This document shows, in pieces, positions 1 through 34,379 of a DNA stretch of 34,379 nucleotides. Origin of the DNA: Verrucomicrobiota bacterium (GTDB taxonomy: Bacteria > Verrucomicrobiota > Verrucomicrobiia > Limisphaerales > UBA9464); the NCBI GenBank assembly GCA_947471985.1, contig CANIZL010000073.1, positions 1 to 34,379 on the forward strand. Reading direction: 5' to 3'. The notes under the pieces are model-generated. The model did no database searches, was not told the DNA's origin, and saw nothing but the letters and a program-made list of their open reading frames with translations. Positions within the stretch are counted from its first letter, which is position 1. Each line of letters begins with the position of its first letter. The position numbers and the translations under genes were made by a program.

Positions 1-678
1 GAGAGCTTGAAACAAAGGGGGAAGATCGATCCCCTCATCCGGGCGTCGGTGGAAGCGCGTCAGGGGGATGTGTCGGCCTTCATGAAGGAGTTTAAGCAGA
101 GCTTCAGCCGATGGTACAACGAACGGAACGATCGCTTCGGTACCCTGTGGGCTGAACGTTTTACGAGTCTTCTGGTGGAGGATTCCCCGACCGCCCTGAA
201 GACGTTGGCGGCGTACATTGATCTGAATCCCGTCCGGGCGGGATTGGTCTCGGATCCGAAGGACTACCGGCACTGCGGCTATGCCGCCGCGCTGGTGGGC
301 AATAGCATGATCCGGCAGGGATTGATGAGCTTCCTGGAACCAAAGGAATGGCCGCAAGCGGCCACCGCCTACCGCTGCCTCCTCTTCGTGACGGCCGGTT
401 CCGCGAATGCGAGCGACAAACAGGTGTTGGATCCGGAAACGATCCGCGCCGAATTGGCGCGTGGGGGCGAGCTGGGCGGGGGCCAAGTGCTACGCCTGCG
501 GATACGGCATTTCAGCGATGGGGTAGTCCTGGGTTCGCGGGAATTTGTGGATCAGCAGTTCATTCGGTTTCGGGATCGCTTCAGCCCGAAGCGAAAGGAT
601 GGGGCTCGCCCCATCCGGGGCGTCCCACTCCCCGGAATCAGCGTACTGCGCGACCTCCGCGTCGACGCCATCGGCTGA
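1..678 (+). CDS. REP-associated tyrosine transposase (RAYT, IS200-like Y1 family), 5' end outside window
   Basis: The frame is already open at base 1, so this is the C-terminal part of a longer protein. Visible RAYT hallmarks are FMKEFKQSFSRWYN, then RFGTLWAERF, then the block AAYIDLNPVRAGLV followed by YRHCGYAAA. The last 60 or so residues (VLRLRIRHFSDGVVLGSREF ... RDLRVDAIG) match the C-terminal extension I associate with RAYTs of Verrucomicrobiota. RAYTs are single-stranded DNA transposases of the Y1/HUH class that act on short palindromic REP repeats. The catalytic HUH motif would lie upstream and is not visible, so activity cannot be judged. Copies of a 'gaacctggcac' repeat lie about 250-330 bp downstream, as expected for a RAYT locus. 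Confidence 0.85.
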   Translation, partial: ESLKQRGKIDPLIRASVEARQGDVSAFMKEFKQSFSRWYNERNDRFGTLWAERFTSLLVEDSPTALKTLAAYIDLNPVRAGLVSDPKDYRHCGYAAALVGNSMIRQGLMSFLEPKEWPQAATAYRCLLFVTAGSANASDKQVLDPETIRAELARGGELGGGQVLRLRIRHFSDGVVLGSREFVDQQFIRFRDRFSPKRKDGARPIRGVPLPGISVLRDLRVDAIG

Positions 679-929
679 CGCCTCAAAGGTCCCACCCTCC
701 AACGGGCCGAACCGGCGCACCCACCGCGCCGGAAGGGGGGAACTCTGCCGATCACCGGAGTAGTCGTGCCGCCGGACGTCTCGTGCCTCGCCAAATGGGC
801 TGACCCGCAGTCCAAAATACCCATTCCGGACCAATTCCACCGCGGCAGCTCACTCCGCCGCCTGCTGCATCACCAGCGGTGATGCCCCCGCAAGATACTG
901 AGGCTGGCTCCCTATCCGGCGAAGATAGC

Positions 930-940
930 GAACCTGGCAC
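930..940 (-). repeat. RAYT-associated REP-like repeat, copy A
   Basis: The sequence gaacctggcac is the reverse complement of gtgccaggttc, which recurs at 20341 and 26337. It is followed by gat and then cgctacc; the copy at 999 is likewise followed by gctacc. Position downstream of the RAYT fits a REP element or its remnant. Confidence 0.6.
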
Positions 941-998
941 GATCGCTACCTTGGGCTAATAGGTAGGGTGGAACCATCTTCAGGGGGGATCGAATGGG

Positions 999-1009
999 GA
1001 GCCTGGCAC
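999..1009 (-). repeat. RAYT-associated REP-like repeat, copy B
   Basis: The sequence gagcctggcac differs from copy A by one base, has the same orientation and lies 69 bp downstream. The shared flanking gctacc suggests that more than the 11-bp core was duplicated. Confidence 0.55.
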
Positions 1010-1314
1010 GCTACCAATGAAATAGGGGCCAGCTTTTTTTGCGCAGGGTTTCGCGCGATCGGGTCGTCGGGCTCCGGGGCTCAAAACTCCTTGCTCCGTC
1101 GGCGCAGTCTGATGTACCGTTGATTTTCCCGCGCAAAGCAGTTCGATTGTGAGTAAACTGGCTGCTAGCAGACGGGTCTGCCGGGCGCGTTTAACCGATA
1201 GTAAGCGCCGTGGAAGCAGAAGGTGCCCTACGTGGCGGCTAATTTGGGCCACTGCGCGTCCTCTTCGGGGGGCACCCCTCGACTGGTGTATCTTGCTCAC
1301 GGGTAGTGTAAGTA

Positions 1315-1446
1315 TTGCCTCAGGAGTGCGACGGTGCAGTCAGCTGCGCTGAAGCTGTCCCGTGGGTGCCGCCGCAGGATTACCATGTCATTCTTATGGA
1401 TTGCCAGATGTCAGTGATGGATGGCCACGGCTCTGACGCCCCCCTC
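1315..1446 (+). pseudogene. Remnant of a response-regulator receiver domain
   Basis: The frame reads ECDGAVSCAEAVPWVPPQDY followed by HVILMDCQMSVMDGHG. The second block is the phosphoacceptor region of a receiver domain (usual form YDVILMDCQMPVMDG), with the Asp in LMD, and the first part matches the preceding NGxEAV helix. No upstream DD motif and no downstream T or K region follows in frame. The surrounding open frame runs on to 1851 and its stop overlaps the kinase start as ATGA, but residues after about 1446 do not look like a receiver. I read it as a leftover of an older hybrid kinase or response regulator. A small functional protein is possible but unlikely. Confidence 0.6.
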
Positions 1447-1770
1447 GGCGGTCCGTTGTGCGAGTTCCGGCGCTTGGACGTCCGGACATTCCGCCGCGCC
1501 CTGATCGTGCCAACCTTCTTGGATCAAGTTGGTGAGCGGGTACATTTCGGGGCCCTCGCGATGAATAATTCCCGAGGTTACTTTTCGCGTCGCTTCTCTG
1601 ATGGGGAACGATCCTTGGGAGCAGACGCCCACCCAGACGTCGCGCACACGACTCATTTCATCGCAGCTAGGGTTGGATATTCCGCCAAGGAATCCAGGGT
1701 GCGCCGCGATGGCAAAATTGTAGATGCAGCCAATGCCGATAAATCTTCGAGGGTCGCCGGATTGACTGAA
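1411..1770 (-). pseudogene. Unrecognised protein-like open frame, possible gene relic
   Basis: On the minus strand one frame is open from about 1770 down to a stop at 1411. It reads as plausible protein, for example RRFIGIGCIYNFAIAAHPGF and then GPEMYPLTNLIQEGW. Its first ATG is at 1656, where the ATGA overlaps the stop of another short minus-strand frame (1653-1838). There is no clear start covering the whole stretch. I do not recognise a family. The 3' end runs antisense to the receiver remnant. It may be the fragment of an inserted gene that broke the receiver gene, or chance. Confidence 0.25.
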
Positions 1771-1847
1771 TCAAATCTCGCCGTTGCTTCAATCGGTACA
1801 CTCACCGGCGAAAACCGGCTCGCACTGCTTAACGGCATTACCGGTTC

Positions 1848-4800
1848 ATGAAGGCGGGCGCACTTCTTTCGCTCTCACGGATCCCCCGCACCGGGCCACC
1901 GGAACAGTTGCCAACCCGATGGCTCGCCACCGCGCTCGGGCTGGCCTATTTCGCTCTGGGGCGTTTGTCGGTGGAACTGACGGCACCGGACACGCAGGCC
2001 AGTCCCGCCTTCCTGCCTGCGGGCCTCGGCCTCTGCGCGTTTATGTTTCTGGGCGCCCGGATGTGGGCAGGCGTGTTTGCCGGGGCGCTGGCGATGAATC
2101 TTTTCGAGCTTTTCGCCGCCGGCCGAATGGATGATCCGCTTTCCTGGATATCGGTCGTGGTTTCGGCGGGCGGTAGCGCGTTCCGGTCCTGGATGGGAGC
2201 AATTTTGTTGGGCCGCTTTGCTTCTAATGGCCCCTTTCCGGAGACCCCAATCCAATTGGTGGGATGGGGAGGCATTCTTGCGGCCAGCTGTCTGCCCACA
2301 GCGATCCTTGGTGCCGCTTTCGTTCATCTCACCAACCAGGGCATTCCTTCCATCTGGGGAGTCGCGGTGACGTGGTGGAGCGGCGATTGGTTGGGGATTC
2401 TCATCGCGCTTATTTTTGTACGAGCCCTGGCTACGCTGCGCCAGCACCGCCCGAGACGGATCGGATTTTGGGCACATGGGGTGTTCCTGGTAGGCGCAGC
2501 CGCACTGGCAGTTGTTGGCAATACCTATCTTTCCATCACCGCCGGACTGGCCCTGGCGTGCCTGAACGTCTTCGCCTGCTCGGCGCGTCTTGGGTGTCGG
2601 CAGGCGGCATGGTTGATTGGCTCGACCTCACTGTCCTTGGCATTCCTGTTCGCGAATGACCGGGTGAGTCTGCCCTCGTCACCGTTCGCTTCGTTGATTC
2701 TGCCCCTCCACTTGCTGGTGTTGATGGCGAGTGCCGGATTGGGGCGTCGCTGGTCAACGCCGGTGGCGGGCATTTCGTGCCAGTGGAGTCAGGAGTTCCT
2801 CGTCAGTCGAATCAACCAACAGACCCTGCGCCAATCTTTGCCACTGCCCGTCGCGGTTCTTCTGGTGACGACGTTTGGTTCCGTCTTGCTCTTGTCGCTC
2901 GAGGCACGGGAAACCCGCCGGGACATGGAACAGCTGGCCACGCGAACCGAACAGCAATTGCGGAACGTGGTTTCGTCCACCTTGATTGTTCAAGACCATC
3001 AAGTCGCGACTTGGGCTCGCGACAAACATACGCCGGAAATTTGGCAGGAGGACGCGGTGCTGATGCTGGACACCTTTCCCTACGTCCAGGCCGTCCAGCA
3101 GCTCGATGCCAGCGCGACCATTCGACGGGTCGAACCCTTGGCGGGAAATGAGGCGCTGCTGAACACGAATCCCAACGGCGAGGCAGCCCGTCGCAAAAGG
3201 CTGGAGGACTCGCGCCGCCTTCGGAAGCCGGTGCTGTCGCCCTTTCTCAATCTGAAGCAGGGCGGAGTCGGTTTCATAAGCTTTGCGCCGTTGTTCAGCG
3301 GCGAACAGTTCGATGGATATCTCGCGCAGGTCTTCAAGCTGGAGAAGCTGATGGACAGCGTGTTGCTTCCGTTGAAATTCAGCACCAACACATTTCACGT
3401 CTCGCTCCGCGATAGCGGCGGTGCACGGTATGAGTTCGGTTTGCCCCCTGTCGGCGATGCGAAGAAATGGAGGGCAGGGCGTGATCTCGAGATTCGAGAT
3501 CAGGTCTGGCGCCTCAATGTGACGCCCTGTCGGCAATCGACTGTGCTGGCGCCGTGGCGGGCGTCCAACCTCGCCCTGCTGGCCGGATGCATCTTTGCGC
3601 CCTTGCTGGCCGTGATCCTCTTTTTAGGACTGCGCTCCTCGGCTGCGGAACGCGCGGCGGAAGCCGCCAATCGGGCCAAGAGCGATTTCCTGGCCACGAT
3701 GAGCCATGAGATTCGTACCCCGATGAACGGGGTGTTGGGCATGACCGAGTTGCTGCAAATGTCGCGGCTGGATACCCGCCAGCGGGAGCTGGCCGACAAC
3801 ATCAGTCGCAGCGGAAAGGCGCTGCTGGAAATCATCAATGACATTCTCGACCTCTCAAAAATTGAGGCGGGTCGCATGGTTTTAACGGAGGAGGAGTTCG
3901 ATCTGCGCCCGATGGTCGAGGGCGTGGCGGCCTTGTTGTCCCAATCCGGGCACGGCAAAACCGTTACCGTCCGGGCCGAGGTTGACGCGGCGGTGCCGGC
4001 GCGATTGCGGGGCGACGCCGGGCGTCTGCGGCAGGTGATCGTCAACCTGATGGGCAATGGCCTGAAGTTTACCCCGGCCGGTTCCGTCGTGGTGCGGATT
4101 CAGTCAGTGGAAAAGACTTCGGAGAAGGTGCGGTTGCGCTGGGAGATTGCCGACACCGGAGTGGGGATCGCGCCCGACAAATTGGCGCTCCTTTTTCAAC
4201 CGTTCCAGCAAGTGGATTCGTCGCCCACGCGACAACACGGGGGGACGGGACTGGGGTTGGTGATTTCGCGGCGCCTCGTGGAGTTGATGGGCGGAAGCAT
4301 TGGGGTGGAAAGTGAGCCGGGAAAAGGTTCGACCTTCTGGTTTGAAATTCCTCTGGCGATGGTCGCGGATCTCGCGCCCGCACCCGTGCCCGCACCCGTG
4401 CCCGCACCCGTGCCCGCACCCGTGCCCGCACCCGTGCCCGCACCCGTGCCCGCACCCGTGCCCGCACCCGTGCCCGCACCCGCCGCGCCCGCCGCGCCGG
4501 ACAGCTTGCGGGTATTGGTTGTCCGGGCCAACGAGCTTAACTCCCGGCTCTCCTTGCTGTCGCTGGAGAAACTCGGCTGCCGCGCCGATGCCGTCAGATC
4601 GGGCAAAGAGGTCCTGGATCGATTGCTACAAGTTCATTACGACGCGGTGCTCTTCGACGTGTGGCTGTCCGACATGGATGGCGCTGCGCTGGCCGCCGCG
4701 GTCCGCGCCCGGGAAGAGGGGGTTGTTTCGCGCCCGGTGCGCTTGATCGCCCTCGTTGCCGATGAGTCTATCCAAGACAGTAAGGGCACCCTGGCCGCCG

Positions 4801-4874
4801 GGATTGACGTCACGCTGGGCAATCGGCACGCGCTGGTTGAACTCAAGCAGGCCCTGTTCGGCTCCGGCGCTTAA
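1848..4874 (+). CDS. MASE1/CHASE-type membrane hybrid histidine kinase with degenerate C-terminal receiver
   Basis: This 1008-residue sensor kinase autophosphorylates a histidine on sensing a signal at the membrane. A MASE1-like multi-helix membrane domain covers roughly residues 22-300. A helix near 333-355, a CHASE-like extracytoplasmic sensor to about 565 and a closing helix at 575-595 follow. The HisKA domain has [10 protein letters not shown] with H620. The ATPase domain shows [12 protein letters not shown] (N733), DTGVGIAP and [13 protein letters not shown]. Eight APVP repeats link this to a C-terminal receiver (about 895-1005). That receiver keeps its phosphoacceptor D937 (VLFDVW) but has RANELN where an acidic pair is expected, V for the conserved T (IALVADE) and no conserved Lys. 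No Hpt domain or separate regulator gene follows, so the output pathway is unknown. Confidence 0.93.
4380..4475 (+). repeat. Eight perfect tandem copies of a 12-bp unit (gcacccgtgccc)
   Basis: The unit is repeated exactly eight times and encodes (APVP)8 between the kinase ATPase domain and its receiver. The 12-bp period preserves frame, so copy number can change by slippage without breaking the protein. A related tail (APAAPAAP) follows. Confidence 0.98.
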
Positions 4875-5070
4875 GCCCGGTTCCTTGGCACGGATCCGGG
4901 AGCGGGTTTCGTCGCGACCTTTGGTTCGGTCTCTCCGATTTGGCTGCCGTCGGATACGACAACGTTAACCCGCGACCCCTATGGGGCGTGGTGGGTCGCC
5001 ACGACCGAGCCCGGGTTTGGACGTGGTTTGTTTGCCCGAGTGGCGGGGGGTCTGCCAGCGTCCGGGACTG

Positions 5071-7047
5071 ATGCGGCGCTGGCTGCAGGACATATTGGAG
5101 TTCACCCGGATCCTCCGCCGACTGCGACCGCAGATGCGGCCGGGCCGTGTGCTATTTGCAGTCACCGTTGGGCTGGCCCTGGCGGGCTTCGTGCTCGATT
5201 TGGGAGCGAGCGGCCTGATGCTCCAGTTGCTGCGGGTTTTGGATCCCAAACCGGTGAGCGTCACTTTGTCGCCGGAATTGGCGACGAACGTGGTTCAGTC
5301 GCTCGGTCCAAACGGTACGACGGGAACCCTGCCACCCGCGTTGGCGGCGCAGTTGGCGGGTCAACTTTCCAAGGTCCCCCCGGGCCCCTTCGTCGACCAG
5401 CTCAACAAGCTACCCGCCGGTTGGCACGGTTTGCGCGATTACCTGGCGGGCTTCACCACCACCGAACTGGCACTGCTGCTCTGTGCCTGTGCACTGCTGC
5501 TGGCCGTTGGTAAAAACGTCCTCCTCTATGCCAGCGCCCAATCCGCGGCACGGATGAAGCGGCGGTCGGCGACGAATCTGCGGATCAGCCTGTTTCGCCG
5601 TCTGCTGCACGTCGACCTGGCATTGTTTGAAAGCCGCAAGTCCGGTGAGGTCGCCGAGGTTTTCCACCAGGAGACCTTCCGGGCGGTGATCATGTTGGAT
5701 TACCTGCTGATGCTGATTCAACGGCTGTGCATGGTTGCGGTTTACCTGGCGGCCATCATCGCGATTTCCTGGCAGCTGAGCATCGCCACTCTGCTGTTGG
5801 CCGCCTCGGTGGCGGCGGTGATCAGTGTTTTCTATTCGCGGCTCAAGCGCCTGAGCGAAACGCTCGTCAAACTGCATCTCCGCGCCGCGGGCCGGCTGGG
5901 GGAGATGTTTGCGGGGATCCGGGTGATCCGCAGCACGCATTCCGAGGCGCGCGAATTGCGGAACTTTGAAGAACTCGCGGGCGAGGTGGCCGTGGTGGAG
6001 GAGCAGGTGACTCGCGGACAGGGTTTGATGGTTCCGCTGGCGGAGACGGGCATCATCACCTGCGGCCTGATGATCGTCGGGGGAGCTTACTGGCTGCTGG
6101 TGCAGCGGGGACTGCTTTCCACGATGGAGTTGTTCTTCTTCTGCGTCGCCTTGGCGCGGTTGTTGCCCGCGCTGCCGCAGATCTATGGGGTATACGGTCA
6201 GGCGATCTCGCTGGCGGGAGGGCTCAAGGAACTACTGCACTGGCTGGAGCTGCCCCCGTTCCCGCAACGGGAATTTGGGGCGGTGGAATTCACGGGCGTG
6301 CAATCGGTGCTGCGTTTTGAGAAACTTACCTACCGGTATCCCAACAGCTCGCACGCGGCACTCCAGGATTTTTCACTCGAGGTTCCGGCGGGGAAGACGG
6401 TCGCGCTGGTGGGCGCCTCGGGATCGGGCAAGAGCACGGCGGCCAGCTTGCTCCTCCGCTTTCGCGAACCCACCGAAGGGCGGATTTCCGTGGATGGCCG
6501 CGATTATTGGGAGTTCAGCCCGGAATCCTGGCATCGCCGGGTGGCGGTGGTGGAGCAGGAGGCCTTCCTCTTCCACGAGAGCATTCGGAACAATCTCACG
6601 TACGGATTTCCCGAGGCCCGGGAGGCGGACGTGCAGCGGGCCGTGGCCGCCGCCCAGCTCGATGACGCCATCCAGCAGAAGGAAAGTGGACTCGATACCG
6701 TCGTGGGCGAACGCGGAGTGTCGCTCTCGGGCGGACAACGTCAGCGCCTCGCCATCGCCCGCGCGCTGGTCCGTGATCCGCGCCTGTTGATCCTCGACGA
6801 GGCCACCAGCGCGCTCGACAACGTCAAAGAGCGGCAGGTGCAGGCCGCGCTCGATGCCGCCCGCCATGGTCGTACCGTGGTCGTGATCGCTCATCGCCTC
6901 ACCACCATTCGGCACTCGGACAAAATCGTAGTTCTGGACCGCGGGCGGGTCGTCGAAGAAGGTACTTGGGACGAATTGCTGGCCCGAAAAGGGACTTTTG
7001 CCCGCCTGGTGCAGGCGGCGGAGGCCGATCACAAGGAAACGCTCTGA
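5071..7047 (+). CDS. Exporter-type ABC transporter, fused permease and ATPase (MsbA/ABCB-like)
   Basis: A half-transporter of 658 residues: an N-terminal six-helix permease domain and a C-terminal nucleotide-binding domain. The ATPase shows Walker A GASGSGKST, Q-loop VVEQEAF, signature LSGGQRQRLAIARAL, Walker B LLILDEATSALD and the switch His in VIAHRL. The loop between the first two helices is long (about 80 residues, Pro/Gly/Leu-rich) and probably extracytoplasmic, which is unusual for MsbA. The frame is open to an ATG at 4981, but those 30 extra residues look non-membrane and Pro/Gly-rich, so I prefer the ATG at 5071 before MRRWLQDILEF. A methyltransferase follows 25 bp downstream, suggesting joint work on a lipid, glycolipid or peptide; the substrate cannot be read from the sequence. 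Confidence 0.93.
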   Translation: MRRWLQDILEFTRILRRLRPQMRPGRVLFAVTVGLALAGFVLDLGASGLMLQLLRVLDPKPVSVTLSPELATNVVQSLGPNGTTGTLPPALAAQLAGQLSKVPPGPFVDQLNKLPAGWHGLRDYLAGFTTTELALLLCACALLLAVGKNVLLYASAQSAARMKRRSATNLRISLFRRLLHVDLALFESRKSGEVAEVFHQETFRAVIMLDYLLMLIQRLCMVAVYLAAIIAISWQLSIATLLLAASVAAVISVFYSRLKRLSETLVKLHLRAAGRLGEMFAGIRVIRSTHSEARELRNFEELAGEVAVVEEQVTRGQGLMVPLAETGIITCGLMIVGGAYWLLVQRGLLSTMELFFFCVALARLLPALPQIYGVYGQAISLAGGLKELLHWLELPPFPQREFGAVEFTGVQSVLRFEKLTYRYPNSSHAALQDFSLEVPAGKTVALVGASGSGKSTAASLLLRFREPTEGRISVDGRDYWEFSPESWHRRVAVVEQEAFLFHESIRNNLTYGFPEAREADVQRAVAAAQLDDAIQQKESGLDTVVGERGVSLSGGQRQRLAIARALVRDPRLLILDEATSALDNVKERQVQAALDAARHGRTVVVIAHRLTTIRHSDKIVVLDRGRVVEEGTWDELLARKGTFARLVQAAEADHKETL

Positions 7048-7072
7048 GAGAAGAGAAGCTGTAAATTTGCCG

Positions 7073-7612
7073 ATGAATCCTGTTCCGCTCGAAGCTCGTA
7101 CCAAATTGAATCTGGGGTGCGGCAAAAAGCATTTTGCCGATCATATCAACCTGGACGTCGTGCCGGCCGTGGATCCGGACGTGGTGCATGATCTTAACCG
7201 GTTTCCGTATCCGTTTCCCGATTCCCGCTTCACGGAAATTGTGGTGTACGATGTGATCGAGCACATCGGCGATGTCCCGGCGTTCATGCGGGAGATCTGG
7301 CGATTGGGACGCCCCGGGGCCCGGGTGATCATCACCACACCGCATTTTTCCGCCGCTAATTCCTACACCGACCCCACGCACCAACGGCATCTGGGGTACT
7401 TTTCCCTGGATTATTTCACGGCGGGTCATCCGCTCAATTTTTACGGGAGCGATGGCTTCAAGGTGTCGAACCGCAGGATGATCTTCGCGCCGACGCTGAT
7501 GAACAAGATCGTCCATCGCGTCGCCAATCGCTGGCCCCGCTGGTACGAACACCGCTGGGCGTGGATTTTTCCTGCGTGGTATCTGCAGTTCGAACTCGAA
7601 GTGACCAAGTAA
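7073..7612 (+). CDS. Class I SAM-dependent methyltransferase
   Basis: A 179-residue protein with motif I as LNLGCGKKHFADHINLDV near the N-terminus, the acidic residue after beta-2 (NLDV), then HDLNRFPYPFPD and VVYDVIEHIGD, the usual Rossmann methyltransferase order for small-molecule or sugar methylases. The ATG at 7073 lies downstream of a purine-rich stretch (gagagaagagaag) and makes the protein begin just before the SAM-binding motif; the longer open frame starting inside the ABC gene is rejected. It sits 25 bp after the transporter gene and is probably co-transcribed. Such methyltransferases often modify O-antigen or capsule sugars, but no glycosyltransferase is nearby, so the substrate is unknown. 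Confidence 0.88.
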   Translation: MNPVPLEARTKLNLGCGKKHFADHINLDVVPAVDPDVVHDLNRFPYPFPDSRFTEIVVYDVIEHIGDVPAFMREIWRLGRPGARVIITTPHFSAANSYTDPTHQRHLGYFSLDYFTAGHPLNFYGSDGFKVSNRRMIFAPTLMNKIVHRVANRWPRWYEHRWAWIFPAWYLQFELEVTK

Positions 7613-8016
7613 ACCACCGCGAGTCCGGGGTGGAGGTTACTGCTTCTGCGGCATCCCCCCCTTCGAAGACGCTCTTGCTGAGTACGTTCAAGTTCCGCGT
7701 TTTGACCCTCGCCGTCCGAATTGACCGTAATTCCGACGGCCACACAAAGGTGAGTGATGAGTGAGGGTTAACGGTAACGAAATAAATCCGGGCGCAAGAA
7801 TGCCCAAATATTCTATAGGATTTCTAAGTTTCCGGACCTCCTTGGCGTCTGCAGCCCGACTTCCGTCGAACGAATCGGTGTAACGAGTTCAACTGTTGCA
7901 GGACTGATACTCAGTTCAAATCCAATGACCTACGACTTTGGTAGTAGGTGGTTCTTGGGTGGGGTGGGGCGGTGGGATTCCTAGTGCACCTGCGGAAGGT
8001 GCGGTCCACCCCGTGA
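7613..8016. other. Gene-free convergent interval
   Basis: About 400 bp between the ends of the methyltransferase (+) and the oxidase (-). I see no convincing gene or RNA. The only clear small structure is the hairpin at 7986-8002. Confidence 0.5.
7986..8002 (-). terminator. Possible weak hairpin downstream of the oxidase gene
   Basis: gcacct and aggtgc form a perfect 6-bp stem with a 5-nt loop, 15 bp beyond the stop of the minus-strand oxidase gene. No T-tract follows on the minus strand, so it is not a canonical intrinsic terminator. Confidence 0.3.
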
Positions 8017-9174
8017 TCAGGTCCCGGGCTGGGTCGTAAATCGGTGAGGCGAAAACAGGGAAAGGTCATGCCGGGTGGATCCCTGGGTGGCCAGATCCGC
8101 CAGGATCTCTCCCACCACACTGCAGAATTTGAATCCGTGCCCGGAGAAGCCCGCGGCGTACGTCACGCGGGGGTGGTGCGGGTGAGGGCCCATCACGAAG
8201 TGCAGATCCGGAGTGCACGTGTAGAGACAGGTGGTGGCGTGGATCAAGGGGCCGTCGAGGTCCGGGAGAAATTGGCGGAGCGCTTCGCGGAGCGCGTTCT
8301 CGTCGGCGGGATGGAGTCCGCGATCCACGGTTTCCGCCGTGCAGATTTGGGCGTTCGGTAGACGGAAGAAGGCCGCCTTGACCCCGCCATCCGGTCCATC
8401 GAGAGCGGGGAAGCCATACGGTTGCAAGCCGTCGGCGCTTTCCCGGATGTAGATCGGGAAGCGCCCGGGTTGATACGCCGCGATGTCGCCCCGGGGTTGG
8501 AACCAATACAAGACTTGTCGCTCCACCCGTAGGGGCAGGTTCAATCCAGCCAGAAGATGCGGAGCCCAGGGACCGGGGGAGAGTATCAACTGATCGGCGG
8601 AATAGGTGCCCCGCGCGGTGGTGACGGTCACCCCGCTCCCAGAGGTGTCCCAGTGGAGGGCGGGTTCTTCAAAATGCAGTTCCGCACCCCGCGCCGTCGC
8701 AAGATCGAGATGGGTCTGGACGGCCTCCTCCGCCTGGACGACCCCGGCCTTGGCCTCAAAAAGACCGACCTCCGCATCGTCGACGTGGAACAGGGGAAAG
8801 CGCCGGCGGATCTCGCGGGCATCGAGAATCTCGTGGGGCAGGGAATGCTCGCGGGCGCTGAGCCAGCTGCCGTGCACGACTTCGGATTCGGGTCGCCCCA
8901 ACATCAAGCCACCACACAGCGTCAGCAACCGACGCTGGGAGGCCGTTTCGGCTTCCTCCCATAGTTCGTAGGCCCGGCGGAGCAGGGGGACGTACGAGGG
9001 GTGTTCGAAGTAAGCCTGGCGAATCACGCGGGTGCGGCCGTGGCTGGAACCGCGGGCGTGGGGTGAGGTGAATTGCTCGAGCCCCAGGACCCGCACGCCG
9101 CGTTGGGCCAATTGCCAGACGGTGGCACTGCCCATGCCGCCGAGGCCGAGGACGATGACTTGGTAGGGCTTCAT
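8017..9174 (-). CDS. solA: FAD-dependent oxidase, N-methyltryptophan/monomeric sarcosine oxidase type
   Basis: A 385-residue flavoenzyme, the normal length for this family, which oxidatively demethylates N-methyl amino acids to give formaldehyde and hydrogen peroxide. The N-terminus has the FAD Rossmann motif VLGLGGMGSATVWQLAQRG followed by an acidic residue (LEQ). C316 in TTCLYTCTPDLHF aligns with the cysteine that covalently binds FAD in monomeric sarcosine oxidase. The downstream GFSGHGFKF block is also typical. The start at 9174 is chosen because it overlaps the tatD-like stop as ATGA and places the FAD motif at the N-terminus; a longer frame exists. It is last in a four-gene overlapping operon. 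Exact substrate is uncertain, so the symbol is family-level. Confidence 0.88.
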   Translation of the reverse strand: MKPYQVIVLGLGGMGSATVWQLAQRGVRVLGLEQFTSPHARGSSHGRTRVIRQAYFEHPSYVPLLRRAYELWEEAETASQRRLLTLCGGLMLGRPESEVVHGSWLSAREHSLPHEILDAREIRRRFPLFHVDDAEVGLFEAKAGVVQAEEAVQTHLDLATARGAELHFEEPALHWDTSGSGVTVTTARGTYSADQLILSPGPWAPHLLAGLNLPLRVERQVLYWFQPRGDIAAYQPGRFPIYIRESADGLQPYGFPALDGPDGGVKAAFFRLPNAQICTAETVDRGLHPADENALREALRQFLPDLDGPLIHATTCLYTCTPDLHFVMGPHPHHPRVTYAAGFSGHGFKFCSVVGEILADLATQGSTRHDLSLFSPHRFTTQPGT

Positions 9175-10112
9175 ACCGTGGGAAATGCCGGGGCGGAGGT
9201 GAGCGGAAGGCACGCTCCGAAATCGCTGCCCGGAACCGGCGCGGTGGCGGCTTCCCGGGCCCCGAAGAGCCGCGTGAAGTTGTCGGACACTTGCGCGGTG
9301 AGTGCGGGCAAGGGTTGGCCCAGATGGCGGGCAAGTTCCGCGTAGATTTTGGGCAGGTTCGCCGGGTGATTCAGCGGCTGTCCGGTGCGGGGATCCGTCA
9401 GGGGATGCGCGTTCAAGTCGTCCGGCAAGCGTTGATCCGGGGCATCGGTTTCGATCAGAAGTCGTTCCGGCGGTACTTTGCGAAAGGCCTCACGCTGGCG
9501 GTCTTTGCGCTCGAGGAGAAAATATCCGGGAAAGCCAAAGTACGCACCGAGTCGGGCCAATTCCTCCACCATTTCGGCAGGCCCGCCGTAGCTGTGCAGG
9601 AGAAAACCGCGATCCAGACGCGGCGCGATGGCGAGCAGTTCGCGGAGCAGTCCCCAGGCTTGCAGGCAGTGCACGGTGGCTGGCAGCTGTCGGCGGGCGG
9701 CCAGGTGCCATTGCCAGGTGAAGGCTTCGACTTGTTCCACCCACGTGGCGGGTTCGTATCCGGCCAGGGCGGGGAAGCGGTGATTGCGTTGGTCAGTTGA
9801 AAGCGCCGGCAGCCAACGGTCGACCCCGATTTCGCCGATCACCGCCCCCGTCGTGGTGTCGAGAGCGTGAATCAAGGTCGATTGCCAGTGTTCGGTGCGC
9901 TCGGGAAGGTACCACGGATGATACCCGAAACTGGGTACGATCCCCGGCTGGGCCGCCGCGAGCCGTTGGACGTCGGGCCAATCATTTTCACAGGATCCGT
10001 TCACCACCCATCGCTGCACACCCGCGGCCCGGGCCGCGGACAACAAGGCGTCCTGCTGTCCGCCGAAGCGCTCGTCCTGCAGGTGATTGTGCGCATCGCA
10101 ATACGCCATCAT
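9171..10112 (-). CDS. tatD: TatD-family metal-dependent hydrolase/DNase
   Basis: A 313-residue TIM-barrel hydrolase. Metal ligands are visible: H8 and H10 in CDAHNHL, E94 in VIGEIGVDRW, a His in TVHCLQAWG, a His in LLHSYGG and the Asp in LLIETDAP. TatD proteins are 3'-5' exonucleases or DNases linked to DNA repair and quality control. The ATG at 10112 overlaps the sufE-like stop (ATGATG, with the TGA inside), which supports this start over the longer frame. Its own stop overlaps the next gene start by ATGA. Slightly longer than the usual 260-residue TatD, partly from a C-terminal tail. Specific substrate not inferable. Confidence 0.9.
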   Translation of the reverse strand: MMAYCDAHNHLQDERFGGQQDALLSAARAAGVQRWVVNGSCENDWPDVQRLAAAQPGIVPSFGYHPWYLPERTEHWQSTLIHALDTTTGAVIGEIGVDRWLPALSTDQRNHRFPALAGYEPATWVEQVEAFTWQWHLAARRQLPATVHCLQAWGLLRELLAIAPRLDRGFLLHSYGGPAEMVEELARLGAYFGFPGYFLLERKDRQREAFRKVPPERLLIETDAPDQRLPDDLNAHPLTDPRTGQPLNHPANLPKIYAELARHLGQPLPALTAQVSDNFTRLFGAREAATAPVPGSDFGACLPLTSAPAFPTV

Positions 10113-10579
10113 GGGGGCGGGATGTGTTGGCGGGCGAAGTCCCGGATCATTTCCCGCACGCGCCACACGGTGCGGCGTCGGCTCTCGGCCAGGTTAGTGC
10201 CGAGATTTAATTCGTTCAGGAACTCGGGGGCGTTCTCCAGGATCGCAGCGGGCGGTTGGCCGTGGTAAAAATCACAGATCAAGCCGCCAATGGCCTTCAA
10301 CGAAACCGCGTCGGAATCCAATTGGAACCAGCAGCATCCATCGCGGTAGTCGGGCACAAACCACAGGCGGACCTGACATCCCGGCACCCGGTATTCGTCG
10401 CGGCGCAATTCGGCGGGCAGCAGGGGGCGGGTGCGGGCTTGCTCGATCAGCCAGCCAAACCGGGCCTGCGGATCTGGAATGGTGGCCAGGACTTCCGCGA
10501 GGGCGGCGGAACGCGAAGGGAGGTCTGGGCGGGCGGCGATTTGAGCGGTAATCATCCGGGAGAAGTCCAGGTCAGTCAC
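10109..10579 (-). CDS. sufE: SufE-family Fe-S cluster sulfur-acceptor protein
   Basis: A 156-residue SufE domain protein. SufE accepts persulfide sulfur from a SufS-type cysteine desulfurase on a conserved cysteine; here it is C68 in YRVPGCQVRLWF, the canonical context. The helical C-terminal half (SLKAIGGLICDFYHGQPP) is also typical. The start is a GTG codon that overlaps the preceding zinc-ribbon gene by 8 bp (gtgactga). No sufS, sufB, sufC or sufD is in the window, so this is an isolated sufE in a mixed operon. Confidence 0.9.
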   Translation of the reverse strand: MTDLDFSRMITAQIAARPDLPSRSAALAEVLATIPDPQARFGWLIEQARTRPLLPAELRRDEYRVPGCQVRLWFVPDYRDGCCWFQLDSDAVSLKAIGGLICDFYHGQPPAAILENAPEFLNELNLGTNLAESRRRTVWRVREMIRDFARQHIPPP

Positions 10580-10868
10580 CGAGCAGCGATTTCAAGGCGT
10601 CCCGCGCGGCCTGTTCCCGCGATGAAGCCGGCGCACCGCCCGTCCTGGTGCGACGGGCAAATTGGAAGTACTCGCAGAAGTTGCTGCGATCCTTGTCCAG
10701 GACTGGCTCGGCGCGGCGATCGCGACATTGCTGTGCCACCGCGGCGTCGTAGGCCACACAGTTCAGGCAGCAACGCAGTTCGGCCCGACAACCGGGGCAC
10801 ACATCGGTGCGTCCCGGAGCAATCGACGAAGCCCACACCGCGCCACAGGCATGACAATGACGTTCCAT
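10572..10868 (-). CDS. Small zinc-ribbon protein of unknown function
   Basis: A 98-residue, cysteine-rich protein: CHAC near the N-terminus, CPGC, then CCLNC and two further Cys (QQCRDR and NFCEYF). The Cys pairs suggest one zinc ribbon plus a second metal-binding cluster. The pattern CxNCxxYD ... QCR ... DKxRxNFCxYFxF recurs in small uncharacterised bacterial proteins that I recall as a family without a known role. The ATG at 10868 puts the first CxxC at residues 5-8; a much longer upstream open frame lacks protein-like composition and is antisense to nothing informative, so it is rejected. First gene of the overlapping operon with sufE, tatD and the oxidase. Confidence 0.75.
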   Translation of the reverse strand: MERHCHACGAVWASSIAPGRTDVCPGCRAELRCCLNCVAYDAAVAQQCRDRRAEPVLDKDRSNFCEYFQFARRTRTGGAPASSREQAARDALKSLLGD

Positions 10869-10960
10869 CGGCGGACTGTGACGCAAGATCCCGGCGGGTG
10901 AAGGACAGGCTGCGGCGGAGCCGGGGCGGGCGCCCGCTGCGAGGTCGCCCGCCGGATCGC

Positions 10961-13900
10961 CTACGGCGCGAACCAACCGTCGAGGAATTGCGCTTCCGAG
11001 CCTTCGTAGGTCGCCTCTGCCAGGTGCTCGATGCCGAGTTGATTGCCCCAGGAATACTGGATGATCAGGCGGCCGTTGTATTCGCAGAAGTCGATGTCGG
11101 AATTGTTTCGGTTGGCGGCGGTGACGATGCGGTTGCGTTGGGCATCGGTGAGTTTGGGTTCGGCGAAGAGTTGATCTTCCGCCGAGGCGCGCAGCACCGG
11201 ATTGTGCGGACTGTTTTCCCAGTGCTGCAGATCGCGCGAGCGGACCAGCCGCAGTTCGTAACCCTCGTGGGCTTCGAGGTAGAAGTCGTAGTACCAGCCG
11301 TTGCGGAAGCGCAGGGCGTGCGGCGCGGTGTAGCGATCCCGGGCGTAATTGCATTCCGGCGGGGTCAGGGTCCACGTCTTGAAATCCCGCGACTTGGCGA
11401 ACCGCGCGGTGAACGCCACGCCCGCTTCCGCCTGCGGCCGGTCGATCTCAAACATCATCACGAATTCATCGCGCGCCCGGCACACCGAGGTGTTGAAGAT
11501 GCCATAACGGCCCGCCGGCACCGCCGTCCAGGTCTCCCAGGATTTCAGATCCTTGGAGGCAAACACGTCGATCTGTCCGCGTCCCAGAGTGCCCGTGACG
11601 TACACCACACCGCCGTCCACGAAGGCGCTGCCAAATTCGTGGCCATCCGCAAAGGGCGCGGTGACCTCGCCGGTGGCGGGGTTGCGGAACCGGAAGTAAT
11701 TCGTCTTCCGCTGATTGTCCCAGTACTGCTGGCCTTCGCCCTGGCGCACCCATTCGAAACGCCACAGCGCGCCGTTGAAGACGATCGGTGAGGTCTCCAC
11801 CAGATCGAGATCCACCGTGCCGCGTTTGCGGATCAAGGGCCGTCCACTCGAGTCCGTCGGACCACCGCCGTGTTGCGCCAGTGCGGCCCGGGCTTCCGGG
11901 GACGCGGCATGCTGCCAGATGAAGTCCACGATGGGCGTGGAATCGTCCAGTCCGTGCGGGTGATGCTTCACCCCGGGTTTCCCGATGAGGGTGATCGAGC
12001 CACCCAGGGCGCGATACCGTTCGGCGATCAAACCGGTGTTTTCCGTCCACGGCACCACTTCATCGGCGTCGCCGTAAACGTGCAGCAGCGGCACCCTCGC
12101 GGCGGCGAGCCCAGCGAGGGAATCCACGGGATTGTGGGTGTAGGCTTTGGCTTCCTCGTCGTTTTTGAAGCCGTACTGTTGGAGGGTCAATTGCCAGTCG
12201 CGATCACTGCGCTGGCCCTTGCCGAAGCCGCCCGGCCAGCTCTTGAAATCGCACACCGGCGCATCGCCGTAGAGGCAGCCCACGCGGTCCGGGTGAGCCA
12301 CCGCCCAGTTGTAACAGTAGAGACCGCCGCGGCTGAGGCCGACGAGCGCCGGCTTGGGGTTCAGATCGTGCCGGGTGGTCAGGTTTTCATAAAGTGCGTC
12401 CCACGCTTGCACGGCGGCAGGCGCTCCCAGCAAATCGGGCACGCTCATATAAACGATATGAAATCCGCGGGCGAGCAGCGCGATGTCGGGATTGGGTTTG
12501 TGACCGAAGAATTCCCCGTGCCAGGCCCAGGGGCGACCGGGCGCCGGTTGGGGCGGCGCAACCACCGTCACCACTTTGCCATTCACTGCGAAATCATATC
12601 GATCAAAGCCATACCAACGCGTGCGTTTGCCCGGAAACTCCCCCGCGGCGAGGTCGTGCGCGGCGGCGGCGTGGCGGATCGCGGCTTGTTGGGCGGTGGC
12701 CAGCGGTTGACCTCGCGACATGCCCGGGCGGATGTGTCCGACGGCGGTGATCCACGCGTCTTTTTGCACCCGTTGCCGCGCCTGCACTTCCTTGAGGACG
12801 TCGCCGAGGCGGGGATTCAAGGCGTTCAAGCCGGCGGGAGTTTCCGGCAGGGGCGGGAGACCGGGGCCTTCGAGGGCCTGCACAAATTCCCGGGCCATCC
12901 GCCAGTGGCCAAGCGTGCTGGCATGCACGCCGTCACCGGCCAGCACAAAACCGGGTTCGGTCCGGCGTCGTAGCGCGAGATAGTCATTCATCGGTCCATG
13001 GAAATCGATGACCTGCCAGCCCCGCTCCCGTTGGGACAGCAACCAGGTGGAGTATCGATCCAGCACCTCGTTGTAGCCTTCGTAGGGCGACTTGTATTCG
13101 GTCAATCCCGCGGGCAGCGTGCGGCCCTTCAGGGGAATGGGATCGAACGTGGGCGGAGTGAGATGGATCACCCGCGCACCGATCGCGGCCGCCTGGGCGT
13201 GGAGTTGTTCCTGGCCGGTGCGGAAGGCGGCGGCGCGCTCGTCACCGTACGGATAATAGATGCCGTCGTTCATGCCGTAACACGCCACGACGACGGTGGG
13301 CTGGGTCTTTTCCAACACGCGTCCCAAACGTTCCAGCACCCCGGGGCGGGGGAAGGAACCACCCGCGTGTCCCGGCTCACTCAAGCCGGAAACGGTTTCG
13401 CTTGGGAGGCCCAGATTGATCCAGTCCACGCTGGCATTCGGGTGCCGCCACCGCAGCAGGGTCTCGGCGAATTCCACCCATTCGCCGCCGTAGGTGATGC
13501 TGTCCCCGAGAAAAACCACCCGTTGCGGGCCCAGCAGCGGCGAGACCTGCGCGCCTTCCGGGACGGGCACCAGGCGGATTTGTCGGATGTCCATGATCGC
13601 GCCCGCGGCCTTGCGTTGGGGGCGAATGGCGAGGTGATGCGTGCCGGGGATCGCGATTTCCACGCGGCCCACCTTGCGCGGGAGGAAAGATTGGAAGTGA
13701 CCAGTTTCCTCCACCACGAAGTCGAAACGGCGTCCAGCAATTTCCACGGCGACATCGCTGCCGCCCTGACCTTTGCCACAGCCTTGCCAGACCTCGATGT
13801 CATAAACGCCCGCCCGGCCGACGGGAAAAGTCCAATCGGCCCAGTCACTGGTTTCGACCCAGTAGCCGAGGCAGTTCTTGATGGCCTGCGGCTCGTAGCG

Positions 13901-14731
13901 CATGCGAACGCTGTGGGTGGTGGCATGGGCGGCGCGCAGCGTGATGACGCCGGCGGCATCGGCGGCACCGACCTCGCCCTCGGGCGCGGGACGCAGAACG
14001 ACCGACTGGAGATTCATGACGGCGGCACCTACGAGTTTCGGGCAACCCACCCGCACCACGAAGGGATCGGACTTGGCCAAATAGAAGGATCCGAGGGATA
14101 ACGCCTGATACGTGTTGCCGCTGCCGGTGGACGGGCGGGCGGCGGTCAGTTTTTCGCCGGCAATCTCGACCGTCACTTCGGTGCCGGCCCCGCCGTCCGC
14201 GGAGTAAACCACGTCCACGGAATAACGGCCCCAGCGCGTGGGCTTGAAATCCCACGTCACATAATCCGCCGCGTCGGTCCAGGAACCGATGCGTTGGTTC
14301 CCCAGAGCGGTTTCCCGATGCGCGGTGGTGCCGTGCACCTGGGCATCCGCGGCGGCGAAGACGATGCGGCCGTCGGACAGTTGCCCGCTGGCGTCGCCGG
14401 TTTCGACTTCGATCACGGCCGGCAGGACGGCCGGGGGATTGGTGGGCAGACTCAACTCCCAACGAGTGGCGTCGGGGTTGAAGTTCCACGCAACGGGCGT
14501 GCGGCGAGTGTCATTTATCCAGGTGGCTGCGAGGATCGACGGACTGGGCGCGGGCAGGAGCAGTCGCCCATCGGCGGGCCATTGGGCGACCTCGAGTCGG
14601 AGCTGCCCGGGCGAATTGGTCACCGCGGTGATGCGGCCCCACGACGGCGGGGCAGACGGTTCAGCGGCGAGCGCGGCCACGCCCAGAGCGACGGCGGCCG
14701 TCCAGGGGAGCAACCATTTGAAGGGAGACAT
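10961..14731 (-). CDS. Exported multi-enzyme fusion: sugar-binding-like domains, SGNH hydrolase, alpha/beta hydrolase, GH43-like propeller
   Basis: A 1256-residue protein with an N-terminal signal peptide (WLLPWTAAVALGVAALAAEP). Two jelly-roll carbohydrate-binding-like domains follow, at about 115-250 and 260-395 (each with a W-D/T-F ... G.Y.V pattern). An SGNH/GDSL hydrolase covers 400-630: GDSIT with S411, GMNDG, and the DGVH block with D600 and H603. An alpha/beta hydrolase covers about 700-960: GLSRGG with S800, an acidic residue at D888 or D890 (YGDADEVVPW), and H923 or H924. The C-terminal 280 residues resemble a GH43/GH32-type five-bladed propeller (FRNGWYYDFYLEAHEG, LVRSRDLQHWE). This suggests deacylation plus glycan cleavage of one substrate. 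Substrate and glycosidase activity are unproven. It may be transcribed just ahead of the zinc-ribbon operon (92 bp gap). Confidence 0.85.
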   Translation of the reverse strand: MSPFKWLLPWTAAVALGVAALAAEPSAPPSWGRITAVTNSPGQLRLEVAQWPADGRLLLPAPSPSILAATWINDTRRTPVAWNFNPDATRWELSLPTNPPAVLPAVIEVETGDASGQLSDGRIVFAAADAQVHGTTAHRETALGNQRIGSWTDAADYVTWDFKPTRWGRYSVDVVYSADGGAGTEVTVEIAGEKLTAARPSTGSGNTYQALSLGSFYLAKSDPFVVRVGCPKLVGAAVMNLQSVVLRPAPEGEVGAADAAGVITLRAAHATTHSVRMRYEPQAIKNCLGYWVETSDWADWTFPVGRAGVYDIEVWQGCGKGQGGSDVAVEIAGRRFDFVVEETGHFQSFLPRKVGRVEIAIPGTHHLAIRPQRKAAGAIMDIRQIRLVPVPEGAQVSPLLGPQRVVFLGDSITYGGEWVEFAETLLRWRHPNASVDWINLGLPSETVSGLSEPGHAGGSFPRPGVLERLGRVLEKTQPTVVVACYGMNDGIYYPYGDERAAAFRTGQEQLHAQAAAIGARVIHLTPPTFDPIPLKGRTLPAGLTEYKSPYEGYNEVLDRYSTWLLSQRERGWQVIDFHGPMNDYLALRRRTEPGFVLAGDGVHASTLGHWRMAREFVQALEGPGLPPLPETPAGLNALNPRLGDVLKEVQARQRVQKDAWITAVGHIRPGMSRGQPLATAQQAAIRHAAAAHDLAAGEFPGKRTRWYGFDRYDFAVNGKVVTVVAPPQPAPGRPWAWHGEFFGHKPNPDIALLARGFHIVYMSVPDLLGAPAAVQAWDALYENLTTRHDLNPKPALVGLSRGGLYCYNWAVAHPDRVGCLYGDAPVCDFKSWPGGFGKGQRSDRDWQLTLQQYGFKNDEEAKAYTHNPVDSLAGLAAARVPLLHVYGDADEVVPWTENTGLIAERYRALGGSITLIGKPGVKHHPHGLDDSTPIVDFIWQHAASPEARAALAQHGGGPTDSSGRPLIRKRGTVDLDLVETSPIVFNGALWRFEWVRQGEGQQYWDNQRKTNYFRFRNPATGEVTAPFADGHEFGSAFVDGGVVYVTGTLGRGQIDVFASKDLKSWETWTAVPAGRYGIFNTSVCRARDEFVMMFEIDRPQAEAGVAFTARFAKSRDFKTWTLTPPECNYARDRYTAPHALRFRNGWYYDFYLEAHEGYELRLVRSRDLQHWENSPHNPVLRASAEDQLFAEPKLTDAQRNRIVTAANRNNSDIDFCEYNGRLIIQYSWGNQLGIEHLAEATYEGSEAQFLDGWFAP

Positions 14732-14933
14732 GATAATGCGGTGAGCGTAAGCGGGGAAATTTGCCGGACGAACCGAAATTCCTTGAAGAAGAGCGTTCCC
14801 GGCGACGGCATTCGGGGGAAGTCGGTTCGGGCGGTTGCGTTTTTCGCGGATGGCGCCCGCCTGCCCGTTTCCTTGTGAGTTTGATCCCGGCCGATTAGCC
14901 TGTCCGTCTTATTCAGAGCGGTTGGGATTGATC

Positions 14934-15554
14934 ATGAGCACCTCACAAAGTGAACCCTCGTTTTTCGGACGTCTGCAAATTGCGACATCCGGTTTCTTTC
15001 GCGTGCTGGGTGATGCGGGTGTTGCGGTCCGCGTGGCCCGGGCCCTGCAGGGCCCGTCGGGCCCGTCGGTGAGTCCCCAACCGGTGGTCGCCCCGGCTCC
15101 CGCGCCCACGCCGGCCCCGGCTCCGGTGATCAAGGTTGAGCCGCCGCCGCCCGTGGTGTTGCCGCCGGAACGGGTGCATGCGTCGGGACTGGCGGTGCTC
15201 GCCCTGTTGCAACGCGAAGGCCGATTCATTGATTTTCTTCAGGAAGACCTCGCGGCCTATCCCGATGCCGACATCGGTGCGGCGGCCCGGGCGGTGCATA
15301 CCGGCTGCCGGAAGGTGCTTTCCCAGTGTCTGACGCTGGAGCCCGTATTGCGCGAATCCGAGGGCAGCACGGTTTCCGTTCCCACCGGGTTCGATGCCCA
15401 GCGCATTCGATTGACCGGCAACATCACGGGCAACGGACCGTTCCGCGGCGAGGTGCGCCACCATGGTTGGGTGACGACCGCGGTCCGGATGCCCGTTATC
15501 TCCGAGTCATTGGACGCGCGGGTCTTGGCGCCCGCTGAAGTGGAACTTCCCTGA
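14934..15554 (+). CDS. DUF2760 domain protein
   Basis: A 206-residue protein. After a short N-terminal helix (FFGRLQIATSGFFRVLGDAG) comes a Pro/Ala-rich linker (about 40-75), then the conserved C-terminal domain: LAVLALLQREGRFIDFLQED, AYPDADIGAAARAVHTGCRK and the beta-rich end GEVRHHGW. I recognise this as DUF2760, a family of unknown function that I recall next to unusual Hsp70 genes. The ATG at 14934 is preferred over a longer frame because it begins shortly before the conserved helix. It lies 13 bp before the first Hsp70 gene and probably leads the operon. Its promoter must lie in the 202-bp divergent gap with the enzyme fusion; I could not identify it with confidence. Confidence 0.8.
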   Translation: MSTSQSEPSFFGRLQIATSGFFRVLGDAGVAVRVARALQGPSGPSVSPQPVVAPAPAPTPAPAPVIKVEPPPPVVLPPERVHASGLAVLALLQREGRFIDFLQEDLAAYPDADIGAAARAVHTGCRKVLSQCLTLEPVLRESEGSTVSVPTGFDAQRIRLTGNITGNGPFRGEVRHHGWVTTAVRMPVISESLDARVLAPAEVELP

Positions 15555-15567
15555 GCCCCCAATTTTC

Positions 15568-17406
15568 ATGGCCCGCTATTCCATCGGCATCGACCTCGGC
15601 ACCACGCACTGCGCGGTCTCCTATTTCCCGCTCGACCACGAACGCGGACGCGGCACGGAACAGACCATGCTGGGAATCCCCCAGGTGACGTCGCCGGGTA
15701 CCGTGGAGGAACGCACGTTGCTGCCCTCGTTTCTCTATCTCGCGAACGCTCAGGAATTCCCCGCCGGCAGTCTCGCGCTGCCGTGGGATCCGCAGCGCTC
15801 GGGGACGGTTCTCGGTGAATTTGCCCGGACCCACGGCAGCAAGGTGCCGATGCGCCTGGTGGCCTCCGCCAAGAGCTGGCTCTGTCATGCCGGCGTGGAT
15901 CGCATGGGGCCCATTCTGCCGTGGCAGGCGCCGGCGGATGTGCAGCGCATCTCGCCGTTGGAAGCGTCCGCGCAGTATTTGGGGCACGTGCGCGCCGCGT
16001 GGAATCAGCGGTTTCCTGAAGCGGCCCTCGCCGAGCAGGAAGTGGTGCTCACCGTGCCAGCCTCGTTCGACGCCACCGCCCGCGACTTGACCCTGAAGGC
16101 GGCGCAACAGGCTGGTCTGCCGCAGGTGGTGTTGCTCGAAGAACCCCAGGCCGCGCTTTATGCGTGGACCGAGGCCATGGGGGAGAATTTTCGCAAACAC
16201 GTTCGCCCCGGAGCCGTGATCCTGGTCGTCGATGTTGGTGGCGGTACCAGTGACTTTTCGCTCATCGCCGTCACGGATCAGGGTGGGGAGGTGCAACTCA
16301 CCCGGGTGGCGGTCGGCGATCATATTCTGCTGGGCGGCGACAACATGGATCTCGCGCTGGCGCACACCGTGAATCAGCGGTTGGTGGCGGCGGGCAAGAA
16401 ACTCGATGCGTGGCAGTTTAACGCGCTGACGTTTGCGTGTCGTCAGGCCAAGGAGCAGCTCTTCAATCATCCGGAATTGCCCAGCGCGCCCATCGTGCTG
16501 CCGGGCCGCGGTTCGTCCCTGATTGGCGGGACGATCAAGACGGAGTTGTTGCGCGACGAATTGGCGCGGGTGCTGACGGACGGGTTCTTTCCCGCGACGC
16601 CGGTCACGGAGTTGCCCCAGACGGCGCGACGCACGGGCCTGGCCCAAATGTCGTTGCCCTATGCCCAGGATGCTGGCATCACCCGACACCTCGCCGCGTT
16701 TCTGACGCGTCAGGCCCGTGCCCTGGCCAGCACGCCGGATGCGCCGGTATCGGTGGCTGGGCAGAGCTTTGTGCATCCCACGGCGATTCTTTTCAACGGT
16801 GGCGTGTTCAAGGCGACCGCCCTCAAGGATCGGGTCTTGAACGTGCTCAACGGCTGGCTGGCGGCCGAAGGCGGACAACCGGTGCGGGAGTTGGAAGGTG
16901 CCGAGTACGATCTCGCCGTGGCGCGTGGTGCTGCTTACTACGGCTGGGTCCGGCAGGGGCACGGATTGCGGATTCGCGGCGGAACCGCGCGGGCGTACTA
17001 CGTCGGAGTGGAGTCGTCGATGCCGGCGATTCCCGGCATGGAACCGCCGCTGAAAGCGCTGTGTGTCGCGCCCTTCGGGATGGAGGAAGGCACTCAAGCG
17101 GACGTACCACCGCAGGAATTCGGCCTCGTCGTGGGAGAGCCCACGCGCTTCCGTTTCTTTGCCAGTTCCGTGCGCCGCGACGATCGCGTGGGCACGCTGC
17201 TGGACGAGGTTTTGGGTAACGATGAATTCGAGGAGATCGCCCCCATTGAAACCAATCTACCCGCCACCGAAGCCGCGGCGGGGCAACTCGTCCCGGTGAA
17301 TTTACAGGCCACGGTGACGGAGTTGGGCACGCTGGAACTTCGTTGCCTGGAGCACGGCGGTGCGGGTAATTGGAAGCTGGAACTCAACGTTCGGATGAAG
17401 GAGTAG
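15568..17406 (+). CDS. Divergent Hsp70 family protein (first of pair)
   Basis: A 612-residue DnaK-like chaperone ATPase. Phosphate-1 loop GIDLGTTHCAVSYF, phosphate-2 loop DVGGGTSDFS (D222) and adenosine-type motif FNGGVFKATALKDR are present, as is TVPASFDATARDLT. Insert LLPSFLYLANAQEFPAG and the SAKSWLCHAGVDR block mark the non-DnaK subgroup. The C-terminal 150 residues are short and beta-rich, ending in a GTLELRCLEH ... WKLELNV element also found in the second Hsp70; there is no long helical lid or EEVD-type tail. No DnaJ or GrpE is nearby. Co-directional with DUF2760 and a second Hsp70, so it likely forms a dedicated chaperone pair. Client unknown. Confidence 0.9.
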   Translation: MARYSIGIDLGTTHCAVSYFPLDHERGRGTEQTMLGIPQVTSPGTVEERTLLPSFLYLANAQEFPAGSLALPWDPQRSGTVLGEFARTHGSKVPMRLVASAKSWLCHAGVDRMGPILPWQAPADVQRISPLEASAQYLGHVRAAWNQRFPEAALAEQEVVLTVPASFDATARDLTLKAAQQAGLPQVVLLEEPQAALYAWTEAMGENFRKHVRPGAVILVVDVGGGTSDFSLIAVTDQGGEVQLTRVAVGDHILLGGDNMDLALAHTVNQRLVAAGKKLDAWQFNALTFACRQAKEQLFNHPELPSAPIVLPGRGSSLIGGTIKTELLRDELARVLTDGFFPATPVTELPQTARRTGLAQMSLPYAQDAGITRHLAAFLTRQARALASTPDAPVSVAGQSFVHPTAILFNGGVFKATALKDRVLNVLNGWLAAEGGQPVRELEGAEYDLAVARGAAYYGWVRQGHGLRIRGGTARAYYVGVESSMPAIPGMEPPLKALCVAPFGMEEGTQADVPPQEFGLVVGEPTRFRFFASSVRRDDRVGTLLDEVLGNDEFEEIAPIETNLPATEAAAGQLVPVNLQATVTELGTLELRCLEHGGAGNWKLELNVRMKE

Positions 17407-17443
17407 GCCCCGCTCCGTCATCCGGCTTCTGGATCCCCTTCGT

Positions 17444-20272
17444 TTGTCTGCTTCCCGCTACATTGTCGGCATCGACCTCGGCACGACCAATTGTGCGGTG
17501 GCGTATGCGTCCGCCGATGTCGAGGCCGTCGACGGGGTGCGTGATTTCCCGATCCCGCAATTGGAGCGGCCGGGGCAGGTGGCGGCGCTGTCGTTGTTGC
17601 CGTCCGCGCTTTACGTACCCAGTCCGCACGAGTTGCCGCCGGGAGCGACCGCACTGCCGTGGGGTCCTTCGGACGCAGTGTTGGTGGGCGAGTTTGCGCG
17701 CTGGCAGGGAGCGCGGGTGCCCGGGCGCCTGGTGAGTTCGGCGAAGAGTTGGTTGTGTCACGACGGGGTGGATCGTTCCGCCGCGATCCTGCCGTGGGGC
17801 GCCCCTCCGGAGGTGGCGAAGGTATCGCCCACGGAGGCCACGGCCCGCTTGCTGGCGCACCTGGTCGCGGCATGGAATCATGCGTACCCCGAGGCGCCCT
17901 TGGGCGAACAGGAAGTGGTCATCACGGTTCCCGCTTCCTTTGATGAAGTCGCGCGGGCCTTGACCGTCGCGGCGGCCCAGCAGGCGGGATTGCAGCGGCT
18001 CACGCTCGTCGAGGAACCCCAGGCGGCGTTTTACGATTTCACGGCGCATCACCCGGAGCAACTCGCCGAAACCTTGCGGGACGTGCGCCTGGTTTTGGTA
18101 GTGGATGTTGGCGGTGGCACCACCGACTTCACGCTGATTGCGGTGCAGGCCACGGAGACCGGGCCGGATTTGCGCCGGATCGCGGTGGGCGATCACCTGA
18201 TGCTGGGCGGCGACAACATGGACGCGGCCCTCGCCCGACGCGTGGAAACCCAGTGGGCGCAGGACGGGCGAAAACTGAATCCGGCGCAATGGTTGCAACT
18301 GGTCCAGTCAGCGCGCGGCGCGAAGGAAGCTCTGCTCGGAGCCACTCCCGCCGAACGGCACGGCATCGCGGTCGTAGGTGCCGGAAGTCGGTTGTTGGCC
18401 GGAACCCTTTCGGCGGAACTCGGCCGCGAAGAAACCGAAGCGGTGATTCTCGACGGATTTTTTCCGGTGGGCACCGCGGATGAAGTTCCGCGGCGCGGCG
18501 CCCGGGGTGCCTTGCAGGAACTGGGATTGCCCTACGCGCAGGATGCCGCGATTACCCGGCACTTGGCCGCGTTTTTACGCCAGCATGCGGCGGCGGCGTG
18601 GACGGCGTTGGGGCGTGGGGATCTTGGGGCGGGATTGCCCCGGCCCGACGCCATTCTGTTGAACGGTGGCGTGTTCAATTCCCCGAAGCTCACCGCGCGA
18701 CTGCGGGACGTCCTTTCTTCGTGGTGGCCGGACGCACCTTCGTTGCGCCTACTGCCGCATCATTCGTTGGAACTGGCCGTCGCCCGCGGCGCGGCGCATT
18801 ACGGGCGGGTGCGCCACGGCTGGGGCCGACGCATCGGAGGCGGGGCGGCCCATGCGTTTTATGTCGGCCTGGCGGGCGAATCGGGGCCGCGTGCGGTTTG
18901 CCTGATTCCGCGCGGTCAGGAGGAGGGTGCCGCGGTGGACTTGAATCAACGTCCGTTCGAACTGGCCCTGGGGCAGCCGGTCCAGTTTCCACTGTATACC
19001 ACCAGCTCGGATCGCGCGGATCGGCCCGGAGATCTGGTGTCCGTGGGTGAGGACTTTCGACCGTTGCCGCCGATTCACACGGTGTTGAAGAGTGCGGGCA
19101 TTTCGAAGGGCGGCGTGCCGGTCCACCTGCGCGCGACTATCACCGAGGTGGGAACCCTGGAACTCTGGTGCGTGGCGCAGGATCGACCCGAGCGATGGCG
19201 ATTGGAATTCGAACTCCGCGGCGCGCCAGCTCCGACCGATCCCGCTGCGGTTCGACCGGTCACGGAATCCCTGCCGCGACGCTTTGCCGACGCCCAGGCG
19301 GCGATCCAGCGGGTCTACGGTTCCGGGGGAGCGGGGGATGGGACGAAAGAAGCACGGCAATTGGGCCGAACGCTGGAGCAGTGGGTGGGTTCGCGGGAAA
19401 CCTGGCGGGCTCCCGTATTGCGCGAACTCTGGAGCCTGCTCCATGCCGGCGCCAAGGCCCGGCGGCGATCGGTGGATCACGAGCGGGCTTTTTACCAGCT
19501 CGCCGGCTATACGTTGCGCCCCGGCTATGGCTATCCTTTGGATGCCTGGCGTTGCGAGCAGATGTTTCCGCGTTTCACCGAAGGCGTGACGCATCGCGAC
19601 GGGCCGCTGGTCTGGAACGACTTTTGGATTCTTTGGCGTCGCCTCGCCGGCGGCCTGACGGAAACGCAGCAACAGGAGATCTACGCGTACCTGAAGCCGC
19701 ATCTCGCCCGGCGCATTTTGCCGCACAAATCCAAGTCCCTGCCCAAACCGAAAGGGGTTCAGCCCGAAGGCTTGGATGAAATGGTCCGACTTGCGGCGGC
19801 GTTGGAGCAGATCGGCGCGGGCGACAAGATGGAGCTGGGACATTGGATCGTCGAACGCCTCAAGGATCCCACTGCGGCGGCGGGTCCGTGGGCCTGGGCC
19901 TTGGGGCGTCTGGGCGCGCGCGAGCCCCTGCACGGCAGTCCGCATCGGACGGTCCCGGCGGCGCAGGCGGCTGCCTGGCTGAGTTTTCTTTTGGGCTTGA
20001 ATCTGCGCGGCACGGCGGGCGCCCTGTTTGCGGTGACCCAACTTGCCCGCCGCACCGGTGATCGCGCGCGGGATGTCGACGACGCCCTGCGCGACGCGAC
20101 GCTCGCTGCCCTGCGGACGGCGGCGGCGCCGGAGCGTTGGCAGCAGATGGTCCGGGAAGTGGTGGAATTGGATGCCGAAGAAGAAGCCCAGGCCTTGGGG
20201 GATTCCCTCCCGCTGGGGCTTCGATTGGAGCCGGTTTCGGTTTCCTCTCGAACGGGCAGGTCCGCCAGCTGA
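17444..20272 (+). CDS. Hsp70 family protein with C-terminal DUF3731-like extension (second of pair)
   Basis: A 942-residue relative of the preceding protein: GIDLGTTNCAVAY, SAKSWLCHDGVDR, VVDVGGGTTDFTL (D221) and LNGGVFNSPKL. After a shared beta element (GTLELWCVAQ ... WRLEFELR) a long extension from about residue 600 to 942 carries conserved-looking helices (HAGAKARRRSVDHERAFYQL, RPGYGYPLDAWR, WNDFWILWRRLAGGLTE); I assign it to DUF3731 with moderate confidence. The start is a TTG 37 bp after the first Hsp70 stop; the GIDLGTTN loop then falls at the correct distance, and no ATG is available upstream of it. The two Hsp70s probably arose by duplication and then diverged in their C-termini. Confidence 0.9.
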   Translation: MSASRYIVGIDLGTTNCAVAYASADVEAVDGVRDFPIPQLERPGQVAALSLLPSALYVPSPHELPPGATALPWGPSDAVLVGEFARWQGARVPGRLVSSAKSWLCHDGVDRSAAILPWGAPPEVAKVSPTEATARLLAHLVAAWNHAYPEAPLGEQEVVITVPASFDEVARALTVAAAQQAGLQRLTLVEEPQAAFYDFTAHHPEQLAETLRDVRLVLVVDVGGGTTDFTLIAVQATETGPDLRRIAVGDHLMLGGDNMDAALARRVETQWAQDGRKLNPAQWLQLVQSARGAKEALLGATPAERHGIAVVGAGSRLLAGTLSAELGREETEAVILDGFFPVGTADEVPRRGARGALQELGLPYAQDAAITRHLAAFLRQHAAAAWTALGRGDLGAGLPRPDAILLNGGVFNSPKLTARLRDVLSSWWPDAPSLRLLPHHSLELAVARGAAHYGRVRHGWGRRIGGGAAHAFYVGLAGESGPRAVCLIPRGQEEGAAVDLNQRPFELALGQPVQFPLYTTSSDRADRPGDLVSVGEDFRPLPPIHTVLKSAGISKGGVPVHLRATITEVGTLELWCVAQDRPERWRLEFELRGAPAPTDPAAVRPVTESLPRRFADAQAAIQRVYGSGGAGDGTKEARQLGRTLEQWVGSRETWRAPVLRELWSLLHAGAKARRRSVDHERAFYQLAGYTLRPGYGYPLDAWRCEQMFPRFTEGVTHRDGPLVWNDFWILWRRLAGGLTETQQQEIYAYLKPHLARRILPHKSKSLPKPKGVQPEGLDEMVRLAAALEQIGAGDKMELGHWIVERLKDPTAAAGPWAWALGRLGAREPLHGSPHRTVPAAQAAAWLSFLLGLNLRGTAGALFAVTQLARRTGDRARDVDDALRDATLAALRTAAAPERWQQMVREVVELDAEEEAQALGDSLPLGLRLEPVSVSSRTGRSAS

Positions 20273-20340
20273 TCGGGTTTTTCTTGGGTTTTCCGGCCAT
20301 TTAATCACCCCGGGCGATGACCTCGGGCCGGGCCAAAGGG

Positions 20341-20364
20341 GTGCCAGGTTCAGGGTTTTGGCAC
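20341..20364 (+). repeat. RAYT-type REP-like hairpin
   Basis: Starts with gtgccaggttc, the core seen at 26337 and, inverted, at 930. Terminal gtgcca and tggcac pair as a 6-bp stem with a 12-nt loop. It lies 68 bp after the Hsp70 operon stop and could also act as a transcript end, though no T-tract follows. Confidence 0.6.
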
Positions 20365-20482
20365 CAAAGCGTCCTGCCGCGCGCTCCGATAAAATGGTGT
20401 TACCGCCTCCCATTCAGAATTTCCCCGATTAGGGTCATTTGGTTGGTAAGGAGCCTCGAAGTTCTGCGCTACGTGTAGTGGA

Positions 20483-20497
20483 GGCCTCCGGGAGGCC
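20483..20497 (+). promoter_or_regulatory. Inverted repeat ahead of the TolB-like gene, may overlap its ribosome site
   Basis: ggcctcc and ggaggcc form a 7-bp inverted repeat around one base. The second arm contains ggagg, the only Shine-Dalgarno-like run before the ATG at 20509. Pairing would hide it. Inference only. Confidence 0.3.
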
Positions 20498-20508
20498 GCC
20501 GAATTTCG

Positions 20509-21981
20509 ATGGAGACACTTTTGCTTCGCTGGGTCCGTGCCGTTGCCGCGGTGGCGCTTTTGACCCCATTCCTGCACGGCGCCGGCGCCATTTATTTCAA
20601 TCGCGTAGCCCCCGGCGCCGGGTTTCCCGAACTGCACCGGATCAATTCCGACGGCACCGGCGAAGTGGTGATTCCCGTCAATCTGCCCTCCGCCCTCAAT
20701 CCCACGGTTTCGCGCGATGGCCGCCGGTTGCTGGTGACCTCCCCGGATCCGGGCCGCCCCTTCAAACTCAGCCAAAACGTTTATGCTTTGGACCTGACCA
20801 CCGGATTCGTCGGGCGGGTCACCAGTTACTCCGATGAGTACGTTTTGAATGGGGTGCGGTTTCAGGATGATCTGGCCCGGTTGTTCGGCAACAACACCAT
20901 CTCCTCCTACAAAATCAATTTCCCCTACCACAAGGCGTTCTCGCCCGAGGGCGGCCGGTTGGTCACGATGAACCTGTTCAAATCGGGCTCCGTTCACTTG
21001 GGCGTGGCGCTCGATCCGACCGAGGTGCAGGCCAGCAGCGGTCGGTTTCCCATAGTCGATGTTTATCGGTTCAGTGATGCACTTCCGGCGGGGCCCTATG
21101 TTTTTCTGGCAGCGCAGGAACGGGATGGTTTCAACCAGGGGGGCGATGGGGTTGATTGGCATCCGGCTTTGAATGAAGTGGTGGCCGCAGTGGCGTCGGA
21201 TATTTCCGCCGTTGGCACGGCGGGTCGCACCGGGCTGGAGGGAACAGTGCTGGCCGTCTTTTCCACGACCAGCATTTCCCCATTTCTGCGCAAACTTACC
21301 AATCCAGTGGGGCAGGCTGACGCCTTTTTTAATATCTCGACCTTGATATCCACGGTGGCCACGCCGCACGATTATGCGCCCGCCATTTCGGCCGACGGCA
21401 CCCGGGTGGCCTACGTCCGGCACGTCCTCCGGCAGGACACCCGCTTCGATGGTGCCGGTATCGCGCCCTTGCCGGCGCTGTGTTCGATTCGGATGATCAA
21501 CTACGACGGGTCCGGGGATCGTGAAGTGCTGCGACTGAATGAAGGTCTATGGATCACCCGGCTCGCGTGGGCCCCCGATGGCTCGGAGATCGCCTTCGAT
21601 TTATCCCCGCAGGCGGTGATCAATGGTTGGAATTCCCTGTTGGGCGACGTTTCGCGATCGGAGATTTACGCGGTCAATGCCAACGGCTCAAATCCGCGGC
21701 GCGTTGTGGCCGCCCCCGCGTCCTATCCGACCTGGTCGCCGATCAACTTCACAGCTGGACAGGCGACCATACCCCGTTTTCAAGTGCGCCGGGACGGGGG
21801 CGATCTCCTGTTGGCGGTCAGCAATTTGGTCCCGGGTCGACGTTTTGCCGTGGAAGGGAGCGTGGATTTGAAATCGTGGCGGGAGGAATACGCGCAGACG
21901 GCGAGTGCGACGGATGAGTTGGTTCGCGTGACGCCCCGCGCGGGGAACTTGGCGGGATTCTTTCGGGTGCGGGCTTTTTGA
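20509..21981 (+). CDS. Exported TolB-like beta-propeller protein
   Basis: A 490-residue protein with an N-terminal signal peptide (residues 1-27, VRAVAAVALLTPFLHGAGA). Repeated WD40-like/TolB-type units are visible: HRINSDGTGEVVI with NPTVSRDGRRLLVTS, APAISADGTRVAYVRH, LAWAPDGSEIAFDLS and IYAVNANGSNPRRVV with YPTWSP. The last 65 residues form a separate module, FAVEGSVDLKSWREEY ... GFFRVRAF, related to the ends of the two giant proteins at 26741 and 29386. No enzyme motif is visible. Likely a periplasmic or surface propeller for binding. Its stop (TGA 21979-21981) lies 47 bp before the PDZ protein start, suggesting co-transcription. Confidence 0.75.
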   Translation: METLLLRWVRAVAAVALLTPFLHGAGAIYFNRVAPGAGFPELHRINSDGTGEVVIPVNLPSALNPTVSRDGRRLLVTSPDPGRPFKLSQNVYALDLTTGFVGRVTSYSDEYVLNGVRFQDDLARLFGNNTISSYKINFPYHKAFSPEGGRLVTMNLFKSGSVHLGVALDPTEVQASSGRFPIVDVYRFSDALPAGPYVFLAAQERDGFNQGGDGVDWHPALNEVVAAVASDISAVGTAGRTGLEGTVLAVFSTTSISPFLRKLTNPVGQADAFFNISTLISTVATPHDYAPAISADGTRVAYVRHVLRQDTRFDGAGIAPLPALCSIRMINYDGSGDREVLRLNEGLWITRLAWAPDGSEIAFDLSPQAVINGWNSLLGDVSRSEIYAVNANGSNPRRVVAAPASYPTWSPINFTAGQATIPRFQVRRDGGDLLLAVSNLVPGRRFAVEGSVDLKSWREEYAQTASATDELVRVTPRAGNLAGFFRVRAF

Positions 21982-22028
21982 ACCCGCTGGCTCGGTTCCT
22001 TCCGTTGGCTTTTAAGAATCATTTTATC

Positions 22029-23510
22029 ATGCGCCTCAATCTGCCCTTTCGCCGGTTCTGGCGATATCTGGCTCTGACTTGGACACTTCTTGCGATGTTT
22101 ACCCCTTCGACGTTCGCGCAATCCGATTCTCCCACGGGCGGTGTGGGCCTTGGGCTCAAGGCAACGGACGAGGGACGGATTCTCATCGAATTCGTGGCTC
22201 CTGGTGGGCCGGGCGAGAGGGCCGGATTGCGGGTGGGGGATCAACTTGTGCGGGTGGGTGAGCGGTCGGTGGCCGATCTCGGTGGATCCCAATTGGTGGA
22301 CGCCATTCGCGGTCCGGTGGGTTCCAAAGTGGTGCTGACTTACCTCCGGGCGGGTGGTGCACCGCAATCCGCGACGGTCCTTCGGGCACCCCTGGGGAGT
22401 CGCGGCCCGGTGGTTCCGGAATCGGCAACGCCACCGCCGCTACCGCTACCACTACCATCAGGTGCAGCGGGTAAACCGACGTCCCCGGGCGCGCCGGGCA
22501 AAAAGAGCGGAAGCCTTCGATTTACTCAGCAAAGTCTCCGGGATCCCGCGGCTCAGAACGTGGTCGCGGTCAACTTCCTGCTGCCCCAAGGTTGGAAATA
22601 TCAGGGACAGATCGTTTGGTTGCCCAACTATAGCGTGCTGGCCAATCTGCGGTTGCGCTTGGAAGACACCAATTCCGCCACGGCGATCGATTGGTTGCCG
22701 ACACAACACTTTTCCTATACCGACCAGCTGCCGGGATTGGTACAACCGGGGGCCAATTGGATGGGGGCCATTCTCGCGGCGCCGATCACGGATCCGGCGC
22801 AGTTTGTGGAGGCTTTCTGGGGGCCCCAGACGTTGTCGCATTTGCGGAATCTCCGGCCCTCCGCGCAAGAGGAGTTTCCGGGGATCGCCCGGGAGGCGGT
22901 GGCCCAGAATCCGGGCTGGCACGCCCGTGCTTTCCGGCTTCGTTATACCTTCGACCAGGCGGGCCGGCCTTGGGAACAGGATGTCTATTTTACGCTGGCC
23001 TACGCACCGGTGAATGCCGGCATCGCCATGTGGAATGTGCAGCGGGCTTTCACTTGCTCGGGCCCCCGGGGCACCTTGGACGCCTCGGTCGGGCTCCTGA
23101 AGGCGGTGATTAGCAATACCAGTTTTTCCGGCGAATGGCTGGCGACGTACGGAGTGGTCCAGCAATTGCGGCGTCAGGGATTGCAACAACAGATGGCGGA
23201 CACTGCGGCCTTCGGGCAACAGCTTCAGCAATACAACGCCCACATTCAACGGCTGGGACAGCAGATGCACGAGGAGCGGATGAAATCATTCGATCGGATT
23301 GCCGAGAGTCAGCGGGAGTATTTGGGCGGCGTGGAAACTTATACCGATCCTTATCAACGCATGGGCATCTACGTGCCCGCCGGCTATCGCGAGCACTGGG
23401 TGAATGAGAAGGGGGAGATCCTGTTGGCGGACCAGGTGGGTTTCAATCCCAACGTGGGCGACGTCCATGATTGGAGAAAGATGGAGCGGCGGGATCCCAT
23501 GAAGCAGTAG
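22029..23510 (+). CDS. Exported PDZ-domain protein of unknown function
   Basis: A 493-residue protein starting at the ATG at 22029; this start gives a clean signal peptide (RFWRYLALTWTLLAMF ... FAQ). An in-frame TTG at 21978 overlaps the previous stop and is less likely. A PDZ domain covers roughly residues 35-115 (LIEFVAPGGPGERAGLRVGD, VLTYLRAGG). A Pro/Gly linker is followed by a large domain (about 160-400) with LLPQGWKYQGQIVWLP, a Gln-rich helical stretch (about 380-430) and a C-terminal motif YTDPYQRMGIYVPAGY ... HWVNEKGEILLADQ. No protease triad is evident. It may act in envelope protein handling; function is not recognised. Confidence 0.75.
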   Translation: MRLNLPFRRFWRYLALTWTLLAMFTPSTFAQSDSPTGGVGLGLKATDEGRILIEFVAPGGPGERAGLRVGDQLVRVGERSVADLGGSQLVDAIRGPVGSKVVLTYLRAGGAPQSATVLRAPLGSRGPVVPESATPPPLPLPLPSGAAGKPTSPGAPGKKSGSLRFTQQSLRDPAAQNVVAVNFLLPQGWKYQGQIVWLPNYSVLANLRLRLEDTNSATAIDWLPTQHFSYTDQLPGLVQPGANWMGAILAAPITDPAQFVEAFWGPQTLSHLRNLRPSAQEEFPGIAREAVAQNPGWHARAFRLRYTFDQAGRPWEQDVYFTLAYAPVNAGIAMWNVQRAFTCSGPRGTLDASVGLLKAVISNTSFSGEWLATYGVVQQLRRQGLQQQMADTAAFGQQLQQYNAHIQRLGQQMHEERMKSFDRIAESQREYLGGVETYTDPYQRMGIYVPAGYREHWVNEKGEILLADQVGFNPNVGDVHDWRKMERRDPMKQ

Positions 23511-23513
23511 TTG

Positions 23514-23560
23514 CGATCCCCCCGCGTCGGAGGCCCTTCTGGAACGGGCGACGGGGATCG
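23514..23560. terminator. Possible bidirectional hairpin between convergent genes
   Basis: cgatcccc (23514-23521) and ggggatcg (23553-23560) form a perfect 8-bp inverted repeat; inside, gtcg and cgac can extend the stem across a bulge. It begins 4 bp after the PDZ gene stop and faces the end of the minus-strand membrane gene. There is no T-tract, so termination is inferred from position and stem strength. Confidence 0.4.
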
Positions 23561-23616
23561 ATGTTATCGCTTGTTCCTCGCCCAGCCGGTTGGCCAATGG
23601 GTGGGGCCTTAGAGGC

Positions 23617-24429
23617 TCAGCGGTTCGGCGCAGTTTTCCCTGCCGTCAGGCGATCGCGGCTGGGCACGTACTCCACGAAGTATTCCGCGCGGTAGGCCAG
23701 GAAGTGGGCGCCGTAATTTGTCGTGCCGGACGCGATGGCTGGCACGGCCCAGGATCGATCCTTTAGCTGAGCCACGACTTCCACCGGCGTGAGGACACGG
23801 TCGAGGCGGAGGCCGAAGTTCACTGGGAAGCGCTGGTTGGAAAAGACGGTCGCATCAAGTACCCGGCGCAGCGTCGAGGGGCGCGGGCTGGCCGGGCGAA
23901 AGTTCTCGATGCGATGACGTCGGCCGGCCGCATCAATAATTCGGAAAACTTCGGCCAAGTACGGGTCGGTGGCTTCGGGGCGGAGGGTCAGTTCCGCTGC
24001 GGTCTGGCAGACTTCGGAGATCCTCGTCCCATCCACCAACAGCACCGGATAGGGGAGTTGGGCGGGCGTGAGTTGGGGCGCTGTGGCCTTGCTGGCAGCC
24101 AAGCTGACTCCGTGGAAACCCAGCCAGGCGGTCAGGTAAACCATTACCAGGAAGCAGATCGTCGCGGATTCACGAATGATCTGCCAGAGGCAGAATCCGA
24201 TCAGCAGGACCGCGGCGCGGGCTCCTGCGTGGAGCCGGCCGCGATTTCCTGGAACGATGAGGGCGGCAAGGAGCAGACCCAGGGCCACCAGGGGAAGGAT
24301 CGTGATCAGCGGATTCAGTTCGGAAGCGCCGAATGAACGACGGAAGCCGCCGGCGACCGGGCTCAGGACGACAAATCCCCCGCCGAACAGCACCAGGAGG
24401 CTGCCCAGCAACCAGCGCGCCGCCATCAT
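23617..24429 (-). CDS. Membrane protein of unknown function
   Basis: A 270-residue protein with about four predicted membrane helices in the first 110 residues (WLLGSLLVLFGGGFVVLSPV, ITILPLVALGLLLAALIV, ARAAVLLIGFCLWQII, ICFLVMVYLTAWLGF). The remaining 160 residues are soluble: TPAQLPYPVLLVDGTRISEV, then FRIIDAAGRRHRIENFRP and a C-terminal AHFLAYRAEYFVEYVPS. I do not recognise a family. The start (ATGATG at 24429) overlaps the stop of the upstream 569-residue gene, so the two are probably made together. The side facing the cytoplasm is not determined. Confidence 0.7.
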   Translation of the reverse strand: MMAARWLLGSLLVLFGGGFVVLSPVAGGFRRSFGASELNPLITILPLVALGLLLAALIVPGNRGRLHAGARAAVLLIGFCLWQIIRESATICFLVMVYLTAWLGFHGVSLAASKATAPQLTPAQLPYPVLLVDGTRISEVCQTAAELTLRPEATDPYLAEVFRIIDAAGRRHRIENFRPASPRPSTLRRVLDATVFSNQRFPVNFGLRLDRVLTPVEVVAQLKDRSWAVPAIASGTTNYGAHFLAYRAEYFVEYVPSRDRLTAGKTAPNR

Positions 24430-26135
24430 GACTGGGTCACCTCGGGATCGTGCCCGTACTCCTGGACCAATTGCGCGCGAAAGTCATCGCGCTCGAGGGA
24501 CAACGCGGCGCCTTCACCGCCACTGGTGGCCATGCCGGCATATTGAGACATCCACTGATCGGCCTTGAAAAACGCGGCGCGGGCTCCTTCGGCGTCTCCT
24601 GCCTGCTGGAGCCGATGCATGCGATTGCGATACATTTCGGCAATGGAAGCGGCATAGCCGATGTACGGAATCCGCGCGCGAAACAACTCTTCGGCGGCTT
24701 CCAGTTGATCGGCCGCTTCGAGTGCCAGGGCTTGTTCGTGCCAGGCTTTCGGGTCGTGGGAATCGGAGGCTGCGCCGGCCCCCGGGTTGCGATCGCGTGC
24801 GGGAATGGAGTGGCTCGCGTCCGCTCGCGCCGCGGGGTTGTCCCCGAGATCAAGCCCATTGCTGACGGAGCGCGGTTCGGCAGCCTCCTCCGCCTGGCGT
24901 CGCAAGGCCCGACGGCTGGGCGGCGCGGGGGGATCGTCCGGGCGCGTGACACAGTCGAAGGCGATGTTTTCCAGGATCAATTGTCCGAGGTCGCAGGCGG
25001 CTTCGGCGGTTTCCGGAGTGGCTGTGATGCGGGCGCGTACGAGTGACTTCGCGTCGCGGCCCGGGAAGAGGAAGTGGTATTGCTCCAACGCTTGCGGACC
25101 GTCATGAATGTTCCGGGCACCGAGGGCATGGATCCGTCCCAACTTGAATCGTGCGAATTCCGGTTGGGGATAGTCGTTGCGCATTTCGGCCTCGAGTTCG
25201 TCGAGGATCGCCGCGTTGCTCCGGCCTTCGCGGGGGAGGGAATGCAGGTGGATTTGTACCCGGCCGGCGGGTTCGAACACCAGGAGCCGGCGGCCGTCGT
25301 CGAGCGCGTGCCAGCCGTAAGGGACGCTGAGGTCCGCGAGGAGTGCTCCCGAGGCAACGATGGCGAGCTTCATCACGTCGTTGGTGGTGACCAACCGGGG
25401 CACCAAGCCGGCGCCGCGGTCGCGCAAGTTGGCGTTGATTTTGGCCTCGGGATCCAGTGAGGCGGCGTCCTCGGCCAGGGCATGTTGGGCCAGGGTGCTT
25501 GCTGGTTTTGAGGCGGGCGATGCGGGCGGCGACTCGGTCGCTCCGGCCGTCGGGGGGGGAGTGGCGGGCTCCGCGGCGGGGCCCCCTTCCGAATGGCTCG
25601 GCGGGAGGACAGCGTCCCCGCCTGCAGGCATGAGCCCCGGCGTCGGGCCCTTCGGCGACTCCAGGGTGAACGACTCCAGCAAGGCTTGCCAGGGAGCCTG
25701 CATGACGTCGGCCAGCATTTCCGGAGCCGAGAGAGTCACGTTCAGCAGGCGTTTTCCGTCCTCCAGGAAGGCGAACCGTATGCGCATGGGACCCATTTCG
25801 GATTCCTGCACGGCTTCGCCGACGATGGCCGGCAGATTGCCGAAGCGACCCGGGCCCAAGGCTTGGGGGCGGAGTTGATTGTGGCTCAGGAGATACACCG
25901 CCCAGTCCTGGAGTGTGCCGTCATCGAAAGCCGGGCGCGCGGCAAAGGCATAGACGATCGCGGCATGGGGCGCCGTGACGATCGCCAACGGCAGGAAGTA
26001 GGTCGGAGTGGAGAAGTCCGGGGCTTCCTCGGGGAGATCGTGGGACGTCCATCCCGACGGCAACGGCGCAGTGAAACCGAGGTCGGCGATACGCGAAGGA
26101 AAGGTGCGGGGTTCGAGGGATATTTTTTGGCTCAT
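24426..26135 (-). CDS. Protein with two DcrB/PsbP-like domains and a helical C-terminal tail, function unknown
   Basis: A 569-residue protein without a signal peptide. Two domains of similar pattern, at about 10-155 (LGFTAPLPSGWTSHDLPEE ... RIRFAFLEDGKRLLNV) and 245-400 (DLSVPYGWHALDDGRRLLVF ... YHFLFPGRDAKSLVRARI), look like the DUF1795/DcrB or PsbP-like fold; this is by eye only. They are joined by a Pro/Ala/Ser linker (160-230). A disordered Arg/Asp/Ala region (410-470) leads to a helical tail with TPR-like character (ALALEAADQLEAAEELF, YAASIAEMYRNRMHRLQQAG). The start at 26135 is an ATG. It overlaps the downstream membrane protein gene by 4 bp and probably works with it. Confidence 0.7.
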   Translation of the reverse strand: MSQKISLEPRTFPSRIADLGFTAPLPSGWTSHDLPEEAPDFSTPTYFLPLAIVTAPHAAIVYAFAARPAFDDGTLQDWAVYLLSHNQLRPQALGPGRFGNLPAIVGEAVQESEMGPMRIRFAFLEDGKRLLNVTLSAPEMLADVMQAPWQALLESFTLESPKGPTPGLMPAGGDAVLPPSHSEGGPAAEPATPPPTAGATESPPASPASKPASTLAQHALAEDAASLDPEAKINANLRDRGAGLVPRLVTTNDVMKLAIVASGALLADLSVPYGWHALDDGRRLLVFEPAGRVQIHLHSLPREGRSNAAILDELEAEMRNDYPQPEFARFKLGRIHALGARNIHDGPQALEQYHFLFPGRDAKSLVRARITATPETAEAACDLGQLILENIAFDCVTRPDDPPAPPSRRALRRQAEEAAEPRSVSNGLDLGDNPAARADASHSIPARDRNPGAGAASDSHDPKAWHEQALALEAADQLEAAEELFRARIPYIGYAASIAEMYRNRMHRLQQAGDAEGARAAFFKADQWMSQYAGMATSGGEGAALSLERDDFRAQLVQEYGHDPEVTQS

Positions 26136-26740
26136 GGCGTGGATGTGGGGACCCCGGCCAGCGACGGCTGGCCTTTTTGCTCCGGGATTGCGGTGGTCTT
26201 CACCCGGGCACTGTGCAATGGCTGGCGTTTCCGCTCAATCGGACCTTGGTCGGAGTCCCGCGCCCGCGGCCGCGTTGAGGTGTTGATTCAGCCCGCCGCC
26301 CGGGAAGCTCGGCCGCGTCGCGCCGGCCCCCAATCGGTGCCAGGTTCAAAATTCGAACCGGTGGCGATGGCGTCGCAGAAGTGGGGCCAGGTTCAATGTC
26401 GCCCCCCGGGGGGGCGGATGGTTGGCGGGCCAGGTTCGATATTGGGACCGGGGTGATTAGCGAGCCTGGTCCCAGTGCCTTCAGTGAACCTGCCCCCGTT
26501 GGGGAGGGGTAGTGGCGCTTGGATCAACCCTCCCCAACTCATACCGGCGACCCCGGCCGCACGGGGGACGGATTGCCGGGGGCAGGTTCAAAATTCCGGG
26601 TAACGTCAAGCGGGGCACCGCAGTGGGACCAAGTTCGATATTCCGGAGCCCCGGAAACAGGGTGTCAGGCTCAGAATTTTGGGCCGTTGGCCCCAGCCGT
26701 TGGGTCGGCTGGGGCGCTATAAGGGGCCTCGGGCGGCGGA
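26136..26740. other. Gene-free interval filled with degenerate repeats
   Basis: About 600 bp with no credible gene. From 26330 to 26690 it consists largely of short degenerate copies of the RAYT-type repeat, annotated as a block. The stretch 26136-26330 must hold the promoter of the 569-residue gene (minus strand), but I could not pick one with confidence. Confidence 0.7.
26337..26683. repeat. Cluster of about eight degenerate REP-like repeats
   Basis: Best copy at 26337-26359: gtgccaggttc, spacer aaaatt, then cgaacc, so that ggttc and gaacc form an inverted pair. Further copies in the same sense start near 26385 (ggccaggttcaatg), 26428 (ggccaggttcgatattg), 26579 (gggcaggttcaaaattcc), 26625 (gggaccaagttcgatattcc) and 26662 (gtgtcaggctcagaatttt). 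Two in the opposite sense are at 26462 (gagcctggtccc) and 26486 (gaacctgccccc). Spacing is irregular (roughly 25-95 bp), so this is not a CRISPR or satellite array. Several carry extra G/C arms that could fold. Confidence 0.75.
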
Positions 26741-29209
26741 TTACGGGGCGATAAGCACCCGGTAGTATCGGGCGGCGCCACTGCTTTGGGCGGTGGCGCG
26801 GACCCGGCTGCCGCCGGTGGTGACAAAGGTCGCCTGGGCATTCGGCGTCCAGGTCTTGAGGTCGGCACTTTCCACAAGCGTGTGATGGCCGCCGGGTTTG
26901 GCCGAATCAAAGTCGATGGTCACGGTTGTCCCCGTCACCTGAATCGGGCCGAGCGAGAACGGTGCCAGTGGCACCGATTCCGCCACGAGTTGAAGACCGT
27001 CAGGGCTACCGATCAGAGCCCAGGTGTCCGTATCTCCGTCCGCCTCGAAATTGCCCGGGGCGGCGTAGATCTCCAACGCCGCGCCCCCCACTCGATTGAA
27101 GTGGACGAACTCCACGACGTAATCGCCCGCCGACAAATCCTTCAGTACCCCACGAGTGTTGCTGTCGGCGGTACCCGTCGCGAATGACAGATACTCCGGA
27201 TAGTCGGCGTCGATCGTCCCGTTGCCGGCCACCGAGGCGAAGGGGTGTCCGGCAAAGCGCAGGGCAAAGCCGTCGTCGGAATGCACCCCAAGCGTCCAGT
27301 CACCGGATGTGGGTACGTGAACCCTCGCTCGCCCAACCGTAACCCAGTCCGCCGTGGGTAGGATTTCCGTTTCGGCCGGGAAGGGGGCATCTTCGGAAAA
27401 ATACCCCGAGTTGCCCGGGCTGGTGGTAAAATTGAAATTGATCAGGGCCGATGCGACGTCCAATCGCTTGCCCGCGAAACCCGCCGCATTGGCGGATTGA
27501 GCGATGCCCACTCCCGTGACCACGGCATCCGCCCGGCCGGCATTCCAGACTTGGCGCACGCTCCAATTGCCGGCAGTCGCCGGCGGTTCGCCCAGGCCGG
27601 TGAGGGGAAACGGTGGCGACGGCACCGTGAAGCTCGCCTGCACGCTGATCGCATTACCCAGGACGTCCTTCGCGTTCACTTGGAACGGGTGCTGTGAACC
27701 CGGCGCAAAGTTGACGGCCGGCACGTAGACCAGGGTGGTGATCAGATTGGTCTTGGTAATGGTTGTCGGCACCATGGCGCCATCAATGCGCAAGACCACG
27801 GTGTTGGTATCCACCCGGCTATTGCCCAGGTCTTCGAGTTCCAGGGTGAAATTGTTCGGCGCGGGATCCCACTTCTTAACGCTGGCCCGCTCATCCGACG
27901 GCGTGTCGGATTGGGTGACGTCAAAGCGGTCCGCCGTGACCACACCATTGCCGGCCACGGTCACGCGAAGGATGTGTTCCCGGTTGGGCAGCAGCGGGCT
28001 GCTCCACACCAGTTTCTGCTCACCCCGCTGCGCGGCTTTATAGTTGATCGTGTATTTGGTACCGCCATCGATCGTCGCATTGCCCGTTCCGTGGTGACTC
28101 GCCACGGTGGCAAAGACGTCGATCTTCACCCCGACGAATTTCACCTCAAAAAAAGCGCCCGCCTGATCCGCATAGTGGTCGTTATTCAGGAAGCGCGGAT
28201 CGTTGGCATTCCCGGGAGCCAGATTCCAGGTGCCCGAGTAGCGGATTTGATTGGTCTTGGTTCCGATATCGCGGTTGTCATCAATTTGGATGACTGTGCC
28301 CGGTATGATTTCGCGAACGGAAACGTCGACGGAGGCGAAGGCCTTGAAATTGGAAGCATCCGTGGCCACGACCCGCAAGGTGTGGTCGCCCTGGGTAAGT
28401 GATTTCAGCGAGAGCGAATACGGTGCCTTGTTCGTTTCACCCAGCTTGGTGGTGCCATCAAAGAACTCGACTCGGGATAAATTGCTATCCTTGTCCGTGA
28501 CGGTCGCGGCCAGAGAAAATTCGCTACCCAATGGCACGGTGTCGCCGTCCTTGAGTCCCGTGATGCTGACCGCCGGCACCTTGCCGACAATCGTGCCCGA
28601 CCCAAACCGAACCTCCGCCAGGCCGATGGCGTAACCATTACCCCAGTTGCTCGTGTTTCTAATCTTCACCAGCCGGACGTCGGTGCCCACCACGTCAAGC
28701 GCTTGGGCGGTCGCCCCACCTTCCGTCAATGCCAGGGTCGCGATGCCCGAGAATTTTGCCGTGGCGGGATTGGAATCGGGCGACACGAGGATCTGGATGT
28801 CTTTCATACCGCGATCCGTGTCATTGGGAGCGTTGTAATTCCAGAGGTAAACCTTGGTCAGATCGACCAGCTTTCCCAGATCAAACACCGCCTCCGCGCG
28901 GATCGATCCGATCGCGGACCACATCTCGCCTCCCGACGTGGTGTGGATGGAATCCGGACTACCCAAGGCTCCGTCGTCCAAGCCCTGGCCGTCGATCAAT
29001 GCCGTTTTGATGTCCTCCCCGTTGGTGACGGTGACGTCCACAGGTTGCAGGAACTCCGCCCGGGTCAATGCGGGGGTTGCCAGGAGGGCGAGCAGGAACC
29101 ACGGGAGCATGGAGAGTCCGCCCGTGCCCCGCCGACGAAGGGTAGACGAGGCGGAGTTGGACATGGGTGCCGGGACTGCCGGACGAAGACGGTACGTGAA
29201 ACGTATCAT
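26741..29209 (-). CDS. Giant exported binding-domain protein (discoidin/Ig-like/jelly-roll/PA14-like)
   Basis: The ATG at 29209 is chosen because aagga lies just upstream on the coding strand (aaaggaaactc ATG); a longer frame starts at 29263. The product is 822 residues, with a signal peptide (SMLPWFLLALLATPALTRAE) after a long N-region. Domains in order: discoidin/F5-8C-like (about 40-205, VFDLGKLVDLTKVYLWNYNA), bacterial Ig-like (about 210-300, VEFFDGTTKLGETNKAPYS), a jelly-roll lectin-like domain (about 300-435, IQIDDNRDIGTKTNQIRYSG), a further Ig-like region, a PA14-like domain (about 570-720, DWTLGVHSDDGFALRFAG) and the C-terminal module ADLKTWTP ... AARYYRVLIAP. No catalytic domain is seen. 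Likely binds polysaccharide at the surface. It follows the double hydrolase by 176 bp on the same strand. Confidence 0.82.
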   Translation of the reverse strand: MIRFTYRLRPAVPAPMSNSASSTLRRRGTGGLSMLPWFLLALLATPALTRAEFLQPVDVTVTNGEDIKTALIDGQGLDDGALGSPDSIHTTSGGEMWSAIGSIRAEAVFDLGKLVDLTKVYLWNYNAPNDTDRGMKDIQILVSPDSNPATAKFSGIATLALTEGGATAQALDVVGTDVRLVKIRNTSNWGNGYAIGLAEVRFGSGTIVGKVPAVSITGLKDGDTVPLGSEFSLAATVTDKDSNLSRVEFFDGTTKLGETNKAPYSLSLKSLTQGDHTLRVVATDASNFKAFASVDVSVREIIPGTVIQIDDNRDIGTKTNQIRYSGTWNLAPGNANDPRFLNNDHYADQAGAFFEVKFVGVKIDVFATVASHHGTGNATIDGGTKYTINYKAAQRGEQKLVWSSPLLPNREHILRVTVAGNGVVTADRFDVTQSDTPSDERASVKKWDPAPNNFTLELEDLGNSRVDTNTVVLRIDGAMVPTTITKTNLITTLVYVPAVNFAPGSQHPFQVNAKDVLGNAISVQASFTVPSPPFPLTGLGEPPATAGNWSVRQVWNAGRADAVVTGVGIAQSANAAGFAGKRLDVASALINFNFTTSPGNSGYFSEDAPFPAETEILPTADWVTVGRARVHVPTSGDWTLGVHSDDGFALRFAGHPFASVAGNGTIDADYPEYLSFATGTADSNTRGVLKDLSAGDYVVEFVHFNRVGGAALEIYAAPGNFEADGDTDTWALIGSPDGLQLVAESVPLAPFSLGPIQVTGTTVTIDFDSAKPGGHHTLVESADLKTWTPNAQATFVTTGGSRVRATAQSSGAARYYRVLIAP

Positions 29210-29385
29210 GAGTTTCCTTTCGCGGTGAAGCCGGTACCCTTGCCGGGAAATTAGCTGATGCAACCGGAATTCTTGTGGGGCTGACGCCGCCGTCGATTGG
29301 GGCGAAAGCGTAGTTGGACCGTGACTCCGTGTTTGGAGGGGTGGTTGTTGTGGGCCGCACGGGCGCCCGGCTAACGGTCAGCGGA

Positions 29386-32300
29386 CTATTGCCGCGCCCG
29401 AAAGAAACGCATTGATCGATTGGCGCGCAGAGGATCGGCGTAGACCGCCGGATTGGTGGGCGCCGACCAACTCGCGAGCGGAAACCAGTCCGCCAAATTC
29501 GGCGAGCCTTCCAGTACCAGTGGGATTCCCGCTCGATTGGAGATCGACAGGAGAATATGACCGTCAACAATCTGCGGTGACTCCACAAATCGCGGAGCGG
29601 TCGGGGTCGCATTGATCGCGATCTTGGCAGTAAAATAAGCGCCGGATTGATCCGCCAAGACGCCCGGGGCCACCAGGAAATCCACCGCCGTTCCCACGGC
29701 CGTCCGGGCACTTATGGAAAACGTGACTCCCGTGAGGTCGTCCGGTGCGATCGTCGCGCTCCAGATGGGCACCCCGTCCGCGGCGATGGTTCCGGTGATT
29801 GGCGCCACGGGAATGGAATCCCATTTCGCGAATCGTCCCGCAATTTGTACCGTTCCCGTGACGGTGCTTCGCCAGCGCCGTACCGGCCACTTTTCGAGAC
29901 CGGCGGGATTATTGGTGGCCAATTCCGGGGACAGGACGCCCAAGGGACGCATACCAGTTGCCCAAATGGAGGGTTCTCCCGCCTGGGAAATCAGGTATGC
30001 CGGAATGCCATAGGTGGCGGCTCCCGCCACCGGCAGTGGTTGAAACTCGGTTGCGGCATACTTTCCGTCGGCGTCTGCCGACTTATTCCAGTACCCGTAA
30101 CTCCACGCCGAGCTGCCGGGCAGCAGGGTGAAATCACCAACGGAATCCGCTATTTCACCCGGCAGCGCCGGCGGTAGCTCCTCTCCGGCCAGCATCTGGG
30201 TCCAGACCGGAAGGTAGACGGGAAGCCCGTTGGCGTCGCGCACCTGGGGGATATCGTTGATGGTCGCACCGTGGTAACCGATTTCCCCATTTACGTTTGG
30301 GAGCGGCTCCAGCGTGGTGGTGAAGGCGTGCGAGAAGGAATAGGGCGGCACATTGGTGGCTATATTTATAACGGGGCCAAAGCGCATCGTCCCGGTGGCC
30401 TCCCAATTGGGGATCTGCTCGCCGTCAATGAATTCATCCGGATCCAGGTAGTGGGTGAAACCAAAGAAACGTTCGAGAGGCGTCGCCGACGGATGAAAAT
30501 TCCACGCGGCCGGCTGGTGTACCGCGGGGGAGAAATCACCGCCGGCGAATTGCAAGACCCGTTTGACCTCGTGAAGTTTTCCGATGAATCCCGCATAACC
30601 CGAACCCTGCGAATGTCCCGCCAGCCGGAACCGATCCCAGGCGAGTGCATTGGTCCAAAGGATGTTGGTCCGCGTCAGGAATTGGCCCCAGCCCTCGTCG
30701 GGTGCCGTGGTGTTCAGCCACTGCAGGAAGGCCGCCAGACGAAATTCGATGCTGTTGGGGCGGGAAACATTCGCCCGGGGCGTCGTATCGGAGCCCGTCA
30801 GGAATTCATAACGGACTTCCTCATAACAGCTGGTGTCCGCTTCATTGCCGCAATAGTTCGCCAGGGCGGTGTCGTTCTCGTAGGTCAGGGCCACGACGTG
30901 AAATCCCAGGTTCGCTGCGTTTTCGGAGAAGTAGGTGAAGGTGGAGGGAACCCCGCCGGTTCCCGGCAAAACCACCACCAACTCATTCCGCCACGGTCCA
31001 TTGGTGGAGACGAACGCGAACTGGGGCGAATTCTTTCCGGAGATTCGCGCATCGGTGGTCTTCGGGGTAATTGCGTGGGTGATATAGGTCCCGGGCAGGG
31101 GTGACTTCGGTTCTTCTTCCGCCAGTGGGATCACCTCAATCCGCAACATTTCCGGCCATCGGGGGACCGTGATGTTCGTCAGGACAATCAAGCCATCGGC
31201 GGCAACCTGAATGGTGCCGGATTGGACGATGGAATTGTTGGCGACCCGCCGCGTGACCCAATTGAGCTGACTGCCGGTAACCGGGAGGAATTTCTGCGGG
31301 CGCCGCACGGCGAGGTCGGAGCGAAGAGAAGGAAACGGGCAGGCATCGACGGCGGCGAAGTTGGCTCCCGCGCCTTCAAGAAAGACAGTGCATGCCCAAT
31401 TGGTGGAGGAATCCACGAGGTCATCCGGCCGCCAATCGTAGTAGCCGCCCCAGGTTCCGTGATCGTCCCCATTGGCGGGATTGTTGATGCACGCGTTAAC
31501 GCCAATTCCGCCCAGCCCGCCCGGACCGGGATCCCCATGGCTGGGGTATTTCTGAAAATTGAAGAAGGCGGGGAAGGATTGATTGGACCGATAGCGCGCG
31601 AGACTGGGCCCATCATCCCGCCGCGTCTGTTGGGCCAACGTCGCGACCGAAGTGGCATCCACCCAGTAGTCCTGCCATTCATTCAACCCGTGCTTGCGGA
31701 GGTCCCAGAAGAACGCGTCCCCCCAGCCCTCGGTGTCTGCTTGGCGCAAGACGGACACCATGTCCGGTCCCCAGTGCATGGCTGGATTTTGATCGCATTT
31801 CCCGGCATAAATGCGGGTAAATGCGTAGTCGCGCTGGGTCCCACTCAGCGGGGCGGTGAACGGAAACAGATCGAGGAGATGGACCGTTGCTCCGAAACGA
31901 TTGGTCCGATTGGTCGGCAGATTCAGAGTTTGTTCGCCCTGCATGGCCGCCGTCGTTGGCGATTCAAAGTAGCGTTGGCCGCAATTGAAGAGTTCCACGG
32001 AGGAAAAAAGCTCCGGGTGCATTCGGGCCAGGTGATTGGCGCCGACCGAGCCGGCGCTGTGTCCGAGCAAAGCCACCCGATGCGCATCCAGGGACAAGGC
32101 CTGCTGAAACCAGTGCAAGGCCCATTCCAACTGCCGATGGGTGTAGTCGATGATGACGGATTTCGCGGGCGGATTGAAGGGAACCATATTTGTCGGCACG
32201 CCGCTGAAACTGACCCCGACGAAAGGGTCGAATCCTGCCACATAACCAAACCACCGGGAGTTCTCCCCGGACGGGACGCCATTGATTACGCTCCAGACTT

Positions 32301-33243
32301 TTTCGTCGGGTGCGATCACGTATCCGTCCGTGGGCAGGATATTGATGGTCCGGGAGGCACCGCCGCTCGGCAGCCAGAAGGAAGCATTAGCATCGCCCCC
32401 GTGGAAGACCATGGCCGCCGGAACATTCGTGCGTCCGGCGAGTCCGCCCGGCGGGGCCACGATCAGGTATAAATGCGGGGCCCCCCGCTTCGCGGCGTTG
32501 CCCATGATGGGGAAATCGGGACGCCCTGCGGCATCGTTTGAATCGCCGTCCGCCCACAGGACGTAGTAGGCTACGGGAAAGGGTGTGTTCGACGGCCCGG
32601 TATTATTGCCCGAGGTTTGTCGGTGGAGAGCGGGCCTTTCGTTGGGTGAATAGCTCACGGGTACCACGCCACTGCGTCGTTGGGCGGTGACATTGGATTG
32701 GCCAAAAGGGACGACCGCATAGACTCGCGGCCCGGTGGTTGGACGAATGGTTTCCACAAACAACCCTTCGTCGGGCGCCAGGGTGTACGTACCGCCCGCG
32801 TTGTTGGTGGGGACAACGTAGCCGCTAACCTGGGGTGATCCGAAGGCCTTGAACGACTGCTGCAGCACCTCCGATCCGCTCCATTCCGGTTGCAGCAAGC
32901 GTCCGACCAGAGTGCCTTGATCGACATTGGTGAAGGATCCCGTCGTATTCGTGCGGGCATAAATGGCAAAGCTGGCGGGCGGATTGTTGGTGTCCCAATT
33001 CCAGACCACCCAGACCTGACCCTGAGCGGTCCACGCTCGCACGCTGGGTTGGGCCGCGCTGGCCGTACCGCCGCTGATTCCGAGGAGTCCCATCAAGACG
33101 CCGAGCAGGAGTAGGGTCTGCCGCAGTGAGGGAAGGATGTGGAACCGGGCTTTGGGAGCAAGGCCGAAGGTCTGGCGCAGGCCGCCCGGACCGGCCGGAT
33201 AATGGGGTGCGGGCGTTTGGTAGAGTGAAGCAGGGTGGTCCAT
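29386..33243 (-). CDS. Giant exported protein with two alpha/beta hydrolase domains
   Basis: A 1285-residue protein. A hydrophobic segment (SLRQTLLLLGVLMGLLGISG ... ASA, about 39-63) acts as signal peptide after an unusually long 38-residue N-region. A beta-sandwich-like region (66-190) precedes hydrolase 1, whose nucleophile elbow is LLGHSAGSVGANH with S396. A linker leads to hydrolase 2, beginning ELVVVLPGTGGVPSTFTYFS, with elbow LAGHSQGSGYAGFIG and S878; this half resembles the BPSS1187-type family. A beta-rich region (about 1110-1225) and the end module NLADWFPL ... MRFFRARQ close the protein. Acid and His partners are not assigned. Probably an extracellular esterase or depolymerase; polymer unknown. 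Upstream region has no clear Shine-Dalgarno. Confidence 0.82.
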   Translation of the reverse strand: MDHPASLYQTPAPHYPAGPGGLRQTFGLAPKARFHILPSLRQTLLLLGVLMGLLGISGGTASAAQPSVRAWTAQGQVWVVWNWDTNNPPASFAIYARTNTTGSFTNVDQGTLVGRLLQPEWSGSEVLQQSFKAFGSPQVSGYVVPTNNAGGTYTLAPDEGLFVETIRPTTGPRVYAVVPFGQSNVTAQRRSGVVPVSYSPNERPALHRQTSGNNTGPSNTPFPVAYYVLWADGDSNDAAGRPDFPIMGNAAKRGAPHLYLIVAPPGGLAGRTNVPAAMVFHGGDANASFWLPSGGASRTINILPTDGYVIAPDEKVWSVINGVPSGENSRWFGYVAGFDPFVGVSFSGVPTNMVPFNPPAKSVIIDYTHRQLEWALHWFQQALSLDAHRVALLGHSAGSVGANHLARMHPELFSSVELFNCGQRYFESPTTAAMQGEQTLNLPTNRTNRFGATVHLLDLFPFTAPLSGTQRDYAFTRIYAGKCDQNPAMHWGPDMVSVLRQADTEGWGDAFFWDLRKHGLNEWQDYWVDATSVATLAQQTRRDDGPSLARYRSNQSFPAFFNFQKYPSHGDPGPGGLGGIGVNACINNPANGDDHGTWGGYYDWRPDDLVDSSTNWACTVFLEGAGANFAAVDACPFPSLRSDLAVRRPQKFLPVTGSQLNWVTRRVANNSIVQSGTIQVAADGLIVLTNITVPRWPEMLRIEVIPLAEEEPKSPLPGTYITHAITPKTTDARISGKNSPQFAFVSTNGPWRNELVVVLPGTGGVPSTFTYFSENAANLGFHVVALTYENDTALANYCGNEADTSCYEEVRYEFLTGSDTTPRANVSRPNSIEFRLAAFLQWLNTTAPDEGWGQFLTRTNILWTNALAWDRFRLAGHSQGSGYAGFIGKLHEVKRVLQFAGGDFSPAVHQPAAWNFHPSATPLERFFGFTHYLDPDEFIDGEQIPNWEATGTMRFGPVINIATNVPPYSFSHAFTTTLEPLPNVNGEIGYHGATINDIPQVRDANGLPVYLPVWTQMLAGEELPPALPGEIADSVGDFTLLPGSSAWSYGYWNKSADADGKYAATEFQPLPVAGAATYGIPAYLISQAGEPSIWATGMRPLGVLSPELATNNPAGLEKWPVRRWRSTVTGTVQIAGRFAKWDSIPVAPITGTIAADGVPIWSATIAPDDLTGVTFSISARTAVGTAVDFLVAPGVLADQSGAYFTAKIAINATPTAPRFVESPQIVDGHILLSISNRAGIPLVLEGSPNLADWFPLASWSAPTNPAVYADPLRANRSMRFFRARQ

Positions 33244-33887
33244 ACGCGTTAGAAGCAGAGTAGGGGTTGGGCTGGGTTGGTTGGGACGGCCGGTCTGGCT
33301 GATACAGCTCCGCGGTCGTTTCTCCCCCAGCCGATGGGATCAAGTCTTGGCAAGCTCCAGTATTTCGATGTTCTGCTGGGATAATTGAGTCTGAGGAAGC
33401 AGAGACCCGAACCACGCCCCCATCCCTCGCAAGCGCCCTGACTGATTTCCGGACGAGGCGACCGCCGAGGTGCCTTGGTCCAGCAACTCCGGGCGGCGGC
33501 TGGCAGCGACTTTGTAGTGGGGCCGAGGGCCCGTGTGTTCGTGATCATTGAAAGGACGGATGGATCGCCACCAATGGATACACGTGCCGACGGCCGACCT
33601 TTCACTCGTCCTTCTTTTTGACCGTTCTTGAAGGGTTTTGTGGGCCTTCCAGCAAGCGCCAAGGGAGTTCCCTTGAAGCGTTCTGATTTTCCCGGCGTGA
33701 GCTCGGATTGGTCGCGGCCCTGCGGAGGTCGATGCAGTCGAGGATGCCAATTCGTGGGGAACGCTGGCAATGGCGAGGTTCCGGATCGTCCCCATGACGT
33801 GCCCTTCGGTTAGGCCGCTGGCCTTGCGGTGGTGAAGAAAGTTCCCGCCGGATAAAACCGGGACGTCAGAAAGGGGGATGATCAACC
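33244..33887. other. Interval without a recognised gene
   Basis: About 640 bp between the double-hydrolase start and tRNA-Thr. Minus-strand open frames of 181 and 173 codons overlap here in different phases, but neither has a recognisable motif, and the composition (Ser/Arg/Pro-rich) is typical of non-coding frames. The promoter of the hydrolase gene must lie in the part near 33244. Confidence 0.4.
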
Positions 33888-33962
<75 letters not shown>

Positions 33963-34233
33963 GATGGTGGCGTCCCTTGGGCGGGACGGCGGCCGGTAAA
34001 TAGGCAGGGTCCCACCCACCAGCAAGACGATTTTCTATGAACCTGTCGCCCTAGGTTCGCCACACCATGGGCCGGGTCCGTCCGTTGTCCCGACCTCGGT
34101 CCCTTGGGGCAGTGGATACAATCACGCGATCCCCGCGTTTTCCCTGCCGGCGGTGGTTGGTTGGTCGCTTCAACTCACCGGAAGCCCCTCCGCCGGCAGT
34201 CGGCGCTACCGTTCCGGTGATTTCCATGCCGGC
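33963..34233. other. Short interval between tRNA-Thr and the insertion element
   Basis: No gene recognised; the two small open frames here (62 and 66 codons, opposite strands) have no family signature. It holds the presumed tRNA promoter next to 33963. Confidence 0.4.
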
Positions 34234-34235
34234 TA

Positions 34236-34379
34236 GTGTACTGTTTAACAAGTAACATTACTAACAGCCATTTCCCGAGCCAAAGCTTCACGCGCTCTGG
34301 CGATCTTCTCCAGAATCGTCTTTCCATCGGCCCGCCATTCGTACCGAGTCGGATTCAGATTCCACTGCGCGAGGTACTC
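34236..34379 (-). mobile_element. Right end of an IS630-family insertion element (continues beyond window)
   Basis: The transposase fragment at 34245-34379 ends within about 10 bp of a ctag sequence (34233-34236). IS630 elements insert at TA, often in CTAG, so the boundary is placed there: gtgtactgttt would be the outermost sequence of the terminal repeat. The other end is outside the window, so the boundary is inferred. Confidence 0.5.
34245..34379 (-). CDS. IS630-family transposase, C-terminal end only
   Basis: The frame is open at the window edge and ends with TAA at 34245-34247. The 44 visible residues read EYLAQWNLNPTRYEWRA, then GKTILEKIARAREALARE, which is the characteristic end of IS630 transposases: a 'YxxxxNxxPxxYxW' stretch followed by 'ILxKIxRAR'. 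The DDE catalytic core lies upstream, outside the window. The stop is very close to the presumed terminal repeat, normal for this family. Whether the full gene is intact cannot be seen. Confidence 0.75.
   Translation of the reverse strand, partial: EYLAQWNLNPTRYEWRADGKTILEKIARAREALAREMAVSNVTC

Follow-up and report, generated by a model that had tools for sequence, protein, structure and literature searches.

The RAYT locus

The window, that is, the whole stretch of 34,379 nucleotides analyzed here, is the complete contig C73 of a Verrucomicrobiota genome (G000; assembly of 6.38 Mb in 180 contigs, 96% complete). It opens with a truncated gene for a RAYT-type transposase, which is followed by a set of short repeated modules. 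The scores in this list refer to the position matrix (PWM) described in the next section.

1..678, + strand: 3' two thirds of a RAYT gene (TnpA-REP-like Y1 HUH transposase), cut by the contig end
890..1010, - strand: terminal array at the right end of the RAYT unit; identity to the consensus of this end in the other copies is 93%
900..910, - strand: terminal module with the core variant GAGCCAGCCTC, PWM score 26
930..940, - strand: terminal module with the exact core GTGCCAGGTTC
999..1009, - strand: terminal module with the core GTGCCAGGCTC, one mismatch to GTGCCAGGTTC
20341..20351, + strand: solitary dispersed module with the exact core, between two co-directional genes
26337..26672, + strand: gene-less intergenic array of seven modules (PWM scores 15-25), at 26337, 26384, 26427, 26579, 26626 and 26662 on the + strand and at 26462 on the - strand

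The open reading frame at 1-678 encodes the C-terminal 225 residues (98-322) of a 322-aa RAYT, including the catalytic tyrosine motif AAYIDLNPVRAG (YIDLNPVRAG). The part with the HUH motif falls outside the window, which coincides with the contig. This fragment matches the NCBIfam profile NF047646, REP_Tyr_transpos, with an E-value of 2.9e-11 as well as the Pfam Y1_Tnp domain, and shares 87-95% identity with the intact copies of 322 aa, in agreement with the preliminary description, which had noticed RAYT hallmarks at this position. The two inverted cores claimed to lie downstream are both present and inverted with respect to the gene, but the one at 999-1009 is not exact. The modules at 930-940 and 999-1009 point in the same direction, opposite to that of the gene and of the left end in intact copies, and the right-end consensus, derived from an alignment of 18 copies, matches 890-1010 with a blastn E-value of 7e-38. 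The reported recurrences of the core at 20341 and 26337 (26337-26347) are both exact and both on the + strand; the module at 900-910 and the array at 26337-26672 are additional to those listed originally. With at most one mismatch to the core, the window contains 6 matches compared to 0.78 expected (0 of 100 shuffles).

Elsewhere in the window, two adjacent long open reading frames (15568-17406 and 17444-20272) share a 75% identical start and a GIDLGTT motif and are probably tandem Hsp70-like genes, and a 12-bp tandem repeat, CCCGTGCCCGCA, occurs in about ten copies within a long open reading frame (4349-4506).

A dispersed 23-bp module

The exact core GTGCCAGGTTC is found 122 times in G000 (64 forward, 58 reverse) whereas the reversed control is not found at all; with one mismatch, the counts are 400 and 112, respectively. 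Thus, the genome-wide dispersal that was originally surmised from four sites in one contig is borne out. A PWM built iteratively from 758 kb of G000 sequence defines the module as a 23-bp imperfect dyad, RRATRSS-GTGCCAGGYTC-NCTRTY. In these 758 kb, the final PWM yields 381 strand-wise matches at a score of 12, against 19 in Markov shuffles, and 329 at a score of at least 14; a neighboring iteration yields 281 against 5. At a score of 11, there are 413 matches; 151 of these repeat a site already matched on the other strand, so that the number of distinct sites is 262. When scaled by the exact cores, the genome-wide number of modules is about 340-440; a higher estimate, about 1,700 modules per genome, was dropped given that it came from the core-rich contigs C3-C5.

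The expected intergenic enrichment is pronounced: only 5% of the modules and 3 of 72 exact cores fall within genes, compared to a coding share of 82% (as determined in the 758 kb with a home-made gene caller). Neighboring modules are in the same orientation in 184 of 190 pairs, with spacings that cluster at 28, 34, 36 and 43-46 bp. The arrays are located at RAYT copies in 17 of 72 cases and elsewhere in the remaining 55, and one dispersed array type consists of four modules over about 160 bp in which the spacers are also conserved.

The preliminary description took the core for the REP family served by this RAYT. The connection with the RAYT holds, as discussed below, but the modules are not REP palindromes. 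The GTAG/GTGG foot is absent from the modules, the cores of which read GTGC or GTGA, and hairpin folding does not exceed chance for 230 single modules (mean z of 0.12) or for 146 module pairs (mean z of -0.19 compared to -0.14 for random stretches). The REP hairpin reading was rejected on the strength of this systematic folding against shuffles. At one locus (L115:17905-17968, contig C62), a 12-bp unit, GTGTCAGGTTCG, is present in at least four tandem copies adjoining an exact module; this repeat looks like slippage of half a module.

A multi-copy RAYT with defined ends

About 35 copies or fragments of the RAYT gene are present in G000, with 84-100% identity to the window copy; many are truncated and many lie at contig ends. 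The intact copies encode 322 aa with the HFH and YIDLNP motifs and score 44 bits with Pfam Y1_Tnp and 54 bits with NF047646; the latter score is under the profile cut-off of 80, probably because an insertion splits the match. The features by which RAYTs are defined, namely the HUH motif and the Y---NP signature within a Y1_Tnp fold, are all in place. The AlphaFold model considered here is that of a 61-62% identical relative from a metagenome-assembled genome (MAG) labelled Akkermansia (mean pLDDT of 80). Its first PDB match is 4er8, the E. coli RAYT with a REP hairpin; between the HUH strand and the helices on the Tyr side, the model has three additional helices, and its C-terminal tail, predicted with lower confidence, is helical.

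In the copies with both sides assembled, inverted module arrays are found at both borders. Each end consists of four or five modules at fixed spacing, about 28-36-36-38 in the left array of the aligned copies and about 26-34-34-30 in the right array, which is in the inverted orientation. Unique sequence starts at the outermost module (for example, at the left end on contigs C4 and C61 and at the right end on C3, C4 and C11), and outside the outermost GTGCCAGG, the flanks of the copies on C4, C61, C11 and C3 are unrelated; the unit on C4 is 1,537 bp long. The outer flanks are unrelated among the copies that are not carried by another transposon. Inspection by eye of the ends of units with unrelated flanks detects no target duplication, and none is expected for Y1 enzymes. 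Gene-less derivatives exist as well: in the array on C25, the left and right ends are joined within a GGCTCCCTAT-like stretch that they have in common, and similar inverted gene-less arrays are located on C34 and C61.

The seven intact G000 copies show a dN/dS of 0.10 at a dS of 0.34, which indicates strong purifying selection among the copies. With dS at this level, the copies are therefore old, without a recent burst; each would have stayed functional until lately, as expected if copying requires function. In the protein tree, ten G000 copies form one clade (support 100/100). Three other RAYTs of G000 are 44-48% identical to the window type; modules are absent from their examined flanks, and these lineages were rejected as the source of the modules.

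RAYT lineages and their modules in related genomes

All 26 named loci found by a search with the window RAYT belong to Verrucomicrobiota, and the host is accordingly placed in this phylum. In 144 relatives from the same family and order, the exact GTGCCAGGTTC is present in 0-13 copies, much like the control, so that a core common to the whole family is rejected; among the 145 genomes, enrichment is seen only in G000. Two outcomes were named at the outset as speaking against a link with the RAYT, namely a core without enrichment outside the window and a core equally frequent in relatives that lack the RAYT; neither is observed. The relatives possess related modules instead. Those with 59-74% identical RAYTs carry GTGACAGGTTCAATnnnnTTGAC upstream of the gene, many copies in G011 and G018 have an inverted ATTGAACCTGTCAC-like module downstream, and in G061, NCAGKC-TTTTAAATTGAC-like modules precede the RAYT. 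Each RAYT lineage of the relatives shows its own module variant at its ends. The variant GTGACAGGTTC is present in at least 8 copies in 18 of the 46 genomes with such a RAYT compared to 0 of the 98 without it (Fisher p of 8e-11, with genomes treated as independent of kinship). Large GTGACAGGTTC families also occur in G010 (70 copies) and G118 (44 copies), where the RAYTs are only 43-52% identical; therefore, this core is not strictly clade-bound. Judging from these sequence associations, the modules are the cognate repeats of this RAYT.

The position of the upstream module is suggestive. In about 34 of about 40 upstream regions that contain the pattern, the module (NCAGG) lies 16 nt before TTGA (30 counted directly and four scored as 11 owing to an earlier TTGA), and the likely promoter region of one relative reads GTGACAGGTTCAAT-N4-TTGACA. 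In most of the relatives examined, the upstream module terminates immediately ahead of TTGAC and thus overlaps the likely -35 box or promoter; in G000 itself, no TTGAC follows the proximal module.

The multi-copy state is found outside G000 as well. The 14 copies of G061 form one clade in the protein tree (100/100), and those of G011 and G018 are interleaved. A filled/empty pair is provided by G024 (contig C142), where the RAYT and its upstream module sit behind an intrinsic-terminator-like hairpin, and by the orthologous intergenic site of G043 (contig C3), where both are absent. Both flanking genes are collinear at about 73% identity, and because the flanks are only this similar, the empty-site junction is not base-exact; loss in G043 is a possible alternative. 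In genus g3, several other RAYT loci are common to many species and therefore the gene is inherited vertically there. No insertion has been caught within one species, which counts against mobility. Nevertheless, the conserved ends, the many copies, the low dN/dS and the filled/empty pair together suggest that the RAYT unit behaves like a mobile element.

Two further observations concern individual loci. At L221-L236 (G011 and G018), short stretches of the flank are duplicated in tandem up to the terminal module (AAAAAGTGAC-AAAAAGTGACAGG, ATATAGGGAC-ATATAGGGACAGG and GATGAAAC-GATGAAACGGGGACAGG, for example); these duplications are possibly a trace of the insertion mechanism. Locus L145 (CAMATE010000109.1), at the end of a 10-kb contig in a MAG labelled Akkermansia muciniphila, encodes a RAYT that is about 62% identical to the window type and falls within genus g3, which belongs to the window's family; therefore, this contig may be misbinned.

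Comparison with known systems

The best fit among the described systems is the TIRtron (Di Nocera 2013), with a long RAYT that resembles the multi-copy subclass 2.3. In the units with assembled flanks, the RAYT is bordered by inverted non-REP repeats, the defining feature of TIRtrons/TIRYTs. As in TIRtrons, a RAYT-type HUH Y1 transposase lies between inverted repeats rather than GTAG REPs, and these repeats also form dispersed families, as dimers or clusters (PMC3733652). The TIR motif GGGGWSAS is not contained in the G000 core GTGCCAGG; GGGGACAG, found at the same place in the relatives G018 (L235) and G102 (L194), fits this motif. Published TIRYTs are present in one to a few copies per genome with moderately abundant TIRs (PMC3733652), whereas the present system includes about 340-440 modules in ordered arrays of 4-9 modules with fixed spacing, and about 35 gene copies or fragments for a RAYT with a long insertion. 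The preliminary description stressed the location of its candidate system outside Proteobacteria, which is in itself not new: Acidobacteria are known to have TIR-flanked RAYTs, and the verrucomicrobium O. terrae has GTAG REPs (PMC3733652).

The resemblance to subclass 2.3 consists in the length (about 325 aa), the insertion that separates the HUH strand from the Tyr helix, the long C-terminal tail, and several diverged copies per genome without a REP hairpin (PMC6006769); as used here, it refers to length, HUH-Tyr insertion and copy number, the second published insertion being located between beta1 and alphaA. Unlike subclass 2.3, the present RAYTs come from a different phylum and have cognate end modules, which are undescribed for that subclass; in multi-copy subclass 2.3, no REP-like end structures were found (PMC6006769). 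The nearest relatives outside Verrucomicrobiota in a plasmid collection are mostly from Alteromonadales, and the matches to Pseudoalteromonas, Shewanella and Vibrio proteins are only 24-30% identical. Some of these Alteromonadales plasmid relatives are flanked by repeated inverted modules, e.g., TTAGACACCCACTTTA; on two Pseudoalteromonas plasmids (L286 and L289), distant subclass-2.3-like RAYTs are bordered by the inverted module (A)GACACCCACTTTA.

The system shares with the REPtrons/REPINs of groups 2 and 3 (E. coli, Pseudomonas) a RAYT with dispersed, intergenic cognate repeats and gene-less derivatives. It differs from these in the lack of a GT[AG]G foot beside a hairpin, in direct module arrays rather than inverted doublets, and in a transposase gene that is multi-copy, with conserved ends, rather than single-copy and non-mobile, which sets the unit apart from a single-copy REPtron. 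The Y1 HUH fold, the multi-copy unit and the absence of a visible target-site duplication are shared with IS200/IS605 elements; unlike those, this RAYT has a Y---NP instead of a Y---Q motif and long terminal module arrays, and neither subterminal hairpins nor a TnpB were detected here.

Proposed mechanism and alternative explanations

The window probably contains one copy of an autonomous single-strand (HUH/Y1) transposable unit of about 1.5 kb, a TIRtron, in which a 322-aa RAYT lies between two inverted terminal arrays of the 23-bp dyad module. Under this scenario, the RAYT would bind the modules, cut and join single strands at the ends, with no duplication of the target, and thereby spread its own unit; acting in trans, it would also spread the gene-less arrays, both the end-to-end fusions and the four-module arrays of about 160 bp. 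The same module would allow the RAYT to repress its own promoter, and an ISKra4-family transposon would have additionally spread some copies as passengers. HUH Y1 transposases recognize hairpins, and the least supported step is the recognition by an HUH enzyme of ends that form none. A duplex-binding C-terminal domain in the RAYT is a guess. It is conceivable, although we consider this only a tentative proposal, that this transposase recognizes linear, operator-like arrays of dyad modules, probably double-stranded, in place of hairpins, and that repression through the same module couples copy-number control to the dispersed repeats.

The copies could have also multiplied without any activity of the RAYT, through an ISKra4-family transposon together with segmental duplication. 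Such a transposon exists in G000, with the TIR TGTGGGACAAAAATCTTC, a DUF6788 open reading frame and a transposase (225 bits with the ISKra4 profile NF033572). Five RAYT units (contigs C8, C11, C79, C40 and C152) and the gene-less array on C25 lie against or inside ends of this type with identical junctions, and direct repeats of 9-11 bp flank the composites on C11 and C25 and a complete 1.7-kb transposon copy on C39. Loci of this transposon include L134 (on C39), L101, L103 and L098, and its derivatives carry RAYT units or gene-less arrays; a direct repeat beside several RAYT copies, considered as a part of the RAYT unit, was rejected as such and is the transposon end. Given that five units share these junctions, part of the RAYT copy number may be due to hitch-hiking. 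The copies without ISKra4 ends are not explained in this way: on C4, C61, C62, C11 (where this concerns the first copy) and C3, the flanks of the units are unrelated, and the examined sides lack such an end. ISKra4 ends are also absent from the dispersed four-module arrays, and no such transposon was seen in those flanks of the multi-copy RAYTs of G011, G018 and G061 that were read. An immobile, purely passenger RAYT hence appears unlikely.

A domesticated RAYT of the kind proposed for the single-copy representatives, which would serve the host and maintain intergenic repeats for a cellular function, is compatible with the purifying selection between copies, with the vertical inheritance in genus g3 and with the intergenic location of the modules. 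According to PMC6006769, formal proof that RAYTs move autonomously is lacking. In PMC8266576, RAYTs are regarded as the first bacterial transposases to have been domesticated, given that most occur as a single gene copy and that signs of mobility are lacking. The view of RAYTs as domesticated depends on these two properties, whereas here there are about 35 copies and fragments, many truncated, with transposon-like ends, and the expansions in G000 and G061 are independent; domestication is accordingly the less probable of these two alternatives. Even less credible, and indeed hardly tenable, is the possibility that an unrelated regulator of the host binds the modules and that the RAYT inserts beside them. 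The dyad-symmetric 23-bp shape does resemble an operator, and its position in the relatives is directly adjacent to the likely -35 box, but the sequence of the module varies from one RAYT lineage to another, amplification occurs only where such a RAYT is present, and fixed, ordered arrays belong to both unit ends.

If the window indeed carries a TIRtron, a RAYT that multiplies with defined ends would offer a testbed for RAYT mobility, for hairpin-free end recognition and for autoregulation, and a multi-copy RAYT of this kind might represent the ancestral state from which REPtrons derive.

Follow-up and report, generated by a model that had tools for sequence, protein, structure and literature searches.

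We found that a single gene in the window, the whole 34,379-nt stretch of Verrucomicrobiota DNA that was analysed, encodes a protein of 1256 residues which we read, with a probability of roughly 0.6, as an exported multicatalytic carbohydrate-processing enzyme, namely a secreted de-esterase for a decorated glycan. Two intact serine esterases, the accompanying binding domains and the deacetylating enzymes among the nearest SGNH hydrolase structures together make this the best reading. The open reading frame is uninterrupted (10961-14731, minus strand, as for all coordinates below), and its translation begins with a likely signal peptide and a beta-sandwich, continues with two DUF5077/CBM35-like domains and an SGNH hydrolase, and ends with an alpha/beta hydrolase (ABH) and a five-bladed propeller. 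The signal peptide (residues 1-23; 14663-14731) was called by eye from the translation by its charged start, hydrophobic stretch and AxA site near residue 22, in line with the single exported chain that a preliminary description of this DNA had proposed. AlphaFold models built on alignments of the protein's own and locus sequences were confident for residues 20-690 (mean pLDDT 83) and 660-1256 (mean pLDDT 88), and they confirmed all the folds, showing the beta-sandwich, two jelly rolls, the SGNH domain, a helical linker (residues 623-690, partly of low confidence; 12662-12865), the ABH and the five-bladed propeller. When the protein was scanned against Pfam, Lipase_GDSL_2 and DUF5077 passed the cut-off; a Peptidase_S9/Abhydrolase_1 match at residues 793-923 and a Glyco_hydro_43 match at residues 1133-1177 (21.6 bits against 32.2, isolated domain) fell below it. 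The NCBIfam scan of the whole protein gave no match above cut-off, and neither the ABH nor the propeller matches a Pfam or NCBIfam family at these thresholds.

Three non-catalytic domains precede the hydrolases; the CBM-like domains expected from the preliminary description are present, but it had counted two sugar-binding-like domains. The N-terminal beta-sandwich (about residues 28-120; 14372-14650) is all-beta in the AlphaFold model and resembles the post-catalytic region of GH29 alpha-L-fucosidases, with weak matches to the fucosidases 9rzy and 9rzx (phmmer E 0.0045 and 0.015, respectively). Within Verrucomicrobiota, residues 31-250 are matched by GH29-type ORFs, and the beta-sandwich and DUF5077 match long ORFs towards their C-terminus; L081, the only one of these to be scanned, is a GH29 fucosidase. 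The first DUF5077/CBM35-like domain (about residues 125-250; 13982-14359) is placed by the model and by Pfam (PF16871, residues 140-221, E 1e-7, above cut-off), which additionally reports a weak CBM_35_2 match. The second DUF5077-like/CBM6-like domain (about residues 255-392; 13556-13969) is placed by fold matches, its jelly roll (query residues 260-394) aligning with CBM6 2cdp (Z 16.8, rmsd 2.0, 123 aligned) and CBM35 2w47 (Z 15.0, rmsd 2.5, 128 aligned); together with DUF5077 these two structures identify the CBM35/CBM6-type jelly-roll fold. Matches to this domain also occur at the C-terminal ends of two sulfatase ORFs (L078 and L080).

The SGNH hydrolase (residues 403-622; 12866-13525) is delimited by Pfam, conservation and fold matches, with Lipase_GDSL_2 (PF13472) covering residues 407-610 (E 1.2e-13, above cut-off). 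We observed that S411, G449, N488, D600 and H603 are invariant in all 27 aligned SGNH rows, and S411, D600 and H603 are exactly the residues originally proposed; using the block definitions as excerpted from PMC9487903, G449 is put in Block II by position. Among solved structures, BT4096 (7br2; Z 21.8, rmsd 3.7, 262 aligned) comes nearest; it deacetylates diltiazem according to the excerpted text of a review (PMC8808336); Axe2 (4jko), an acetylxylan esterase by name, also matches (Z 18.7, rmsd 2.7, 189 aligned), and 7TOG and 7TOJ, SGNH relatives of the characterised enzyme Fll1, are among the fold matches at Z 15.5-16.5. We hold it very probable that this module is an active ester hydrolase. 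A Paenibacillus relative of the module lies close to a GH2 gene and to genes for sugar ABC transporters.

The ABH (residues 691-948; 11888-12661) is supported by conservation, the model and fold matches. Its GLSRGG motif carries the GxSxG elbow as G798-L-S800-R-G802, with the serine at the position initially given, and elbow, acid and histidine follow in the order of an ABH-fold esterase; S800, D890, H923, H924 and H926 are kept in 34 of 34 ABH rows, and the active sites of both hydrolases are intact in all relatives aligned. Fold matches lie at Z 20-21.7 overall and include the S9 peptidase 8wt1 (Z 21.7, rmsd 2.8, 226 aligned), the esterase 3i6y (Z 21.4) and BTAxe1 (7dwc, Z 20.6). Among 25 ABH members, Pfam matches to PF00756 Esterase were found in five (best E 5e-4), and none to CE15, AXE1 or BD-FAE. 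The ABH is probably an active esterase on carbohydrate.

The C-terminal module (residues 960-1256; 10964-11854), assigned from models, fold matches and conservation, is a five-bladed propeller whose matches to GH130-type 9erg (Z 22.6, rmsd 3.3, 258 aligned), BT_0996 (5mt2, Z 21.6) and the GH43 structures 4qqs (Z 21.1, rmsd 3.3, 248 aligned) and 7erl (Z 21.0) are ties or near ties. The alignment of the protein with 31 relatives (32 rows, the partial L061 being left out), at identities to it down to 26%, contains 15 invariant columns, including E979, N1080, E1095, D1116, R1164, N1209, S1211, D1212, G1229 and Q1231; D1116 lies within a repeated SxD motif of structural appearance. In GH43 enzymes, blade IV opens with the general-acid Glu, and blades I and III each contribute an Asp. 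Upon aligning a profile of the 32 rows to solved GH43 enzymes, the Glu of the YAEGP / YPEAPH motif in 5jow and 5z5d, which we take to be the GH43 general acid, fell on profile position 182, corresponding to A1136, where the family has Gly (24) or Ala (8). Positions 1135-1138 carry no acidic residue in any of the 32 rows, the blade III Asp is replaced by Asn (N1080) in every one, and blade I has E979 where GH43 has Asp. The blade register behind this comparison, read from the alignment, is likely yet unproven: the blades of a propeller are pseudo-symmetric, and the profile also paired blades III-IV with blades I-II of 5jow and 9fj8. The GH130 catalytic Asp lies in an EDPR motif; a single local alignment to 9fj8 places it on a column where each of the 32 rows has G, A, P or C. 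A GH130 reading, though still conceivable, was set aside on this one alignment.

The GH43-like propeller of the preliminary description therefore holds as a fold shared with GH43 and GH130, but without the acidic catalytic residues at the aligned GH43 positions. With those positions changed and E979, E1095 and D1212 invariant, the module would either be an enzyme outside GH43 or serve for binding; we considered both cleavage and mere binding, conclude that it is probably functional, though not as GH43, and put the odds of a working enzyme at about even. A working GH43-type glycosidase, in a chain that deacylates and cleaves for example arabinoxylan, would agree with Pfam's weak hits to Glyco_hydro_43 in 25 of the 32 propeller members (the protein's own being sub-threshold), with the fold matches to 4qqs and 7erl, and with the existence of a characterised SGNH+GH43 enzyme, Fll1, described in excerpts of PMC12247016. 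Nevertheless, GH130 and BT_0996 fit the fold equally well (Z 21-22.6) and the residues at the general-acid and blade III positions speak against a GH43 assignment in 32 of 32 rows, making this reading very unlikely. A propeller that has lost glycosidase activity and serves as a non-catalytic glycan-binding or scaffolding domain, in a chain otherwise acting as a de-esterase, is possible although doubtful. The same Gly/Ala and Asn substitutions, the stretch without acidic residues and the non-acidic GH130 column of the single 9fj8 alignment favour such a domain, but the fifteen invariant columns, with three carboxylates outside the SxD motifs, resemble an active site, and the module is mostly encoded as a single-domain gene, not the usual form of a domain that only binds.

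Two further readings concern the ABH and the chain itself. If the ABH were an S9-type peptidase or a general lipase, the protein would act on glycoproteins or lipids, and Peptidase_S9 is indeed the Pfam family matched by 23 of 25 ABH members, with S9 peptidases among the fold matches at Z 20-21.7; yet S-formylglutathione hydrolases and the acetyl esterase BTAxe1 fit just as well (Z 20.6-21.4), the chain has no N-terminal S9 propeller, and the family-assigned ABH fusion partners in the ORFs scanned are CAZyme-type domains, so that we regard this as unlikely. The combination of ABH and propeller was likewise rejected as an S9 peptidase, the propeller here being C-terminal and five-bladed. That the long chain arose from misassembly or a frame error, a concern given the 180 contigs of the source assembly, is extremely improbable, since G+C by codon position is coding-like (67/50/78%), the D-SGNH-ABH-propeller order recurs on a contig of an independent MAG (L002), and a supported group of six relatives is shuffled but intact.

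Returning to the de-esterase reading, we examined how its modules are distributed. Some part of the protein is matched in 213 of 387 Verrucomicrobiota genomes, the propeller in 38 and the N-terminal region in 65 (own genome included throughout). A scan of GTDB contigs with short exact patterns, which undercounts, returned at least six loci, all titled as Verrucomicrobia-related MAGs. Among these, only L002 (1231 aa, another Verrucomicrobia MAG) shares the D-SGNH-ABH-propeller order, with 64% identity over query residues 117-1254; the first beta-sandwich was not seen in it, the match starting at residue 106 or 117. L003 and L004 have no propeller, and L005 has the order ABH-propeller; in L007, which is ABH-GH18-propeller, the DLDWE motif looks intact. 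In the ABH tree these five and the 1256-residue protein form one group (support 97/96), indicating that modules have been reshuffled among close relatives. ABH and propeller are fused in L002, L005 and L007, and in G058 their genes lie side by side with 15 nt between them; none of the 29 other propeller loci aligned (L039-L067) has the ABH in the propeller ORF. Most stand-alone propeller ORFs start, by reading, without an evident signal peptide, and an extracellular glycan is thus not certain for the propeller family. A search of plasmids returned nothing for the propeller.

When the ABH ORFs were partitioned by their fusion partners, BLAST-visible SGNH domains lay upstream in 25 of 55 distinct ORFs, own ORF excluded (22 SGNH+ABH, 2 with N-terminal domains and 1 with the full order). 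Pfam, applied to 19 of 20 ABH ORFs in regions picked for long open frames, whose partner list is therefore not a frequency, identified GDSL in 13, CE15 in 2, CE7, GH95 and GH29+BD-FAE in 1 each, and nothing in 1; the conservation counts above (27, 34 and 32 rows) use loci L002-L067 only, excluding these 20 regions and counting the identical pair L021/L045 once. Across other Verrucomicrobiota, the ABH shares an open frame with SGNH, CE15, CE7, GH95, GH29+BD-FAE and GH18. A Phocaeicola record additionally carries an ABH at 47% identity in an ORF with two GDSL (SGNH) matches, at a locus of housekeeping genes. The partners point to a carbohydrate esterase; at the level of domain composition, they would support a carbohydrate role and not one polymer. 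Against the de-esterase reading, they imply chemically different substrates (chitin-like, fucosylated, lignin-linked).

Verrucomicrobiota are known as degraders of complex polysaccharides. In the window, the neighbours of the gene are TatD, oxidoreductase, Hsp70-like, sensor kinase and ABC transporter genes, and no polysaccharide locus surrounds it, which also speaks against the de-esterase reading. In two congeneric genomes, a PL11 rhamnogalacturonan lyase is the next gene after the propeller gene (L099 by Pfam, L138 by similarity); beyond this pair, no recurrent CAZyme was recognised among the neighbours of 28 propeller loci, for which some clusters only were Pfam-identified. The context clues on the substrate conflict, comprising fucosidases, the PL11 lyase, GH18, CE15 and sulfatases, and those examined contain no specific pointer to feruloylated xylan or an algal sulfated polymer. 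Overall, of the deacylation and cleavage of an esterified glycan first suggested for this chain, the carbohydrate-esterase role is supported by the SGNH structures (BT4096, Axe2) and the ABH partners, but GH43-type cleavage is not.

In the proposed mechanism, the beta-sandwich and the two CBM6/CBM35-like domains would hold the glycan, and the SGNH module, by its fold and residues, would remove O-acetyl groups through Ser411-His603-Asp600 with an oxyanion hole of G449 and N488. The ABH would take off a second ester group, of a type we can only infer, through Ser800-Asp890-His923/924, and the fusion may keep both de-esterifications adjacent on one decorated polymer. The propeller could then bind or cleave the exposed sugar in a conserved site unlike that of GH43, most likely around E979 and D1212 with N1080, R1164 and Q1231. 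More tentatively, and in our view doubtfully, the protein could be a three-activity enzyme in which the ABH founds an unclassified carbohydrate esterase family and the propeller a glycoside-active family whose site, formed by Glu (blade I) and Asp (blade V), differs from those of GH43 and GH130; if so, Verrucomicrobiota attach a new ABH family to SGNH, CE7, CE15, GH18, GH29 and GH95 domains. The ABH and the propeller may each represent a new family, of esterases and of propeller enzymes, respectively. The modules are widespread in the phylum, and their natural fusions directly suggest which activities may cooperate.

Finally, we compared the protein with known systems. As had been supposed, no characterised enzyme with this exact domain combination and order turned up in the open-access papers searched; chains joining SGNH with GH43, or three CE domains, are however already characterised, both in Flavimarina sp. 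Hel_I_48 (excerpts of PMC12247016). The first of these, Fll1 (SGNH 'CE3' + GH43_10 + CBM91), similarly unites an SGNH acetylesterase, a GH43-fold propeller and a binding module, but has no ABH, and its GH43 domain has xylosidase activity, the catalytic residues of GH43 being absent from the propeller here. The second, Fll4 (CE6 + two CE1), likewise carries several different esterase domains in one chain, with acetyl and feruloyl esterase activities, but its three CE domains are of other families and it has no propeller. BeCE15A-Rex8A, a CE15-GH8 fusion (excerpts of PMC8417218), also joins an esterase and a glycoside hydrolase, but of other families and encoded in a polysaccharide utilisation locus. 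BT4096, the closest solved SGNH structure at 22% identity, is an SGNH deacetylase in a 450-residue chain without ABH or propeller, and the five-bladed GH130, GH43 and BT_0996 propellers are alike in fold, with catalytic residues that are not kept here. The protein is thus a variant of an already characterised kind of multicatalytic enzyme, comparable to Fll1 and Fll4, with two unclassified modules.

We observe that in a locus of another Verrucomicrobiota genome (L007, 8037-10637) a relative of the alpha/beta hydrolase module (ABH) shares a single open frame with a GH18 domain and a propeller that is 80% identical to the window propeller, the chitinase-type domain sitting between the ABH and propeller modules. 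In further Verrucomicrobiota loci (L109, L110, L115, L116 and L124), the ABH is joined within a single open frame to GH95, GH29+BD-FAE, CE15 (twice) and CE7. Additionally, a protein of Phocaeicola massiliensis (L149, 11284-13413) displays the order SGNH-ABH-SGNH; its source record is labelled plasmid, but the setting looks chromosomal, since the flanking genes encode IMP dehydrogenase, RecQ, ClpX and MutL.

Within the window, another very long protein (1285 aa; 29386-33243, minus strand) shows only weak alpha/beta hydrolase matches at approximately residues 250-420, to Esterase PF00756 (E 0.002) and the S-formylglutathione hydrolase 7yvt (E 0.009), with most of its length unassigned. A sensor kinase (1848-4874, plus strand) carries MASE1, CHASE, HisKA and HATPase domains and a C-terminal receiver domain. 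Furthermore, two Hsp70-like genes lie side by side (15568-20272, plus strand), the second ending in a C-terminal DUF3731 (E 1e-85), and this pair is a non-canonical paired DnaK-type arrangement.
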